A stretch of 64,000 nucleotides of DNA from an uncultured Geobacteraceae bacterium (GCA_903876875.1 CAIRBT010000102.1:1-64000), one strand, 5' to 3'. Numbered from the stretch's first letter, positions 1 to 64,000 are shown. Made by a program: numbers and translations. Notes: a model not told the origin generated them from the sequence alone.

Positions 1-132
1 GATAGGCTCGGTCTGATCCTTGACGTACTGAAGGGCATCTCCGTCAGATTCAACGGCTTTCAGGCAGATAGGCTCGGTCTGATCCTTGACGTACCGAAGG
101 GCATCTCCGTCAGATTCAACGGCTTTCAGGGC
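1..132. repeat. Tandem 66-bp in-frame repeat
   Basis: Two adjacent 66-bp units (1-66 and 67-132) differ at one clear position (tactg versus taccg) and at the last base or two. Each unit codes for exactly 22 residues on the minus strand, so copy number can change without breaking the frame. More copies may lie beyond the left edge. Confidence 0.9.
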
Positions 133-204
133 TGCATTACCGGTAAGGGTGAGTGTTGCGGAGACAGTGATTCCAAACTTTGCTAGAAATTCTGACTTTT
201 TCAT
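1..204 (-). CDS. DUF4116-like repeat protein, 3' part beyond window
   Basis: The frame opens with ATG at 202-204 behind a good AAGGAG ribosome site and runs off the left edge, so only the first 68 residues are visible. After a short lead it consists of 22-residue repeats of the type LKAVESDGDALRYVKDQ, in which AV..DG.AL.YV is the shared core. That core is typical of DUF4116 repeat proteins, whose function is unknown. The two visible repeats are almost identical at DNA level, which suggests recent tandem duplication. It is the last visible gene of the leftward small-gene operon, although a 60-bp gap separates it from the gene before. Family assignment is by motif only. Confidence 0.6.
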   Translation of the reverse strand, partial: MKKSEFLAKFGITVSATLTLTGNAALKAVESDGDALRYVKDQTEPICLKAVESDGDALQYVKDQTEPI

Positions 205-240
205 GATACTTTCTCCTTGTGGTTTAATTGTTTTCGGATT

Positions 241-261
241 CGCCGCGCTCGCTACGCGGCG
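241..261. other. GC-rich hairpin downstream of small leftward gene
   Basis: A perfect 7-bp inverted repeat (cgccgcg / cgcggcg, loop ctcgcta) lies just past the stop codon of the 265-420 gene. There is no clean T-run on the minus side, so it may be a processing or stabilising hairpin rather than an intrinsic terminator. Confidence 0.4.
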
Positions 262-264
262 TTT

Positions 265-420
265 CTATTGTGGGATTACTTCCATCTTGACAATCTTGTG
301 CCCCATGCTTTCATCCAACATGTTCTTGTGATCCTCTGCTTCCCTTTTGGATTGGAAGCTTATCGTTTGTTCGCCCTCTGCCCTCCACAGCACCACTAAT
401 TGAAATCTAAGTTTTCTCAA
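265..420 (-). CDS. Small hypothetical protein (51 aa, TTG start)
   Basis: A 51-residue frame starts at TTG (418-420) with a GGGAGGTG ribosome site upstream, and ends at 265. The protein is charged (begins LRKLRFQLVVLW, then a Glu/Lys-rich middle, ends KMEVIPQ) with no membrane segment. No family is recognised. It lies 2 bp after the membrane protein gene at 423-623 and belongs to the same tightly packed leftward operon. Evidence for reality is the ribosome site, the operon spacing and a balanced composition. Confidence 0.5.
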   Translation of the reverse strand: MRKLRFQLVVLWRAEGEQTISFQSKREAEDHKNMLDESMGHKIVKMEVIPQ

Positions 421-422
421 CG

Positions 423-623
423 CTAACACCTCCCCTCATCCTTATAAGCTATCACCTTATACTTCTGTCCAGCATCGCACTTGGCGACGATACCCAGCGC
501 CAGCAAGCCAAAAACAAACCCAACCAAAAACGCAATAGTTGTAGTGAACCAGTCGGTATTGCTATCTGGGGTTGGCGAGAATGCGTTCTTCCTATCTGCT
601 GATGTAATAAAATCCGGAATCAT
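423..623 (-). CDS. Small single-span membrane protein (66 aa)
   Basis: The protein has a polar N-terminus of about 27 residues, one hydrophobic helix at about 28-46 (TIAFLVGFVFGLLALGIVA) and a short positively charged tail. Its ATG overlaps the stop region of the AlpA-like gene by 4 bp (ATGA type), so the two are probably translationally coupled. No family is recognised. Position in an early mobile-element operon suggests an accessory or superinfection-type membrane peptide, but nothing in the sequence proves this. Confidence 0.6.
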   Translation of the reverse strand: MIPDFITSADRKNAFSPTPDSNTDWFTTTIAFLVGFVFGLLALGIVAKCDAGQKYKVIAYKDEGRC

Positions 624-805
624 ACTGTCGCCCCCTCCTGTTTGCTCTCAATCCAGTCAATCACTTCCTGCTGCCGCCACCTAGTCATGCTCCCCATTTT
701 GATTGGTGGCGGCAGCCTCCCGTCTCTGACGCACCGCCATACCTGGTCCCTGCAGATATCCAGCAGCACGGCAACTGATTTGTCGGAAAGATAAAATTTA
801 TCCAT
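620..805 (-). CDS. AlpA/Xis-like helix-turn-helix DNA-binding protein
   Basis: The protein has 61 residues, the usual size of AlpA/excisionase-type winged-helix proteins. The pattern fits the MerR-like AlpA/HTH_17 fold: YLSDKSVAVLLDICRDQVWRCVRDGRLPPPIKMG, a W..QEVIDWIE motif and a charged end. Such proteins act as directionality factors for tyrosine integrases or as regulators in prophages and integrative elements. The start is ATG at 803-805, 2 bp after the preceding gene. No integrase is in view, so it would have to lie left of the window. Role assignment rests on fold and context. Confidence 0.7.
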   Translation of the reverse strand: MDKFYLSDKSVAVLLDICRDQVWRCVRDGRLPPPIKMGSMTRWRQQEVIDWIESKQEGATV

Positions 806-807
806 GG

Positions 808-963
808 CTATTTCCTCCCATAAAGATGTAGCATCGATTGGCTGATTGCGCTCGTAAGTGCTTCACAGGCTTGCTTAACTTCTATGTCTGAGCCGTTTGA
901 GTTCGCTCCCATCAATGTCAAAATGCTGTTTAAGAGTTCCCTGTGTTCTTTCTCTGTCACCAT
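808..963 (-). CDS. Small hypothetical protein (51 aa)
   Basis: The frame starts at ATG 961-963 (MVTEKEHRELLNSIL) and ends 2 bp before the AlpA-like gene. It is predicted to be mostly helical and soluble. It sits 3 bp behind the preceding 56-residue gene, so spacing supports real translation within an operon, probably by coupling, since the ribosome site (GGGGAA) is weak. No family is recognised. Confidence 0.5.
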   Translation of the reverse strand: MVTEKEHRELLNSILTLMGANSNGSDIEVKQACEALTSAISQSMLHLYGRK

Positions 964-966
964 GGT

Positions 967-1137
967 TTATTCCCCTGCGCCGATCGCCGAGTCTGTCGCC
1001 GCATAAATCGCCTGCCGGCAAAACTCAGTAACATTTAAAACCCCCCTAATTTTTATGGCCTGCCTGATTTGCCTGATGCGGTTGGCAGGAACACGGATGT
1101 TGACAAAAATAATTTTTTCTTTCTTTGGTGGTGCCAT
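967..1137 (-). CDS. Small ribbon-helix-helix-like protein (56 aa)
   Basis: The 56-residue frame starts at ATG 1135-1137 behind a strong AAAGGAG site. A lysine-rich start is followed by a short predicted strand (IIFVNIRVP) and two helices (NRIRQIRQAIKI, NVTEFCRQAIYAATD). This strand-helix-helix order resembles ribbon-helix-helix (MetJ/Arc) DNA-binding proteins, common as small phage regulators. It is part of the leftward operon. The fold call is by eye and tentative. Confidence 0.5.
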   Translation of the reverse strand: MAPPKKEKIIFVNIRVPANRIRQIRQAIKIRGVLNVTEFCRQAIYAATDSAIGAGE

Positions 1138-1209
1138 TTTCTTTTCTCCTTTCGTTTTTTGTTGTTAATGCCGAGCGTGTAAATTCGGGGAACAAGTCAT
1201 GTTTGCTCA

Positions 1210-1458
1210 TCACGCCACCCGCCAGCAGCGACAAGCAGCCTTAGATATCGTGAACTTTACTCCCTCGTGCCTTGAGCTATATAAGTTGGCACATCCCCGC
1301 AGAGTGATTTCTTTCCCCTGGGCAAATGCGAAGCTGTCCCCCACCTTCATTTCTTTAAACGGGTACCTGAATAATGTAGTGGGCAACGGGATTCCGCTTT
1401 CTACAACATGGAGATCCACTTCTGTCTTTCTCGTTTTCTTTGCCAGTGCGATAGCCAT
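1210..1458 (-). CDS. Hypothetical phage-type protein (82 aa)
   Basis: First gene of the leftward operon. ATG at 1456-1458 follows an AAAGGAGAAAATC ribosome site nearly identical to that of the 56-residue gene downstream. The sequence contains the pattern YPFKEMKVGDSFAF, seen in small phage and element proteins of unknown function, followed by a basic C-terminal half with several Cys/Arg residues. It lies directly beside the repressor operator region, so it is expected to be repressed in the integrated state. No function can be assigned. Confidence 0.6.
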   Translation of the reverse strand: MAIALAKKTRKTEVDLHVVESGIPLPTTLFRYPFKEMKVGDSFAFAQGKEITLRGCANLYSSRHEGVKFTISKAACRCWRVA

Positions 1459-1563
1459 GATTTTCTCCTTTCGTTTCGTTTTTTTTGTGATAAGCTGTCG
1501 TTAAGCGTTATCCTGGAATACACAATAATTCGATATATCGGACAAGTCAAGGAGAAATTCACT
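1459..1563. promoter_or_regulatory. Divergent promoter/operator of the mobile element
   Basis: This 105-bp gap separates the leftward operon from the repressor gene. On the minus strand TTGACT (1550-1545) and TATTGT (1527-1522) are spaced by 17 bp. The palindrome cgatatatcg (1531-1540) lies inside that spacer, exactly where a repressor would block the leftward promoter. A weaker rightward candidate is TTGTGA (1485-1490) with TATCCT (1509-1514). An imperfect gataa/ttatc repeat (1489-1512) could be a second operator. Operator function is inferred from position. Confidence 0.55.
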
Positions 1564-2193
1564 ATGTCGGACGAATTTTATAGGCGGGTGAGGGATGCTC
1601 GCAAAAGTAAGGGGCTAACGATAAGGGAAGTAGCCGAAGCTACTGGCGTTTCTAGGGGGCACATCAGTGAATACGAGACCAATAAGACCAATTTAGAGAG
1701 TAAGAAGTTGATGTCGATATGTCGATTTCTTGATATTGACTTTGGCGCAGGCATTCAATCAGATGTAAAATCTGATTACATTCATGTGCCAAGATACGAG
1801 GTAAAGGCCAGCGCAGGCGGCGGGGCTGTTATAACGTCTGAGCAAATCGTTGATTATCTTGCATTTAAGCCAGAATGGCTCACAAGTGCAAAAGGCATCA
1901 CCCCCGAAAACCTTGTGTTAATATCGGTTATCGGCGATTCTATGATGCCAACAATCCGCGATGGAGACCTGATCTTGATAGATACAACGCCGACGAGGTT
2001 TAAATCAGATGCAATATATGTAATTCAACACAGTGATAGACTTTGGGTCAAACGGGTGCAATACCGTCTTGACGGAGTTGTGGTCATAAAAAGCGACAAT
2101 TCCGCCAACTACGAACCAGAGAGCTTCCGAGAAGACCAATTGGACGGGATCAGAATTATAGGGAGGGTTGTATGGAGGGGGGGAGATTTATGA
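1564..2193 (+). CDS. LexA/CI-type repressor (XRE HTH + S24 peptidase)
   Basis: The chosen start (ATG 1564) follows AAGGAG and gives 209 residues, typical of phage CI-like repressors; the frame is open upstream but lacks a better start. Residues 7-60 form an XRE helix-turn-helix (TIREVAEATGVSRGHISEYE). Residues about 110-209 form the S24 self-cleavage domain, with nucleophile Ser126 in GDSMMPTIRDGD, general base Lys163 in WVKRVQ and a likely Ala84-Gly85 cleavage site in KASAGGG. Family knowledge says such proteins hold lysogeny and are cut when RecA is activated by DNA damage. It faces the leftward operon across the operator region. Confidence 0.9.
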   Translation: MSDEFYRRVRDARKSKGLTIREVAEATGVSRGHISEYETNKTNLESKKLMSICRFLDIDFGAGIQSDVKSDYIHVPRYEVKASAGGGAVITSEQIVDYLAFKPEWLTSAKGITPENLVLISVIGDSMMPTIRDGDLILIDTTPTRFKSDAIYVIQHSDRLWVKRVQYRLDGVVVIKSDNSANYEPESFREDQLDGIRIIGRVVWRGGDL

Positions 2194-2690
2194 AATCAAT
2201 TATTGTGGTATGTCTGCTGCTACTCCCATCTACGGGCATGGCATCACAGTGGTGCGGGTTCAAGGGTATTTACGTTGGTATGAGTGCAGAGGCCGCCAAA
2301 AAGAAGGGGCTGTCTACTTGCTCCAAAGGGCAATCGGTCGATGAAATATGTAAGCCCGATGGATCAAATAAAGACCTCACCACTTTCGGTGGAGAACCGA
2401 CAAAAGGCATTGAGATCGGTATCCAAAAAGGTAAGGTGATCATAATAGGATTTAAAACCGAGGGACGGTATGGCGGCGGGCTTGAAAAAACAATGATTAC
2501 AAAATACGGGAAGCCAGCCAAAAAACGCGGCGACTGGCGCGAAGGGTATTATCGTTGGGACCATCGCGATGAATATATTTCATTGAACCTGAATAACGGA
2601 GTCAACGAAATAAGTTTTAATCGTGACTTATCCATAGAGGATCAACGTAAAGATAAGGTACGGAGAAAGAAGGCAGAGAATGATATGTAG
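2190..2690 (+). CDS. Exported hypothetical protein (166 aa)
   Basis: The start at ATG 2190 overlaps the repressor stop as ATGA, so translation is coupled to the repressor. Residues 1-19 form a signal peptide (MKSIIVVCLLLLPSTGMAS) and the mature part begins near QWCGFKGIYVGMS. The pattern G.Y.GMS...A followed by GKP / YYRWD / ISLNL is seen in small periplasmic proteins of unknown function. Two or three cysteines could form a disulfide. A secreted product made with the repressor is expressed from the silent element, as lysogenic-conversion genes are; that role is inference. Confidence 0.65.
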   Translation: MKSIIVVCLLLLPSTGMASQWCGFKGIYVGMSAEAAKKKGLSTCSKGQSVDEICKPDGSNKDLTTFGGEPTKGIEIGIQKGKVIIIGFKTEGRYGGGLEKTMITKYGKPAKKRGDWREGYYRWDHRDEYISLNLNNGVNEISFNRDLSIEDQRKDKVRRKKAENDM

Positions 2691-2746
2691 CCCGTTTAAC
2701 AAGGTTACAGAGCGACTCATTCGCATAAACAGAATTGGAGGAGAGT

Positions 2747-3211
2747 ATGGAAAAACAATGCAAGCACTGCGCAATGATGATCCCAGGAAAAGCTAAGATA
2801 TGCCCATATTGCCAAAAGCCGCAAGGCACTTCATTTGTAGTAAAAGCCCTTATTGTATTTTTTATGTTAGGTGCGTTTGGGTCAGCAATTGGCAACAGGG
2901 CAGCCTCTCAAAAGGCAGAACCGGTACCACAAAGCACGGAACAGAAAGACAAAGACATGCAAGATTACCTGGTCAGGCATGCGGCAATTGAGTTTTTAAA
3001 AAAGCAATTAAAAGCCCCTGCGACTGCTGACATGCCGAATGAATACGAATTGTCCGTGGTTCCCAAGGCCAATAAAAAAAATACGTGGGTAGTCACTGGG
3101 ACTGTAGATGCCCAAAATAGTTATGGTGCAAAACTCCGTACCAACTTCAGATATACAATCCACAAGGATAAAGACGGCGGCATGTCACTGATAAAATCAG
3201 AGACCAACTGA
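2747..3211 (+). CDS. Zinc-ribbon membrane protein (154 aa)
   Basis: ATG 2747 follows a strong GGAGGAG site. Residues 1-25 carry a four-cysteine zinc ribbon (CKHC ... CPYC). One membrane helix follows at about 31-48 (FVVKALIVFFMLGAFGSAIG), then a linker and a C-terminal region of about 90 residues with a predicted alpha/beta pattern ending in RTNFRYTIHKDKDG. This layout (cytoplasmic zinc ribbon, helix, outer domain) is frequent in proteins of unknown function on prophages. It is cotranscribed with the repressor by position. Confidence 0.65.
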   Translation: MEKQCKHCAMMIPGKAKICPYCQKPQGTSFVVKALIVFFMLGAFGSAIGNRAASQKAEPVPQSTEQKDKDMQDYLVRHAAIEFLKKQLKAPATADMPNEYELSVVPKANKKNTWVVTGTVDAQNSYGAKLRTNFRYTIHKDKDGGMSLIKSETN

Positions 3212-3387
3212 TCGGAATACAGTCGAAGAAACAAGCGGAGGGACTAGATTTCCAATCGATCTAATGCAGAGGGAGCACGGCAAACAAAGGTAACGAAAAG
3301 CCCAAAAAGAACACGGGAAGTTGACAAAACTGAATCAATAGTATATGGAATAAATATTCGTATACAGTTTGCAGGGGTGCAGAAATA

Positions 3388-3609
3388 ATGAAACAATCCA
3401 AGCTTAAAGCTCTCATTGAGCTTGCGTTCACAGCAGAAGAGGCTGATTGCCTGATTATGGCCAACACCACATGTTCCAGCCCGAGGGACAAGTTCAACTT
3501 TATCAATGAAATGTTTGACTTCACTATCATCGGGAGAACTGAGGAAGATATTGAAGCAGATTATTGGTGTGCGCTTACGGCCATTGTAAAGGATAAGTGG
3601 CGTAAATAA
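3388..3609 (+). CDS. Small acidic hypothetical protein (73 aa)
   Basis: The frame begins at ATG 3388 and its TAA shares one base with the ATG of the metallopeptidase gene, a strong sign of coupling. It is rich in Glu/Asp and probably helical (MKQSKLKALIELAFTAEEAD...). No family is recognised. Its fixed position before an ImmA-like peptidase suggests a partner or regulator of that enzyme, which is inference. Confidence 0.6.
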   Translation: MKQSKLKALIELAFTAEEADCLIMANTTCSSPRDKFNFINEMFDFTIIGRTEEDIEADYWCALTAIVKDKWRK

Positions 3610-4175
3610 TGACTATTAATATAGATGCTATTGAATCTGAAGCGCGTAAACTGAACGAGTTGTCATCACAGTATTATCTTTCTCATGCAGTTATCGGTTG
3701 TGAAAAAATGCTGGAAAAGAAACTTGAGGAAGCCAGTAAGCAGCAAGTGGAGCGGATCAAAAAAGCGATAGAAGAGACTGAAGACGACGAGATGGTTGAG
3801 AAATTGTCGGCAGAAATGAGTCAAATAAACCGTAATAGAGCCCATATTTTTGTAGATTACATTAATTTCATGCCAACATGCGCCAGGGCTATAATGACAA
3901 ATAATAACATAAGTATCAGCCTACCCAAGTGTTTACAGGAAGATTCTGGTACCGGCGGGGCTAAGCAGCTACGCAAACTACTGGCACACGAAATAGGGCA
4001 CATTGTACTACATACTGACAAAGTTCTAAGCAACAATAGCCCCAGAGGGACACTAACGCTCACAGATGATACGGAAGAGATCGAAGCTGATCAGTTTGCC
4101 AAAATAATACTGGATCTGCGGTGTGAACATTACAAAAAGGCGCTTGAAAGCCGTAGTTATGAAAACTATCAATAG
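3609..4175 (+). CDS. ImmA/IrrE-like zinc metallopeptidase
   Basis: The 188-residue protein carries the zincin motif HEIGH at 127-131 in LLAHEIGHIVLH, and a downstream acidic stretch near 155-162 (TEEIEADQFAKIIL) that can supply the third zinc ligand. This is the M78/ImmA pattern. ImmA enzymes cleave phage or ICE repressors, and IrrE controls the DNA-damage response in Deinococcus. Residues about 30-75 form a charged coiled-coil-like insertion, unusual for short ImmA proteins. It ends the repressor operon, so the element encodes both a self-cleaving repressor and a candidate anti-repressor protease. Confidence 0.75.
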   Translation: MTINIDAIESEARKLNELSSQYYLSHAVIGCEKMLEKKLEEASKQQVERIKKAIEETEDDEMVEKLSAEMSQINRNRAHIFVDYINFMPTCARAIMTNNNISISLPKCLQEDSGTGGAKQLRKLLAHEIGHIVLHTDKVLSNNSPRGTLTLTDDTEEIEADQFAKIILDLRCEHYKKALESRSYENYQ

Positions 4176-4323
4176 CGGGCTGCTCTGTTTTTTAACACCA
4201 TTTTTGACAGTATCTTCAAAATAAAAAAACAGCAATAACGTTTAATATCAGATATTTATGACTTGCATTTGGAAGCGACACGCGCCTCCATTACCCGAAA
4301 GAATACCGTAGATATCAATAGAT

Positions 4324-4350
4324 AAGCCCCTGATTTCAGGGGCTTTTTTT
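4324..4350 (+). terminator. Intrinsic terminator of the repressor operon
   Basis: A perfect 10-bp stem (aagcccctga / tcaggggctt) with a 2-nt tip is followed by T7 in total. It ends rightward transcription of the mobile element before nadC. Confidence 0.9.
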
Positions 4351-4448
4351 GTTTGTAACCATGGCTTTTTTAGTTGAGTAGAGGACGGTCAAAAAACACT
4401 GCTCACGCCCCCCTCATGTGGAAGCGATTACGAAAGTTGTCATAGCGG

Positions 4449-4477
4449 TTGATACCGGCCATCTGCTGTGGTATAGA
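4449..4477 (+). promoter_or_regulatory. Sigma-70-type promoter for the nadC operon
   Basis: TTGATA (4449-4454) and TATAGA (4472-4477) are spaced by 17 bp, about 32 bp before the nadC start. It would serve nadC-birA-coaX and perhaps the genes after them. Confidence 0.6.
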
Positions 4478-4509
4478 TTCTGGTAACTTTATTTTTTGGG
4501 TGACCACAT

Positions 4510-5334
4510 ATGATTATGATCGATCGACTGATTGAACAGGCCCTCCTCGAAGACATCCATACCGGTGATATCACCACCAGCGCGGTGGTTCCGGGCAGCC
4601 GTCCCGCTTCGGCTCGCCTGATTGCCAAGGAGGCCATGGTGGTCTGCGGACTTGCCATCGCGGCACGGGTTTTCAGCAAACTGGACCCATCAACCGACTT
4701 TACCGAAACGGTGCGGGATGGCGACCGTGTTGACAAGGGGACTATCCTGGCAACCATACGGGGTGAGGCATCCCATCTGCTGATGGGGGAACGGGTTGCC
4801 CTCAACCTGCTCCAGCGTATGTGCGGCATTGCAACATTAACGGCCAGCTTTGTCGAGGCGGTTTCCGGCACCGGCACTCGCATTGTTGATACCCGCAAAA
4901 CGACCCCCGGACTTCGTCAGCTTGAAAAGCATGCTGTACGAGTGGGTGGCGGTATTAACCACCGGACCGGACTGTATGATGGCGTATTGATCAAGGAGAA
5001 CCATATTGCCGCGGCCGGAGGGATTACCGAAGCGATTCGACGCGCCAGAGCCTATATTCCCCACACCCTGAAAATTGAGATCGAAACCGAGACCCTCGAC
5101 CAAGTGGATGAAGCACTTGCCGCCGGTGCGGATATTATCATGCTCGACAATATGACCCTTACGGAGATGGAAGCCGCCGTTGCCACCATTGGCGGACGTG
5201 CCCAGGTCGAGGCATCGGGAGGGGTTAACCTGGAACGGGTTCGGGCTATTGCGGAAACCGGCGTGGATATTATTTCCGTGGGTGCTTTGACCCACTCCCC
5301 CCGCGCCATGGATATCTCCATGTTGCTTGATTAA
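4510..5334 (+). CDS. nadC: Nicotinate-nucleotide pyrophosphorylase (carboxylating)
   Basis: Quinolinate phosphoribosyltransferase makes nicotinate mononucleotide from quinolinate and PRPP, with release of CO2, in de novo NAD synthesis. The 274-residue protein has full family length. Clear signatures are RKTTPGLRQLEKHAV with GGGINHRTGLYDGVLIKENH, the substrate strand IEIETET, DIIMLDN and the C-terminal barrel motif VEASGGVNL. The start ATG 4510 has only a weak ribosome site (GGTG); ATG 4516 is an alternative. It leads an operon with birA, whose true start lies 37 bp downstream. Confidence 0.96.
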   Translation: MIMIDRLIEQALLEDIHTGDITTSAVVPGSRPASARLIAKEAMVVCGLAIAARVFSKLDPSTDFTETVRDGDRVDKGTILATIRGEASHLLMGERVALNLLQRMCGIATLTASFVEAVSGTGTRIVDTRKTTPGLRQLEKHAVRVGGGINHRTGLYDGVLIKENHIAAAGGITEAIRRARAYIPHTLKIEIETETLDQVDEALAAGADIIMLDNMTLTEMEAAVATIGGRAQVEASGGVNLERVRAIAETGVDIISVGALTHSPRAMDISMLLD

Positions 5335-5371
5335 TTTCAATGAATGCCCTCTCTTTTTCGAGGTGACCGGG

Positions 5372-6349
5372 ATGCATCAAAAAGCAGGAAAAATCGTACA
5401 GCTCTTCCGTCAGGAGAACGGCTTTATCTCCGGTGAGCATCTGAGCCGAGAGCTGGGCGTTTCCCGAACCGCCATATGGAAACATATCTCGGCGCTGAGA
5501 AAGGGGGGCTACACCATTGAAGCGGTTCCCTCACGGGGCTATCGCCTGGTCGGCACACCGGATGTACTGGAGCGCCATGGCATCGCGGCCGCAGTGGCAG
5601 GTTGTGTCGTAGGGAGGCGACTGGAGTTACGGGAGCAGACCACATCGACCAACGCCGATGCCTTTCGACTGGCCGAAGAGGGGGCGGTCGAAGGCACTGT
5701 CGTCATTGCAGAATCACAAAGTGGTGGCAAGGGACGCCGTGGTCGTATCTGGGCCTCCCCTCCACTCGCAAATCTCTACTGTTCCATCATCCTCAAGCCG
5801 GACATCATGCCCCAGGGGGCACCACAACTGACGTTCCTGTCGGCCGTAGCGGTGGCACGGGCGATTGAGTTGACAACTCCGCTGCTGCCGGAGATCAAGT
5901 GGCCCAACGACCTGCTGATTTCGGGGAAAAAAGTTGCCGGGTTGCTCAATGAAATGAGTGCGGAAACCGATGCTGTCAACTTTGTCATACTCGGCATCGG
6001 CGTCAATCTTAATATGACTGGCGAGCAATTTCCCGCAGACCTCCCCTACCCAGCCACATCACTGAAGCTGGAGTCGGGAGTGGCAGTTGACCGTTCCCGC
6101 TTTGCCGGAGTCATGCTCCATGAACTTGACCGGCTGTATGACGAATTCTGCAGACGGGGCTTTGGTCCCATTCGGGAGGAGTGGCAGCGACGCTGCAACG
6201 CAAACGGCCGCCAACTGCTGGTGACCGACTCCGGTGCCGAACCGGTACGGGGAGACTTTGCCGGTATTGACGGGGATGGTGCGCTGCTGCTTGATACCGG
6301 ACATAACAAACTTCACCGGATTACCTGTGGAGACGTGAGGATACTTTAG
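5372..6349 (+). CDS. birA: Bifunctional biotin ligase / biotin operon repressor BirA
   Basis: The protein activates biotin to biotinyl-AMP and transfers it to biotin carboxyl carrier proteins. An N-terminal winged helix-turn-helix (about residues 15-50, [22 protein letters not shown]) marks the repressor-type subclass. The catalytic core shows GKGRRGR (adenylate loop) and KWPNDL, with GIGVNLN further on; the C-terminal SH3-like domain is present. The frame is open from 5327, overlapping nadC, but ATG 5372 with GAGGTGACCGGG upstream gives a normal 325-residue protein. It overlaps no neighbour and is followed after 1 bp by coaX. Confidence 0.95.
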
Positions 6350-6350
6350 A

Positions 6351-7115
6351 ATGCTATTGGTAATTGACGTTGGCAACAGCAATATTGTGTTAGGGGTCTA
6401 TGACGGGCCAGGTCTGGTGCGGAGCTGGCGGTTGTCCACCGATAAATCACGTACTTCCGATGAATACGGTGTCCTGCTCCACAGCCTGTTTGACCAGGCA
6501 GGTCTCGATTTTTCTGCCGTCAGAGCCTCCATTATCTCTTCGGTGGTGCCCCCCCTAACCGGCATTATGGAAGCCATTTCCCATGATTTTTTCAAACTGA
6601 CACCCTACATAATCGGCCCCGGCATTAAAACCGGCATGCCGATCCACTACGACAATCCCCGTGAGGTCGGTGCGGATCGTATTGTCAACGCAGTGGCCGG
6701 TTTTGAGAAGCATAAATGCCCCCTGGTCATCGTGGATTTTGGTACGGCAACCACCTTTGACTATGTCAACAGCAAGGGAGAATATTGCGGTGGAGCCATC
6801 GCCCCCGGACTGGCAATTTCCATTGAAGCACTATTCCAGCGGGCCAGCAAGCTCCCCCGGATCGACATAGCCAAGCCCCCCCATGTCATTGCCAAGAACA
6901 CCGTTAATTCCATGCAATCCGGCATATATTTCGGCTACGTGGGGCTCGTTGACGGCATCGTTGAACGAATCGGAGCAGAATCCCACGAGGAGTTCCGGGT
7001 CATTGCCACCGGCGGCCTGGCCTCACTCATTGCACCCGATTCAAAAACCATCGATGAGGTGGATGAAAATCTAACACTCGATGGCTTGCGCATTCTCTAC
7101 GAACGAAATCGCTGA
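6351..7115 (+). CDS. coaX: Type III pantothenate kinase
   Basis: CoaX phosphorylates pantothenate in the first step of coenzyme A synthesis and, unlike CoaA, is not feedback-inhibited and needs a monovalent cation (family knowledge). The 254-residue protein has the ASKHA signatures: phosphate-1 loop [10 protein letters not shown] at residues 5-14, [12 protein letters not shown] and the phosphate-2 motif DFGTATTFD. The start is 1 bp after birA. The birA-coaX pairing is common in bacteria, both concerning cofactors. Confidence 0.96.
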
Positions 7116-7176
7116 CCGGTCTTTTGAGCCGGACTTAGTACCATGAAATTCATTTTGCAGACAAGGAGGCAGTTCT

Positions 7177-9276
7177 ATGGGACAGTTTGAAACCAGCAAG
7201 ATCCGCAACTTGGGTATCATCGCACATGGTGGTGCCGGCAAGACGTCGCTTTCAGAGGCAATACTGTTTGACACCGGCATGGTTGACCGCCTTGGCCGGG
7301 TGGATGATGGCACCGCCACCATGGACTTTGAACCGGAGGAGATCAAACGGAAGATTTCCATAACGTCGGCACTTGACCATTGCGAGTGGCAGGGGCATTC
7401 CATCCATATCGTCGACACACCGGGCTACGGCAATTTCATCGCCGACACCCGCGCCTGCATGCGCACGCTAGATTGTGCCGTCATCATTCTCTCGGCCATT
7501 TCCGGCGTCAAGGCACAGACCGAAGAGATCTGGAGCTGGGCAAACGAATTTGAAATCCCCCGGATCGCTTTTGTCAACAAGCTGGATCGGGAACGTGCCA
7601 GCTTCCTGCGAGCCATTGACGACATGGAAAAAATGCTTGGTGCCCGGGGCATCGCTGTCCAGCTGCCGATCGGCCTTGAATCCGACTTTGAAGGGATAAT
7701 CGACCTGATTACCATGAAGGCCTTCTTCTACCGTAAGGATGGCTCGGGTAAGTATACAGAAGGGGCTATTCCAACCGATTATCTGGATGAGGCCACCCGC
7801 CATCGGGAACGGATGGTTGAAACCGTGGCTGAGGCTTACGACGAACTTACGGAAAAATACCTGGAAAACGGTGAACTTTCCCTGGAAGATATCCTGGACG
7901 GCCTGCGGGTCGGCACCATGCGTAACACCTTTACCGCCGTACTCTGCGGTTCCGCAACCGCCAACATCGGCGTACCCCATCTGCTGGATGCCATCTGTGC
8001 CTACCTCCCCTCCCCCCTGGATCGGACCAAGGCGGTCGGCATCAATCCCAAAACCGAAGAGGTTATTGAGCGGGCACCCGATGAGAAGGAACCATTTTCG
8101 GCTCTGGTCTTCAAAACGACCTCTGACCCTTACACCGGTAAAATTACTATCTTCAGAATTTATTCCGGCGTCCTCAATTCCGATTCGGTCATCTTTAACT
8201 CCACCAAAGGGGTTGAGGAGAGAATCGGTCAGATTTATGAACTGGAAGGAAAAAAGCAGCATCCGATCAAGCAGGCGGTGGCCGGTGATATCGTCGCCGT
8301 GGCAAAATTGAAGGAAACGGTCACCGGTGATACCCTCTGTGACGCCGCCAAACCGATTGTCTATGAGCCGGCAAAGCAGCTGCTTCCGGTTATCTCCTAC
8401 GCCATCGAGCCGAAGACCAAGGCCGATGAAGATAAAATCCATAACGCACTGCACCGGATGATCGAAGAAGAGCCGACCCTTGAATCACACCGGGATACCC
8501 AGACCAAGGAGTTTATTATTTCTGGCATGGGGCAGGTGCATCTGGAAGTCATTGTGGAAAAAATGAAGCGTAAATTTGGCGTTGAAGTGCTGCTGAAAAC
8601 CCCCAAGGTACCCTATTTCGAGACAATTCGCGGCACCGCCAAAGTGCAGGGAAAATACAAGAAACAGTCCGGTGGACGTGGCCAGTACGGTGACTGCTGG
8701 ATTGAAATGTCCCCCACCGGGCGCGGTGAAGGGTATGTTTTCGAAGACAAGGTCGTCGGAGGGGTCATTCCCCGCCAGTATATTCCGGCCGTTGACAAGG
8801 GGATTCAGGAAGCCTGCCTTGAAGGGTTCCTCGCCGGTTATCCGGTGGTCGATTTCAAGGTAGCACTCTATGACGGTTCGTTCCATACGGTTGATTCCTC
8901 GGAGATGGCTTTCAAGGTTGCCGGCTCCATGGCGTTCAAAAAGGCCATGGAACTCTGCAAACCGGTGCTGCTCGAGCCAATTGTCAACATGAAGATTACC
9001 GTCCCGGACGACAACATGGGGGATGTGATCGGCGACCTCAACTCACGGCGTGGCAAGGTTGTCGGCGTTGAGCCAAAGGCAAATTCCCAGATCATCAGAG
9101 CTGTGGTGCCGATGTCCGAAGTTCTGGCCTATTCCAACGACCTGAAATCGATGACCAGCGACCGGGGTCTCTTCAGCATTGAGTTTTCCCATTATGAAGA
9201 GGTACCGTCACACCTTGCCCAGAAAATAATTACTGAATCCCTGACGGAAAAGAAGGAAGTTCACAACCATCATTAA
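7177..9276 (+). CDS. Elongation factor G-like GTPase (EF-G paralogue)
   Basis: The 699-residue protein has EF-G length and domain order: G domain, domain II, III, IV and V. GTPase motifs are AHGGAGKTS (P-loop), DTPGYGNF (G3) and NKLD (G4). Canonical EF-G has AHIDAGKTT and DTPGHVDF; the GGAGKTS and GYGNF forms mark the EF-G-like (FusA2/EF-G II) subgroup, whose exact role in translation is not settled. The protein ends in a His-containing tail. ATG 7177 has a good AAGGAGG site. The main fusA, normally beside rpsL/rpsG/tuf, is not in this window. It could also act in ribosome recycling. Confidence 0.88.
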   Translation: MGQFETSKIRNLGIIAHGGAGKTSLSEAILFDTGMVDRLGRVDDGTATMDFEPEEIKRKISITSALDHCEWQGHSIHIVDTPGYGNFIADTRACMRTLDCAVIILSAISGVKAQTEEIWSWANEFEIPRIAFVNKLDRERASFLRAIDDMEKMLGARGIAVQLPIGLESDFEGIIDLITMKAFFYRKDGSGKYTEGAIPTDYLDEATRHRERMVETVAEAYDELTEKYLENGELSLEDILDGLRVGTMRNTFTAVLCGSATANIGVPHLLDAICAYLPSPLDRTKAVGINPKTEEVIERAPDEKEPFSALVFKTTSDPYTGKITIFRIYSGVLNSDSVIFNSTKGVEERIGQIYELEGKKQHPIKQAVAGDIVAVAKLKETVTGDTLCDAAKPIVYEPAKQLLPVISYAIEPKTKADEDKIHNALHRMIEEEPTLESHRDTQTKEFIISGMGQVHLEVIVEKMKRKFGVEVLLKTPKVPYFETIRGTAKVQGKYKKQSGGRGQYGDCWIEMSPTGRGEGYVFEDKVVGGVIPRQYIPAVDKGIQEACLEGFLAGYPVVDFKVALYDGSFHTVDSSEMAFKVAGSMAFKKAMELCKPVLLEPIVNMKITVPDDNMGDVIGDLNSRRGKVVGVEPKANSQIIRAVVPMSEVLAYSNDLKSMTSDRGLFSIEFSHYEEVPSHLAQKIITESLTEKKEVHNHH

Positions 9277-9330
9277 GAAGAGGAACAGCAATAACGGTTT
9301 GTTGCCAACCTCCACACATCGAGGAAACGT

Positions 9331-10356
9331 ATGACTATTAAATTGGGTAAAGATTCGAGTATCAAGGAACCGCAGGGTACCCCGGTCGGCAAGAAGAGTC
9401 AGACTGCCAAGCTTATTCTTCTCCTCCTGGTGGCCGGCGGCTTTGCATATCTCTATTTTTTTACCGGTTTGATAAATCCTGAAGAGGTGCCTGTAACCAC
9501 ACCTCCTCCCCACCCGACCCAACAGGCAGTGCGCATGCCGCTCCCTCCCCGCACCGGTACACCCGACAAACCGGAACCGGCTTCGGCGGGGGGAGAAACA
9601 CCAAAAACGGTTGCCGTATCCCCTCCCCCTGTGGCAGCCCCCCCGGTGACACCGGCAAAACCGGCACCACCAGTAACAGCAGCAAAACCGGTGACTCCGG
9701 CACCACCGACACTACCGACACCACCTGTCGGAGCAGCACCACCGGTCAGGACAGTGTCGCAGCCACCATCTGCCACACGTACGGTAAAATCAGACAAAAC
9801 TGACGCGGCACCCCCAACCGCCAATAGTAATAAAATTCCGGTTAAGAAAATCGTCAAAAAGCATGCCCCGGCAGCCGCACCAGCCCGGGAGAACGGCACA
9901 CCACCCCGGTGGTCACTGGTTGCCGAAAATTATGTTCTCGAAGAAAAATTGGCCGACGATCTGGGCCGACTGCGTAAGGCCGGCCTCACTCCCTCCATCA
10001 AAACGGCAGCCCACAAGGTGGCTCCCATGAACCGGCTCCGGGTGGCCGAATATGGAACCCGTACCGAGGCACAGTCTGCGTTGCAACGACTGAAACGGAT
10101 TACCTCCGATGCCTTTATTATTGAACAGTCGGAGAAGTTTATTGTCTATGCCGGTTCGTATCTCCAGACCGAGGCGGCCCATGTGGAACGGGATCGCCTG
10201 AAGCTTGCCGGGGTGCCCACAACAGTGACCCGTGTAGAAATTGCTATCCCGACCCAGAGCCTGATCATCGGCCCCTTTGCCAGCATGAAGGAAGCTGATA
10301 CGGCACTGGATACCGTCAAAAAGCTCGGCATCGCCGTACTTAAAGTTCAGAAATAG
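9331..10356 (+). CDS. SPOR-domain membrane protein
   Basis: 341 residues: a short cytoplasmic start, one membrane helix at about 29-49 (LILLLLVAGGFAYLYFFTG), a long Pro/Ala/Thr-rich linker (about 52-190, PP and AKP repeats) that would span the periplasm, and a C-terminal SPOR-like domain (about 195-341) with two related halves (RVAEYGTRTEAQSALQRL and KFIVYAGSYLQTEAA). SPOR domains bind denuded glycan strands at division septa. The linker has skewed, high-C codon content. It is followed after 5 bp by the HEAT-like gene. Confidence 0.8.
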   Translation: MTIKLGKDSSIKEPQGTPVGKKSQTAKLILLLLVAGGFAYLYFFTGLINPEEVPVTTPPPHPTQQAVRMPLPPRTGTPDKPEPASAGGETPKTVAVSPPPVAAPPVTPAKPAPPVTAAKPVTPAPPTLPTPPVGAAPPVRTVSQPPSATRTVKSDKTDAAPPTANSNKIPVKKIVKKHAPAAAPARENGTPPRWSLVAENYVLEEKLADDLGRLRKAGLTPSIKTAAHKVAPMNRLRVAEYGTRTEAQSALQRLKRITSDAFIIEQSEKFIVYAGSYLQTEAAHVERDRLKLAGVPTTVTRVEIAIPTQSLIIGPFASMKEADTALDTVKKLGIAVLKVQK

Positions 10357-10361
10357 CCACC

Positions 10362-11180
10362 ATGGCGGAAAAAGTCACCGTATTCATCTCCCCGGTCGTA
10401 GCTAACTATGTGCGTCCGGGGACTTCTGTAGAACAAAAACAGGCTGCCTTTTCAGAGAGTCGCCTCATGTCCGCCACGGATCGCCTGACGTTGCTCATCT
10501 GCCTGGCAAAGGATGCCGCTCCGGCCATCCGTAACACCGCCCACTCCTACCTGAAGGAAATGCCGAAAGCGGTTATCGAGGAGTATCTGGCAACCACAGA
10601 ACCCAACCCCCTCGTCATGAGAGCACTGTCACATTTCTGCGCTAACTACCCTTTCCCGGTTTCACAACCTGAGGGGACGGCAGGTACCGATGAAAACCAC
10701 ACCATTGACGACTCCGACGAGGTGGCTTCCCCGAAAGAGGATGGTGTGGTTAAGGAAGAGAGTGCCGCGTTTCAGAGTAAATACAACCTGGCACGCTCCA
10801 TGGCAATTGCGGACAAGATTAAGATGGCACTGACGGGGGACAAGGAGTGGCGTTCCATCCTCATTATAGATGCCAATAAACTCATTTCGGGAAGTGTGAT
10901 GAGAAACCCGCGCATCTCCGAACCAGAGGTGCTCTCCATTGTCAAATCCGGAATCCAGAACGATGAGGTCATACGGCTGATCTGTGCAAACAGGGAATGG
11001 ATCAAAAACTACAGCATACGGAAAGCACTTATCGAAAACAGCAGGACACCGGTTCGAAACGCTCTCACCTATCTGGGAGCAATGGGGGAGAAGGATCTTG
11101 CTTCCTACGCAAAAAGTAAAAACATACCCACGGTAATTGCTGCCATGGCAAAGCGGCTTCTGCTCAACAAAAAAAGATAG
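10362..11180 (+). CDS. Conserved helical (HEAT-like) protein
   Basis: 272 residues, predicted all-helical and soluble, with an acidic low-complexity linker at about 103-135 (TDENHTIDDSDEVASPKED). The C-terminal half (MAIADKIKMALTGDKEWRSILI, NREWIKNYSIRKALI, TPVRNAL) resembles a conserved protein of Geobacter-type bacteria with HEAT-like repeats and no known function. Start at ATG 10362 lies 5 bp after the SPOR gene and the next gene follows after 14 bp, so the three form one unit. A scaffold role beside the GTPase-like protein is inference. Confidence 0.7.
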   Translation: MAEKVTVFISPVVANYVRPGTSVEQKQAAFSESRLMSATDRLTLLICLAKDAAPAIRNTAHSYLKEMPKAVIEEYLATTEPNPLVMRALSHFCANYPFPVSQPEGTAGTDENHTIDDSDEVASPKEDGVVKEESAAFQSKYNLARSMAIADKIKMALTGDKEWRSILIIDANKLISGSVMRNPRISEPEVLSIVKSGIQNDEVIRLICANREWIKNYSIRKALIENSRTPVRNALTYLGAMGEKDLASYAKSKNIPTVIAAMAKRLLLNKKR

Positions 11181-11194
11181 TTTCCGGAGATTGT

Positions 11195-12037
11195 ATGGCA
11201 CTGGTTAATCATGCAAAAAAAGAAATTAACGCCAAAATTGTCTATTATGGTCCCCCGTGCAGCGGTAAGGGCACCATACTGAACTATATTTACACACGGA
11301 TCAAGCCGTCGTTGCGGGGTGAGTTTCGGAGCACAGCCGCCGGTTCCGACAATCTGCTTTTTTTTGACTTTAGCCCCTTCGAGGCACCGCTCCCCACCGG
11401 CTACCATATCAGACTCCACATCTATACTCTCACCGGTGTGGTGACAAACCCAGCCACCTGGAAGATGATTCTCAAGGGGAGTGACGGTATCATCATCGTG
11501 GCAGATCCTGCCCCGGAACATCTGCAGGAGACCCGTGACGCCGTAGCCCGCCTACGTGAATTTCTTGCCGCCTACGGCAAGGGACTCCACGAAACGCCTG
11601 CCGTTCTCCAGCTTAACAGTACGACTCCCCACACCCCATCAGCCAACGGGAGCGACTACTCAGCAGAGATAGACCTCTCGGCACTGCCGGTCAGCTACTC
11701 CTCTGCCGCCAGCGGTGAGGGGGTGGTGGCCGCACTGACAACCCTGTCCCGCACCATCATTGAAAACGCCACGACACGAGAAACGGGCTCAGTTACCACG
11801 GACGACACCCCAATCCCCCCCAAAAAGCAGGAAGCCGTGGAGCAGAACACTCCCCCCCCCTTCTTTTCTCCGGCCCCCCCTGATACCACCGATGGTGAAT
11901 CGCCCTCTATCGTCGTACAGTCAAAGGACATTGTCTGTGCGGGGAAAGAACTCCGGATTCCCCTTGATATTGGCTGGGGAAAAACTCAGCGAAGGGTGGT
12001 CGTCACCGTGATCGTTGAGCTGGAAGAGTTGGCATAA
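11195..12037 (+). CDS. Divergent MglA-like small GTPase domain protein
   Basis: 280 residues. The N-terminal part follows MglA (the polarity GTPase of gliding bacteria): EINAKIVYYGPPCSGKGT (P-loop at about 19-27), LLFFDFSPF, RLHIYTLTGVV and ILKGSDGIIIVAD. Key motifs are altered: G3 is TLTG rather than TVPGQ and the expected NKxD is LNSTT, so guanine specificity may be lost. A Pro-rich linker (about 205-235) and a C-terminal beta-rich segment of about 45 residues (IVVQSKDIVCAGKELRIPLDI) are extra. No MglB gene is adjacent. It ends the operon. Confidence 0.75.
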   Translation: MALVNHAKKEINAKIVYYGPPCSGKGTILNYIYTRIKPSLRGEFRSTAAGSDNLLFFDFSPFEAPLPTGYHIRLHIYTLTGVVTNPATWKMILKGSDGIIIVADPAPEHLQETRDAVARLREFLAAYGKGLHETPAVLQLNSTTPHTPSANGSDYSAEIDLSALPVSYSSAASGEGVVAALTTLSRTIIENATTRETGSVTTDDTPIPPKKQEAVEQNTPPPFFSPAPPDTTDGESPSIVVQSKDIVCAGKELRIPLDIGWGKTQRRVVVTVIVELEELA

Positions 12038-12199
12038 TTACACCCCCACCCCCCTGGGGATTACAGTTTTAGCCCCACAGTACGCCACGTGTAAACCAAT
12101 ATCAGCACAAAAACGCAATCAATGGCGATGCTGATACTGACAATCGGAGCGGTATCAAATTTTATGGAGACCCGTCAGCTGTTCTGTTGTTACTGACCC

Positions 12200-13036
12200 T
12201 CAAAACCTGAAAGTAAAACGGCCCATGGCCAGAACCCCTTCCGTGCTGTTGCGGGAGAGCATATCCTGGTATGCGGCAAGCGAAATTTTCACCTTATTGA
12301 AGCCGCCGTAAAAAACCTCTCCCCCAACGGATAAGCGAGTTACGGCACTCCCGGAAAGAGCAGTACCACCCCGCCGGGAATCTTCACCGGTGATAAAATT
12401 CACCGCCGGACCTATTCTGACATTATCGGCAACCTTGGCTGTTAACAGACTTTCTACCGTAACTTCATTCCCCGGAGTAATATCAGTTGCCGGATTCCGG
12501 AAGCGAACGGCATATTTGAACACGGTATCAAGAGAAAATGGTTGCAGGAGCTTGAAAAAATACAGTTCTGAGACAACATCTGCCTGACCGTCGCCAAAAT
12601 TAACCGGACGACCTGCATCGTAACATCCGGAAGGAATTTTTACCAGTAAAACCGGCAGAATAGTAACACTATTTATGGGAAGAAACCAGCCAACCCGGGC
12701 TTGAATATCTCCGAATCCGGAATCCTCAGTGTTATATTTTCCGATAGCCGCGGTGCCGACAGGGATGGTAGCGCTGAAAAAAAAGTCACCAGTATAATAG
12801 TTGTTGCCAATGAAAGAACCATACTTCTTGAGTCCCAGGTCGTTTAGTAAATGGTGCCCATCACCATCGGTACGGATATCAGCACCATAGGAGAATGGAT
12901 AGACATTGAGTTGGTAGCCAGGGGCAACCCGAGCCCCGGTCGCATAATTTATGGCATGCGCTGTCGTAGACAGTGACAGCACAGACAACAGGCACGAAGT
13001 TATAAGAAGTTTAATGATGTATATTTTATTTTTCAT
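12200..13036 (-). CDS. Outer-membrane transporter-like protein (meta-pathway porin type)
   Basis: 278 residues with a signal peptide at about 1-28 (cut after AHA). The mature part begins INYATGARVAPGYQLNVYPFSY and is made of alternating strands ending in a terminal Phe (GRFTFRF), as outer-membrane barrels do. The pattern GDIQARVGWFLP and FKYAVRFRNPATDITPGNE fits the Phenol_MetA_deg/transporter family, thought to take up hydrophobic substrates. The chosen ATG at 13034-13036 lacks a clear ribosome site; an in-frame upstream start at 13072 would add 12 residues before the signal peptide. It stands alone, convergent with the operon to its left. Confidence 0.75.
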   Translation of the reverse strand: MKNKIYIIKLLITSCLLSVLSLSTTAHAINYATGARVAPGYQLNVYPFSYGADIRTDGDGHHLLNDLGLKKYGSFIGNNYYTGDFFFSATIPVGTAAIGKYNTEDSGFGDIQARVGWFLPINSVTILPVLLVKIPSGCYDAGRPVNFGDGQADVVSELYFFKLLQPFSLDTVFKYAVRFRNPATDITPGNEVTVESLLTAKVADNVRIGPAVNFITGEDSRRGGTALSGSAVTRLSVGGEVFYGGFNKVKISLAAYQDMLSRNSTEGVLAMGRFTFRF

Positions 13037-13263
13037 AGTGAATTTATACGACAAATTTACCTGCAAACGCAAGCAGATTATATACTACCTGCTTTCCCAA
13101 AACATACGGCACGTAGCACCCAATACCAGATAGATGTAGCGGGATATGCCTAAAAAATCGGACAACCGGTAATAAGTTGGGGACAATTCATGATCAACTT
13201 GTATACAGCACCATATCATGTTATATGTGGATATCATAGATTCTCTCAAATGGAGGGTGGTTA

Positions 13264-14094
13264 ATGGCAATCATAACCGTGTCACGCGAAATGGGTACGG
13301 GAGCGTATCAGATAGCATCTGAAGTCGCCCAGAGACTCAAGTACACTCTTATCGACGGGCCCCGCATCAAGTCCCTCGCGGTAAAGTATGGCCTCACTCC
13401 GGAGATGCTTGAACTGGTTGACGAGAAACCCCCCTCCTATGTGACTGCAGAAGACCGGAAACGGGCCGCTGCCCTGAACTCCATCGAGCTTATTATTCTG
13501 GAGCTTGCCCGTAAGGGGAATGTGGTTATTTACGGCAGAGGGGGGCAGGATCTGCTGAAGGATTGTAAAAACATCCTGCGACTCCGCTTTATTGCCGATT
13601 TTGAGGAGCGGGTTGAGCGTTTTGCCGAACGGGAATGGATTGATCCTGACATGGCTCGTTCGCTCATTCGCCGCAGTGACCACCAGCGTGGTGGTTTTAT
13701 TCACTTCTACTTTGACCGAGACTGGCAGGATCCCAACAACTACGATCTGGTGTTCAACACCTCGCGCCTCTCGGAGGCGACCATAGTTGAATCGGTGATC
13801 GCCACCACCCGGGAGCCCTCTTTCAAAGAATCGGATAAATCGGGGGCAGCCATCATAGACAGTGTCATCCTGTCCAAGAAAATTGAAACCGCCCTCCTGA
13901 ACTCTCCGGTTCTGGAAGATTATCGTCCCTTTACCATTGAGATCGACAAAGGAATGGTCAGCATCAGCGGCTACATCATTACCGAAGCGCAAAAAAATGC
14001 TGCCATCGATATTGTCAAGTCAGTAAAAGGAGTTAATTCAGTTGAAGAGAATATCCAGGTGGTAGACTACAAGGCATACAAGGAGCACTTCTAA
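13264..14094 (+). CDS. Cytidylate kinase-like protein fused to a BON domain
   Basis: 276 residues with a strong ribosome site (GGAGGGTGG). Residues 1-195 follow the cytidylate-kinase-like family (AAA_26): ITVSREMGTGAYQIA at the phosphate-binding end, LIDGPRI, VIYGRGGQDLL, LRFIADFEERVERFAE and NYDLVFNTS. Residues about 210-270 look like a BON domain (FTIEIDKGMVSISGYI, AAIDIVKSVKGVNSVEENIQVV). BON domains usually bind membranes or ligands and are mostly exported, but no signal peptide is present here. The phosphate acceptor is unknown. Its stop overlaps that of the PHP gene by 3 bases in convergent arrangement. Confidence 0.8.
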   Translation: MAIITVSREMGTGAYQIASEVAQRLKYTLIDGPRIKSLAVKYGLTPEMLELVDEKPPSYVTAEDRKRAAALNSIELIILELARKGNVVIYGRGGQDLLKDCKNILRLRFIADFEERVERFAEREWIDPDMARSLIRRSDHQRGGFIHFYFDRDWQDPNNYDLVFNTSRLSEATIVESVIATTREPSFKESDKSGAAIIDSVILSKKIETALLNSPVLEDYRPFTIEIDKGMVSISGYIITEAQKNAAIDIVKSVKGVNSVEENIQVVDYKAYKEHF

Positions 14095-14960
14095 GCGGCG
14101 GGTACCTTACTCCGGATATATTCTATCCGTTCATACAGGGGGGCGAGCAGGGAACTGTCGAAGGACATGCCCTCCCGCCCCCTCCCTATTTCAAGCCCCT
14201 CTTCAATACCATGAAAATCTGACCCGGCGGTCACCAGTAGACCATTCGCCACTGCCAATCTCCGTAAAAACTCAATTTCCTGGGGCCACCCCATATTGTT
14301 ATAGACCTCCACACCATCAAGACCCACTCGTTGAAGTTCCGTGATAATCACCGCGAGAAGATTAAGTTCTTTCGTAATACTGGTGGGGTGAGCCAGCACG
14401 GCAACCCCGCCAATACGATGGATTTCGGCAATGGCCTCATGGATCGGCCAGTAACTTTTCGGCACATTGCACGGAATCAGGTAGCGCCGAAAGGCATCCT
14501 CAACACAATCAACGTACCCCTGTTCCAGAAGTGCCCGGGCGATGTGGGGACGCCCCATGACCCCCTGGGCAAAGGCAACCACCCGTGACCGCTTGATGGG
14601 GATGCGCCCTTCGGCGAGAAGACACTCGTTAACCTTTTCAAGAATCTCGTCGTTGCGCCCTTCCCGCCGACTGCTGAACCCCGCAAGATTACGCTGAAAC
14701 AGCACGTCGCAATAGTCAATACCATAACCAAGCAGATGGACATCCCGCCACTCGTTAAACTGCACGGAAAGCTCCACTGCCGGAATCACCGTAATGTCGG
14801 CAACTCCCCCGGCAACGGTCGCCCCGTCAATCCCTGAAATCGAATCGTGATCGGCCAGCGCGATCACCTCTACCCCGTTATTGCTGGCAAGGGAGATCAG
14901 CTCCCCGGGTGAATAGGCACCGTCGGAAAAATTAGAATGTATGTGCAAATCAATTTTCAT
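14091..14960 (-). CDS. PHP-domain phosphoesterase (RNase AM-type)
   Basis: 289 residues with all PHP metal motifs: DLHIHSNFSDGAYSP at the N-terminus, ALADHDSISG, a VLAHPTSI strand and the C-terminal GSDFHG. The layout matches 3',5'-nucleotide phosphatase / 5'-3' exoribonuclease RNase AM (YciV/TrpH family) rather than histidinol phosphatase. Start chosen at ATG 14958-14960 (MKIDLHIHS); the frame is open further upstream without a better start. Cytoplasmic. It is divergent from nth, with only 76 bp between the two starts. Confidence 0.85.
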   Translation of the reverse strand: MKIDLHIHSNFSDGAYSPGELISLASNNGVEVIALADHDSISGIDGATVAGGVADITVIPAVELSVQFNEWRDVHLLGYGIDYCDVLFQRNLAGFSSRREGRNDEILEKVNECLLAEGRIPIKRSRVVAFAQGVMGRPHIARALLEQGYVDCVEDAFRRYLIPCNVPKSYWPIHEAIAEIHRIGGVAVLAHPTSITKELNLLAVIITELQRVGLDGVEVYNNMGWPQEIEFLRRLAVANGLLVTAGSDFHGIEEGLEIGRGREGMSFDSSLLAPLYERIEYIRSKVPAA

Positions 14961-15036
14961 TGAAGCATAGTACGTGACCTGACCAAAAAGTAAAAGCACT
15001 ATTGCAGAAGAAGGTATCATACGCTAGAATTCAATT

Positions 15037-15693
15037 ATGAAACCTATGGATATTCACGTCTGCTTTACAGCACTCCGCCAGGAATACACCCACTGGCAGA
15101 CCCCCGCCGTCACCATCGTTGCCCAGTGCAACGGCAGTCCCTACAAGGTACTGGTGTCCTGTATTATTTCGCTGAGGACCAAGGATGAGGTGACAGCCGC
15201 CGCATCAGCACGACTTTTTGCCGTGGCCTCCACACCGGAACTCATGATACAGCTTCCCCCGGGAGAAATTGCGCGTCTGATGTACCCGGCCGGTTTTTAT
15301 CACACCAAGGCGGAACAGATTTCCCTCTTTTCTCGCCAACTGGTGGATGACTACGGAGGAGTGGTACCGGACGAGCTCGACACCCTGCTCCGTTTTAAAG
15401 GAGTGGGACGCAAAACCGCCAATCTGGTACTAACTCTCGGCTTCGGCAAACCGGGCATCTGTGTTGACACCCACGTCCACCGGATCTGTAACCGCCTCGG
15501 TTATGTGATGACCAAAAATCCGGATGAAACTGAAAAGATGCTACGGCTTCAGCTCCCTCCGGAATACTGGATTGAAATAAACGACCTGCTGGTGGCCTTC
15601 GGACAGAACCACTGCCACCCGGTTTCACCACGTTGCTCCACCTGTAAAGTGGCAGACATCTGCGACCGGGTCGGCGTAACCGTCTCGCGGTAG
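15037..15693 (+). CDS. nth: Endonuclease III (DNA glycosylase/AP lyase)
   Basis: 218 residues. The helix-hairpin-helix reads [13 protein letters not shown] with catalytic Lys126, and [14 protein letters not shown] gives Asp144. The C-terminal iron-sulfur cluster loop is C193-X6-C200-X2-C203-X5-C209, the exact endonuclease III spacing. The enzyme removes oxidised pyrimidines and nicks abasic sites in base excision repair. Start ATG 15037 gives the normal family length. Confidence 0.95.
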
Positions 15694-15804
15694 CCAGAAA
15701 CCTGATAAAATCATCATTCGCTGAATTTGATTATTGCATGCCGACAAAATCTCATATAAATTGGAACATTATTATTTTATATGCTCACCTGTAGGAGGTA
15801 TCGC

Positions 15805-16671
15805 ATGTTACAGAAAATAGGTTTTGTCGGACTGGGAACAGTCGGACGTCATATGGCCGCCAATCTGGCCAAGGGAAACTACGAACTGACGGTTTTTGAT
15901 ACGGAGCGGGCAGTGGTGCTTGAGCTTGCCGCCGCCGGAGCCCATGCCGCAGAAACGGCCTATGAGGCTGCCAAGGGTCGCGATCTTGTTATCGCCATCC
16001 TTCCGGAAGGAGATGAACTGGGACCACTCTTTTTCGGAGAAGAGGGGATTCTGGCCGGCATTGAAAGTGGTGCCATCCTCGCCGACATGGGTTCCCATTC
16101 ACTGGAAACGACCATGAAGCTGAATGAAGAGTGCGCCCGGAAAAACGTCCAGTTCCTCGATGCTCCGGTCTGGGGAAGTAAGGATCACGCCGTCAACGGG
16201 CTCATGACCATCATTACCGCCGGAGACCCGGCACTGGCGGGCAAATGCCGGGAGCCGTTTTCATTCTTCGGCCTTAACACCATCCATGTGGGACAGATCG
16301 GCGACGCCACTAAAATGAAGTTCATCGTCAATCTGGTGCAGGCTGAGCTGGTACAGGTACTCGCCGAGGGACTGGTCTTTGGCGAAAAAATGGGCTTTAA
16401 TGCCGACAAGATCCTTGAAGTGCTCGATACCCGTGGTGTAGCATCACCGCTCTTTCACCAAAAGGGTCGTGCCATGGCGCGGGGCGATTTTTCCCGCAGC
16501 CTGGCTCTCAAATACGTTAACGACCAGTTGCATATGGTCATGAATGCCGCCCGACTGGTCGGCCTGTCCCTGCCAGCCGCCGAATCGGCAAGCAAGGTAT
16601 ACCAGGCCGGCGTTGATGCCGGACTGGGAGAAGAGGATTTTTCTGCCGTTATCAAGGTACTGCGCAAGTAA
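15805..16671 (+). CDS. NAD(P)-dependent beta-hydroxyacid dehydrogenase
   Basis: 288 residues of the 3-hydroxyisobutyrate dehydrogenase family. The Rossmann motif is GFVGLGTVGRHMAANL at the start, FLDAPVWGSKDHA is the substrate loop and GDATKMKFIVNL holds the catalytic Lys. In Geobacter-type bacteria the closest group reduces succinic semialdehyde or glyoxylate (GHB dehydrogenase/GLYR type), but the substrate cannot be fixed from sequence. ATG 15805 follows GTAGGAGG. A perfect terminator follows, so it is probably monocistronic. Confidence 0.88.
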   Translation: MLQKIGFVGLGTVGRHMAANLAKGNYELTVFDTERAVVLELAAAGAHAAETAYEAAKGRDLVIAILPEGDELGPLFFGEEGILAGIESGAILADMGSHSLETTMKLNEECARKNVQFLDAPVWGSKDHAVNGLMTIITAGDPALAGKCREPFSFFGLNTIHVGQIGDATKMKFIVNLVQAELVQVLAEGLVFGEKMGFNADKILEVLDTRGVASPLFHQKGRAMARGDFSRSLALKYVNDQLHMVMNAARLVGLSLPAAESASKVYQAGVDAGLGEEDFSAVIKVLRK

Positions 16672-16697
16672 GGATCTCCATCGAGATCACCACCCGG

Positions 16698-16732
16698 TCA
16701 GGCGTCCACAACATCGGACGCCTGATTTTTTT
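16698..16732 (+). terminator. Intrinsic terminator after the dehydrogenase gene
   Basis: A 10-bp perfect stem (tcaggcgtcc / ggacgcctga) with an 8-nt loop is followed by seven T. It separates the dehydrogenase from ruvC, which starts 18 bp later; ruvC therefore needs its own promoter or readthrough. Confidence 0.9.
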
Positions 16733-16749
16733 GGGTTCTGGAGCGGACC

Positions 16750-17286
16750 ATGATTGTTCTCGGCATTGACCCCGGTTCACGCATCACCGGTTACGGCCTT
16801 GTTGAAATGTCCGGCAACCGCCTCATTCATGTTGACAATGGTGCCATCTTCACCGACGCTGCGACAGATTTTTCCGGGCGCCTCAAGACGATTTTTGATG
16901 GGTTACTGGAAATCATTGCTGAGTATCGCCCCGCTCAGGTCGCCATTGAGAACATCTTCTTTTCAACCAACGCCCAGAGTGCCCTCAAACTCGGACAGGC
17001 ACGGGGTGCCGCCATCGTGGCGGCGGTTCACAGCGGGCTGCCGGTTTCCGAATATACCGCCCTCCAAGTCAAACAGGCCGTAGTTGGTCAAGGGCGGGCA
17101 GAAAAGGGGCAGGTTCAAAAAATGCTCAAGGTTCTGCTCGGCCTACCGGAAGTTCCCCAGGCTGACGCTGCAGATGCCCTGGCGGTGGCGGTCTGCCATA
17201 TCAATTCCCACGGACTCAGACATGTATCTGCCTACCGGGGCACCGATAACCGCAAAAAGACATCCTGGAGGGATTTAAAACTATGA
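16750..17286 (+). CDS. ruvC: Holliday junction resolvase RuvC
   Basis: 178 residues. Catalytic acids are visible in [13 protein letters not shown] (Asp7), AIENIFF (Glu) and [14 protein letters not shown] (two Asp), as in the RNase H-like RuvC family. The enzyme cuts Holliday junctions symmetrically, working with RuvAB. Its TGA overlaps the ruvA ATG (ATGA), so the two are coupled. The start lies 18 bp after the end of a terminator. Confidence 0.96.
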
Positions 17287-17882
17287 TTGCCTTGCTTACC
17301 GGCCTCATTGCCCAGAAGAGCCCCGATCACATCGTCCTCGATGTGGGGGGGGTCGGCTACCGGGTGCATATCCCCTTTTCAACCTACTATGAGCTTCCCG
17401 AGGCGGGAGGGGCTGCAACCCTCCATATTCACACCTCTGTGCGTGAAGATGCCATCCTGCTCTACGGTTTTCGAACCCTGCAGGAAAAATCCTTTTTTCA
17501 GTTATTAATCTCGGTTTCCGGTGTCGGACCGAAACTTGCCCGGGATATTCTCTCCAATATCCAGCCGGGACAACTGGCCCAGGCTCTGACCCAGGGAGAT
17601 CTTCATAAGCTGTCAAGCATCCCGGGCATTGGCAAAAAAACCGCCGAACGCCTGGTTCTTGAACTGAAAGACAAAGCGATGAAATTGGATCTGGGAACCG
17701 TACCACCCACGGAACGACATACCATTGCCGATGACGATGTGACTGACGATGTCATTTCGGCACTGTTAAACCTGGGCTATAAGGAGCCGGTCGTACGAAA
17801 AACCGTGGCAAATCTGGAGGCCGGAAGCGGAACCGGGGTAGAGGAACTACTGAAACGCGCCTTGAAAATGCTTATGAAGTAA
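17283..17882 (+). CDS. ruvA: Holliday junction branch-migration protein RuvA
   Basis: 199 residues with the full three-domain plan: an N-terminal OB fold ([16 protein letters not shown]), two helix-hairpin-helix motifs ([36 protein letters not shown]) and the C-terminal RuvB-binding domain ([14 protein letters not shown]). It binds four-way junctions as tetramers and loads RuvB. ruvB usually follows directly but here a lipoprotein gene comes next. Confidence 0.96.
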
Positions 17883-17938
17883 GAATGGCGCAAAGAAACT
17901 TTTAAAAATACTTTAGAAACCGCCAACGGTGCCGATAT

Positions 17939-17947
17939 GCTATAATG
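17939..17947 (+). promoter_or_regulatory. Extended -10 promoter for lipoprotein genes
   Basis: TGC-TATAAT forms a perfect extended -10 box (TATAAT 17942-17947), 54 bp before the lipoprotein ATG. No good -35 is seen, as is usual with extended -10 promoters. Confidence 0.6.
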
Positions 17948-18000
17948 TGGAATTTTAAACTGCAGTGACACTGAACTGTTACGAAATGAGGTGACTATCT

Positions 18001-18348
18001 ATGAAACGTACTCTTGTGCTGAGTGCTGTTATTATGGCAGCCTGTACCATTACCGGTTGCACATCGTCTCTGTTTCCGTTTTCATCAAATAGAGGTGGCG
18101 GAGAGACCCGTACGGAGGTTTATCTCGATGGCGGCACCGGACAGCGGATGTTCTCCCCCTGTTCCGACAGCAGACAGTGTTACCGGGAAACCTATGATCT
18201 GGCCTGGGACTCGTGGTGCAGTAGCTGTAACTACAGCGACATACGATGTCGGCCCAGCGTACCGGTTACCTACCGGAGTAAACAGGTAGAATACGACGGT
18301 AACAGAGTAGAATACATCTTTACCCCGCGTTATTACCGGGCAAACTGA
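18001..18348 (+). CDS. Cys-rich lipoprotein of unknown function (115 aa)
   Basis: Signal peptide of type II with lipobox ITGC at residues 17-20. The mature part is rich in Cys and Tyr (FSPCSDSRQCYRETYDLAW, WCSSCNYSDIRC) and ends in basic YIFTPRYYRAN. About six cysteines could form disulfides or hold a metal. It has its own extended -10 promoter and is followed after 28 bp by another lipoprotein gene, so the pair is probably cotranscribed. No family is recognised. Confidence 0.7.
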   Translation: MKRTLVLSAVIMAACTITGCTSSLFPFSSNRGGGETRTEVYLDGGTGQRMFSPCSDSRQCYRETYDLAWDSWCSSCNYSDIRCRPSVPVTYRSKQVEYDGNRVEYIFTPRYYRAN

Positions 18349-18376
18349 ATTACCTCATCTAACGGAAGGGATCACT

Positions 18377-19069
18377 ATGCTACCACATGTAAAAATTCTT
18401 ATCATCGCAACATCCTTACTGGCTCTTTCCGGCTGTACCACTATTTCCAATTTCATGGGCAGTAAAAAGAGCACTCCCGACCAGGCGGCTCCCCCCGCTC
18501 GGGAGCAACAGAGCAGCCGTACCGATTCCCTCGAAAAGATGCAGCGGAATAGTTCCAACGAACCGATAGCGGCGTTGGATAGCAACTCAACCATGGGACG
18601 TTTCAACGCCAGAATTATCTTTCTTGCGGACCAACTGGAACGGAACGCGGATCGGAAAAGTCTATCAAATACCGTTATTATTACCAGCTTTACTAATTTA
18701 AACAAGATCACCCAGACTACCGGCTTTGGGCGACTTGTTGCCGAAAGCCTCATGCATGAACTGCAAGTGAGAAAATGGCAGGTATATGAAATACGGCTTG
18801 CCAACAACATTCTCATTAATGACACGGGGGAGTTTTCATTAAGCCGTGATGTGACAAAACTGAAGGAAATCTACAAAATTGGTGGGGTTGTGGCAGGCAC
18901 CTATTCGGTTATTGATGGAAATATTGTGGTAAATGCCCGGGTCATGGACATCAATACTGGCATACTCTTTTCGTCTGCCCAGACCTATATACCGGCAAAC
19001 TGGTTTACTGAAGGCCTGCTCTTCGACGATGAAAACTTGAAGCCCATGAAAATCATGGGCTCCCCGTAA
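18377..19069 (+). CDS. FlgO-domain outer-membrane lipoprotein
   Basis: 230 residues with lipobox LSGC (Cys20). After a polar linker rich in Ser/Gln, residues about 74-215 follow the FlgO domain: ADQLERNADRKSLSNTVII, FGRLVAESLMHELQ, YEIRLANNILIN, GGVVAGTYSVIDGNIVVNARV. In Vibrio FlgO is an outer-membrane lipoprotein of the flagellar H-ring region, but the domain is widespread and no flagellar genes lie here. Domain call is good; role is open. Confidence 0.75.
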   Translation: MLPHVKILIIATSLLALSGCTTISNFMGSKKSTPDQAAPPAREQQSSRTDSLEKMQRNSSNEPIAALDSNSTMGRFNARIIFLADQLERNADRKSLSNTVIITSFTNLNKITQTTGFGRLVAESLMHELQVRKWQVYEIRLANNILINDTGEFSLSRDVTKLKEIYKIGGVVAGTYSVIDGNIVVNARVMDINTGILFSSAQTYIPANWFTEGLLFDDENLKPMKIMGSP

Positions 19070-19079
19070 ATAAACTCCG

Positions 19080-19544
19080 TCAAACCGTTTTTTCTGCCGC
19101 CAGTGCACTGGCCTTTGCCTTTCGAGCGGCCTGCATCTTTGCCCCGAGATTATTTCTCTGGGCATCTGCTTTTTTACGATCAGAATAGGACTTAGCCACG
19201 AGGTGCTGTTTGGGATCTATGCCAAACTGTGCCTTGTACGCCTTGTCGGTAATCTGGTGTACCTTGGTAAGGTGTCTTTTGAGTGTTTTGAACGCCTTGT
19301 TACATAACAGGCAGACGACCTCATCCTTTTTAAATATCTTCTTAAAATCAATTACCGCTGATTCTCCCGCTGTGACTGCTGTTTCCCCAACAACCAACTC
19401 CGGATCACCGGATAGACCGGCATCGATATTTCTCAGTTTAACTGCGAAATAATCCATCTCTTTCTGAAGTTCCTCAAAGCTCAGATCCCTCTTTGTAAGC
19501 CGCGCCGTCATCAATTGTACTGTCAGTTCAGCAATTGTTGCCAT
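19080..19544 (-). CDS. MucR/Ros-family zinc-finger transcription regulator
   Basis: 154 residues. The central zinc finger is CLLCNKAFKTLKRHLTKVH (C-X2-C-X9-H-X4-H), the Ros/MucR pattern, followed by the family's YRxxxG-like end (AYKAQFGID). Flanking parts are an N-terminal helical region starting MATIAELTVQLMTARL and a basic Ala/Lys-rich tail. MucR proteins are global AT-rich DNA-binding repressors. The start ATG 19542-19544 with GGGGGT upstream is preferred over a longer open frame, because that frame overlaps the thioesterase gene. No operator can be named. Confidence 0.85.
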   Translation of the reverse strand: MATIAELTVQLMTARLTKRDLSFEELQKEMDYFAVKLRNIDAGLSGDPELVVGETAVTAGESAVIDFKKIFKKDEVVCLLCNKAFKTLKRHLTKVHQITDKAYKAQFGIDPKQHLVAKSYSDRKKADAQRNNLGAKMQAARKAKASALAAEKTV

Positions 19545-19590
19545 GATAATACCCCCGTTTATTGTGATACATGAGTTACCTCCATGTATG

Positions 19591-19989
19591 TTAAAGCAGC
19601 ATAAGTGTCGTCGTACCGTGAGCCACCAGCTTTCCTGCCTGGTTGACAATTTTAACCGTGAGCGATGCTGTTTTTTTCCCGAGATGCACAATGGTGGAAC
19701 GGGCTGTCAGAAGGTCTCCCACGGCAGCCGGCCTGATATAGTTAACATTCAGGTTAACAGTCGTACATCTAACCCCCGAAGGAAGTAGTGGTCGGGGAAA
19801 GAAAGAAACAGTGTCCATGAGGGTTGCTATTAAGCCACCGTGGGCACCACCATAATAATTTTGATGAATATCAGTTACCAGCACCTCCATAACGGCAGAA
19901 GAGTCGTCAATCTCTACAAGGCGAATATTCAGCGTTTTAAGCAGAGACATATTATTACATGATTCTATGGTTGCCGGAACAATGGCCAT
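19591..19989 (-). CDS. PaaI-family hotdog thioesterase
   Basis: 132 residues with a single hotdog fold. The active-site helix region is NYYGGAHGGLIATLMDTV and the following strands VNLNVNYIRPA / LTARSTIVHLGKKTASLTVKI fit the PaaI/YbgC-like acyl-CoA thioesterases. The expected reaction is hydrolysis of a (hydroxy)aryl- or acyl-CoA; the substrate is not known. It lies upstream of the MucR gene in the same direction (46 bp), possibly cotranscribed. Confidence 0.85.
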   Translation of the reverse strand: MAIVPATIESCNNMSLLKTLNIRLVEIDDSSAVMEVLVTDIHQNYYGGAHGGLIATLMDTVSFFPRPLLPSGVRCTTVNLNVNYIRPAAVGDLLTARSTIVHLGKKTASLTVKIVNQAGKLVAHGTTTLMLL

Positions 19990-20084
19990 AATGGGTACTC
20001 ATCCTATTGGTACATACTTGTGGACCTACATAAAAATAACCATATAACTAGAGCCCTACTTAATACGACATTGTTCTGCAGGAT

Positions 20085-20675
20085 TCAATTAAATTCTGTC
20101 TTCTTCCGGTGCCTTTCCGGACGGAGGTACGAGATATCCCGCGTTTTACCTTTATATAGCTCTGAATGCTCTTTATGTTCTGTAAAATTTTGCAGATATT
20201 TTTCGACGAGTTCTCTGTTACCCGTGATGACAAGCAGATTTTCCGCATTTTTTTCTTCAGCAGCCTTGGTAAAGTTAAAACTACCGGTAATTAACACACG
20301 CTTATCAATAATTATTATCTTGTTGTGTGCGATAGCATGCCTGTCATCTATATAGGTAGGTATGCCAGCGTGACTCACAAAATCAGCTGCGGTATATTTT
20401 TCTCTCCGCTGGGATTTGTCCAGAATGATCTCAATCCTGACCCCCCTTTTCAAGGCAGCGGTCAGGGCATTCGCAATGGGAGCACTGGTGAAAGAATATG
20501 CCTGAACCTGAATCTCGTGTTTAGCAGCGTGTATTTCACCGATAATAGCCTCCGTTGCCCCGCCGTTCGGCGAAAAATAGACCGCAGTGGTGCCCACAGA
20601 CCTGACCTCTTCGGCCGACACTGCGATAACACGTACCAGACAGACGATACTTATGGTGAGTAGCCATAGTTTCAT
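20085..20675 (-). CDS. Exported single-HKD phospholipase D-family nuclease
   Basis: 196 residues with a signal peptide at about 1-21 (cut near VSA). One HKD motif is present: HNKIIIIDKRVLITGSFNFT (His, Lys, Asp and the GSxNF tail). A single HKD with a signal peptide is the pattern of the Nuc/EndA group of PLD-family endonucleases, which act as dimers in the periplasm and degrade DNA without metal. The C-terminus is basic. Phospholipase activity is less likely because dual-HKD enzymes carry that. Confidence 0.85.
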   Translation of the reverse strand: MKLWLLTISIVCLVRVIAVSAEEVRSVGTTAVYFSPNGGATEAIIGEIHAAKHEIQVQAYSFTSAPIANALTAALKRGVRIEIILDKSQRREKYTAADFVSHAGIPTYIDDRHAIAHNKIIIIDKRVLITGSFNFTKAAEEKNAENLLVITGNRELVEKYLQNFTEHKEHSELYKGKTRDISYLRPERHRKKTEFN

Positions 20676-20988
20676 AATGTTTCTTGAGTCACATCGGCCG
20701 TTCGTGCCGTTGCCACTTTTCTCTCAGATATTTTAAGATTTACTTATATTGGAGTTTTTAATATATGTAAATTATTTAAATGCATTTCATTGAGATAGTT
20801 TTCGCAGAATTTTTAAACCGCCGCCGCTGGCAAGGGGGAGTGGGATGTCTGACATTTCATTTTGAAGTAAATTGGCTTAAGTGCGGGGGAATATATAAAA
20901 ACGGCATACGATCAGTGTGATATGTGATAGGCTTACCTAGCTTATAAGCTGTTCGTGCCAAGCATGTCAGTAACGGGGGAGGTGACGT
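20676..20988. other. Divergent intergenic region (313 bp)
   Basis: Lies between the PLD nuclease and the exported 135-residue protein. It includes an AT-rich block (20730-20815) and a 12-bp palindrome agcttataagct (20939-20950) that may be an operator or part of the rightward promoter. No gene or RNA element is recognised. Confidence 0.5.
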
Positions 20989-21396
20989 ATGTTGCATCGT
21001 TATTATCAGAATGCGTTTTGTCTTATGGTGGTTCTGCTGTTTATCATTGTCGGGATAGCGTCTGCAATGAGCGTCCCCCTGGTGGGAGGCCCCTGTTCCT
21101 ACGCCACCTATACCGGCAGAGCAACCGTTACCGACCTTACCGCTACCCAAAATGGTTATCAGCTGCATTTCGCTGCACAGTTCAACGCCCCCCACCCCCG
21201 GGCGGGCTTTTACTCACCGGCGAGATATTCCGTTGTTTTTGTGAGCAATCCAGCGGGAGAGACGACAAATGACTGGCTTCACCAGCAGGGGATTTTCATT
21301 GGTGCCGTACTGGAGCTAAACCTTTCCCTGATAACTTCGGGCACCTGCACACCGGTAATTCAAACATTTCCAGCATTTTCTACCATCATTCAGTGA
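20989..21396 (+). CDS. Exported hypothetical protein (135 aa)
   Basis: ATG 20989 follows GGGGAGGTGACGT, an excellent ribosome site. A signal peptide spans about 1-26 (LMVVLLFIIVGIASA). The mature protein is beta-rich with two to three Cys (GGPCSYATYTGRATVTDL, SGTCTPV) and a conserved-looking stretch HFAAQFNAP. No family is recognised. It would be periplasmic or secreted, with a possible disulfide. Confidence 0.7.
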   Translation: MLHRYYQNAFCLMVVLLFIIVGIASAMSVPLVGGPCSYATYTGRATVTDLTATQNGYQLHFAAQFNAPHPRAGFYSPARYSVVFVSNPAGETTNDWLHQQGIFIGAVLELNLSLITSGTCTPVIQTFPAFSTIIQ

Positions 21397-21425
21397 CGTA
21401 GAGATTATGCCGGACATACCGGTGT

Positions 21426-21812
21426 TCAACTTCCAAAAATCCGTTGAAACTCCAGTAACATCTCAAAGCCATGTGTATAGGCTATCGGTGTAACTTGATA
21501 GTAGCGGGATCCCTGTTTGAACTGATAGGAGGCAATACAGTTGTTGCGGTATTCAATACCATACATATGCTCTGGGTTCAGCAGGGTTTGACGCCCGAAG
21601 GTGGTGAGAATAATTCCGTTTGAAACGATTTCAACAATCTGATTCCGTACCACCGGTATAAGATGGTAGAGAGAGATACACAGCGAAAGAAGTGCAATAC
21701 AGAGATAGGCGAGTTTGTGAACTTGGCCGTATCTATACAAGGCAAACAGGAAAAGGGCTGCAAACACGACACCAAACGTGCAGATAACTTTCCGGGGCGG
21801 ATAGAAAATCAT
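21426..21812 (-). CDS. Membrane protein with PH-like C-terminal domain
   Basis: 128 residues. Two membrane helices (about 9-27 and 32-53) are followed by a beta-rich segment (IVEIVSNGIILTTFGRQTLLNPEHMYGIEY) that resembles bacterial PH (bPH2-like) domains with a short inner-membrane anchor. Function unknown. It follows the small exported protein gene after 8 bp, so the two are probably one operon. Confidence 0.6.
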   Translation of the reverse strand: MIFYPPRKVICTFGVVFAALFLFALYRYGQVHKLAYLCIALLSLCISLYHLIPVVRNQIVEIVSNGIILTTFGRQTLLNPEHMYGIEYRNNCIASYQFKQGSRYYQVTPIAYTHGFEMLLEFQRIFGS

Positions 21813-21820
21813 TCCGGTAA

Positions 21821-22081
21821 TTATTGACCGTTCATGGTGGCAAGCATCAACTCTTTGGCTTTTTCGTCCTCTTTTTGTATAACGTCCGGCAGAACCACCG
21901 TCCGTTGCTGTTTTTGCCCCCCCTTCACGTCAGTTAACCCAGCGGCAAGATCCGCTTCTGAAATATCCTGGGGCTTGGGTTCCGATTTTGTCTGGAGCTT
22001 TTTTTTAGCTGCGTAGGCAATGCTGCTACAAAGTACCGCCGCAACGGTGATGGTAAAGAGAGCCGTAATTCTTTTTTTCAT
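21821..22081 (-). CDS. Small exported protein (86 aa)
   Basis: ATG 22079-22081 (MKKRITALFTITVAAVLC) begins a clear signal peptide cut near AYA at about 24. The mature peptide is short, charged and Lys/Gln/Glu-rich (KKKLQTKSEPKPQDISEADLAAGL ... KELMLATMNGQ in outline), likely helical at its end. A longer frame adds five residues before the signal peptide. No family is recognised. Confidence 0.6.
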   Translation of the reverse strand: MKKRITALFTITVAAVLCSSIAYAAKKKLQTKSEPKPQDISEADLAAGLTDVKGGQKQQRTVVLPDVIQKEDEKAKELMLATMNGQ

Positions 22082-22367
22082 AGCAAGACACCCCATTAAA
22101 CATATATTCTGTACTGATAGTAGCGTAATCTTGGGTAACTGGCAAGGGCATTAGTAAGGTTTTATTACTGTTGGCACAGGCTTTGTGTGAGACACACAAA
22201 CACACCGGCAGATTCCTACATAGCGCGAGGATATTTTATGTCAGACAAATTCCTACTGTACATATTGCCCATATATTGGTATACTATTAGACCGTATTAT
22301 GCAAAATATAACAATCATAAATCGTTCAGAGTTCCGTTCCAATTAGCGAAAAAGGCAGGTTTATCTC

Positions 22368-23696
22368 ATGAGTGAAACTGAAAAAACAGACAAGACATGT
22401 GTGCTACTTGTGGATGACGAAGTCAATATTCTGAATTCATTGAAGCGGCTTCTGCTCCATGACAAAAATCTCAAAGTAGTCACGGCAACGTCAGGTGAAG
22501 AGGGACTCAAACTTCTTGACGAACTTACCAATGTTGGCTTAATCGTTTCCGACCAGAGAATGCCCGGCATGAACGGAGCAGTTTTTCTCGAAAAGGCCAT
22601 CGATAAGGCACCGGATGCCACCCGTATCATTATGACCGGCTACGCAGATACCTCTGCGGCGATTGATGCGATAAACAAAGGCAAAGCCTGGAAGTATCTC
22701 TCAAAGCCGTGGGATGACACAGAACTACTGAGCAGCGTCCGTGAAGGGGTTGACCGTTATAAAATCATTGAAGAGAATAAGCAACTCAACGCCCTGGTTC
22801 AGCAGCAGAAAGAAGAGCTGGAAGAGTGGAACAGCAATCTGAAAAACAGGGTACTCCAACAGACCACCGCCATCAGAAAGAAAAGCGAAGAGGTTCAAGC
22901 CGCTTTGGAACGTGTCCGCGAGAGTGATTCCAGCATCCAGGGGATGATTCGGGCACTCTGTGCCCTTGTTGACCTGCGGGGCGCGCGCGCCTCCAAACAT
23001 GCACACAATGTTGAACTGCTTGCGGAAAGTGCTGCAAAAGATCTGGGACTGGACGAAACGACAACCGAAACGATCAGGGTTGCAGCACTGCTCCATGACA
23101 TTGGAGAAATCGGCATTCCTGAAAGGTTGCTGATAACCGCCCCGGAAGTAATGAAATCAGACGAATTCAGAGAGTATAGCCAGCATCCGGTGCGTGCCCA
23201 ATTGCTCCTCGATCACATTGACGAACTCAGATCGGTATCAGAACTTATCCGACATCACCATGAAAATATGGATGGTACCGGTTATCCGGACAGACTTTCA
23301 GGCGATGACATTCCCTTAGGCTCCCGGATCATTGCCTTTGCGGATCAAATAGACAAAACTGCCATGATGTGTGTGGGTGACATTGCCGAACAGGCACTCA
23401 CCCGGATAAATTCCCAGGTTGGCAATTGCCTTGATCCGGCACTCTATAAAGTCTTTAAAAAAGTGGTTCGCTATTACTACCATGCAACCACAACCGTCGA
23501 TCCCCCCAAAAAAGTCGAGAAACTGATGGGCCCCGATGAGCTTCGCCCCGGCATGGTCATTGCCAGAAATGTCTATAGTGCGAACGGTCGTGTGGTATTC
23601 CCGAAAGCGATGGTTCTGGATGCAATAATGATAGCTTCCGTGAGGGGGCATTTCGGAACTGACCCCACTGATACATCCATTTATGTCTGGGAATAA
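22368..23696 (+). CDS. Response regulator with HD-GYP phosphodiesterase domain
   Basis: 442 residues. The receiver domain (11-130) has acidic pair DD16-17 and phospho-acceptor Asp62 (IVSDQRMPG). A coiled coil (about 138-190) leads to an HD-GYP domain with HAHNVELLA, LLHDIGEIGIP and HHENMDGTGYPDRLSG, so HD and GYP signatures are intact. Such enzymes hydrolyse cyclic di-GMP to GMP or pGpG. The C-terminal part (about 385-442) is an added small domain ending SIYVWE. It is RpfG-like but longer. It fits with the PilZ protein and riboswitch nearby. Confidence 0.9.
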   Translation: MSETEKTDKTCVLLVDDEVNILNSLKRLLLHDKNLKVVTATSGEEGLKLLDELTNVGLIVSDQRMPGMNGAVFLEKAIDKAPDATRIIMTGYADTSAAIDAINKGKAWKYLSKPWDDTELLSSVREGVDRYKIIEENKQLNALVQQQKEELEEWNSNLKNRVLQQTTAIRKKSEEVQAALERVRESDSSIQGMIRALCALVDLRGARASKHAHNVELLAESAAKDLGLDETTTETIRVAALLHDIGEIGIPERLLITAPEVMKSDEFREYSQHPVRAQLLLDHIDELRSVSELIRHHHENMDGTGYPDRLSGDDIPLGSRIIAFADQIDKTAMMCVGDIAEQALTRINSQVGNCLDPALYKVFKKVVRYYYHATTTVDPPKKVEKLMGPDELRPGMVIARNVYSANGRVVFPKAMVLDAIMIASVRGHFGTDPTDTSIYVWE

Positions 23697-23713
23697 TGTA
23701 ATATGAGGGAGCA

Positions 23714-25378
23714 TTACCCCTGGGTACTCCCGTCGGGATACACAATGTGCGGAAAGATACGTCGATCCGGCCTGAGGGAGAAACCTGCCTTGTCGTACAC
23801 CAGTAGGGCGTGGTCACGAAAATTGGGCAGATGGGGGGCGTAGGGGCTGAAGGCTCTGAAAACCGGCTGAAGACTGTTAAAGATTTCCCGCGCCTCTGTG
23901 GGGGTCATGCCGCTTGCAACCTCAAAATCACAGCGACCACCCAACACATCCTCCCCTGCCACCCCGACACGGGTAATAGCGTATTTTTCCGGGGCATCGT
24001 AGATCGGGGTATCTTTTTGCAGAACAAACGGCCCGCGATGCACACCATGGATACTTCCCCGCAGCTCCATGAGGAATTTGACCGTCTCCGCAAGTTCAAG
24101 GGGGGTCTCGGTCGGAAATCCGCAGATTATATAGACATGGTTGGCTATCCCCGCTGCAGCCGAATCGTGTAACACCTTCCTGACCTCGGCAACCTGTGTC
24201 CCCTTATCCATCAAATCAAGAATCCTCTGGCAGGCACTTTCTACCCCCCAGAGAATAAACCTGCATCCCGAGGCGGCAATCTGGCGGAGTAGCTCGGGGG
24301 TGAAGGCTTTTTCCGGCCGTGCCAGGGCGTAGTAGGCGATATCAAGCCCCGCTTCCCGAATGCCTTTGGCCAGTTTTTGAAAGTAAACGGGGGAAATCAT
24401 TTCGTCGATAAAAGCAAAATGACGGATGCCCCGGTCGGTAAACCCCCGTAACATGGCTATGACGTAGTCAATACCATGCCTGCGGTAGGTCATACCGGCA
24501 GAGCGATAATGGGCGCAAAACGTACAGCGTCTCCAGTAGCAGCCACGACTCAGGAGCAGCGGTATAACCGGACGGGGGGAGTAGTAATTGTTCAGGTTGC
24601 AATCACTGAAATCCGGAGGGGACAAGCGATCAAGGTCATAGCACAGCTCTGGGGTGTTGCCCCGCACAAGACCGTTGTGCAACCAGTTGCCCCCTGGCAC
24701 CTCTGCCGGTTCCAGTCCGTCAGAAAGATACTGTTTCAGGGCAGCTTCCCCCTCCCCCGCAACGACCAGATCGGCCACATCGGGATAGGTGGTCAGAAAT
24801 TGCTGCGGAGAACCGCTGAAAACACTCCCCCCCATAATGACCTTCAGCCCGAATTTTTTCCGGAGTATTCTGCCAATGGTAATGCCGGCCGGAAGCTGAT
24901 CCCCATAGCTCAGGGAAAGTCCCACGCAGTGCGGATTTTGAGCCACAATCTGCCCGATCATTTCGGTAATGAGAGGATGGGGGACAGCGTCATGTTCAAA
25001 GTCACGGCAATAGCCCGCCAGCTCCTGCCCAAAGGCGTGGGTAAAGCGACTGAACAGCTCCCCATACAGCTCATATCGTTCAGGAGCTGTGTAAAATTCC
25101 GTAGCCTGACTCCCCCCTCGAAAGACCTCTGCCCCCTTTTCAAGGGCCACTTCCGCCAGCACGGCTTCGGGAAACGTGGTACGATTCAGTTTTCCCCTCA
25201 GCGAACCTGGCTGCAACAGCCGGTTAAACAGCCACACATTCAAATCCAGAATAACGACCTGCCACTGCGGCAGCTCCCGTTCAATATATCCCTTTAAAAG
25301 AGCCACGCCAAGGGGGGGTGCTGTCGGCACGTTGAGGGGGGGAAACACCAACAACAGCTTCTTGGCACGTTCGGTCAT
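23714..25378 (-). CDS. B12-binding radical SAM protein
   Basis: 554 residues. The N-terminal part follows a cobalamin-binding fold (LLLVFPPLNVPTAPPLGVALLKG, VGLSLSYGDQ, VIMGGSVFSG). The radical SAM barrel has RGCYWRRCTFCAHYR, giving cysteines spaced C-X4-C-X2-C rather than the usual C-X3-C-X2-C, a form seen in some B12-radical SAM groups. Later motifs are FAFIDEM and CGFPTET. The substrate is unknown; methylation or RiPP-type modification are possible. ATG at 25376-25378 has an AGGG site. It ends the proC-PAP operon, 10 bp behind the PAP gene. Confidence 0.8.
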   Translation of the reverse strand: MTERAKKLLLVFPPLNVPTAPPLGVALLKGYIERELPQWQVVILDLNVWLFNRLLQPGSLRGKLNRTTFPEAVLAEVALEKGAEVFRGGSQATEFYTAPERYELYGELFSRFTHAFGQELAGYCRDFEHDAVPHPLITEMIGQIVAQNPHCVGLSLSYGDQLPAGITIGRILRKKFGLKVIMGGSVFSGSPQQFLTTYPDVADLVVAGEGEAALKQYLSDGLEPAEVPGGNWLHNGLVRGNTPELCYDLDRLSPPDFSDCNLNNYYSPRPVIPLLLSRGCYWRRCTFCAHYRSAGMTYRRHGIDYVIAMLRGFTDRGIRHFAFIDEMISPVYFQKLAKGIREAGLDIAYYALARPEKAFTPELLRQIAASGCRFILWGVESACQRILDLMDKGTQVAEVRKVLHDSAAAGIANHVYIICGFPTETPLELAETVKFLMELRGSIHGVHRGPFVLQKDTPIYDAPEKYAITRVGVAGEDVLGGRCDFEVASGMTPTEAREIFNSLQPVFRAFSPYAPHLPNFRDHALLVYDKAGFSLRPDRRIFPHIVYPDGSTQG

Positions 25379-25388
25379 CACCGGCACC

Positions 25389-26879
25389 CTAAGACTTCTG
25401 ACCCAAGGCGTGTTCGATCCGCTCGCAGAGGGTCTTCAGCACCTTGATACGGGCAAAATACTTATCATTTGCCTCAACCAGTGTCCAGGGGGCAATGTCG
25501 GTGCTGGTTCGGTCGATCATATCGCAGACGGCCCGTTCATAATCGCCCCATCTTTCCCGATTCCGCCAATCCTCATCGGTAATTTTGTAGCGTTTGAAGC
25601 CGATTGCTTCACGTTCCTTAAAACGTTTGAGCTGTTCTTCTTCGCTGATCGACAGCCAAAATTTCACCACAACGGATTTGTTCCGAACCATCTGTTCTTC
25701 AAAATCGTTAATTTCCCCATAGGCCCGCAACCAGTCCTTCCGGTCACAGTACCCCTCGACCCGTTCCACGAGGACCCTGCCGTACCACGTGCGGTCAAAG
25801 ATGGCAAAGTGATTTTTACGGGGAATGTTACGCCAGAATCGCCACAGATAGGGCTGGGCTCCTTCCTCCTGCGTAGGGGCGGCAACTGGAATTACCCGGT
25901 ATTGGCGGGCATCAAGTGCCTGAATGATACGCCGGATACTCCCCCCCTTGCCAGCAGCATCGTTCCCCTCAAAGGCCACCACAACTGAGAGCTTTTTAAA
26001 ACCGGGATCCCGTGTCAGCAGATTCAACCGTCCCTGATATTTTTCGAGATCCCGTTCATAGGTCGCTTTCTTCAGTGTTTGAGACAAGTCGAGGGATTTT
26101 AGAAGCGACAGATTATCAAGTGATGGTAACAGTGGCGGCACCGGTTCGTCCTGTTTCGCTACGGGAGAAGCATCAAGACGCGCCCGTAGTGCAGCGAGGA
26201 TAGCCCGTCCAATGGTCAGGTAACGGTAGAAGGGATCTGTACCCTCGACTATGGTCCAGGGAGAGTCTGCAGTACTGGTAAAGTGGAGCATTCGTTCGGA
26301 CACACGGCGGAATTTATCATACTGATGGTAATGCTCCCAGTCCGTATCGGTTACCCGCCAGCGGGTGCCCGGATCCTTTTCCAGAAGTTTCAGGCGTTTT
26401 TTCTGCCCATCCTTGGAGAGGTGCAGCCAAAACTTCAGCACCACGGCACCTTCATCACACAACATGTTTTCAAAGCGGAGGATACTCTCAAGCCGTTGGT
26501 CAAGTTCGGCGTTTCTGATGGCACCGGACACATTTTCCAGTAACGGTGCCGAATACCAGGTTCCAATAAAGACGCCGATTTTCCCTCGTGGTGGAAGTAC
26601 CCGCCAGTAGCGCCACATGGGGGGACGCTCCAGTTCTTCGTCGGTCAGGTCACGAACCGCATGGGTTTCAATGTGGCGAGGATCCATCCATTCATTCAGC
26701 AGGTTTACCGTTTCACCCTTTCCGGCACAGTCCACACCGGCAATAAGTATGATTACGGAAAATTTTTTAGACTGACACAGGTCCAACTGGGCTTCCAGCA
26801 ACCCCTCCCGCAAGAGAGGGATCTCCTTTTTCCAGACGTCCTTACTGATGGTGTGACCCAGTTCGGCGGATTCAAACAT
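25389..26879 (-). CDS. pap: Polyphosphate:AMP phosphotransferase (two-domain PPK2)
   Basis: 496 residues with two tandem PPK2 domains. Each has a Walker A loop: IAGVDCAGKGETVN in the first half and FEGNDAAGKGGSIRR in the second. Other conserved parts are WRYWRVLPPRGKIG / WRFWRNIPRKNHFAIFDRTWYGR and VVKFWLSISEEEQLKRF. Two-domain (class II) PPK2 enzymes phosphorylate AMP to ADP using polyphosphate. ATG 26879 is favoured over ATG 26882 by spacing to GGAGGG. It lies between proC and the radical SAM gene. Confidence 0.9.
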   Translation of the reverse strand: MFESAELGHTISKDVWKKEIPLLREGLLEAQLDLCQSKKFSVIILIAGVDCAGKGETVNLLNEWMDPRHIETHAVRDLTDEELERPPMWRYWRVLPPRGKIGVFIGTWYSAPLLENVSGAIRNAELDQRLESILRFENMLCDEGAVVLKFWLHLSKDGQKKRLKLLEKDPGTRWRVTDTDWEHYHQYDKFRRVSERMLHFTSTADSPWTIVEGTDPFYRYLTIGRAILAALRARLDASPVAKQDEPVPPLLPSLDNLSLLKSLDLSQTLKKATYERDLEKYQGRLNLLTRDPGFKKLSVVVAFEGNDAAGKGGSIRRIIQALDARQYRVIPVAAPTQEEGAQPYLWRFWRNIPRKNHFAIFDRTWYGRVLVERVEGYCDRKDWLRAYGEINDFEEQMVRNKSVVVKFWLSISEEEQLKRFKEREAIGFKRYKITDEDWRNRERWGDYERAVCDMIDRTSTDIAPWTLVEANDKYFARIKVLKTLCERIEHALGQKS

Positions 26880-26930
26880 CATACCCTCCAACTGATTCCC
26901 CCCCCCGTGCTGCGGGGGAGGTACCGAACA

Positions 26931-27740
26931 TTATTTTCCAGCAAGCTCCTTTGACCTGTTGCAGGCGGCATCCACCGCATTCATGGTCACACCACGGAAA
27001 CAACCATTTTCAAGTGCATGAAGGCCGGCAATGGTGGTTCCCCCCGGTGACGTTACCTTTTCCTTCAACAACGTCGGATGCTCACCGGTTTCCACAACCA
27101 TCCGCGCCGCACCAAATACGGTCTGGGAGGCCAGTTGTGCCGCAACATCTCGGGGCAGTCCGTTTTTAACACCAGCATCAGCAAGTGCTTCAATGAAGGA
27201 AAACACATAGGCAGGACCACTCCCTGACAATCCGGTAACCGCATCCATCAACTTTTCTTCCACCACAACGGCGGTACCAACCAGGGCAAAAATCTGTCGG
27301 GAAATATCGAGATCGTTGGCTGTAGCCTTGCGACCGGCACTCACTGCCGTTGCGCCACTGCCGATCAGTGCCGGCGTGTTGGGCATGGCCCGAATGACCC
27401 GGCAGCCAGAAGAGAGATTCGCCTCAATTTTAGCACTCGGAATACCGGCCATAATTGAAATGACCAGTTTTTGTGCCGTAACCATCGGCTCTATTACATC
27501 CAGCACCCCTTCCGCCTGTTGGGGTTTTACCGCCAGTATGACAACCTCACCCCACTGTGCCGCTTCGGCGGCATCGGCAATAACCCGCACGTTGGCAAAC
27601 TTTGCCGCCAGCTCGTCTCTCCGTTTCGGGTTGATCTCAGCAACCGTAATCCCGACCCCCACATCCTCACGTAATAGCCCACGCATGATCGCTTCAGCCA
27701 TGTTACCGCCGCCGATAAAGCTGATTTTCCGAATGTTCAT
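26931..27740 (-). CDS. proC: Pyrroline-5-carboxylate reductase
   Basis: 269 residues. The N-terminal Rossmann motif is FIGGGNMAEAIMRGLL, followed by ILAVKPQQ and RAMPNTPALIGSGATAV. The C-terminal signature is VTGLSGSGPAYVF ... VTSPGGTTIAGLHALE. The enzyme reduces pyrroline-5-carboxylate to proline with NADPH, the last step of proline synthesis. Start chosen at ATG 27738-27740. The PAP gene follows after 51 bp. Confidence 0.96.
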   Translation of the reverse strand: MNIRKISFIGGGNMAEAIMRGLLREDVGVGITVAEINPKRRDELAAKFANVRVIADAAEAAQWGEVVILAVKPQQAEGVLDVIEPMVTAQKLVISIMAGIPSAKIEANLSSGCRVIRAMPNTPALIGSGATAVSAGRKATANDLDISRQIFALVGTAVVVEEKLMDAVTGLSGSGPAYVFSFIEALADAGVKNGLPRDVAAQLASQTVFGAARMVVETGEHPTLLKEKVTSPGGTTIAGLHALENGCFRGVTMNAVDAACNRSKELAGK

Positions 27741-27988
27741 CCGTCCATTCCCCCTTGAGTACACTATACTAACAATGATGGTTCTTCAAAATAAAAACGG
27801 TTTCATTACAGCTCGTTGCCACAGCTCCTTTGAACACGAATAGCAGGTATACCGTTAAAAAGTCAATATGTAACCGCCCTTCACGGCAGGAAACGCAAAA
27901 ACCCTTTTCCTTAGTATGCCTCTTATGGTAGGAAGGTACTCTTATAGTTATAGCAACACTACTCAACACAGCAAAGGAGAACAGAGGT

Positions 27989-28363
27989 ATGAGCAGTCAG
28001 AAACCGGGAATCAAATTTAAGTATGTTTTTAATTACGCCTATAACCCCACCTACGTAAACGGTGCCCAGGGGGGGTTCTCACCTCGCGGAGAAATGGTAA
28101 TCAACTTCTACCTTGAGCGCCAGCCACTGCCGAACGGCATTGCCTATGATATCACACCAGAAGGTGCCATTGGCCGTGAAACCGCCGTTGAACCGGCCGA
28201 TCTGGCCAGCAGCATGGTACGCTACATTGATACCGGTATTGTCATGAGTTATGAAAATGCACGGGAATTCCACACGTGGATGGGGGATAAGCTGCGCGAG
28301 GTTGAAGAGATGCAGAAAGCCCGCACCGAATTTGAAGAAGCACGTGGAGCTGGCCGGGCATAG
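27989..28363 (+). CDS. DUF3467-like small protein (124 aa)
   Basis: A single soluble domain. The pattern YVNGAQGGFSPRGEMVINFY with later TGIVMSYENAREFHTWMGDKL resembles DUF3467 (often 'YaN...hs..eF.lDF' then 'R..lsp..ak.L...L'). The C-terminus is a charged helix rich in Glu/Arg. The ribosome site AAAGGAGAACAGAGGT is good. Function unknown. Confidence 0.6.
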   Translation: MSSQKPGIKFKYVFNYAYNPTYVNGAQGGFSPRGEMVINFYLERQPLPNGIAYDITPEGAIGRETAVEPADLASSMVRYIDTGIVMSYENAREFHTWMGDKLREVEEMQKARTEFEEARGAGRA

Positions 28364-28380
28364 GTTTCAGAGAAATCATA

Positions 28381-28416
28381 CGGGTGGTGGCAGCGTTCAA
28401 ACGGAGCCACCGCCCG
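28381..28416. other. Hairpin between convergent genes
   Basis: An 11-bp stem (cgggtggtggc / gccaccgcccg, one G-U pair) lies between the DUF3467-like gene and the PilZ gene. It lacks a T-run but may slow transcription from either side. Confidence 0.4.
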
Positions 28417-28445
28417 TTCAGCAGCACGCTCCCCCCTGCAGCCGC

Positions 28446-29246
28446 TCAGTGGGGGTGGGAAATATCGGAGACCATCTTATCCATCAGCACCCAATTCCGT
28501 TTGTACCCCTGGGGCGTCCCCCCCTCTTTCCGGAGCACCTCGGTAACCAGTTTATCAATCCGCTCCTGATCAACCTTACGGATCTGGATAAAACGAAAAC
28601 CGCACCTGACTCCCTCAGTTTCCTGCTTCTCCCACACCATTTCAGCCAGAGCACACACCACCCCTCCCCCATCTTCCAGACCGATAATAAACAGGGACAG
28701 GGGGGTCGGCTTTTTCTCCGCCCCGCACAACAGGCCGACACCGCCGGCACTAAGATCTATTTCGGTTTTCACCAGGGTAAGACCGGGCAATACGCTGCTC
28801 TGTTTTTGATAATCTATGACCCGCTGCCACTCTGCACGGAAACGATCAAGGGACAGATTTCGGTACAGATGAAACAGCGGTACCGTCAACAGAGCACGAC
28901 AATCCAAACGCCGTTGAAACAGCTCCAGGGTACCATGCATGCGAAACCGGAGCGTGTTGTCAGTCACGACCCCAACCAGGTCTGCCAACACCTGTATACC
29001 ACTGCCAAGTGCCTCACTGGTCAGTTTATAGGTGGCAGTTCCTCCGTGGCTCTCCTTTATGCCATGCCCACCATGAACCATCAGCAGTTCAAGCTCATCC
29101 TGACCACTGGCCGTAACAACGCCGCTCAGTGACTCATACACGTCCCTGTTCCGCTCCTCTGACATATTGACCAGATAGACTTTCTGGCGCAACGTAAAAT
29201 AGCGGCAATAATCGCTTATGTGGGGATGCTCTGACATATGCTGCAC
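28446..29246 (-). CDS. PilZ-domain protein (cyclic di-GMP receptor candidate)
   Basis: 266 residues. The N-terminal half is a YcgR-like barrel with no strong signature. The PilZ motifs are RRLDCR (RxxxR, near 112-118) and IDLSAGGVG (D/NxSxxG, near 168), with CGFRFIQI closing the barrel. These arginines and the DxSxxG loop bind cyclic di-GMP in known PilZ proteins. GTG 29244-29246 has the better ribosome spacing; ATG 29237 is an alternative. It is cytoplasmic, with no HTH, so it probably acts by protein contact. Confidence 0.8.
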   Translation of the reverse strand: MQHMSEHPHISDYCRYFTLRQKVYLVNMSEERNRDVYESLSGVVTASGQDELELLMVHGGHGIKESHGGTATYKLTSEALGSGIQVLADLVGVVTDNTLRFRMHGTLELFQRRLDCRALLTVPLFHLYRNLSLDRFRAEWQRVIDYQKQSSVLPGLTLVKTEIDLSAGGVGLLCGAEKKPTPLSLFIIGLEDGGGVVCALAEMVWEKQETEGVRCGFRFIQIRKVDQERIDKLVTEVLRKEGGTPQGYKRNWVLMDKMVSDISHPH

Positions 29247-29287
29247 GTTACCTGCCTCTTTTTATGTAATGAACCCAATCCCGCCGT

Positions 29288-29476
29288 TCAGCTCTCTATC
29301 TCTGTCGGCATACAGACGTCCCCGGCACAGTTTGCCAGGCTACCGCAATTTTCGCAGCGTACCGTCGGGTGGAGAGTAACCTGTCGGATGAGATCCCACT
29401 CCTGTCGACTTTCCAATTCACAGATATGCCCGGCATGCTCTTTATCGGCACAGAACTCCGTAGACTCCGCTTCCAT
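29288..29476 (-). CDS. Small Cys-rich protein, probable metal binder (62 aa)
   Basis: ATG 29474-29476 follows GGAGGGGAAAC, a strong site, whereas the longer open frame has none. The protein holds cysteines in CADKEHAGHIC, RCENCGSLANC and GDVC plus several His, a pattern that could hold one or two zinc ions. No family is firmly recognised. It lies between the PilZ gene and the chemoreceptor operon. Confidence 0.6.
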   Translation of the reverse strand: MEAESTEFCADKEHAGHICELESRQEWDLIRQVTLHPTVRCENCGSLANCAGDVCMPTEIES

Positions 29477-29621
29477 GTTTCCCCTCCAGCCATAAATTAC
29501 CGCATGATCGCCTCCTGCTGACGGCTCACGAACAACTATATCGGATGGCATCAGAAAAAAACATCAAAAAGTCACCGGCACCACAACAGCTACAGTCGGT
29601 CGACCACTGAGATAATTTTCA

Positions 29622-29649
29622 TTGACTTGTATATTTAAACAGATATATT
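29622..29649 (+). promoter_or_regulatory. Promoter for chemoreceptor 1
   Basis: TTGACT (29622-29627) and TATATT (29644-29649) are spaced by 16 bp, 41 bp before the GTG start of the chemoreceptor. Confidence 0.55.
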
Positions 29650-29690
29650 AAACTTTTTTCTATATATTCCTATCTGACAAGGAGGTCCAG

Positions 29691-31343
29691 GTGTCCCAGG
29701 ACAATTACATTTCACGTTTTAGCATAACCCAGCAGGTATCCTTTCTGGCCGGACTGTTTCTCGCCGGTTTTGCTATTTTCATTGCGTTGTCAACGTTCGT
29801 CATCACAAAAGCATCGGTCAATGGCCCTATCTACGCAAAAATTGTGCAGGGGAAGGATCTGGTCGCTGACATCCTCCCACCACCGGAATATGTCATTGAG
29901 GCATATTTGGGCACCTTCCAGGCCATGGAAGAGACCGATGGTGCCAAGATTGATGAACATATTAAGAACTTTGCCCGGCTCCGCAAGGAGTTTGAGGAAC
30001 GGCAGGATTACTGGAAAAAAGAGCTGTCAAGTGGCGAAACAAAGACTCTCTTAAACGGCGAAGCGGCTCAGTCAGCCCGCGATTTTTTTGCCTCCGCTGA
30101 GAAGGATTTCTTTCCCGCGTTGAAAAAAGCCGATATTACCACAGCCCGTACCATTCAGCGTGACGTGCTGACCCCCCAGTACGCACGGCACCGTGGTGCC
30201 ATTGACAAAATCGTCACCCTCAGTAACGCCAGTAATGACAAAATTGAAAAGGAGACCGCCAGCCTGCTCAGTTTCTACAACTGGTTGATGTTTGCCGTAG
30301 TACTGGCAGGGTTGGCTCTGATCGCCTTTGTATCAGTGCTGATTATCCGCAGCATCCACAGAACCATTACCACCTGTGCCAGCATTACTGATGCCATCTC
30401 CCACGGTAATTTGACGGTTGTCGTCCCCGAGGGGGGCAGCGGTTCCATCAAAATTCTACTCGAAAGTCTGGCCACCATGTCTCAGTTTTTGCGGGAAATA
30501 ATCGCCAGCACCATGGATGTCTCCAATAATATTGCCTCCGCCTCCAACCAGCTCCATGCCACTTCAAGTCAGATAGCGGCGGGTGCTGAAGAGGTCGCTA
30601 ACCAGACCTCCACCCTGGCCACCGCCAGTGAAGAAATGTCCGCCACCAGTGGCGAGATCGCCCGTAACTGCTCCATGGCAGCCGACGCATCCCACCATAC
30701 CACCGACTCCGCCGATGCCGGAGCACGGGTGGTCAGCGAGACCATCGGCGGCATGAGCGTCATCGCAGACCGGGTGCGCCAAACCTCAGTAACCATCGAG
30801 GCACTGGGAACCCGTTCCGAGCAGATCGGAGCCATCATCGGCACCATCGAGGATATTGCCGACCAGACCAATCTGCTTGCCCTGAATGCCGCAATTGAGG
30901 CGGCACGTGCGGGAGAACAGGGGAGAGGCTTTGCCGTGGTTGCCGATGAAGTACGCGCCCTTGCGGAGAGAACCACCAAGGCAACTAAAGAGATTGGTGA
31001 AATGATTAAGGCCATTCAGAATGAGACAAGGTCGGCAGTCAATGCCATGGAAGAAGGGGTAAACGAGGTTGAAAAAGGAGCCAAGTCCTCCCAACAATCG
31101 GGCAACGCCCTTGAGGAAATCCGGGTTCGTATCAATGAAGTTACCATGCAGATTAACCAGATAGCAACCGCAGCCGAAGAACAGACCGCGACTACCAGTG
31201 AAGTCACCAACAATATTCAACATGTTATTGACATCGTCCACCAGACCGCCCGCGGTGCAGAAGAAACGGCCGGAGCAGCATCCCTTCTGGCACAGCAGGC
31301 TCATCAGTTACAGGTTATCATCGGCAAATTCCGCGTAGCCTGA
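29691..31343 (+). CDS. Methyl-accepting chemotaxis protein 1
   Basis: 550 residues, GTG start behind AAGGAGGTCCAG. TM1 at about 19-42, a periplasmic helical sensor (about 43-190), TM2 at about 200-222, HAMP (about 222-275) and the signalling domain with hairpin tip [19 protein letters not shown]. Methylation-type segments ([13 protein letters not shown]) flank it. The sensor looks like a four-helix bundle; the ligand is unknown. A CheY-like gene follows at 58 bp and a hybrid kinase after that, so it may feed local signalling. Confidence 0.9.
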
Positions 31344-31400
31344 CATCATGATTGCAGGAATCGTCCGTAGAGATTATACATTAGTAACGAGGAAACCACC

Positions 31401-31772
31401 ATGGCGCGCATACTGGTTATTGATGACAACAGTGATATCCACCTGATTCTTGACGAAGTACTTACCGAAGATGGTCATACCGTTGATTGTGCGGATGACG
31501 GAAAACTCGGTCTGGCTCTGGCTGAAAAACACCGCTATGATCTCATCATTACGGACATAATTATGCCCAATATGGATGGCATTGAAGTCATTACCGAGAT
31601 CAAGAAACGCAGCCCCGAGGTACAAATAATCGCCATGACCGGAGGGTCGAAGAAGCTTGACAAGAACCTGATTACCTGTATTGCCAATGCCATGAATGTG
31701 CAAAAAGTTATTGGAAAGCCACTTGATCTGGATGAAATGCTGGCCACCGTCCACGCACTTTTGGCTCCGTGA
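31401..31772 (+). CDS. CheY-like single-domain response regulator
   Basis: 123 residues made of one receiver domain. Acidic pair DD8-9, phospho-acceptor Asp52 in LIITDIIMPNMDG, Thr in IAMTGG and Lys in VIGKPLD are all present. It has no output domain, so it acts by protein contact, e.g. with a motor or the neighbouring kinase. The hybrid kinase gene starts 19 bp downstream. Confidence 0.9.
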   Translation: MARILVIDDNSDIHLILDEVLTEDGHTVDCADDGKLGLALAEKHRYDLIITDIIMPNMDGIEVITEIKKRSPEVQIIAMTGGSKKLDKNLITCIANAMNVQKVIGKPLDLDEMLATVHALLAP

Positions 31773-31791
31773 CGCTGCGGAACATGTACCA

Positions 31792-34700
31792 ATGAGATCG
31801 CCGGTTCCGGCATCCCCCTTTTTATTTTTCCTTTCTCTGGTTCTGCTGTTTGCCAGCCCGGCCACTGGTGCCGAGGCACCTGAGAAAGTAACTCTCCAAC
31901 TCAAATGGACTCATCAGTTCCAGTTTGCCGGCTATTACGCGGCGGTGTCCCAGGGGTACTATCGGGATGCCGGCCTTGATGTCACCATCAACCCGGCAAT
32001 TTCGGGTCGGGATCCTGCCGACGCTGTCTTGAATGGCACAGCCGAGTACGGCGTGGGAACCAGCAGCCTACTGCTGCTTCGTAACGCCGGGAAACCGGTG
32101 GTGACCTTGGCGGTTATCCTGCAACACTCCCCCTACATACTCCTGACCGGAGAACAGTCAACCAGCCAGACCATTCACTCCCTGGCCGGCAAGCGACTGA
32201 TGCTGGAACCCCAAGCGGACGAACTGGTGGCGTACCTGAAAAAGGAGGGGCTGCCCCTTGAAAAGATGCAGCTGCTGCCCCACAGCTTTAACACCCATGA
32301 TTTGATTGACGGCAAAGTAGATGTGGTCGCCGCTTATGTTACTGATGAGCCTGACAGCCTCAACCGGGCAGGTTTTCACTACCGCGCCTATTCCCCCCGT
32401 TCTGCTGGCATCGATTTCTATGGCGACAACCTGTATACCACCGAAAAGGAGCTGAAAGGACATCCTGCCAGGGCTAGAGCCTTCCGGGAGGCGAGCCTGA
32501 AGGGCTGGCACTACGCACTGGATCACAGCGACGAGATCATTGACCTGATCATCGCACGCTATGCACCCGGAGCCAATCGCGCTCACCTGAAGTATGAAGC
32601 CCAGCAAACACGGCAGCTAATCCAACCCGAATTGATAGAAATCGGCTACAGTAACCCGGGACGTTGGCGGCATATTGCCGAAACTTACGCAGAACTGGGT
32701 ATGCTGCCGAAAGACATCGATCTCCTCCCATTCATCTACGACCCAAATCCGGACCATGGCAGGGCTTTCCTCTACCGGACCGCTTCCGCTCTGCTCGCCG
32801 TTGTCCTGCTCGTAATGGTTGCCCGCTTGATCCGCACCTCCCGCCACCTCAAACGAAGTGAAGCACAAATCCGTGAGCAGCTATCAGAAATCAGTTTGAT
32901 CAACAGCTCCCTTGAAGAACAGGTGGAAAAACGTACCGCAGAGATAGAAAATGCCACTATCCTGCTTTCACTCTTCATGAAATATTCTCCCGTCCTCACA
33001 TTCATACAAGAATCCACTGCCACAGACAGCCAGGTTCTGCTCTCCAGCGAAAACTACCAAGAACTGCTCGGCATACCAAGTTCCGAGATGCTTGGAAAAT
33101 CGATTACGGAACTATTCCCCACCGCTCTGGCACAGAAAATTATCGCCGATAATTGGGAGGTCATCCGTAGTGGCAGGGTTGCCAAGGTGGTGGAGCATTT
33201 TAACGATAAGGTTTACTACAGCATCAAGTTTCCCATAGAGCAGGGGGGGAAGACCCTACTGGCCGGTTACACTATCGACATCACTGAGCAGAAACATCTG
33301 GAAGTGGAGTTGCAACGCAAAAACAATCAGCTGGCAATGGCCACCCATCTGGCGAAAGTAGTCCCCTGGGAACTGGATGTCACCCGGCTTGAGTTTATTT
33401 TTAATGACCAATTCTACTCACTCTTCGGCACCACAGCTGATCGTGAAAAGGGCTATGCCATGGCAGCGGACACCTTTATCCGCGAATTCAGCCATCCAGA
33501 AGACGCCCACCTGATTCAGCAGCATATCAGTAACGTCTTGGCACCCGATAATTCTATTACCCACCTTGAAATTGACCACCGGTTGCTGTCCCGTTCCGGC
33601 ATCATACATAATGTTGAGACACGGGTAAACGTAGAACGGGACGGAGATGGCACGCTGTTGAGCATTTACGGTTATCTTCAGGATATCACTGAGAGAAAAC
33701 AGTTGGAACTGGATCTGCAGAAAGCCCTGACAGCTGCTGAATTCGCAAACAGTGCCAAAAGCCTGTTTCTCTCAAACATGAGCCACGAGATCCGTACCCC
33801 GCTGAACGCCGTCATTGGTTATTCGGCTCTCATGCTGGGACAGCCAATACCCCCTGTTCAAAAGGACTATCTGGGCAGAATCCATACCTCCGGCAAGCTG
33901 TTGCTCAATATTGTCAACGATATTCTTGACTTTTCGAAAATTGAATCGGGCAGTCTCACCCTTGAGCAGATTACCTTTAGAAGCAACGTCATTATCAACA
34001 ATGTCCTTGGCATGGTACAGCAAAATGCCTCCGAGAAAGGGCTCCCCCTCCGGGCACACAGTGAATCGACAATCCCCCCCTTTCTGGTCGGCGATCCCCA
34101 CCGACTGACCCAGGTTCTTGCCAATCTGCTCAGTAACGCCATCAAATTCACGGTGCAGGGCGAAGTCCTTCTCACGGTACGCCTGATACACCAACAGGGC
34201 GAGCGGCGACAGTTACAGTTTTCAGTACGGGATTCCGGCATCGGACTTGCGCCGGAGCAGCAAAAAAAACTATTCCTTCCCTTTACCCAAGCCGACGACA
34301 GCACCACCCGCAATTTTGGCGGTACCGGACTGGGACTGTCAATTTCCCGGCAGTTGGTTGAGTTGATGGGGGGAACTATCTGGTGTGAAAGCGAAGAGGG
34401 GATTGGAAGTATCTTCAGCTTTACGGCCTGGTTCGGCATTGGCACTGCGGACGATGTGGATCGCTTTGCCCTTGATGGCACCCTGTCCACGGCGGATATC
34501 CGCTCTTCATACAACTTCAGTGGGCGAACTGTTCTCCTGGTAGAGGATAATCAAACCAACCAGATGCTTGCCATAGAGCTTCTGAAAGAGACCGGAATTG
34601 AGATCGTCGTCGCCGGAAACGGACAAGAGGCGGTGACCAGAATCTGTGACGGCGACATGAGTTTTGACCTGGTATTAATGGATATTCAGATGCCGGTGAT

Positions 34701-35370
34701 GGATGGTTTTGAGGCAACCAGCCGCATCAGGGGGGATGGCCGTTTTACCGACCTGCCGATCATCGCCATGACCGCCCATGCCATGGAAGAGGAACAGTAT
34801 AAAATCCTCCAGGCCGGCATGGATGTTCACATTTCCAAACCGATTGATTTCCAGACCCTTCTGCGTGTCATGGCTCTCCTTCTCAACAGAAATAGCCCCA
34901 CCACAGCAGCAGCCGAACAAACCGGTTCTTATCGGGAAGACCCCGCAGTACCGGCAGCACAGACCATTCCGGCACCGACTACCGAGACAAAGCAGGGGGA
35001 ATTACCCTATTCACAGATCCCGGGGCTCCAGGTGAGCGAAGCTTTGCTCAGATTAGCCGGAAAAGTAAAACTCTATGACAAGCTCATCCGTTCCTTTGTG
35101 CCACAGTGGAGCACCATAGCACCGGTTATCGGGGAGGCGGTAGCAAAGGGTGAGAGGGAACTGGCCTCCCGGCACGCCCATTCCGTCAAGGGAAGTGCCG
35201 GCACCATCGGTGCCGTGGAGCTGCAATCACGGGCACAGGTTCTTGAAACTGCAATCAATGAGGGGGTATCCGCCGAGGTCATTACAGCTGTACAGCTCCG
35301 CTCGTTTTCGGAAGAGCTGGACAGATTAATGAGAGAAATTCAGGAGAAACTTCCGGGTTGTAACATTTAA
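31792..35370 (+). CDS. Hybrid histidine kinase with periplasmic NMT1/THI5-like sensor
   Basis: 1192 residues from ATG 31792. Order: signal peptide (about 1-26), NMT1/THI5-like substrate-binding domain (about 30-320, LQLKWTHQFQFAGYYAA), TM helix (about 326-348), coiled coil, two PAS domains (about 430-510 and 530-640), HisKA with phospho-His665 (SHEIRTPLNAV), HATPase (NLLSNAIKF near 776, GGTGLGLSI), receiver with Asp964 (LVLMDIQMP) and Hpt with His1130 (HSVKGSAG). The sensor resembles pyrimidine/thiamine-precursor or sulfonate-type binding proteins; the ligand is unknown. The chain His-Asp-His is complete, so a separate regulator, maybe the upstream CheY-like protein, receives phosphate. Confidence 0.92.
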   Translation: MRSPVPASPFLFFLSLVLLFASPATGAEAPEKVTLQLKWTHQFQFAGYYAAVSQGYYRDAGLDVTINPAISGRDPADAVLNGTAEYGVGTSSLLLLRNAGKPVVTLAVILQHSPYILLTGEQSTSQTIHSLAGKRLMLEPQADELVAYLKKEGLPLEKMQLLPHSFNTHDLIDGKVDVVAAYVTDEPDSLNRAGFHYRAYSPRSAGIDFYGDNLYTTEKELKGHPARARAFREASLKGWHYALDHSDEIIDLIIARYAPGANRAHLKYEAQQTRQLIQPELIEIGYSNPGRWRHIAETYAELGMLPKDIDLLPFIYDPNPDHGRAFLYRTASALLAVVLLVMVARLIRTSRHLKRSEAQIREQLSEISLINSSLEEQVEKRTAEIENATILLSLFMKYSPVLTFIQESTATDSQVLLSSENYQELLGIPSSEMLGKSITELFPTALAQKIIADNWEVIRSGRVAKVVEHFNDKVYYSIKFPIEQGGKTLLAGYTIDITEQKHLEVELQRKNNQLAMATHLAKVVPWELDVTRLEFIFNDQFYSLFGTTADREKGYAMAADTFIREFSHPEDAHLIQQHISNVLAPDNSITHLEIDHRLLSRSGIIHNVETRVNVERDGDGTLLSIYGYLQDITERKQLELDLQKALTAAEFANSAKSLFLSNMSHEIRTPLNAVIGYSALMLGQPIPPVQKDYLGRIHTSGKLLLNIVNDILDFSKIESGSLTLEQITFRSNVIINNVLGMVQQNASEKGLPLRAHSESTIPPFLVGDPHRLTQVLANLLSNAIKFTVQGEVLLTVRLIHQQGERRQLQFSVRDSGIGLAPEQQKKLFLPFTQADDSTTRNFGGTGLGLSISRQLVELMGGTIWCESEEGIGSIFSFTAWFGIGTADDVDRFALDGTLSTADIRSSYNFSGRTVLLVEDNQTNQMLAIELLKETGIEIVVAGNGQEAVTRICDGDMSFDLVLMDIQMPVMDGFEATSRIRGDGRFTDLPIIAMTAHAMEEEQYKILQAGMDVHISKPIDFQTLLRVMALLLNRNSPTTAAAEQTGSYREDPAVPAAQTIPAPTTETKQGELPYSQIPGLQVSEALLRLAGKVKLYDKLIRSFVPQWSTIAPVIGEAVAKGERELASRHAHSVKGSAGTIGAVELQSRAQVLETAINEGVSAEVITAVQLRSFSEELDRLMREIQEKLPGCNI

Positions 35371-35373
35371 AAC

Positions 35374-35420
35374 CACCCCCCCTCAATCCCCCCTTGACAA
35401 GGGGAGGTTTGGAGGGGTTT
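35374..35420. repeat. C/G-rich dyad repeat after the kinase gene
   Basis: A ccccccctcaatcccccc block is followed by ccccttgacaagggg (inner 6-bp dyad) and a G-rich complement ggaggtttggagggg, forming a long imperfect hairpin. It has the look of a dispersed intergenic repeat and may end transcription. Confidence 0.5.
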
Positions 35421-35452
35421 GATGCGACAATTTAGAGGTTACAGGGTACTAT

Positions 35453-35482
35453 TGTAGGGGCGTATGGCCATACGTCCCTACA
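35453..35482. repeat. 30-bp palindromic intergenic repeat
   Basis: An almost perfect palindrome centred on cgtatggccatacg, with outer arms tgtaggg / ccctaca and one G-T pair. It overlaps the stop codon of the chemoreceptor gene at 35478. Related units occur at 40231-40299. Confidence 0.8.
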
Positions 35483-37103
35483 GCTTAAATTGTCCCACCA
35501 GCTTCTTTAACACTTCGGCATTACCATGAAGCTGGGTTGCGGCGGTTGCCGATTCCTGGGCACCGTGGGATGTCTGCAGCACCACATCGGTAATCTGATG
35601 CATGTTGGCGGAAATTTCGCTGGTGGTAGCCGTTTGCTCCTCGGCGGCGGTGGCAATCTGATTAACCTGAGTTGCCACATCGTTGATCTGCTGTAAAATA
35701 TCCTTCAAGGCATGACCCGACTTCTCTGCTTCCACCGTACCGGCTTCCACCTGACTGACCCCCTGTTCCATGGCGGCAACAGCCCCTCTGGTCTCACTCT
35801 GGATAGCCTTGATCATTTCACCTATTTCCCGGGTTGCCCGGGTAGTTCGCTCGGCAAGTGCCCGAACTTCATCGGCAACAACGGCAAAGCCCCTCCCCTG
35901 CTCACCGGCCCGCGCTGCTTCGATGGCGGCATTGAGAGCCAGGAGGTTAGTCTGATCGGCAATATCTTCAATGGTGCCAATAATGGCACCAATCTGGTCA
36001 GAACGTTCTCCCAAACTCGCAACAGTCTGGGCAGATTCCTGAACCTTTTCGGCAATCTGGCTCATGACCGTAACGGTTTTTGCCACAACAGCAACACCGC
36101 TCTGGGCCGAGTACGACGCTCGTTGGGCACCTTCGGCTGCCATCTGGCAGTTCTGGGCAATGTCGCCCGAAGTGGCGGACATCTCTTCACCGGCCGTGGC
36201 AACCGTAGCGGACTGAGCTGCCACCTCTTCGGCACCGGTGGCTATCTGTACTGCCGTAGACTGAAGCTGGCTGGATGCGGAGGCCACCTGGTGTGATGTT
36301 TCCGTAACATCCAGCAGAATGGTTCTTAAGTTCCGGATCACCTTACGGGAAGCTTCGGCAAGATGACCAATTTCGTCCTCACCCGACAACGTTACTTCCA
36401 CCGTCAGATCACCATCGGCCAGCCGTTCGTTGATTCTGACCAGTTCCGCAACCGGCCCGGTAATGCTGCGAATAATGAAAGTCGCCAAGAGTACGGAAAC
36501 AATGAGTGCCGTCAGCAGCATGATAATGACAAAAATCCGCGCCTGGGTCACCACGTGATCCGTTTCCAAACCAAGTGCCTCCATCTCTTTCCCCTGATGC
36601 GCAATCATCTTGTCAAGGGATTCCAGGTAGGCACTCTGGGTCTTCCTCACGCTGGTCATCAACTCAACGCCCGCCTTTTCCTTCTGCCCCTGTGCAATAA
36701 GGTCAACAATGAGCTTTTGCGACTCCATATAGGCAAGACGCCCCTCACTGACCGTTTTGAGCAGTGCAACACCCGTATCATCCTTCACCACCTTGGTCAG
36801 TTCGTCAAGACGCTGTGCAATGATCTCCCTCGCCTCAACAACCCGTTTCCCCTCTTTCGCCGAGACTTCCGGATCGGTTGTAATCACCATATTCCGAAGA
36901 GCGCGGGCAATGACGTTAACCTGACCCTTCGTATCATTCAGCTTCACAGACTTGGGCCATTTGTCATGAATCAGGACACCGACCTTTTCATCCAGAAGGC
37001 CAAGACGCTGAATTGAATAGCCACCAACAACGACCAGCAAAACGACAATGACCGCAAATGCAATCCCGAGACGCAGACCAACTGTTACGTTTGAGCTTTT
37101 CAA
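35478..37103 (-). CDS. Methyl-accepting chemotaxis protein 2
   Basis: 541 residues starting at TTG 37101-37103 ([20 protein letters not shown]), because no ATG fits the membrane topology. TM1 about 9-29, four-helix-bundle periplasmic sensor of 4HB_MCP type (about 30-185), TM2 about 190-212, HAMP (about 213-265), signalling domain with tip [19 protein letters not shown]. Signalling domains of this receptor and receptor 1 are nearly identical, while sensors differ. The gene is divergent from the riboswitch-controlled receptor. Start codon choice is the weak point. Confidence 0.88.
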
Positions 37104-37296
37104 AACCGACCCCCCGTGTTCTAAAATAGAAGTTAATAATACATAGAATGCGTTAAATAACAAAATATCATGGGGTGCCTCACAATTCTACATATTTTTA
37201 CGGGTCTTTCGCCGATAGCCATCAAATTAGTCGTTATGACCATTAATCCTTGACAGAAACAGTGATGAATCGGTATAGTTAATTTCAAAACAGTGT

Positions 37297-37386
37297 TCCT
37301 CTCTGTAAATGGCAAACCCAGGGTAACTTGGGGACGCAAAGCCACGAGTCCTGATAATCAGGATAGTCGGGTTATCAAAAGAGGGT
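37297..37386 (+). ncRNA. GEMM-I (cyclic di-GMP-I type) riboswitch aptamer
   Basis: The conserved core is clear: GGCAAACC (37311-37318), a stem cccagg/cttggg with a GTAA (GNRA) tetraloop, GGGACGCAAAGCCACGAGTC (37331-37350), a second hairpin tcctgataatcagga and GTCGGGTTATC (37367-37377). These are the hallmarks of GEMM-I RNAs, which sense cyclic di-GMP or, in a Geobacter-type subclass, cyclic AMP-GMP. The base matching Vc2 G20 appears to be G (tGGCAAACC), which favours cyclic di-GMP; this alignment was done by eye. A terminator follows, so the RNA controls the chemoreceptor gene at 37509. Confidence 0.88.
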
Positions 37387-37392
37387 TATCGA

Positions 37393-37425
37393 GACCCTTT
37401 TGTCATCTGAGAAAAGGGTCTTTTT
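37393..37425 (+). terminator. Riboswitch expression-platform terminator
   Basis: A 9-bp stem (gaccctttt / aaaagggtc) with a 10-nt loop is followed by T5. Upstream AAAAGAGGGT (37377-37386) can pair with ACCCTTTT (37394-37401) as a competing antiterminator, and its bases overlap the outer aptamer stem. Confidence 0.8.
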
Positions 37426-37508
37426 GCGTCCAACAATTTATAATTGTTAATTAAACATCATTTAATCACATAATCACTGTTTGTGACTTCCCTACTACTG
37501 GAGTTTTC

Positions 37509-39545
37509 ATGAGATTCAAGTTGGCAACGAAGGTTTTCTGTATTATCGGTATAACCCTGTTTATCGGCTTCAGTATCCTCGGCTGTACCGCACTCTGGTT
37601 AAGCATCAGTTCAACCATGGATCTCAAAGTATCTGCCTCACGTGAACTGGCCACCTCGGTGCGCCAGTCAGTGAATGAATTTATGATGCTCGGCAATCAG
37701 GATGCGGTGAATCAGTATGTCAAGCAGATGAAAGAGACCAAAGCCGTTGTTGACCTGGGAATCTATAAAAAAAATGGCACTCTTTCTTCGGGTGGTGTCC
37801 CCGAACCACTGGTAGTTGAAAGCTTAAGAGAGGGGAAATCACGTACTATCAAACGTGAATTCAAGGGGATTCATACCGTAACTTCCATCATTCCGATGCA
37901 GAATGAGGCTCGCTGCAAAGGGTGTCACCCCGAAGAGGGTCTTATCGGTGCCATCATGCTGACAACCTCCCTGGAGGATGCCTATGCAAGCTCAAAAAAG
38001 TTGGTCATTACGCTGGTGGCACTGGGAGGCACCTGTTTTGTGCTGATAGTGGTCAGTATGTTCTTTTTCTTCCGCTATACGATTGTTGAAAACATCGTGA
38101 GCATTTCCAAGAGCATCAAATCATTTTCCGAGGGTGCAGGAGATCTGACCGTCTTGCTGCCCATAAAAACCAGCGATGAAATTGGCATGCTGGCCCAGGG
38201 TGTCAACGATCTTATCAAGCGACTGAACATCATTATGACCGAAATATACAGCCAGGCCGGTCATGTGGCTATCACCTCGTGCAGCACCATGGTCAACATT
38301 GAACGTCTTGCGGCATCGGTATTTGAATCAAAAGAGCTTTCGGCCTCGGTTGCCGTGGCCTCTGAGGAAATGGCTGCGACACTTAACGATGTTGCTTCTA
38401 ACACGTCACGGGCCTCCATCCTTTCCCAGCAGGTTGATGATGCGGCCAAAGAAGGACAAGGTGTTGTTATTGAAACATCGGAAAGTATCGGTCTTATCCA
38501 GGGGGGAGTTGAAAAGACGCTGAAAGTCATGGGGCGTCTGGAACACTCCTCGAGCCAAATTGGTGAAATAATTGGTATGATCGAGGATGTTGCCGATCAG
38601 ACGAACCTGCTGGCTCTCAATGCCGCCATTGAGGCGGCTCGTGCCGGTGAGGCCGGGCGCGGCTTCGCCGTTGTGGCAGACGAAGTAAAGAACCTTTCCG
38701 GTAAAACGTCAGCTTCGACCCAGCAGATCTCAGCCATTATTAAGGCAATTCAGAAAGATATCAAGGAAGCCATGTGCTCCATTGAGGAAGAGAAGGGGCG
38801 TGTTGCCCATGGGGTAGAAAACTCATCACGCGCCAACGATCAGATAACCAGCATTCTAGGACTTGCATCGGAGTCGGCAGACATGATAAACTCTATCGCC
38901 ATTGCGACCGAGGAGCAGAGTGCCACTACTCAGGATATTACTAATAAAATCCTCCAGATTTCTGAGTCCACTGGTGATATCCAGTCTCAGATGGATAAAT
39001 CCCTGACGACTTTTGAGGAGTTGGCAAATACGGCGGAACAAATTTACAACACCGTGGGTAAATTTAAAGTCGGTAACTTCCATGACATGGTGAAAGAACT
39101 GGCTACTGAGCTGAACAGGAACGTGGTTTTCGTACTGGAAAAAGCGTTGAAAGAGGGGAACATTACCTTGAATGCTCTTTTCAGCGAGGATTACAAGGCG
39201 ATTCCTAACACAATGCCACAGAAATATACGTCCAGCTTTGACCGTCTGTTTGACAACGTCATTGCCCCGCTTCAGGAAGCGGTTCTGCTGAAGGACACCA
39301 AACTGGCGTTCGTTATCTGCGTGGATCGTAACGGCTACTGCCCATCTCATAATGCCCGTGGTAACCGGTCAAAACGTATTTTCAACGACAAAACCGGCAT
39401 TCGTTCGGCAAAAAATGCAGAGGGCTTCCTCCTCCAGACCTATATGCGGGATACCGGTGAAGTGATGAATGACATGTCACTACCGCTTGTCATCAACGGC
39501 AGGCATTGGGGAGCAGTCCGTTTCGGCTATACTTCACAATCCTAA
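37509..39545 (+). CDS. Chemoreceptor with periplasmic c-type heme motif
   Basis: 678 residues. TM1 about 9-32, a periplasmic sensor of about 130 residues with the heme-attachment motif CKGCH (Cys136, Cys139, His140), TM2 about 165-188, HAMP, then a signalling domain with tip [19 protein letters not shown]. Geobacter has known heme-c PAS-type sensor receptors (GSU0582/GSU0935), so redox or gas sensing is likely. A C-terminal domain (about 525-678, [40 protein letters not shown]) is a second, cytoplasmic sensor-like module. Expression is behind a GEMM-I riboswitch. cheX follows after 24 bp. Confidence 0.9.
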
Positions 39546-39569
39546 GATCCTTTTTTCAGGAGTACTATC

Positions 39570-40073
39570 ATGAATGCACACATTTTCGAACTGCTGGAGA
39601 CGACGGAAGAGACCCTCATTCAGAAGTTCCATACAGAAATTCAGGATATTTTCACGACAATGGTCGGAATTGATGATTTGATGCACCTCCCTCTGCAGGT
39701 GGATCCCCGCTCTCACTTTTCAGACTGCCTCACCGCAATGGTCGGTTTTGCCGGAATTTTTAACGGGATTCTCAGCGTACATGTGCCGGAAAGCCTGGCA
39801 CTCCTCTTCACCTCAACCATGCTTGGCATGGAGGTTACCGAAATCGACGATGATGTCCATGACGCGCTGGGAGAAATCGGCAACATGATCGCCGGCTCGT
39901 TCAAGCACCACCTCTCGATTAATGGGCAGGAAGTACGTCTGTCAACCCCGACCATCATCGCCGGTAAAGAGTATATGTTTACCTCCGGTGCCATTGAAGA
40001 TACCCTGACCCTCCTCTATGATTCCCACGGAGAGTGGTTGCTGATTAGTGTTGTTGTTGAGCATAACGACTAA
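39570..40073 (+). CDS. cheX: CheX-like chemotaxis phosphatase
   Basis: 167 residues of the CheC/CheX/FliY fold. The catalytic motif ExxN is present as Glu102-Ile-Gly-Asn105 in LGEIGNMIAGSFK, with one such motif as in CheX. CheX dephosphorylates CheY-P. The first 40 residues are a helical extension. It lies 24 bp downstream of the heme receptor and should share its riboswitch control, so cyclic di-GMP would set both receptor and phosphatase levels. Confidence 0.85.
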   Translation: MNAHIFELLETTEETLIQKFHTEIQDIFTTMVGIDDLMHLPLQVDPRSHFSDCLTAMVGFAGIFNGILSVHVPESLALLFTSTMLGMEVTEIDDDVHDALGEIGNMIAGSFKHHLSINGQEVRLSTPTIIAGKEYMFTSGAIEDTLTLLYDSHGEWLLISVVVEHND

Positions 40074-40454
40074 AACGCCCCTTCACCCGCACCTTCTCTT
40101 AGGGAAGTTGAAAATCAATTTTTCTTTTCCCCCGGAAAGATATCCATTCCGGGGGTATGCCCTTTGACTCGTGCCCAATTGGTAATCCGGTAAAAGTTTA
40201 TTGACGGTTGCCGAAAGGTATACGGTTTCGGAGGGGCGTATGGCCATATGCCCTATTCCGTTACGTGTAAAATCGGGCGTATAGCCTACGCCCCTCTGGT
40301 TATTTGCAGATGAATTGTGATTCGACGACAGCAGGCGAATTTTAAACGAAGCGAAAAGAAGGGATAAACGCCGGGCGGACACAACCTGAACGTCAAGTGA
40401 CGGCAGCACATGTACCACTGCCAAAGTTCAGGTTGATCCGCCGGTATGGGCTAA
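40074..40454. other. Gene-free region with repeat elements (381 bp)
   Basis: Lies between convergent cheX and the HU gene. It contains palindromic repeat units (40231-40299) and C/G-rich dyads such as the one near 40128-40156 (cccccggaa ... ttccggggg). No convincing coding sequence. Confidence 0.6.
40231..40299. repeat. Two palindromic intergenic repeat units
   Basis: gaggggcgtatggccatatgccc (start 40231) shares ggggcgtatggccata with the palindrome at 35453-35482. A second diverged unit, gggcgtatagcctacgccc, lies at 40275-40293. These form a small family of dispersed palindromes. Confidence 0.7.
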
Positions 40455-40721
40455 CTAGATATTCTTGAGGTTTTTGCCAGCCGAAAATTTACCGCTCTTT
40501 GATGCTGCAATGTCAAGCTCGGCACCTGTTTGCGGATTGCGTCCCTTACGGGCAGCACGCTCAGACACCTCAAATGTACCAAAACCGGGGAACGTAACTT
40601 TGTCACCAGCTTTCAGAAGGTCGGTGGTGACTTTCAAAAAAGCTTCCACTGTCTCTGCTGCAACCGTCTTGGGAACTTCCAGCACTTCAGCCACTTTTGC
40701 AACGAATTCTGTTTTTGTCAT
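40455..40721 (-). CDS. hup: HU-family histone-like DNA-binding protein
   Basis: 88 residues, exact HU length, from ATG 40719-40721 (MTKTEFVAKVAEVLEV) with GGGAGAAG upstream. The signature GFGTFEVSERAARKGRNPQTG and the DNA-bending arm are complete. It compacts and bends DNA as a dimer. Whether it is HU-alpha or HU-beta type cannot be told. Confidence 0.95.
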   Translation of the reverse strand: MTKTEFVAKVAEVLEVPKTVAAETVEAFLKVTTDLLKAGDKVTFPGFGTFEVSERAARKGRNPQTGAELDIAASKSGKFSAGKNLKNI

Positions 40722-40866
40722 AAACTTCTCCCTTTGTTGTAATGTTACCGATTGTGTAGAAAAACCTCTTAGCTTGGCTTCATAGCACAACAGCAAGAAA
40801 AAGTCAGGCAGTAATTCATCATTTCCCGTTTTTTTTTGCAATAAATGACCGGGAAGCCTAAAAAAA

Positions 40867-41277
40867 CTATTGAGCACCACAGGGCCCCTTCTTACACCCC
40901 CCCGTACCCATGCCACACCCACCCGTTGCCGGGCGAGATTCTCCATCGGATTTATCATCTAACAGGCCGCTTTTAGTGCGGGCGGCGGTAATTTTGGCCT
41001 GCAATGAACTTATTTCCGCCTGGAGTACGGCTATTTTTGCCCCATTGGGAACTGCCGTCAGATTTTCACGTTGCAACTCAAAGCGCCTGAGCATCATCTC
41101 CTGACGTAAATCCAGAGTGTCCTGCTGAAACTTCCGGAGCTGGGCGGAAGCTTCTCCCCCCTGCTGCAGACAATTTTCACAGCCACCACCCATTCCGTTA
41201 CCATGTCCCCCATAGGAAAAGGTTTGCAGTGCAACAACCAGACACACCCCGATCGTCAATATGAACTTTTTTTTCAT
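40867..41277 (-). CDS. ZraP/CpxP-like periplasmic protein
   Basis: 136 residues with signal peptide 1-22 (cut near SYG). The middle (about 45-105) is a long helical pair (RKFQQDTLDLRQEMMLRRFE, IAVLQAEISSLQAKI), as in the ZraP/CpxP/Spy group of periplasmic stress and metal-binding proteins. Both ends are rich in Gly, Cys and His (GNGMGGGCENC at the start; GGCGMGTGGCKKGPC at the end), so metal binding is likely. ATG 41275-41277 follows a GGAGG-like site. Confidence 0.75.
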   Translation of the reverse strand: MKKKFILTIGVCLVVALQTFSYGGHGNGMGGGCENCLQQGGEASAQLRKFQQDTLDLRQEMMLRRFELQRENLTAVPNGAKIAVLQAEISSLQAKITAARTKSGLLDDKSDGESRPATGGCGMGTGGCKKGPCGAQ

Positions 41278-41372
41278 GGAACATTCCTCCGGTATGACTC
41301 GTGACTAAACGCTCAGTTTCACCTGAAAATAGCATATGACACCCTGGTTTGCCAGAGCGTTTATCTGCCAAC

Positions 41373-41654
41373 TCAGACCACCGAAGCCGCAGCATCATTT
41401 TTTGAAATTGTGTATACCTTGTAACCAAGATAGCCAACTGCCGCCACCAGTGCAAGGGGAAGGAACCCCACACCAAACAGGGAACCACAGGCTGCCTTGC
41501 AGCCACCGGCAATGGCATGCATTCCCATGCCACCTCCCGCACCGCACCCGGCACCGTAACCACCACCGGCTCCGTACCCCATGCCTGCCCCCGCTCCGTT
41601 ACCAAATGCCACCGTTTTAATGCCTGCCACCATAGCCGGACATTGTGCTATCAT
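41373..41654 (-). CDS. Glycine-rich membrane protein (93 aa)
   Basis: ATG 41652-41654 (MIAQCPAMVAGIK) follows GGAG with 6-bp spacing, better than the upstream ATG. A glycine/alanine/methionine-rich tract (about 18-46, GYGAGGGYGAG) leads to one hydrophobic helix (about 58-77, FLPLALVAAVGYLGYKVY). Cysteines lie in both parts. No family is recognised; the Gly-rich tract next to a helix recalls magnetosome Mms6/MamD-type proteins only superficially. Confidence 0.6.
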   Translation of the reverse strand: MIAQCPAMVAGIKTVAFGNGAGAGMGYGAGGGYGAGCGAGGGMGMHAIAGGCKAACGSLFGVGFLPLALVAAVGYLGYKVYTISKNDAAASVV

Positions 41655-42045
41655 AATTAGCTCCTTCACCATATTAGCTTATTTATTACATCACTCCCAA
41701 AACATCTCAACTGCACTACTATAACCATTCAGACCACTCCAAGAGACGGTAATCTATTCCCAATAATGCACCACTTGGAATAATTGTACAATAGTGATTA
41801 AACAGCTGATTTATAGTTATAAAATATAGCTATAGCGCTGAACAGCTCCCCGCACGCGGCACTGCTTCTTAAGCCAGGTGAATGAGTATTGTTAACGCCC
41901 CTCACATTCCTGACAGACATAAATGATATCAAAGTTATTTTTCAGGCAATATTATCGTTGACACGCCAGAATAGATGTGTAAAATACACATCTATATACA
42001 CGAATAAACAATGGCTGTTAAAAACAGTACAAAGGAGTACCATCA
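41655..42045. other. AT-rich leader region before serpin 1 (391 bp)
   Basis: No supported gene. The right end holds the serpin promoter/operator (41958-41995). The remainder is AT-rich with a segment near 41840-41885 containing short dyads of unclear meaning. Confidence 0.6.
41958..41995 (+). promoter_or_regulatory. Serpin 1 promoter with overlapping palindrome
   Basis: TTGACA (41958-41963), 16-bp spacer and TAAAAT (41980-41985) form a promoter 60 bp before the serpin ATG. A palindrome with 11-bp arms (41971-41981 and 41985-41995) covers the -10. Its core TGTGTAAAATACACAT is repeated exactly at the DUF6502 promoter, so one repressor probably controls both. Confidence 0.75.
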
Positions 42046-43443
42046 ATGAAAAACAGGCATACGTCACCATTCAGATGGCACCTGCTGGTTATCTCAGCCT
42101 TCATTGCAACCATGGCCATCGTGGCTGGATGCGGCAATCTTCAGGGCACCGATGTCGGTTCGGGGGGAACCGGCGATGTTGGCTCGAACCAGACTCATAC
42201 CGATACCGGGTCGGGCGGCACAAGTGACAATGGCACTGCTCTGACCCTCCAGTCAACTATGAGTCGTGAAACAAATGTTTCAGCCAGTGGAAATGAAGTG
42301 GCAGCAGTAGTCCTGGGTAATACAACCTTTGCATTGAATGCCCTCCTCCGGAACCCGGCAGACACCAACACTTTATTTTCCCCTTACAGTATCACCACTG
42401 CGTTTGCCCTACTGGCACCCGGAACGGCGGGAACCACCCTTTACGGCATTGAACAGGCGCTATCCTTTCCGCTGGCACAGAACCGGTTCAATCCGACGTT
42501 GAATAAGCTTGAAGCTCTCCTTGCCGCGGAGACAAACGGTGCCATTATGTCAAACGGAGCATCGCTACCCAAGTTAAGTACGGCCAATGCCGTGTGGGCC
42601 CAGAAAGATTTAACCATTCTCACATCTTACCTTGACACCCTTGCGGTAAACTATGGCGCAGGTGTGCATATCGTTGACTTCGCACACGCTTCTGAAAACT
42701 CACGACTGGCCATAAACAGCTGGACATCTGAAGCCACACACGAGAAGATCGCTGATCTGATTCCGACAGGTGGAATTGATGCATTCACTCGCTTCGTATT
42801 GACAAATGCCATCTGGTTCAAATCCAACTGGTCCCTGCCCTTCCCGGTAGCTACAACCAGGGACCGTTCATTTACCAATCGGGATGCATCACAATCCACA
42901 GTCCCGTTCATGTCCCAGAAACTGGAGATATCTTATGTGCAGGCGTACGGTTGTCAAGCCGTTGACATTCCCTACGCCGGCAACAATATATCCATGTTGG
43001 TCATTATGCCCGAAGCCGGGACGCTCGATACGTTTATGGCCGCCCTGAAACCGGCAACCATCAGCACTATAACAGCGGGACTCTCTACCAACTATGTCGA
43101 TTTCGCACTGCCAAAATTCAGCTTAAGACAGAAGTCCGATTTACAAACCATGCTGCAATCACTTGGCATGACGGACGTATTTGATTTTGCCCGTGCCGAC
43201 CTGTCGGGAATAGATGGCATGCACGATCTGGTTGTGAAGAGAGTGTTTCATGAGGCGGCGATAAGCGTTGATGAGCAAGGGACAGAAGCTACTGCCGCAA
43301 CGGCGGTGATTGGCGGCGTGCATTCATCACTGATTACGCCCCCGGAACCGGTAGCAGTAACAATTGACCACCCGTTTCTCTTTCTGATCCGTGAGCGACA
43401 AACCGGTGTGGTACTCTTCATCGGAAAGGTGGTACAGCTGTAA
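42046..43443 (+). CDS. Serpin-family protease inhibitor, lipoprotein (serpin 1)
   Basis: 465 residues with a lipobox ending at Cys29 (IVAGC) and a Gly/Thr/Ser-rich linker (about 30-60). The serpin fold follows: NTLFSPYSITTAFALLAPGT, NAIWFKSNW, VDIPYAGNNISMLVIMP and C-terminal DHPFLFLIRERQTGVVLFIGKV. The hinge is VDEQGTEATAATAV (about 408-420), small residues as in inhibitory serpins. By count from the hinge, P1-P1' would be His-Ser; this is tentative. It would sit on a membrane surface and trap serine or cysteine proteases. The ribosome site AAAGGAG is strong. Confidence 0.92.
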   Translation: MKNRHTSPFRWHLLVISAFIATMAIVAGCGNLQGTDVGSGGTGDVGSNQTHTDTGSGGTSDNGTALTLQSTMSRETNVSASGNEVAAVVLGNTTFALNALLRNPADTNTLFSPYSITTAFALLAPGTAGTTLYGIEQALSFPLAQNRFNPTLNKLEALLAAETNGAIMSNGASLPKLSTANAVWAQKDLTILTSYLDTLAVNYGAGVHIVDFAHASENSRLAINSWTSEATHEKIADLIPTGGIDAFTRFVLTNAIWFKSNWSLPFPVATTRDRSFTNRDASQSTVPFMSQKLEISYVQAYGCQAVDIPYAGNNISMLVIMPEAGTLDTFMAALKPATISTITAGLSTNYVDFALPKFSLRQKSDLQTMLQSLGMTDVFDFARADLSGIDGMHDLVVKRVFHEAAISVDEQGTEATAATAVIGGVHSSLITPPEPVAVTIDHPFLFLIRERQTGVVLFIGKVVQL

Positions 43444-43562
43444 CACCGCACCACAGTAAAATTGAATTTCTGTAAGGCAGTAGCGGTAAATGGGGGGCAA
43501 CCGAGCCAGTGATAACGGCGCCCCCTCCGATCCATCCCCCACAGACAATCACAAAGTTGCCC

Positions 43563-43596
43563 TTGACAGTTTTTTTAAGTTGTGTAAAATACACAT
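43563..43596 (+). promoter_or_regulatory. DUF6502 gene promoter with shared palindrome
   Basis: TTGACA (43563-43568), 16-bp spacer and TAAAAT (43585-43590), with TGTGTAAAATACACAT (43581-43596) over the -10. This matches the serpin 1 promoter in every element, 31 bp before the DUF6502 start. Confidence 0.75.
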
Positions 43597-43626
43597 ACAA
43601 TAAAAATAATAAATGAAGGGTCTTAT

Positions 43627-44472
43627 ATGAAACGTTCAACGATCACTCCTGCAGCTCAAAGCATCAACACGACTTTTGACCGCGCAGATACATTACGTAA
43701 CGTAACATTAGAGCGTCTACTCCGCCCACTGGTACGCATTTGTCTGGCCGTCGGCGTTACTATCCCGTCAGTTGAAGAGGCCGTGAAACGGGCGTTCGTA
43801 CACGAAGCTGACGCGCTTGAACCCGATGCACCGGTATATGGCACAATCAGCCGAATTAGCACCGCAACCGGCCTTCAGCGTCGGGAGGTAACCCGCCTCA
43901 CCACAACTGAAAAGTCTGCGCAGTCGGCAAAACCTGCCCTTACATCAAAACTGTTTACCCGTTGGGTATCAAACCCCGCATTACGCGACGACTCCGGAAT
44001 GCCGCTCCCCCTAAAGCGGCAGGGACTGGCACCCAGCTTTGAGGCACTGGCCCAGTCAGTAACCCGGGACATCCATCCCCGAAGAATGCTCGATGAACTT
44101 CTTCGACTGGGGGTTGTCGAGCTTGATGAAGATACCGATCGGGTACGTCTCATAACAAACAACTATATTCCTTCCAGCGACTCTTCACAGATATATGCCC
44201 TGATGGGAGACAACGTGGGGGATCATCTGAGCGCGGCGGTTGACAACGTGCTGAACGATAACCACCGGCACCTGGAATTGGCCGTATTTGCCGATGAACT
44301 ATCCGTTGAGTCGGTCAATGCATTGCGACCACTGGTCACGGCTCACTGGAAGGCGTTGCGGGATGATATGGTGCGGCAAATTGAGGCACTTATCGAAGCG
44401 GATCGACTGGCCGGCCGCCCGCAGGATCAACGGGTACGTATCGGGATGTACACCTACGCAGACAAATCATAA
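43627..44472 (+). CDS. DUF6502 family protein (possible regulator)
   Basis: 281 residues, soluble. Conserved segments are LLRPLVRICLAVGVTIPSVEEA, GTISRISTATGLQRREVTRL (helix-turn-helix-like), VSNPALRDDSGMPLPLKRQG and TRDIHPRRMLDELLRLGVVEL. The family is uncharacterised; the ATGLQRREVTRL and DELLRLGVVEL stretches look like winged-helix elements, so DNA binding is plausible. ATG 43627 follows GAAGGG. It lies between two serpin genes; serpin 2 starts 53 bp downstream and is probably cotranscribed. Confidence 0.8.
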   Translation: MKRSTITPAAQSINTTFDRADTLRNVTLERLLRPLVRICLAVGVTIPSVEEAVKRAFVHEADALEPDAPVYGTISRISTATGLQRREVTRLTTTEKSAQSAKPALTSKLFTRWVSNPALRDDSGMPLPLKRQGLAPSFEALAQSVTRDIHPRRMLDELLRLGVVELDEDTDRVRLITNNYIPSSDSSQIYALMGDNVGDHLSAAVDNVLNDNHRHLELAVFADELSVESVNALRPLVTAHWKALRDDMVRQIEALIEADRLAGRPQDQRVRIGMYTYADKS

Positions 44473-44525
44473 ATCATTGTAGTGACGGAGTAAGTAAGAG
44501 TACTTATTAAGACAGGAGATTCCCC

Positions 44526-45866
44526 ATGAAAAAGACAGCATCTTTAATGAACAACGTGTACTGGCTGGTGATCATGGCGGTAATTGCAGCCATGACGTCC
44601 CTGACCGGCTGCAGCAATCTCCAGAGTCCCGATGTCGGATCGGGTGGCACCGGTGAAATTGGCAACGCCACGATTCTGCGGTCGAGCGTCGCCCGTGAAA
44701 CAAATGTGCTGGCCAGCAGTGACGAAGTGTCAGCGGTCGTCCAGGGCAATACGGCCCTTGCCGTGAATATCCTCCAGAAGCAGCCTGACACCAACAGCGT
44801 TTTCTCCCCCTACAGTGTCACTATAGCGTTTGCCCTGTTGGCACCCGGAACGGTTGGAAGCACCTATAGCGGCATTGAGCAGGCACTCTCCTTTCCCCTG
44901 CCACAGAACCGGCTCAATCCGACCCTGAATAAAATTGATGCCATGCTTGCCGGCAAGACAACCGGTGCTCTGCTCCTTAACACGGTTCCATCGCCACAAT
45001 TAAGCACGGCCAACGCAATCTGGGCTCAGAAGGGGCTTTCCATTCTCCCCGCCTACCTTGACACCCTGGCCATAAATTATGGTGCAGGAGTCCATCTGGT
45101 AGACTTTGCACTCGCCCTGGAAACGTCACGACAGGCCATAAACAGCTGGGCGGCGGAAGCCACGCACAATAAGATTACTGACCTGATTCCGACGGGGGGT
45201 ATTGACGCGTCTACACGGTTGGTATTGTCCAATGCCGTCTGGTTTAAATCCAACTGGTTCTCGCCATTCGCCACAACTGCAACCAGTAACCGGTCATTTA
45301 CCAATGGGGACACATCGGTTTCCACCATCCCGTTTATGTCCCAGAAGTTAGATGTACCGTACCTGCATGCTTACGGTTGCCAAGCGGTTGACATTCCCTA
45401 TGCCGGCGACAATGTATCTCTGCTGGTCATTATGCCCGAACCAGGCACCTTCAACGCGTTTCTTACCGCCCTGAAACCGGCAACAATAAATACCATAACA
45501 GCAGGGCTCACCACCAGCTACGTCGATTTTGCCCTGCCAAAGTTCAACTTCAAGCAGACGTCGGACTTACGGGCCATGCTGCAATCTCTCGGCATGGTTG
45601 ACGCTTTCGATGTAAGCCGTGCCGACCTATCGGGGATAGATGGCATGCATGATCTGGTCGTGGGGAATGTGTTTCACCAGGCAGTGATAAGTGTTGATGA
45701 GCAGGGGACTGAAGCAGCAGCAGCAACAGCAATCGGCATTTCGGCCACATCACTGCCGACGCACCCGGAGCCGACAATAGTAACAATCAATAATCCCTTT
45801 ATTTTCATGATCCGTGACCGTCAAACAGGCTTGATACTCTTTCTTGGGAAGGTAGTGAATCTATAA
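44526..45866 (+). CDS. Serpin-family protease inhibitor, lipoprotein (serpin 2)
   Basis: 446 residues, a paralogue of serpin 1, with the same plan: lipobox with Cys29 (LTGC), NLQSPDVGSGGTGEIGN linker, FSPYSVTIAFALLAPGT, NAVWFKSNW, DIPYAGDNVSLLVIMPEPGT and NNPFIFMIRDRQTGLILFLGKV. The hinge VDEQGTEAAAATAI (about 390-402) is of inhibitory type. The exposed loop after it (IGISATSLPTH) differs from serpin 1, so target proteases should differ; by count P1-P1' is Thr-Ser. ATG 44526 has an AGGAG site. Confidence 0.92.
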   Translation: MKKTASLMNNVYWLVIMAVIAAMTSLTGCSNLQSPDVGSGGTGEIGNATILRSSVARETNVLASSDEVSAVVQGNTALAVNILQKQPDTNSVFSPYSVTIAFALLAPGTVGSTYSGIEQALSFPLPQNRLNPTLNKIDAMLAGKTTGALLLNTVPSPQLSTANAIWAQKGLSILPAYLDTLAINYGAGVHLVDFALALETSRQAINSWAAEATHNKITDLIPTGGIDASTRLVLSNAVWFKSNWFSPFATTATSNRSFTNGDTSVSTIPFMSQKLDVPYLHAYGCQAVDIPYAGDNVSLLVIMPEPGTFNAFLTALKPATINTITAGLTTSYVDFALPKFNFKQTSDLRAMLQSLGMVDAFDVSRADLSGIDGMHDLVVGNVFHQAVISVDEQGTEAAAATAIGISATSLPTHPEPTIVTINNPFIFMIRDRQTGLILFLGKVVNL

Positions 45867-45953
45867 TTATTCACCACCAGCGCATCTAGATTCAGGCGAG
45901 AATTTTTTTATAAGGGGGAAGCACCGGGCAACAACCGTTGTCACGCAGCACAT

Positions 45954-48341
45954 CTATTCCCGAAACGTGACGATGGATGCCCCGTCTCTCCCCTCGTGGG
46001 CTTCCCCTGGCCGCACCGACGCCACCAGGGGGTGACGCCCCAACTCCTCCCGTACCGCATCCCGCAAACGACCACTGCCGACACCGTGAATAATCCGCAC
46101 CTCACGCTGACCGGCAGCGGCGGCATGGTTAATGAACGGTTCAAGCTCCATCAGTGCCGCTTCCACCCGCATGCCGATCAGCTTCAGCTCCGACTGTTCA
46201 CTCTCCACAATATCGGTTTTCCAGCCGCTCCCGCCACGCTTCTGTTGCTGTTTTTCTTTGTCCTTAGGTGCCGAGGTCAGCGGCATGAACAGCTCGGAGA
46301 GCGGCACATCCAGCTCCATCCGCCCCGCCCGCACCCGGATTTTTCCATTGCGCTCATCCACGGAAAGCACTACCCCGTCACACCCCAGCGAGCGGATATG
46401 CACGGTGCCCCCCACCCGTGCCTCTTTCAGCGGTACTTCGGCTGACCGGCCAGCTTGGGGCTTGAGTTTTTCCGTCAACTCCACTTCGCTGCGACGCAAC
46501 TTTTCAATGATCTCCCCCCGGTTTTCCCGTTTCAGTTCATCCAGCAGGCCATTGGTGCGACGCCGCACCGCCGAGATCAGCTCCCGCGCCTCATGCCACC
46601 CCTTTTCAGCCGCCTCCTTACGGATCCGGTGAACCTCATCAGCCCGGGCATCCAGCTCACCGCTCCGCCGCTCCAGCTGCCGTTCCCGCAGCTCCACTCC
46701 CCCCCGCAGCTGTTCATACTCGACACGCCGCTGACGCAATTCGGCCAACAGCGAAGCAAACTCACTGCCGGCATTGCCCAACATCTGCCGGGCAAAGGTG
46801 ATTACCCGCTCCGGCATGCCAAAACGGCGGGCGATTTCAACAGCGTGTGACTGTCCCGGTTCGCCAACAATCAGCCGGTAGAGTGGGGTAAAATTGGCAT
46901 CATCAAAGGCCATACCGGCGTTAATCATGCCGGGGGTACCATGGACAAAGCCGATAATATCACTCAGGTGGGTTGTGGCCAGCACCATACTCCCCTGCAG
47001 TTGCAGTTCACGAAGCACCCCGCAGGCGATGGCCGCCCCCTGCAACGGCTCCGTACCGGCACCTAGTTCATCAAGGAGCACCAGGGTGCGGGGACCGCTC
47101 TCACCGATAATGGCGGCGACCCGCGCCGCATGGGCCGAAAAAGTCGAGTGACTCTGTTCGATGGACTGTTCATCACCGATATCCACCAGCAGGGAGCCGA
47201 TCAGCGGAAAGGTGGAGCGAGGGCCGGCCGGCACCGGCAAACCAGACAGGGCCATCAACGTCAGCATTCCGGCAGTTTTGAGGGCAATGGTCTTCCCCCC
47301 CGCATTGGGGCCGGTGATAACCATGACCGAGGGAGCGTCGGAACCGGGGGCACCCAGCGTAAGAGAGAGCGGTTCCACACTCTTTACCACTCCCCTCCGT
47401 TGCAACAGTAACAGCAGCGGATGGCGGGCATCCACCAGAGCCAGCTCTCCCCGCTGGTTGATTCGAGCCGGTTCCAGATCGAATTCGATGGCAAAACGAG
47501 CCATACTATTCAGCATATCCAGTTCCAGCAAGGTTTCAAAACAGGCTGCTATCGGCTCCCCATCCTCCCGCAGCCAGCTAGATAGCTGCCGCAAAATACG
47601 AATTTCTTCGGCCTTCTCCTCGGCGGTCAGATTTTCCAGTTCGTTGACAAAGGGTATAATTTCCAGCGGTTCCATAAATGCCGTCTCGCCGGAAGAAGAA
47701 ACATCGTGAACCACCCCCTTAACCATCCCCTTGGAATCCATCCGCACCGGAATGACCCACCGCCCGGAACGCTGGGTAATGAAATCATCCTGGAGAAATT
47801 TTTCAATGCCGCTCCCCCGGACAATCTCCTCGATTTTCTTCCGGATCCGCCCCGACAACCCCCGTTTGGCCCGCCGGATATCCTTGAGCAGCACCGAAGC
47901 CGAATCCATGATGCTCCCATCCACGTCAATAGAGGCCGCCAGCGGTTCCAGAATATCGGGGAAGCCACGCAGTTGGGGGAGTATCGAATTAAGCAGCGGA
48001 ATATCTTCACGGTAGCCGCACTGTCGCCCCAGGGCGGCATAGAGCCGAAGTACCGGAATAAACAATAGTAGATCCAAGGGGGGAAGAATGGCTCCCTGGG
48101 GACGCAGCTGTTCAAGGGAGGGGCGGATATCTTCAAAGCTTCCCAGCGCAAGGGCGATGCCGGAACGCTCCAGAGTGCGGACTTCACCAACACGACCGGA
48201 GATTGTGCAGATCTGCTCACGGTCATCCAGGGGAGTGATGGCATCAATGCGGGCAACGGTGCAGGGGCTATGGGCATGGCGAGCTATTTCAGCGAGGATT
48301 TTGTCAAATTCAAGCCGGGCAACTGTTTCAGAAGAGATCAT
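45954..48341 (-). CDS. mutS2: MutS2 endonuclease / recombination suppressor
   Basis: 795 residues, the family length. The MutS-type ATPase holds Walker A GPNAGGKTIALKTAG, LLDELGAGTEPLQGAAIA (Walker B) and ATTHLSDI. A coiled coil (about 505-620) and KOW-like part precede the C-terminal Smr domain with IIHGVGSGRLRDAVREEL. The usual LDLRG motif at the Smr start reads LKLIGMRVEAAL, so that nuclease-linked motif is altered. MutS2 acts in ribosome rescue or suppression of recombination depending on species. It starts at ATG 48339-48341. Confidence 0.94.
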   Translation of the reverse strand: MISSETVARLEFDKILAEIARHAHSPCTVARIDAITPLDDREQICTISGRVGEVRTLERSGIALALGSFEDIRPSLEQLRPQGAILPPLDLLLFIPVLRLYAALGRQCGYREDIPLLNSILPQLRGFPDILEPLAASIDVDGSIMDSASVLLKDIRRAKRGLSGRIRKKIEEIVRGSGIEKFLQDDFITQRSGRWVIPVRMDSKGMVKGVVHDVSSSGETAFMEPLEIIPFVNELENLTAEEKAEEIRILRQLSSWLREDGEPIAACFETLLELDMLNSMARFAIEFDLEPARINQRGELALVDARHPLLLLLQRRGVVKSVEPLSLTLGAPGSDAPSVMVITGPNAGGKTIALKTAGMLTLMALSGLPVPAGPRSTFPLIGSLLVDIGDEQSIEQSHSTFSAHAARVAAIIGESGPRTLVLLDELGAGTEPLQGAAIACGVLRELQLQGSMVLATTHLSDIIGFVHGTPGMINAGMAFDDANFTPLYRLIVGEPGQSHAVEIARRFGMPERVITFARQMLGNAGSEFASLLAELRQRRVEYEQLRGGVELRERQLERRSGELDARADEVHRIRKEAAEKGWHEARELISAVRRRTNGLLDELKRENRGEIIEKLRRSEVELTEKLKPQAGRSAEVPLKEARVGGTVHIRSLGCDGVVLSVDERNGKIRVRAGRMELDVPLSELFMPLTSAPKDKEKQQQKRGGSGWKTDIVESEQSELKLIGMRVEAALMELEPFINHAAAAGQREVRIIHGVGSGRLRDAVREELGRHPLVASVRPGEAHEGRDGASIVTFRE

Positions 48342-48632
48342 GTCGGTAACCTGTAGGGTGGTGATTGGTGAACTGTGGGGGAGTGTAGCACGGGAGCGGG
48401 GGATATTTCCATAATAACCCCCATAGGGACGTCACAGTTGGGGAAAATCTGCTTCGAGTGAGCTGAGCAAGATGATTGACTACCCAGTACCACAGAGGAC
48501 CGTGACAAACTGGCTCAATTACGTTTGGGAGAGGAAGAAGGGGAAATCAGCATATTTGACGCGTGATCAGATAACGCAGAGATAACCCCTCAACCAATGT
48601 CAAGATACTGTTTGAGTCATCTTACCTCATCG
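48342..48632. other. Intergenic region with possible gene remnant
   Basis: 291 bp. On the plus strand, one frame near 48494-48567 reads EDRDKLAQLRLGEEEGEISI and then stops after FDA, like the C-terminus of a lost gene; nothing upstream continues it. No promoter or RNA element is clear. Confidence 0.35.
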
Positions 48633-49253
48633 TCACCGTATCTCAACGGAACCATTCCCCCTCCCATAACGGGAAGCCACCCGACTGCGAACGGAGCGAA
48701 CCAGCACCGGCAGCAGAAACATAGCCGCCAGCACGATCAGCATGGTGGTATTCGGATCTTTGAAATAGTGGTTTAAGTGGACGGTTGACAGGGCAATGAC
48801 GGTGAAATAGAGCATATCTCCCGCAATGGCAATGGCCCATCCGGAGATAAAACCGTGGCCTGCGGCATGGGCGGTGGCTCGCCCGGTCATGGGATCCACA
48901 CCAAAGGAGACCATAATAAGTGCCAGTGGACCGGAACTGGTTCCCCCCAAATGGGCGGTACTGCGAGCGGTTGCCGCCTTTAGCAGAGCAGTGAAACGGG
49001 TGAGAAAGGGAATCCTTCTGGCCACGGCGGTGAGAATTCGTAACACCGGCTCAAAGGCCACAGCCAGTGCCATATCAGAGACCAGGTAGAGCAGCGCAGT
49101 GAGCGGCCAGGCGACCCCCTTGGCCTGGGCAAGCAAAACCCCGGCGGGGATACCGCCCCCCACCGGGATAATGAACAGCTTCAAGACGGAGAGCAGTGTT
49201 GACAGGGGGGGGAACGCCCCCTCAGTGAGTTCGGAAAGTGAAAAAGCGGGCAT
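48633..49253 (-). CDS. Integral membrane protein of unknown function
   Basis: 206 residues with about five hydrophobic segments (FIIPVGGGIPAGVLLA, PLTALLYLVSDMALAVAF, GFISGWAIAIAGDMLYFTVI, MLIVLAAMFLLPVLV). A charged loop contains STAHLGGTSSGPLALIMVSFGVDP. The pattern recalls small conserved inner-membrane proteins of Geobacter-type bacteria. Function unknown. It follows the BI-1 gene after 43 bp in the same direction. Confidence 0.65.
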   Translation of the reverse strand: MPAFSLSELTEGAFPPLSTLLSVLKLFIIPVGGGIPAGVLLAQAKGVAWPLTALLYLVSDMALAVAFEPVLRILTAVARRIPFLTRFTALLKAATARSTAHLGGTSSGPLALIMVSFGVDPMTGRATAHAAGHGFISGWAIAIAGDMLYFTVIALSTVHLNHYFKDPNTTMLIVLAAMFLLPVLVRSVRSRVASRYGRGNGSVEIR

Positions 49254-49296
49254 GTAACTCCTGAGAGAGCGTTGTAAGACCGGTCAAACGGGAGTA

Positions 49297-49980
49297 TTAC
49301 TCTCTCCGGTCACCAAACAACTGAAGGGTCATCAGGAATATGTTGATGAAATCAAGATAGAGAGCCAGAGCACCGGCAACGGCGGCACCTCCCCGTACCC
49401 CCTTGAGTTTTTGGGTGTCATAGGCGGTCAAACCGATGAAGACAATCAGTCCGATGCCACTCACCATAAACTGCAGCATGTTCGAATGGAGAAACATATT
49501 TACCACCGATGCAATAACAACACCGATTAATCCCATGAAACAGAAGGAGCCGAGGGAGGTCAAATCCCGTTTGGTAACCATGCCATAGATACTCATGGCA
49601 CCGAAGGTACCAGCGGTGGTGAAAAAGGCGGAAGCGATGGACTGGCCGGTGTACATCAGGAATATACCGGACAGAGTTACCCCATTCAGTGCTGAATAGA
49701 GCAGAAAAAGGGGGGCTGCGGTCGCCGTCCCCATGCGGACGGCAAGGCCGCCAATGGCGAAAACCAGCCCGAATTCGGCAATTATCAGCCCGAAAAAAAG
49801 CATCCGGTTGGCCAGCAGCAGATTAAACAGTGCCGGTGAGCTTGCCACGGCCAATGAGACGAAGGCGGTCAGGCAAAGCCCGGCTGCCATCCAGCCGTAA
49901 ACCGCCCCCAGTGAATTACTCACCGTTGTTTCCATGGTGCGGTCATAGGGAGTGCTGCGTGGAGATGAGGGAAATGGCAT
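49297..49980 (-). CDS. Bax inhibitor-1 family (YccA/YbhL-like) membrane protein
   Basis: 227 residues from ATG 49978-49980 with an AAAGGAG site. Seven hydrophobic helices are visible and the C-terminal signature GLTAYDTQKLKG, with Asp in the sixth or seventh helix, marks the BI-1/LFG family (bacterial YbhL, YccA, BsYetJ). BsYetJ is a pH-dependent calcium channel; YccA modulates FtsH. Which applies here is unknown. The gene is followed by two more membrane protein genes. Confidence 0.9.
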   Translation of the reverse strand: MPFPSSPRSTPYDRTMETTVSNSLGAVYGWMAAGLCLTAFVSLAVASSPALFNLLLANRMLFFGLIIAEFGLVFAIGGLAVRMGTATAAPLFLLYSALNGVTLSGIFLMYTGQSIASAFFTTAGTFGAMSIYGMVTKRDLTSLGSFCFMGLIGVVIASVVNMFLHSNMLQFMVSGIGLIVFIGLTAYDTQKLKGVRGGAAVAGALALYLDFINIFLMTLQLFGDRRE

Positions 49981-50056
49981 ATAAGTTACTCCTTTTTTTG
50001 ATCGTCTCTCTGTATGATACTCACGACGAAGCGAAAAATCAACTCCGCGCCAGCGA

Positions 50057-50641
50057 TTAATCCAATACGTTTTTTTCTGCCTGTCCACCCGTTTTAAAAT
50101 GACTGCCCAGAGTAAAAAAAATGGTGGCGAGCATCAGGTCAGAAATGGCACTCACCACAACACCAACCAGCACCAGCACAACGGTTGCTTGACAAATCCC
50201 TGTGGCCATATTCAGGTAGCAGAACGGTTTAAGCATTCCCCCCAGTGAATCGGGAAGTTTCAGCAGTTGATACCCGAAGCGGATCTGCACCCCCCCTCCG
50301 AATACCATCAGTGCCAGTGCGGCAATTCCGGCGATTTCCTTGAACGGGGGAATGAACAGCCCGCCAATGACACAGACGCTTGCCACCACATTGGACAGAA
50401 TCATCACGTCAATACTCCGGTTCGTCTGCTGAAAACCGAAAAAGTGCTTAAGGTATTTCTTGAGCAGGAGGAGAATGACCACAAAGAGCAGTACACCAAC
50501 CACCTGAATGGTCAAAAGCCCCATGGCAGCGACCTGCCCGGCATCCCCCTCAAGCCTGAAAGCCAGATAGGCCAGAGGAATCGAGGCAAAGGCACTCACC
50601 ATGGACAACCACCCCGCCAAAGTCACTGTTTTTTGGTTCAT
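50057..50641 (-). CDS. Multi-span membrane protein (194 aa)
   Basis: Four to five hydrophobic segments (WLSMVSAFASIPLAYLAF, GLLTIQVVGVLLFVVILLLL, VVASVCVIGGLFI, ATVVLVLVGVVVSAI). No motif identifies a family. Upstream of, and in line with, the BI-1 gene (76 bp), so possibly in one operon. Confidence 0.6.
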   Translation of the reverse strand: MNQKTVTLAGWLSMVSAFASIPLAYLAFRLEGDAGQVAAMGLLTIQVVGVLLFVVILLLLKKYLKHFFGFQQTNRSIDVMILSNVVASVCVIGGLFIPPFKEIAGIAALALMVFGGGVQIRFGYQLLKLPDSLGGMLKPFCYLNMATGICQATVVLVLVGVVVSAISDLMLATIFFTLGSHFKTGGQAEKNVLD

Positions 50642-50806
50642 TAGTTCCTCTATTGGTGACGTTTTTTTCTATTTCGTGTCAGCATTGTCCGTATAGTTTT
50701 TGCGGGTGGCACCTTACCCCCTGTGCAATTTCCTAACCGAACAACACTGATTTCGTGTAGAATATCTGACATATAGTCCAACGCCTCAATGAGAAAGGAA
50801 ACAAGC

Positions 50807-51199
50807 ATGAAGATACTACCCTCGGTGCTGTTCCTGCTGCTGATCTCAAGCGCCATAGCAGGGGGCAACTCCATCCCTGCCGTACCGGTTCCCGATGGCT
50901 TAAGGGGGGAGGCCAGTCCGCGCCGATCAGACGTGCTGCGCGTCTATACGTCTATCGGTTCGCTTCAGTGCCAAGGAGGCGGTGTGTCACTCACCACCCT
51001 TCAGTTCCGACTGGAGAAGGCTGGCATCAGGGTAACAGCGGCCACCTATGGTAACGATGGTTTAATGCGTATTGCTGTCTGTGGTGCCTCCGATGGGAAA
51101 ATCGGCATCTTTGACATATCTCCGACCCAGGCAGAGACGGCTCGCAGCCTCGGCTTCCTGCCACTCAGTGAGCTGTCCGACGGGCAGACCTCCAACTGA
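50807..51199 (+). CDS. Exported hypothetical protein (130 aa)
   Basis: ATG 50807 follows GAAAGGAAACAAGC. A signal peptide of about 19 residues (LPSVLFLLLISSAIAGG) is followed by a small alpha/beta domain (RVYTSIGSLQCQGGGVSLTTL, AGIRVTAATYGNDGLMRIAVCGASDGKIG, and a C-terminal helix). Two cysteines could pair. The pattern resembles small periplasmic proteins of unknown function. Divergent from the membrane protein to its left. Confidence 0.65.
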   Translation: MKILPSVLFLLLISSAIAGGNSIPAVPVPDGLRGEASPRRSDVLRVYTSIGSLQCQGGGVSLTTLQFRLEKAGIRVTAATYGNDGLMRIAVCGASDGKIGIFDISPTQAETARSLGFLPLSELSDGQTSN

Positions 51200-51217
51200 C
51201 GACTCCACGGGGGGAGA

Positions 51218-53179
51218 CTACTCTTGCTCTCCCCCGTCATCGTCTTCTTCCGTCCCGTCTTCAGTACCACACTCCAGACCAGGTTCGGTGCCCATGAGAT
51301 AATACTCATTGCGCACATCCCGACTACTGGAAACCGCCCGGCAACCGGTCGCCGGATCAATCGGTACCGCCACAACCGTATCAGGCGACGGGAAATCCCC
51401 GGCGGGACGTACCGTTACCGCTTTGCGCATAAAACGTTCCCAGAGCGGTGCGGCAATGGCACCACCGGTGAAGCCCCGGCCACCCGGCTTCGGTTTGTCA
51501 TAGCCGACCCAGACACCGGTTATCAGACGGGGGGTATAGCCAACAAACCAGGCATCCCGGTAATCGTCGGTGGTACCGGTTTTTCCCGCCGAGGGGTAGG
51601 TTGCGGCAAACTTTTTCAGGTTTTTAGCCGTACCGACGGTGAGTACATCTTTCAAGATCTGAGTCGTAATAAATGCCGTGGCAGGCGACAACACCGGTGA
51701 CGACAGCGGCGGATTCTCCAGCCAGCTCTTCCTGGTTCGATCATAGACACGGATAATCACCCTCCCCTCCGTGCGAGAGCCGCCGTTTGCCAGTGGTGAA
51801 TAGGCTCGGACCAGCTCGTTCAGGGTTACTTCTGACGTTCCGAGAGCCAGAGAGAGACCGTTTTCACTCCGCAGTGTCAACCCGAACCGGCTGGCAAAAT
51901 CGACAAAGTTCGGCACTCCCACCTTATCAAGCAGTTTTACAGCGATAATGTTGTTGGAACTGGCAAGAGCCTTTCTCAGACTCTGCTCACCGTATTGTTC
52001 ATGACCGTAGTTTTGGGGTGTCCACTGTTCACCATTGCCCCGGCCATAGGCCACCGGCGTATCATCAAAACGGGAACCGGCCGTGAAGCCACTGTCGAGG
52101 GCGGCGGCATATATCAGCGGCTTGATGGTCGAACCAGGTTGACGCTGGGCGGTAAAGGCACGATTAAAAGCGGCCTGTTTGACATCAACGCCCCCCACCG
52201 CCGCTAGAATATCACCGGTTACCGGGTCGAGACAGAGCAGTGCCCCCTGTAGTTTTGGTGAAATCCGTTTTACCCCTTCACTGACCACCAGTTCCGCCTG
52301 CTTTTGCAGATAAAGATCAAGAGCCGCCGTGACTTCAAGCCCCCCCAGTTCGATAACCTCTGAACCGTACCGTTCAAAGAGCTTATTCTTCACATGGGCC
52401 AGATAATGGGGAGCCTGTCCCGCCGGAATCACCGAAGCGGGTCGGGCTCGTAACTGTTCCTGCTGAGCCGGAGTGATCATGTTCAGATCCACCATCCGTT
52501 TCAGCACCACATCCCGCCGTTTGGTGACGTCATCCCCCTTACCGAGCGGATTATACCGCCCCGGATTTTTCTGCACCCCGGCCAACTGGGCACACTCGGC
52601 ATCATTTAACTCTTCGGGAGCCTTATCAAAATAGAGCCGAGCCGCCTGACCAATGCCCCAGGCACCGTTGCCATAATAGATTTCATTAAAATACATCTCA
52701 AGGATCTGCTTCTTACTGTATTTCTGTTCAAAATCCATGGCCATACGAGCCTCATCAATTTTCCGTCCCAGGGTCTTTTCACTAGAGAGGTAGCGGTTCT
52801 TGATCAGCTGCTGGGTGATGGTGGAGCCCCCTTCAGCCATCCGCCGTTTGACCACATCTTTCACGATAGCCCGGGCGATACCCCGATAGTCAATGCCGCT
52901 ATGTTCGTAAAAGCGGGAGTCTTCCACAGCCACCACCGCTTTTTGCAGAAATTGCGGAATACGGTCGATGGATACCCAGTAACGTTTTTCCGACAGAATG
53001 CGACCGACAAAGCGTCCCTGATTGTCAAACACCTTGACCGACGTATAGCCATAGACCAATGGTGGATAGGGAGGGATAATATCCTGGGCAAAAGCGGAGG
53101 TGACGGTCAAAAACATCAGTAGCAGTGCCACCGGAAGCGGCATCATGGTTTTCAGATAGGGGGCGAAAAAACGACTCAC
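51218..53179 (-). CDS. Class A penicillin-binding protein (PBP1A-type)
   Basis: 653 residues. N-terminal membrane anchor (about 9-31), glycosyltransferase-51 domain with catalytic Glu in AVEDSRFYEHSG, GGSTITQQLIKN and YFNEIYYGNGAWGIGQAA, then a transpeptidase with PGSTIKP (SxxK), SSNN and KTGTTDD. It polymerises lipid II and crosslinks peptidoglycan. An acidic tail (EDGTEEDDDGGEQE) ends it. It is followed on its 5' side by an outer-membrane barrel gene. Confidence 0.94.
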   Translation of the reverse strand: MSRFFAPYLKTMMPLPVALLLMFLTVTSAFAQDIIPPYPPLVYGYTSVKVFDNQGRFVGRILSEKRYWVSIDRIPQFLQKAVVAVEDSRFYEHSGIDYRGIARAIVKDVVKRRMAEGGSTITQQLIKNRYLSSEKTLGRKIDEARMAMDFEQKYSKKQILEMYFNEIYYGNGAWGIGQAARLYFDKAPEELNDAECAQLAGVQKNPGRYNPLGKGDDVTKRRDVVLKRMVDLNMITPAQQEQLRARPASVIPAGQAPHYLAHVKNKLFERYGSEVIELGGLEVTAALDLYLQKQAELVVSEGVKRISPKLQGALLCLDPVTGDILAAVGGVDVKQAAFNRAFTAQRQPGSTIKPLIYAAALDSGFTAGSRFDDTPVAYGRGNGEQWTPQNYGHEQYGEQSLRKALASSNNIIAVKLLDKVGVPNFVDFASRFGLTLRSENGLSLALGTSEVTLNELVRAYSPLANGGSRTEGRVIIRVYDRTRKSWLENPPLSSPVLSPATAFITTQILKDVLTVGTAKNLKKFAATYPSAGKTGTTDDYRDAWFVGYTPRLITGVWVGYDKPKPGGRGFTGGAIAAPLWERFMRKAVTVRPAGDFPSPDTVVAVPIDPATGCRAVSSSRDVRNEYYLMGTEPGLECGTEDGTEEDDDGGEQE

Positions 53180-53227
53180 CGTAGGTACTCCTTAAAATAT
53201 GTGCAGGGGGTAAGAGTGCAGGTTTGA

Positions 53228-53881
53228 TCAGAATCCCGCTTTTATACCAAGAACAGCGGCGTGGCTGGTGTATTCCATTGCCAATACCCGACCGCCGACC
53301 TCGGTAAAACGCACCGGAGTGGTAGCAAAAAACCGATAACCAAGATCAAGGGTCAGATGTTTCGTCAGGCTAATATCGATACCGATCCCGGCCTGATAGG
53401 CAAAGACAATGCTGGAGTCGTTACTGAAGGGTTGCCGGGACACGGTCAGGTTTGCAGCCACAACACGGGCGGCACCGGCACCCACACCGAGATAGGGATG
53501 ATAGCTGCCCGGCTCACGAGAAACGGCAAAACAGTTAAAGAGCAGGCTGTCCGACGTCAGCTCCCCACCACCGGCAACGGTTCCTTCCACAAAGGTCACT
53601 TTGTCGAGACGGTTACTGCGGTGACTGTATTCCAGCTCAATCCGCCCCTCCCCCACCGAACTCCCCGGTTCCAGGTTCCAGCCAAGTACTGCGCTCCCCT
53701 GAACTGCCGGGGTAAAGGAGAGGCCAAAATCCCCCGCCGTATCATGGGCAGTGGAGCTGCCCGGCACATTCCCCCCTGCGTAAAGCCCCACGTAGGGGCC
53801 GGAGGCGTGGGCTGACACCGTGCCGACGAAAAGGAGTAGAATCATTGCAATAACTAGTGAGAGTATGGAGTTACGCTTCAT
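53228..53881 (-). CDS. Outer-membrane beta-barrel protein (opacity-like)
   Basis: 217 residues with signal peptide 1-26 (cut near SAHA). The mature part has YVGLYAGGNVPGS, alternating strands, GVGAGAAR and the C-terminal strand pattern ending in AGF. It fits the small OMP b-barrel/OmpW-like group. Ligand unknown. ATG 53879-53881 lies 25 bp after the BIG2 gene in the same direction. Confidence 0.75.
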   Translation of the reverse strand: MKRNSILSLVIAMILLLFVGTVSAHASGPYVGLYAGGNVPGSSTAHDTAGDFGLSFTPAVQGSAVLGWNLEPGSSVGEGRIELEYSHRSNRLDKVTFVEGTVAGGGELTSDSLLFNCFAVSREPGSYHPYLGVGAGAARVVAANLTVSRQPFSNDSSIVFAYQAGIGIDISLTKHLTLDLGYRFFATTPVRFTEVGGRVLAMEYTSHAAVLGIKAGF

Positions 53882-53906
53882 AGGTTTATCCTCTATCCGT
53901 TACTGT

Positions 53907-55643
53907 CTAATTGCCACTCACGGTAATTGTTTTCGTGTCGGACTTTTCGTTAAAGGTGGCCGTAATAATTGTCGAGCCACTGTCAACTGCCACAAACCGC
54001 CCCGGTTGGGAGGCGATGCCGGCAATAACCGCCACATTTACTTTGTCCATACTCCAGGAAGTCAGATCTGTGACGTTGACTTGACTACCATCACCATACA
54101 GAGCCGTTGCCGTAAAGGAAAACTGGTTTCCGGCCGTGAAGGAATTGGACCCTGAGATAGTCAGAGATTGGAGGAGCGGTGCCGTAACCGTAACGGTGCT
54201 TGTTGCCGATTTTCCCCCGTAACTGGCAGTCACTATGGCACTACCGGCAGCAACTCCCGTGACACGTCCCCCATTCACCACCCCATTCTCAACGGTAATT
54301 TTTGAGGTCTGATCTGAACTCCAAGTGGCTACGGCCGTCACATCCTGACTGCTGCCATTAAAATTGGCGGTCAGTGAGAGGCGACCGCCGGTTCCGGCAA
54401 TTATCCCCAGGGTGCCTGAAGAGAGGGTAACACTGCTCAAGGTCGGATCGGTAACCGTCACCGTAGTAGTGGCGGTCTTTGCGGTTCCCGACGCAGTTGG
54501 TGCCGTGGCCGTGATGATGGTTCCTGATGTGCTGTTCACCTTGAGCGGCCTGAGCCAGGCACTATTGACGTTAGATGTACTCACGTTAACAAAGGAAGCA
54601 TCTGCCGGACTCCAGCTGAGCACCCGACTGATATCCCGTGATGTACCATTATTGAAGCTGCCCGTCGCGGTCACCAGAGTCCCGGCATTAATCACCCTCG
54701 TTACCGTGGCAGGAGTTAGGGAGAAGCCAGTCAACGTACCACCAGTGGCCTTCAATGCCATACGTCCCGTAATATTCCCTGAAGTTGCAATGATAGTAGC
54801 GGTTCCGGGAGAAAGGGTAGTCACCATACCGGTGGTATCAACTGTTGCATAGGCGGTATTGTCAGAACTCCATGTCACCTTGGAAGAGACATCGACAAGC
54901 GCACCGTCCGAATAGGTACCTTTTGCAGTAAATCCAAGTTTTGACATGGTTGGGAGAGACGTGGCACCGGTTGCGGACGTAACAGTGATGCTTTGCAAAA
55001 CCGGTGCTGTAACAGTCAGTATCGTACTGTCACTTACGCCACTAAAGGTTGCGGTTATCTGAGTTGTCCCGAGTGTCTTGGAGCTAACGGGCACCGTTGT
55101 AGCCGGTGTGGCACCAATCGTCGCAACGGCTGGCGTACCGGAGGTCCAGCTAGCATCAAATGTCATATCTTGCTGCGTGGCATCGGAAAAATTACCCACT
55201 GCCGTGAAGGAGGTGGCAAGCCCTTGGGCAACGGAAGGGCTCGTGGGCGATATTTTCAATGAGCTGATGGTGGCAGTGGTGACCGTTACGGTCGTACTAC
55301 TGCTCATGGTACCGCTGGCTGTGGAGACCGTTGCCGTCACCCGAGCTGTTCCCGCCGCAACCCCGCTTATCCGGCTCGGGTACGCCCCGACTTTGAAGGC
55401 GGCCACCCCCAACGCATCACTACTCCACGTTACCCTGTCGCTAATATCGCGAGTAAACTCACCGGAATAATGACCAATCGCCTTGAACGGCATGGAGGTA
55501 CCGGCGGCAATGCGGGAGTAATCCGCCGTTATGGTAATTGAGGTCAACGGCGTGATATCATTACTCCGGGTTGGTGTCCCGTCCCATGAGCAGCCACACA
55601 ACGACACCACGCACAACAGGACTACCCACAACAGCTTACCCAT
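53907..55643 (-). CDS. Lipoprotein with six BIG2 (bacterial Ig-like) repeats
   Basis: 578 residues from ATG 55641-55643. Signal with lipobox-like LCGC (Cys18) and then about six Ig-like BIG2 repeats of roughly 88 residues. Each repeats the plan: a strand such as SLKISPTSPSVAQGLATSFT, WS-containing middle, GxATITAT-like end. BIG2 domains act as spacers or adhesion modules on cell surfaces. Repeats are diverged, so old. The gene is the first of a probable pair with the barrel gene. Confidence 0.88.
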   Translation of the reverse strand: MGKLLWVVLLCVVSLCGCSWDGTPTRSNDITPLTSITITADYSRIAAGTSMPFKAIGHYSGEFTRDISDRVTWSSDALGVAAFKVGAYPSRISGVAAGTARVTATVSTASGTMSSSTTVTVTTATISSLKISPTSPSVAQGLATSFTAVGNFSDATQQDMTFDASWTSGTPAVATIGATPATTVPVSSKTLGTTQITATFSGVSDSTILTVTAPVLQSITVTSATGATSLPTMSKLGFTAKGTYSDGALVDVSSKVTWSSDNTAYATVDTTGMVTTLSPGTATIIATSGNITGRMALKATGGTLTGFSLTPATVTRVINAGTLVTATGSFNNGTSRDISRVLSWSPADASFVNVSTSNVNSAWLRPLKVNSTSGTIITATAPTASGTAKTATTTVTVTDPTLSSVTLSSGTLGIIAGTGGRLSLTANFNGSSQDVTAVATWSSDQTSKITVENGVVNGGRVTGVAAGSAIVTASYGGKSATSTVTVTAPLLQSLTISGSNSFTAGNQFSFTATALYGDGSQVNVTDLTSWSMDKVNVAVIAGIASQPGRFVAVDSGSTIITATFNEKSDTKTITVSGN

Positions 55644-55697
55644 ACATTCCCCCACAAAAGGTAAGGGTGCCACCATGGACACCCCCCCGTACCAACG

Positions 55698-56930
55698 TTA
55701 CTTTAAATTTTTCTTGATCCTTTCAACCGCTTCGACAACATTCTCCCGGTTGCCAAAGGCCGACAGGCGGAAATACCCTTCGCCGCTGGGGCCGAACCCG
55801 CTTCCCGGTGTGCCGACCACATGGCACTCGGTCAACAGCTTGTCGAAGAAGTCCCAACTGGTCATGCCGGCCGGCGTTTTCAGCCAGATATAGGGGGCAT
55901 TGACGCCGCCGAAGATAGTCACTCCCGCTTCCGTAAGCCCTTCACGGATAATGCGGGCATTTTCCATGTAATAATCGATGATTTCACGGGTCTGCTGCCA
56001 CCCTTCCTCAGAATAGACCGCCGCAGCGGCACGTTGAACCGGATAAGAGGCACCGTTGAACTTGGTGGTGGTTCGACGGAGCCACAGCTTGTTGAAGCTG
56101 TACTTCTCGCCGGAGGGGGTCGTTCCCATAACCTCTTCCGGTACGACTACCAGACCGCAGCGCACCCCGGTGAAACCAGCTGTTTTCGAGAAGGAACGGA
56201 ATTCGATGGCACACTTTTTGGCCCCTTCGATTTCATAAATGGAATGGGGAATGGACGAATCGGTGATGAAAGCCTCATAGGCCGCGTCAAAGAAGATCAC
56301 CGCGTCATTGGCGTTGGCGTAATCAACCCACCGCTGCAACTCGGCCTTATCGGCCACCACACCGGTCGGGTTATTGGGGAAACAGAGATAGATAATGTCC
56401 ACTTTACCGGTCGGCAGTGCCGGGATGAAATCGTTGGCCTCGTTGCATGGCAGATAGACAACCCCCTGGTAATACCCCTTCTCGTCAGCCTCACCGGTAC
56501 GGCCAATCATGACGTTGGTGTCATTGTACACCGGATAGACCGGATCACCAATGGCAACCACGTTGTCCATGGCAAAGATATCGAGGATGTTGGCACAGTC
56601 GCATTTTGAACCGTCGGAAATGAACATTTCGCTGGTTTTCAGCTCCACTCCCAGCGGTTTGTATGATTTTTCAATGATGGTATCAATCAGCCAGTCATAC
56701 CCCTGTTCCGGGCCGTAACCGGCAAAACGGTCGGTGGTAGCCAGATCGTCAACGGCGTCATGGAACGCCTTCAGTACCGCCGGAGCCAAGGGGCGGGTCA
56801 CGTCGCCAATGCCGAGCCGGATAACCTTGGCGGTCGGGTTGGCTTCTGCAAAGGCCCGTACCCGGCGACCGATTTCAGGGAAGAGATAGCCTGCTTTTAA
56901 TTTCAGATAGTTATCATTAATCTTTGCCAT
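55698..56930 (-). CDS. dapL: LL-diaminopimelate aminotransferase
   Basis: 410 residues, PLP-dependent class I/II fold. The Schiff-base lysine lies in [13 protein letters not shown], with the [11 protein letters not shown] and [11 protein letters not shown] motifs typical of DapL. It converts tetrahydrodipicolinate directly to LL-diaminopimelate, replacing DapC/D/E. It is the last gene of the operon dapA-dapB-dapL, 65 bp after dapB. The presence of dapL is typical of Geobacter-type bacteria, chlamydiae and some others. Confidence 0.96.
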
Positions 56931-56995
56931 ATATGGAACATCCTCCAGGTAATTTATATTCTATAGTAGTCAGGAGCTACTGCCCCCGTTTCAGA

Positions 56996-57799
56996 TCATT
57001 TCAAGCCAAGAACATCCTGCATGTCATAGAGGCCGGGGGTTTTGCCCACCACCCATTTGGCAGCCCGCACGGAACCACGGGCAAACATATCTCGGGTCAT
57101 GGCCCGGTGGGAAATCTCAATGCGTTCCCCCATGCCGATGAAGTACACCGTATGTTCGCCGACGATATCCCCCCCTCTGACGGTCTGCATGCCGATTTCT
57201 TCTTTCGTCCGTTCTCCGCAGATCCCCTCCCGGTGATAGGTAGCAACCTTGTTGTAATCCCGCCCTAAAGCCTCGGCAACCACCTCTCCCATACGAACCG
57301 CCGTACCGGAGGGGGAATCTTTTTTCTTGTTATGGTGCAGTTCGACGATCTCCACATCAAAATCATCCCCCAGGGTTTTAGCAACATCCTTGAGCACCTT
57401 GAAGCAGACGTTGACCCCCACTGACATGTTGGGTGCCAGTACGGCCGGGATCTCCTTCACCAGTTCCTGGGCAAAGAGACGTTCCTCCGGGGTAAACCCG
57501 GTGGAGCCGATGACTATAGACTTCTTGTGCAGAGCGCACATCTCAAGGTTTTTCAGTGACACCTTTGGCGAGGTAAAGTCGATCAGCACGTCACATGAGG
57601 CAAGCACGGCCGCAAGATTGTCGGTGATCAGCACACCGGTGGCACCACAACCGGCCAAAAGCCCGGCATCTTCACCGATACGGGGATGTTCAGGGCGTTC
57701 CAGTGCGCCACAAAACTGCACCCCTTCCGCCTCAATAATCGAAGTGATAATACGCTGCCCCATCCGTCCGGCAGCACCGCACACGGCTATTTTAGTCAT
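56996..57799 (-). CDS. dapB: 4-hydroxy-tetrahydrodipicolinate reductase
   Basis: 267 residues. The dinucleotide motif is VCGAAGRMGQRI, and the signature region ELHHNKKKDSPSGTAVRMGE is complete. It reduces the DapA product with NAD(P)H in lysine/meso-diaminopimelate synthesis. ATG 57797-57799 with GAGG upstream is preferred over an in-frame ATG two codons earlier. dapA lies 13 bp upstream. Confidence 0.97.
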   Translation of the reverse strand: MTKIAVCGAAGRMGQRIITSIIEAEGVQFCGALERPEHPRIGEDAGLLAGCGATGVLITDNLAAVLASCDVLIDFTSPKVSLKNLEMCALHKKSIVIGSTGFTPEERLFAQELVKEIPAVLAPNMSVGVNVCFKVLKDVAKTLGDDFDVEIVELHHNKKKDSPSGTAVRMGEVVAEALGRDYNKVATYHREGICGERTKEEIGMQTVRGGDIVGEHTVYFIGMGERIEISHRAMTRDMFARGSVRAAKWVVGKTPGLYDMQDVLGLK

Positions 57800-57812
57800 T
57801 GGCATCCTCTGG

Positions 57813-58688
57813 TTAGATCAGATTATATTCTTTCATGATGGCAGCAAGTTTTGCCTTGTTGGCATCCCCCAAGGGGCAGAGCGGCAGACGCACATCGGCG
57901 GACGCCTTACCCATTAATTCAAGGGCGGTTTTCACCGGTACCGGATTGCTTTCAATAAACATGGCACTGCCGATTTTCAAGGTTTTGAGATGGAGCTGAC
58001 GAGCCGTTTCATACTCACCGGCAAAAAAGGCATCAACCAGGTCGGCAACGGTTCGTGGCATGATATTAGCCAGTACGGAGATTACCCCTTTGGCACCACA
58101 GGCCATCATCGGGAAGGTGATGAAATCATCGCCGGAAAAGACATCAATCTGGTCACCACAGAGCGCGATAACTTCGGAGCCCTGCTGAAGGGAGCCGGTG
58201 GCCTCCTTAATAGCCACAATATTGCGGTGGGGTGCCAGGCGGGCAACGGTTTCGGGAAGCAGATTCACCCCGGTACGCCCCGGTACGTTATAGAGAATCT
58301 GGGGGAGTGCCACGGCGTCGGCCACCGCCATATAGTGGCGGAAGAGCCCTTCCTGAGTCGGTTTGTTGTAATAGGGGGTCACCAGCAGGGCACCGTCAGC
58401 ACCCACGTCTTTGGCTTTCTGGGTAATCTCGATCGCCTCGGCCGTGCTGTTGGAACCGGTACCGGCAATGACCGGCACACGTTTATTAACCTGCTCCACC
58501 ACCGTCTTGACAACGGCCAGATGCTCATCGTAGTCAAGTGTGGAGGCTTCCCCGGTGGTGCCGCACGGAACAATAGCATCGGTTCCGTTTTCGATCTGAA
58601 ATTCTACCAGCTCGCGGAGTTTATCAAAATTGACCGTTCCATCCTCTTTGAACGGCGTCACTATGGCTACAATACTTCCTTTGAACAT
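57813..58688 (-). CDS. dapA: 4-hydroxy-tetrahydrodipicolinate synthase
   Basis: 291 residues, TIM barrel. Visible are VPCGTTGEASTL, the Tyr/Arg region YNVPGRTGVNL, the Schiff-base lysine in IVAIKEATGSL and GDDFITFP. It condenses pyruvate and aspartate semialdehyde, first committed step to lysine. It is the first gene of dapA-dapB-dapL. Confidence 0.97.
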   Translation of the reverse strand: MFKGSIVAIVTPFKEDGTVNFDKLRELVEFQIENGTDAIVPCGTTGEASTLDYDEHLAVVKTVVEQVNKRVPVIAGTGSNSTAEAIEITQKAKDVGADGALLVTPYYNKPTQEGLFRHYMAVADAVALPQILYNVPGRTGVNLLPETVARLAPHRNIVAIKEATGSLQQGSEVIALCGDQIDVFSGDDFITFPMMACGAKGVISVLANIMPRTVADLVDAFFAGEYETARQLHLKTLKIGSAMFIESNPVPVKTALELMGKASADVRLPLCPLGDANKAKLAAIMKEYNLI

Positions 58689-58785
58689 GACTGAATACCT
58701 CCGGTAACTAAAGTTTATAAGTGGATCATTTTAGCATATGAGATAGTGGGAAGTCAAAAAGTATGGCGTTTGACAACCGGAAGAA

Positions 58786-60207
58786 TCATTTATTTTTTCG
58801 CCGGGATATTTTTTTATTTAAGGCCTGCCGACTGATACCGAGAAATGTCGAAGCGAGATTCTGGTTGCCACCGGAGAATTCAAGGGCTTGATCAATAAGG
58901 CAGTATTCAGCCTCTTCCAGGGTCATGGGGCGTTCACCGTTTTCCCTATTAAGAAACCGGTATTGTGACGATTTTGTTTCAACGAAAGGGGTAATATGCC
59001 CGGTGGGATTAACCACCTTAAGTATGCTCTGAATAGACAAAATGCCTTTGGAGTGGCACGCCACCGCATCAAAAATCATTGACTGAAGCTGCCGGATGTT
59101 ACCGGGAAAATCGTATTTTTCCAGATAGGTAAACAGTTCTGGCGGCAGCGTCGGTTTGGTTTTTTCAAGGGTGGCCGCCCCCTCCGTAAGAAAATGATCC
59201 ACCAGCATCGGTATGTCATCAAGCCGTTCCCGCAAGGGGGGAATCTGCACATGGTGGGCACTGAACCGATAGTAAAGATCCTGACGAAACTGCCCTTCCT
59301 GTATGAGTTTTTCCAGATTTTTATTGGTGGCCACAATTACCCGGGCATCGGTGCGCCGGGGCACATCGGATCCCAGAGGGAAATACTCATGATCCTGCAG
59401 CAGACGCAGCAACTTCACCTGTGACTGCATGCAGAGATCGCCGATTTCATCGAGAAAGATGGTTCCCCCCGCCGCCTGGGCCATTAGACCTTCCCGCTTT
59501 TGGTGGGCTCCGGTATAGGCACCCCGCAGGTGACCGAACAGGGTGTCGGAAAACATCTGGTCATCGAGACCGGCCACATTGACCGCCACAAATTTGCCAA
59601 CCCTGCCACTGATACGGTGAATCGACCGGGAGATCAGCTCCTTCCCCACACCGGTTTCACCGGTAATGAGCACCGGTTGTCTGGTGCGGGAGATAGCCTC
59701 CACATACTGAAATATCCGCTTCATTTTCCCGTTACCGGTAGCAATACCGGCAAAGTCCTCTTCATTATGCACCTTATCTGACAAGAGATTATTCTTAAGC
59801 CGTATCGTTTCATACTTCAGCTCATGAACCTCCATCGCCCGTGCCACGCTTGCCAGCAACCTGCTCTCCTCAACCGGTTTGACAAAAAAATCCAGGGCAC
59901 CAAGCTTCATGCACTCCACCGCTGTTTCAATCTGGTTTATGGCCGTCATAACGATCACCGGAATTCCGGGATGGATTCGTTGCATTTTTTTGAGAATTTC
60001 CAGTCCGGTCACATGGGGCATGGAGAGATCAAGCACCACCAGGGAGATCTGCTGTTCATCCAGCAGTGCCATCACTTCCCTACTGTCATTAACGGTTATG
60101 ACGTTGGAAAACCCCGCACAGTTAAACATGACTTTCACGCTGTAAAGGATTTCTTTCTCATCATCAACCAGCATGATGGTAAAAAGAGCATTAGTGCTAA
60201 TTTTCAT
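58786..60207 (-). CDS. Sigma-54-dependent response regulator (NtrC-type)
   Basis: 473 residues. Receiver (11-125) with Asp60 (LVVLDLSMP) and Lys110 (FFVKP); AAA+ domain with Walker A GETGVGKE (183-190) and the sigma-54 contact loop GAYTGA (229-234, a variant of GAFTGA); Fis-type HTH at about 440-470 (GNQNLASTFLGISRQALNKK). It activates sigma-54 promoters on phosphorylation. The partner is expected to be the kinase-like protein 20 bp upstream, which however lacks an ATPase domain. Confidence 0.93.
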   Translation of the reverse strand: MKISTNALFTIMLVDDEKEILYSVKVMFNCAGFSNVITVNDSREVMALLDEQQISLVVLDLSMPHVTGLEILKKMQRIHPGIPVIVMTAINQIETAVECMKLGALDFFVKPVEESRLLASVARAMEVHELKYETIRLKNNLLSDKVHNEEDFAGIATGNGKMKRIFQYVEAISRTRQPVLITGETGVGKELISRSIHRISGRVGKFVAVNVAGLDDQMFSDTLFGHLRGAYTGAHQKREGLMAQAAGGTIFLDEIGDLCMQSQVKLLRLLQDHEYFPLGSDVPRRTDARVIVATNKNLEKLIQEGQFRQDLYYRFSAHHVQIPPLRERLDDIPMLVDHFLTEGAATLEKTKPTLPPELFTYLEKYDFPGNIRQLQSMIFDAVACHSKGILSIQSILKVVNPTGHITPFVETKSSQYRFLNRENGERPMTLEEAEYCLIDQALEFSGGNQNLASTFLGISRQALNKKISRRKNK

Positions 60208-60227
60208 AATAACCCCATGACATGAAA

Positions 60228-61082
60228 TTACCCTAAAACATCCCGAAGATCGACAGTGATATCATGCTGACACCCTGCTGCTCCCCGCTCATTTTTTACA
60301 ACGCATTTTAAGTAATCAGCAATGTTCTTGATCCGGCGTGAGCCCTTTTTCAGCCCCTCAAAAAGGTTTGGTACTGTCTCTTTTAATTGATTTATATTCA
60401 TTCCTGATATCTCAAAATGTTCGTCATCTTCCGCATACTGGGCGATAAGGGGAAAGGAACGATCCCAAAGCGTGGAGAGAAGTGTCGAATTTATCATAAT
60501 AAAATTATTGGGGTTATTTATTTCATGAACAATTGCCGAGATAAATGTTTCAAATGAGGCAAGCTTGTTGGCCGAAATGAGTTTTGACTGGAACTCCGAC
60601 ATTTCCTGTTGCATGGTGGTCTGCTCGGTAATATCCCTGATGACGCAGTACACCACATCGACACCGGAGAGAGTCATGACCTGCCCCTGGAGGGTGACAC
60701 AGATCGGCTTGCTGTTTTTTCGCTGGCAAGTTGCAAAGGAAAGACGAAAACCACCGGTTTCCCCTATTGTAGCAATGACTTCAGCAAGTCCACCGGCCGC
60801 CGTACCATCAATTAACTCCTCAACAGACACCCCCACAAGTTCATGGCGACAATAGCCGTAAAAGCGTTCCGCCGCGGGATTTGCTTCGAGAATGACACAG
60901 CCGGGCAGATCAAAGAGTATGACCGCATCCCCAAGCTGCTCAAAAACGCCCCTGAAGAGCCCATCACTTACCTGTAACGGTAAAACAGCTTCCTTCTGGT
61001 CACCGATACCACCGGAGGCATGCGTGCCAAAGGGTTCGGAATCCCCCTCTGTCACTGAGGAACGGGTTATTCTCTTATTCAT
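60228..61082 (-). CDS. PAS sensor kinase-like protein lacking the ATPase domain
   Basis: 284 residues from ATG 61080-61082 (GGAG upstream). A PAS domain (about 45-155, LFDLPGCVILEANPAAERFYGY, VVYCVIRDITEQ) is followed by a HisKA-like helix with HEINNPNNFIM (phospho-His near 190). The protein then ends at DITVDLRDVLG, where full kinases of this type continue into HATPase_c. Only 20 bp separate it from the sigma-54 regulator. So it cannot phosphorylate itself; it is either a decayed kinase (deletion) or a phosphotransfer/sensor partner. Confidence 0.8.
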   Translation of the reverse strand: MNKRITRSSVTEGDSEPFGTHASGGIGDQKEAVLPLQVSDGLFRGVFEQLGDAVILFDLPGCVILEANPAAERFYGYCRHELVGVSVEELIDGTAAGGLAEVIATIGETGGFRLSFATCQRKNSKPICVTLQGQVMTLSGVDVVYCVIRDITEQTTMQQEMSEFQSKLISANKLASFETFISAIVHEINNPNNFIMINSTLLSTLWDRSFPLIAQYAEDDEHFEISGMNINQLKETVPNLFEGLKKGSRRIKNIADYLKCVVKNERGAAGCQHDITVDLRDVLG

Positions 61083-61502
61083 GCACTCCACCACCTGCTT
61101 TCCCGGCGCACACTGACGGAGAAAGCTGACTCCACCAACGACTGCCACACCACGCAATATTAAAATATACGTTTCATGAGCATAGTATATAACAACTCTG
61201 CCAAAACAGCAAGAAAACGTAAAATTAACGGTAACTTACGTTAAAAAAAATTAGCAAAAATTTCTTCATAGTTAAAATAACCAAGGGGTTACCGAACGGC
61301 AACGGCATCACAAGCCGCTGAGAGTTATACTTCTATCGCCCACCGACTATCCGACCTTTGATCACCTTCTCCTGCCGGGAGAAGGGATGTGCGAAAGATT
61401 GGCACTAATCAGAAGGCACAATGCGAAAAATCGTTCCCGTCGGCTCGCAAGTTATGGTACAGTAACAAAGTATTGTAACAATTTCCCCCCAAGGATCGTT
61501 TC
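61083..61502. other. Intergenic region before trmB (420 bp)
   Basis: Contains AACGTAA (61216-61222) and TTACGTT (61236-61242) as an inverted repeat next to an A8 run, and a strong hairpin ccttctcc / ggagaagg (61365-61385). A CTGAGA near 61317 recalls the TPP riboswitch but the rest does not fit. The hairpin lies about 118 bp before the trmB start. Confidence 0.5.
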
Positions 61503-62117
61503 ATGCTCATTCCAAACAACTCACCCACCTTTCTCCCCTGGGAGGAGAGTGAACCTGCCCCCCGTTGGGAGGAGATATTTGGCAATAACAATCCGCTTGC
61601 CCTGGAAATCGGCTGCGGTGTGGGGGACTTCATTACCCAGATGGCGGCACTTCACCCCGCAATCAACTTTATTGCCCTTGATTTTTATAACAAAGGATGC
61701 ATAAAAACCTGCAAACGGATAGACAAAACCACCCTGACCAACGTGCGGGTGTTACGTGCCGAAGCCCGCAGTTTTATCGAAGCCTGCATTCCGACCGGTT
61801 CCCTGCGTACCGTGGTCATTAACTGCCCCGACCCCTGGCCCAAACTGCGCCACCGGAAGAGACGTCTGGTCAACAGTGGATTTGTCAGTTACCTGTCGCA
61901 GTTTATGCAGCCTGACGCCGATTTCTACTTTGCGACTGACTTTGTCGATTACGGTCTTGACGTCGCCGAATTCATGACGGCTCAACCCGGATTCATGAAT
62001 CAACTGGGCACCGATCCCTTCCGCCATGCCCTTGAAGGGTATCCCATATCAAAATATATGCGGCGTTTTCTGGATCTGGGGCAGCCCATCTATTACGTGC
62101 ATTACCGACGGGCTTGA
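61503..62117 (+). CDS. trmB: tRNA (guanine-N7-)-methyltransferase
   Basis: 204 residues, close to the family length. The SAM-binding motif is LEIGCGVGDFI, then FIALDFYNKGCIKTCKRI, the catalytic NCPDPWPKLRHRKRRLV and ATDFVDYGLDVAEFM. It methylates G46 of tRNAs to m7G. ATG 61503 has a weak site. It may share a transcript with the symporter pair, whose first gene starts 23 bp downstream. Confidence 0.95.
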   Translation: MLIPNNSPTFLPWEESEPAPRWEEIFGNNNPLALEIGCGVGDFITQMAALHPAINFIALDFYNKGCIKTCKRIDKTTLTNVRVLRAEARSFIEACIPTGSLRTVVINCPDPWPKLRHRKRRLVNSGFVSYLSQFMQPDADFYFATDFVDYGLDVAEFMTAQPGFMNQLGTDPFRHALEGYPISKYMRRFLDLGQPIYYVHYRRA

Positions 62118-62140
62118 ATAAAAGTGGCACGGGAGTCTGT

Positions 62141-62488
62141 ATGATCAAACCGAAACCATATGCAGCACCAGGATTTTTTCGGCCACGAGGGGCGGCCATG
62201 AAAGGCGAGGTACGGGTCATCAAACTGGTCCTCTCCGGGTGGCTCATCGCCATCGTCGGTTTTCAGTTTTTTTCATACCTCCTTGAAGTGAACTATTCGG
62301 AACTGCTCCTTTCCGATCTGACTTTTTTCAATCTGCCGATTCAATTCTGGCTCAGCGGTCAACTTCTGCCGCTCTGGTTTATTGTACTCTGCGCACTTTT
62401 TAATTTCTGGATGGACCGGCACGGGGTACAATCCCAGGAGGGCTCCCTGCGCTTTCGCCTCAAACCTGATTCCGAGGAGGATGACTAA
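62141..62488 (+). CDS. DUF4212 symporter small subunit
   Basis: 115 residues with two membrane helices (about 26-47, 69-90). The pattern VIKLVLSGWLIAIVGFQFF ... FWLSGQLLPLWFIVLCALFNFWMDR matches DUF4212, always paired with an SSS-family sodium/solute symporter. ATG 62141 with GGGAG at proper spacing is used, not the earlier TTG. The large subunit ATG starts 1 bp after this stop. Confidence 0.9.
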   Translation: MIKPKPYAAPGFFRPRGAAMKGEVRVIKLVLSGWLIAIVGFQFFSYLLEVNYSELLLSDLTFFNLPIQFWLSGQLLPLWFIVLCALFNFWMDRHGVQSQEGSLRFRLKPDSEEDD

Positions 62489-62489
62489 G

Positions 62490-64000
62490 ATGGCGGAAGG
62501 CACGATACAGCTGTTGCCGCTGGCAATTGTGGTGGCCTTGTTTGCGGTACTGATTCTTTCCGGTCTCCGCAACAGAAAGCGACACGCAACGGAATACGGC
62601 TTCCGGGGAAATTATGCCGGACGCATCGGCATCGGTGCCGGTATCGCCAGTAACTGGATGAGTTCCGCCAGTTTTCTTGGTCTAGCGGGGATCTTCTATC
62701 TGAAGGGCTATTTCGCCATGGCCTACGTAGTGGGGTGGACCGGCGGCTATGTGCTGCTGCTGGTGCTGATAGCCACCCAGATCAGGCGCTTTGGCAAATT
62801 CACCGCCCCCGACTTTGTCGGATTTCGCTATGAATCCGAGGGGGCACGTACCATTGTGGCAGTTATTTCCATCGTCATTACGGTTATCTACTGCGTTGCC
62901 CAGTTCCGGGGTATCGCCCTGCTGGTCTCCTGGCTGTTCAACATCGGCTATATTCCGGCAGTGGCCCTGGGGACGTCCCTTTTTGTCTCCTTCGTGGTGG
63001 TCTCGGGGCTTATGGGGACGGCACGCAACCAGAAAATGCAATATTTCGTGCTGATTACCACCTTTATCCTCCCCCTGATGGTGCTTACCCGCAAACTTGG
63101 TTATTTTTGGATACTTCCCCAGTTCGGCTACGGGGAAGCCATCGGTGAACTACAGCAGCAATTCGGCGTCAACTGGTCAGAGCCCTTTGCCGACACTTCG
63201 CTTTTCCAATGGTTTGCCCTCTGTTTTTCCATGATGTTCGGCACCGCCGGTATGCCACACGTCCTCTCGCGGTTCTACATGACTCCCGGCATACGGGATG
63301 CCCGTTGGGGAGTGGTCTGGGGGCTGTTTTTCATCGCCCTGATCTACTGGTCCGCACCGGCTTATGGCGTACTGGCACGGCTCATTGAAGCCCGCCACGC
63401 CCTCCCCTTCAACGCCGGTGGCATCGATGCCGCCGACCTGATTGTCCTCTCGGTGGCCAGCTTGGGCGGTTTGCCGACCTGGCTCGTCGGTTTGCTGGCC
63501 GCGGGGGGCATGAGCGCAGCATTTTCGGCTACGGCCGGCCTGCTAATGACCGGTTCCGCATCCTTTTCCTACGACATTTATCCCCGATTGATCCGACCGA
63601 ATGCCACCGAATCGGACAAAATCTTTGCCGCCAAAGGTTTTTTCCTGCTGCTGGCTGCCATTGTCATGGTACTGACGTTCCGCCCCTGGGGCATGATCGT
63701 CGAAATAGCCGCTTTCGCCTTTGCACTGGCAGGTAACACCATCTTTCCAGCCTTCCTGCTCGGCATCTGGTGGCCCCGAACTAACGCAACCGGCGTTATC
63801 TGCGGCATGCTTACCGGTCTTGCCATCAGCTTTTCTTCCCTCCTTTGTGGAAGTTCATTGCCCTTTATCTCCACCCTGTTCCCCAGCACCTCGTCGGCTC
63901 TCGTCGGAGCCCCCCTGGTGATGTTGGTCATGGTGGCGGCCTCCTCCCTCAGCTCACCACCGTCTGAAGCTGTTCGGCTCTTCCTGACCCGGCAGGTTCA
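62490..64000 (+). CDS. Sodium:solute symporter (SSS), large subunit, 3' end cut
   Basis: The frame runs from ATG 62490 to the window edge (503 complete codons) with no stop. It shows many membrane helices and SSS-family motifs: the IGAGIASNWMSSASFLGLAGIFYLKGY region and, later, a GMSAAFSATAGLLM segment. SSS proteins paired with DUF4212 form the VC_2705-type group, often acetate or related organic-acid transporters; the substrate here is unknown. It overlaps none of its neighbours; spacing indicates one operon with DUF4212. Confidence 0.9.
   Translation, partial: MAEGTIQLLPLAIVVALFAVLILSGLRNRKRHATEYGFRGNYAGRIGIGAGIASNWMSSASFLGLAGIFYLKGYFAMAYVVGWTGGYVLLLVLIATQIRRFGKFTAPDFVGFRYESEGARTIVAVISIVITVIYCVAQFRGIALLVSWLFNIGYIPAVALGTSLFVSFVVVSGLMGTARNQKMQYFVLITTFILPLMVLTRKLGYFWILPQFGYGEAIGELQQQFGVNWSEPFADTSLFQWFALCFSMMFGTAGMPHVLSRFYMTPGIRDARWGVVWGLFFIALIYWSAPAYGVLARLIEARHALPFNAGGIDAADLIVLSVASLGGLPTWLVGLLAAGGMSAAFSATAGLLMTGSASFSYDIYPRLIRPNATESDKIFAAKGFFLLLAAIVMVLTFRPWGMIVEIAAFAFALAGNTIFPAFLLGIWWPRTNATGVICGMLTGLAISFSSLLCGSSLPFISTLFPSTSSALVGAPLVMLVMVAASSLSSPPSEAVRLFLTRQV

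Follow-up and report, generated by a model that had tools for sequence, protein, structure and literature searches.

The DUF6502 gene that lies between two serpin genes in an uncultured Geobacteraceae bacterium (GCA_903876875.1 CAIRBT010000102.1:1-64000) probably encodes a local autorepressor of a lipoprotein module with swappable cargo, which is loaded here with two diverged serpins of the inhibitory type. The 64,000-nt stretch that was analyzed is referred to as the window, and coordinates are counted within it. In the mechanism that we infer, DUF6502 is a helix-turn-helix (HTH) transcription factor that would bind the palindrome (A)ATGTGYA-N3-TRCACAT(T). Because this site lies over the -10 both in the promoter of DUF6502 itself and in the promoters of its targets, binding would shut these promoters off. 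The targets would be lipoprotein genes encoding a signal peptide, a lipid-anchor Cys, a GVGTGGTG-type stretch, and an exchangeable cargo; in the source genome, these would comprise two duplicated serpins with diverged loops and an unlinked lipoprotein (C105). A signal would release the repressor, and two anchored, possibly surface-exposed suicide inhibitors would then be made, which would capture, at the cell envelope, serine-type (possibly cysteine-type) proteases that differ in specificity. The support for this proposal was read at the sequence level and consists of the genes, the anchors, the palindromes and their promoter position, the phylogenetic co-occurrence, and the variety of cargo.

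The window holds intact ORFs of 465, 281, and 446 aa, which correspond to serpin1, DUF6502, and serpin2 (Table 1), and serpin2 starts 53 bp past the end of DUF6502. The serpins scored 323.7 and 319.4 bits against Pfam Serpin (PF00079; cut-off 27), with a full-length domain in both (profile positions 7–369 and 12–369 of 370), and the DUF6502 gene scored 81.9 bits against PF20112 (cut-off 27). In both serpins the lipobox Cys, read from the sequence, is residue 29 (VAGC29 and LTGC29), located behind a hydrophobic stretch, and lipid anchoring to the membrane is predicted. DVGSGGTG follows the lipid Cys in each protein, placing GSGGTG at residue 38, and the hinges GTEATAATA and GTEAAAATA are both of the small-residue kind (like GTEAAAAT). 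An earlier note on this DNA had described two lipoprotein serpins with a conserved Gly-rich linker, inhibitory-type hinges, and a DUF6502 gene between them, and the ORFs, Pfam matches, and lipoboxes agree with that description. Small Gly-rich ORFs are also present between HU and serpin1 (40867–41672, - strand), and the 98-aa Gly-rich ORF recurs at the corresponding position in the closest relative (genome G108).

Table 1. Features of the serpin and DUF6502 region of the window, with the Betaproteobacteria loci that carry a distant site.
Feature	Position	Strand	Parts or basis
Promoter-like element of serpin1	41958–41991	+	TTGACA 41958–41963, 16 bp, TAAAAT 41980–41985
Perfect 17-bp palindrome ATGTGTAAAATACACAT	41975–41991	+	Over -10 of serpin1 promoter
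Serpin1, 465 aa, predicted lipoprotein	42046–43443	+	ORF, Pfam Serpin, lipobox
Serpin1, Cys29 codon	42130–42132
Serpin1, VGSGGTG	42154–42174
Serpin1, reactive loop (hinge onward)	43279–43338
Promoter-like element of DUF6502-serpin2	43563–43595	+	TTGACA 43563–43568, 16 bp, TAAAAT 43585–43590
Palindrome TGTGTAAAATACACA	43581–43595	+	Over -10 of DUF6502-serpin2 promoter
DUF6502, 281 aa, putative HTH autorepressor	43627–44472	+	ORF, Pfam
Most HTH-like DUF6502 segment TISRISTATGLQRREVTRL	43843–43899		Residues 73–91
Second winged-helix-like DUF6502 segment			Residues 105–175
Serpin2, 446 aa, predicted lipoprotein	44526–45866	+	ORF, Pfam Serpin, lipobox
Serpin2, Cys29 codon	44610–44612
Serpin2, VGSGGTG	44634–44654
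Serpin2, reactive loop (hinge onward)	45705–45761
Betaproteobacteria distant-site loci	1.4–1.9 kb upstream		L151, L157, L165, L170, L179, L185, L189, L199, L200, L207

The two serpins, the only ones found in the source genome, are 66% identical overall. As the earlier note had claimed, their loops differ after the hinge: alignment of the paralogues gave 70.6% identity in the core vs. 30% in the post-hinge loop (3/10; Fisher p = 0.011, small sample). The G108 serpin is 61.4 and 66.1% identical to the window serpins, which are closer to each other (70.6%), and this suggests that the pair arose by duplication within its own lineage. A hinge of this type is compatible with inhibition, and the two serpins would accordingly be expected to act at the envelope on proteases that differ in specificity. 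The source genome encodes a single S8 subtilase (C65:34206), which is a candidate endogenous target. The serpins could alternatively be structural or binding lipoproteins that retain the serpin fold but do not inhibit, as the other cargos described below are not inhibitors. We consider this improbable, given that all five lipoprotein serpins of DUF6502 loci keep the small-residue hinge GTEAAAATA while the loop varies. Prediction of the window serpins as lipid-anchored and inhibitory-type, with diverged loops, is supported. Membrane-anchored prokaryotic serpins have already been recognized (PMC8233489). Inhibitory bacterial serpins such as miropin of Tannerella forsythia resemble the window pair in fold, inhibitory-type hinge, and export signal, whereas the window serpins form a tandem pair under a common operator-like element and carry, after the lipid Cys, a GVGTGGTG-type motif that also occurs in non-serpin lipoproteins.

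Only two 11/12 sigma-70-type promoters (TTGACA-16-TAAAAT) were identified in the region, one before serpin1 and one before DUF6502. Exactly two perfect palindromes are present in the vicinity, and each covers the -10 of one of these promoters. Serpin1 and DUF6502 share a promoter/operator-like element in which (AA)ATGTGCA-N3-TGCACAT(TT) overlies the -10 in a promoter of the form TTGACA-16-YAAAAT. Each -10 sits under the palindrome TGTGTAAAATACACA, which is lengthened to a 17-bp perfect palindrome ahead of serpin1. DUF6502's own promoter thereby contains a palindromic operator-like site. The earlier note had overlooked this element. Among the Geobacterales loci with a good -35, TTGACA starts 18 nt ahead of the palindrome in 14 of 16, and this fixed spacing places the palindrome always over the -10 in Geobacterales loci, which is the layout that would be expected of a repressor site. 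Sequence does not reveal the direction of regulation, so that DUF6502 could instead be an activator or a dual regulator. This seems unlikely to us, as a site over the -10 at a fixed position would normally block polymerase, and the sites of activators are usually found next to the -35 or farther upstream.

When one mismatch was allowed, the source genome contained one further perfect copy (C105:1050) and otherwise weaker copies only. The further copy lies where the promoter of a lipoprotein gene (C105:1050–2111, L128) with a CarboxypepD_reg-like domain would be expected, and the encoded protein shares 61% identity with the lipoprotein whose gene separates DUF6502 from the serpin in the G108 operon. 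The site together with this identity points to a target that left its regulator and kept the site. The regulon predicted from sites in the source genome comprises serpin1, DUF6502-serpin2, and the C105 lipoprotein. The second DUF6502 gene of this genome (C74:2426–5037, L127) had no element within 320 bp; it is followed by a DUF4382-type lipoprotein gene with GVGTGGTG.

The element was found upstream of 24 of the 28 DUF6502 genes of the order, with the consensus ATGTGCAAAATGCACAT. The exact form TGTGYAAAATRCACA occurred at 18 sites in 141 genomes, 16 of them at DUF6502 or serpin1 and the remaining two at a terminator hairpin and inside a hydrogenase gene, while a reversed-pattern control yielded 1 site. 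Genomes with a TGTGYAAAATRCACA site and genomes with DUF6502 were strongly associated (p about 6e-13). A longer symmetric form, AATGTGNANNNTNCACATT, occurred at 10 sites (9 at DUF6502 and 1 beside a DUF6502 remnant), with none found in DUF6502-less genomes. At G121:C1:1581823 (L217), the operator precedes what looks like a degraded copy of DUF6502, beyond which lies a lipoprotein gene.

Named genomes, scanned with an alignment of closer DUF6502 members, yielded 80 loci from Geobacteraceae/Desulfuromonadales and from Betaproteobacteria, the latter including Zoogloea, Polaromonas, Ramlibacter, Rubrivivax, and Caldimonas. Perfect arms were present 54 times directly upstream and 10 times 1.38–1.89 kb upstream, a count that tolerates only Y/R, such that some Geobacterales sites with A/T at the arm position score as misses; these are visible in the upstream-element survey and the site alignment. 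The 10 distant sites were confined to loci that lack a near one, and no perfect arms were found elsewhere within the 80 loci. In the Betaproteobacteria the arms are conserved and the center is variable, and the symmetry extends into the flanks (AAATGTGC...GCACATTT). The palindrome arms precede DUF6502 or its upstream lipoprotein gene in most relatives, across two phyla, and the palindrome is essentially absent from genomes without DUF6502. Some DUF6502 genes without a site, and the lack of a significant fold match for the protein, would suit a palindrome that belongs to an unrelated global regulator, with DUF6502 as a co-transcribed cytoplasmic protein of another role. We give this little credence, because many sites would be expected in each genome for such a regulator and the observed site is essentially confined to DUF6502 genomes and loci, and because the putative HTH of DUF6502 is conserved.

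Within the DUF6502 protein, S75, R76, G82, R85, and E87 are invariant in 34 members, and R76, G82, R85, and E87 in 73. An AlphaFold2 model built from the 73-sequence alignment (pLDDT 80.4, pTM 0.55) placed helices at 73–81 and 85–97, forming a helix-turn-helix around R76, G82, R85, and E87, and this pair has the most conserved turn. Beyond it, the model shows another winged-helix-like segment, whose beta wing spans 164–175, and then long helices, which could dimerize. Foldseek searches of the PDB with two AlphaFold2 models gave no significant match, none reaching E 0.001, and the weak matches were mostly winged-helix regulators or winged-helix DNA-binding domains. Pfam HTH families matched only below threshold, and a profile search against solved structures returned nothing credible. 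The HTH assignment is therefore plausible but tentative. No signal peptide was seen in the family, which by appearance is cytoplasmic. PF20112 carries no assigned function and the literature searched did not mention DUF6502; the window gene is a member of this family, and its role as a regulator is a proposal of the present analysis. In having a putative HTH, a palindrome over the -10, and a linked target, DUF6502 resembles autoregulated winged-helix/HTH repressors of the MarR/GntR type, although it matches these families significantly neither in fold nor in sequence.

The earlier note had interpreted the locus as a dedicated antiprotease system, with DUF6502 as the regulator or partner of the two serpins. 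A regulator is likely, considering the shared operator-like palindrome and the putative HTH, but a serpin-specific partner was not borne out. Across the 141 genomes of the order, DUF6502 was present in 22 and serpins in 16, and their co-occurrence at the genome level was not significant (p = 0.13). The two genes were side by side at only 4 loci. As most DUF6502 genes adjoin other GGTG-motif lipoproteins, the finding that the earlier note had named as a refutation, DUF6502 unlinked to serpins elsewhere, has largely been made. Three genomes (G108, G109, and G065) do have a lipoprotein serpin in the operon, 3' of DUF6502, which speaks for a dedicated two-serpin system. Most serpins of the order, however, have no adjoining DUF6502, and lipoproteins with unrelated cargo adjoin most DUF6502 genes. 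We therefore regard a dedicated system as very improbable, and it is mostly refuted by the neighborhoods. DUF6502 and serpin as a specific pair was likewise rejected, since DUF6502 neighborhoods mostly hold other GGTG-motif lipoproteins.

The recurrent neighbor of DUF6502 is a lipoprotein gene directly 3' of it, often with an ATGA overlap. In the mature protein encoded by this gene, the N-terminal Cys leads into a Gly-rich stretch, which is followed by G-V-G-(T/S)-G-G-T-G or a sequence close to it. Among the 80 named loci from Geobacterales and Betaproteobacteria, 79 were assessable, and DUF6502 adjoins a GGTG-motif lipoprotein in 77 of these (69 by script and 8 by eye). In a pattern search of the window family, every in-frame motif lipoprotein was at a DUF6502 locus. 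GVGTGGTG lipoproteins independent of DUF6502 were rejected, as the other family matches were out of frame or not lipoproteins. The codons of the motif differ freely in their third position, which indicates that selection acts on the protein; GVGTGGTG as a DNA-level element, such as a recombination site, is not favored for the same reason.

The cargo behind the motif was a serpin, a beta-propeller (PF09826), DUF4382 (PF14321), DUF5666 (PF18914), or an unnamed VADGYL-type domain. Mapping the cargo labels onto the DUF6502 tree, in which few branches are strong, required a minimum of 8 changes where 4 would suffice, and this suggests repeated cargo exchange at DUF6502 loci. Serpins appear as one interchangeable cargo of a wider system spanning two phyla. 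Ten Betaproteobacteria loci carry the site at a distance, and the five of them that were inspected showed the order operator, DUF5666 lipoprotein, DUF6502, and DUF5666 lipoprotein. The flanked lipoprotein-DUF6502-lipoprotein layout therefore recurs outside the window, with DUF5666 as cargo instead of a serpin.

The lipoprotein export signal of Bacteroidetes is charged, K-(D/E)2 or Q-A-(D/E)2, and its sorting role has been tested (PMC5080379). Like this signal, the GVGTGGTG stretch is short, conserved, located just behind the lipid Cys, and attached to unrelated domains; unlike it, the stretch is uncharged, Gly-rich, and known here from sequence alone. The motif could be a sorting or display signal for a class of envelope lipoproteins with interchangeable cargo in at least two phyla, with DUF6502 as the founding member of a new regulator family that controls production of this class through the ATGTGCA-N3-TGCACAT operator, an extension that is conceivable but on balance doubtful. 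The DUF6502 operator, the module of DUF6502 and GGTG lipoproteins, and the motif itself are undescribed in the searchable literature. The proposed autorepressor role gives the DUF6502 family a testable function and a candidate binding site, and it would tie DUF5666, DUF4382, and other lipoproteins together through one regulator and one N-terminal motif. Bacterial serpins, whose roles are mostly obscure, would be assigned to an envelope setting that is under regulation, with a specific predicted regulon.

Distant DUF6502 members with high Pfam scores (L005, L006, L007, and L070–L081) precede Gly-rich GG(T)G lipoproteins in most cases checked, mostly DUF5666. The palindrome is not present at the DUF5666-paired L005–L007, and these may therefore use another site. 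At L134, L140, and L141, a second VADGYL-type lipoprotein gene without the GGTG motif was observed, often after the first.
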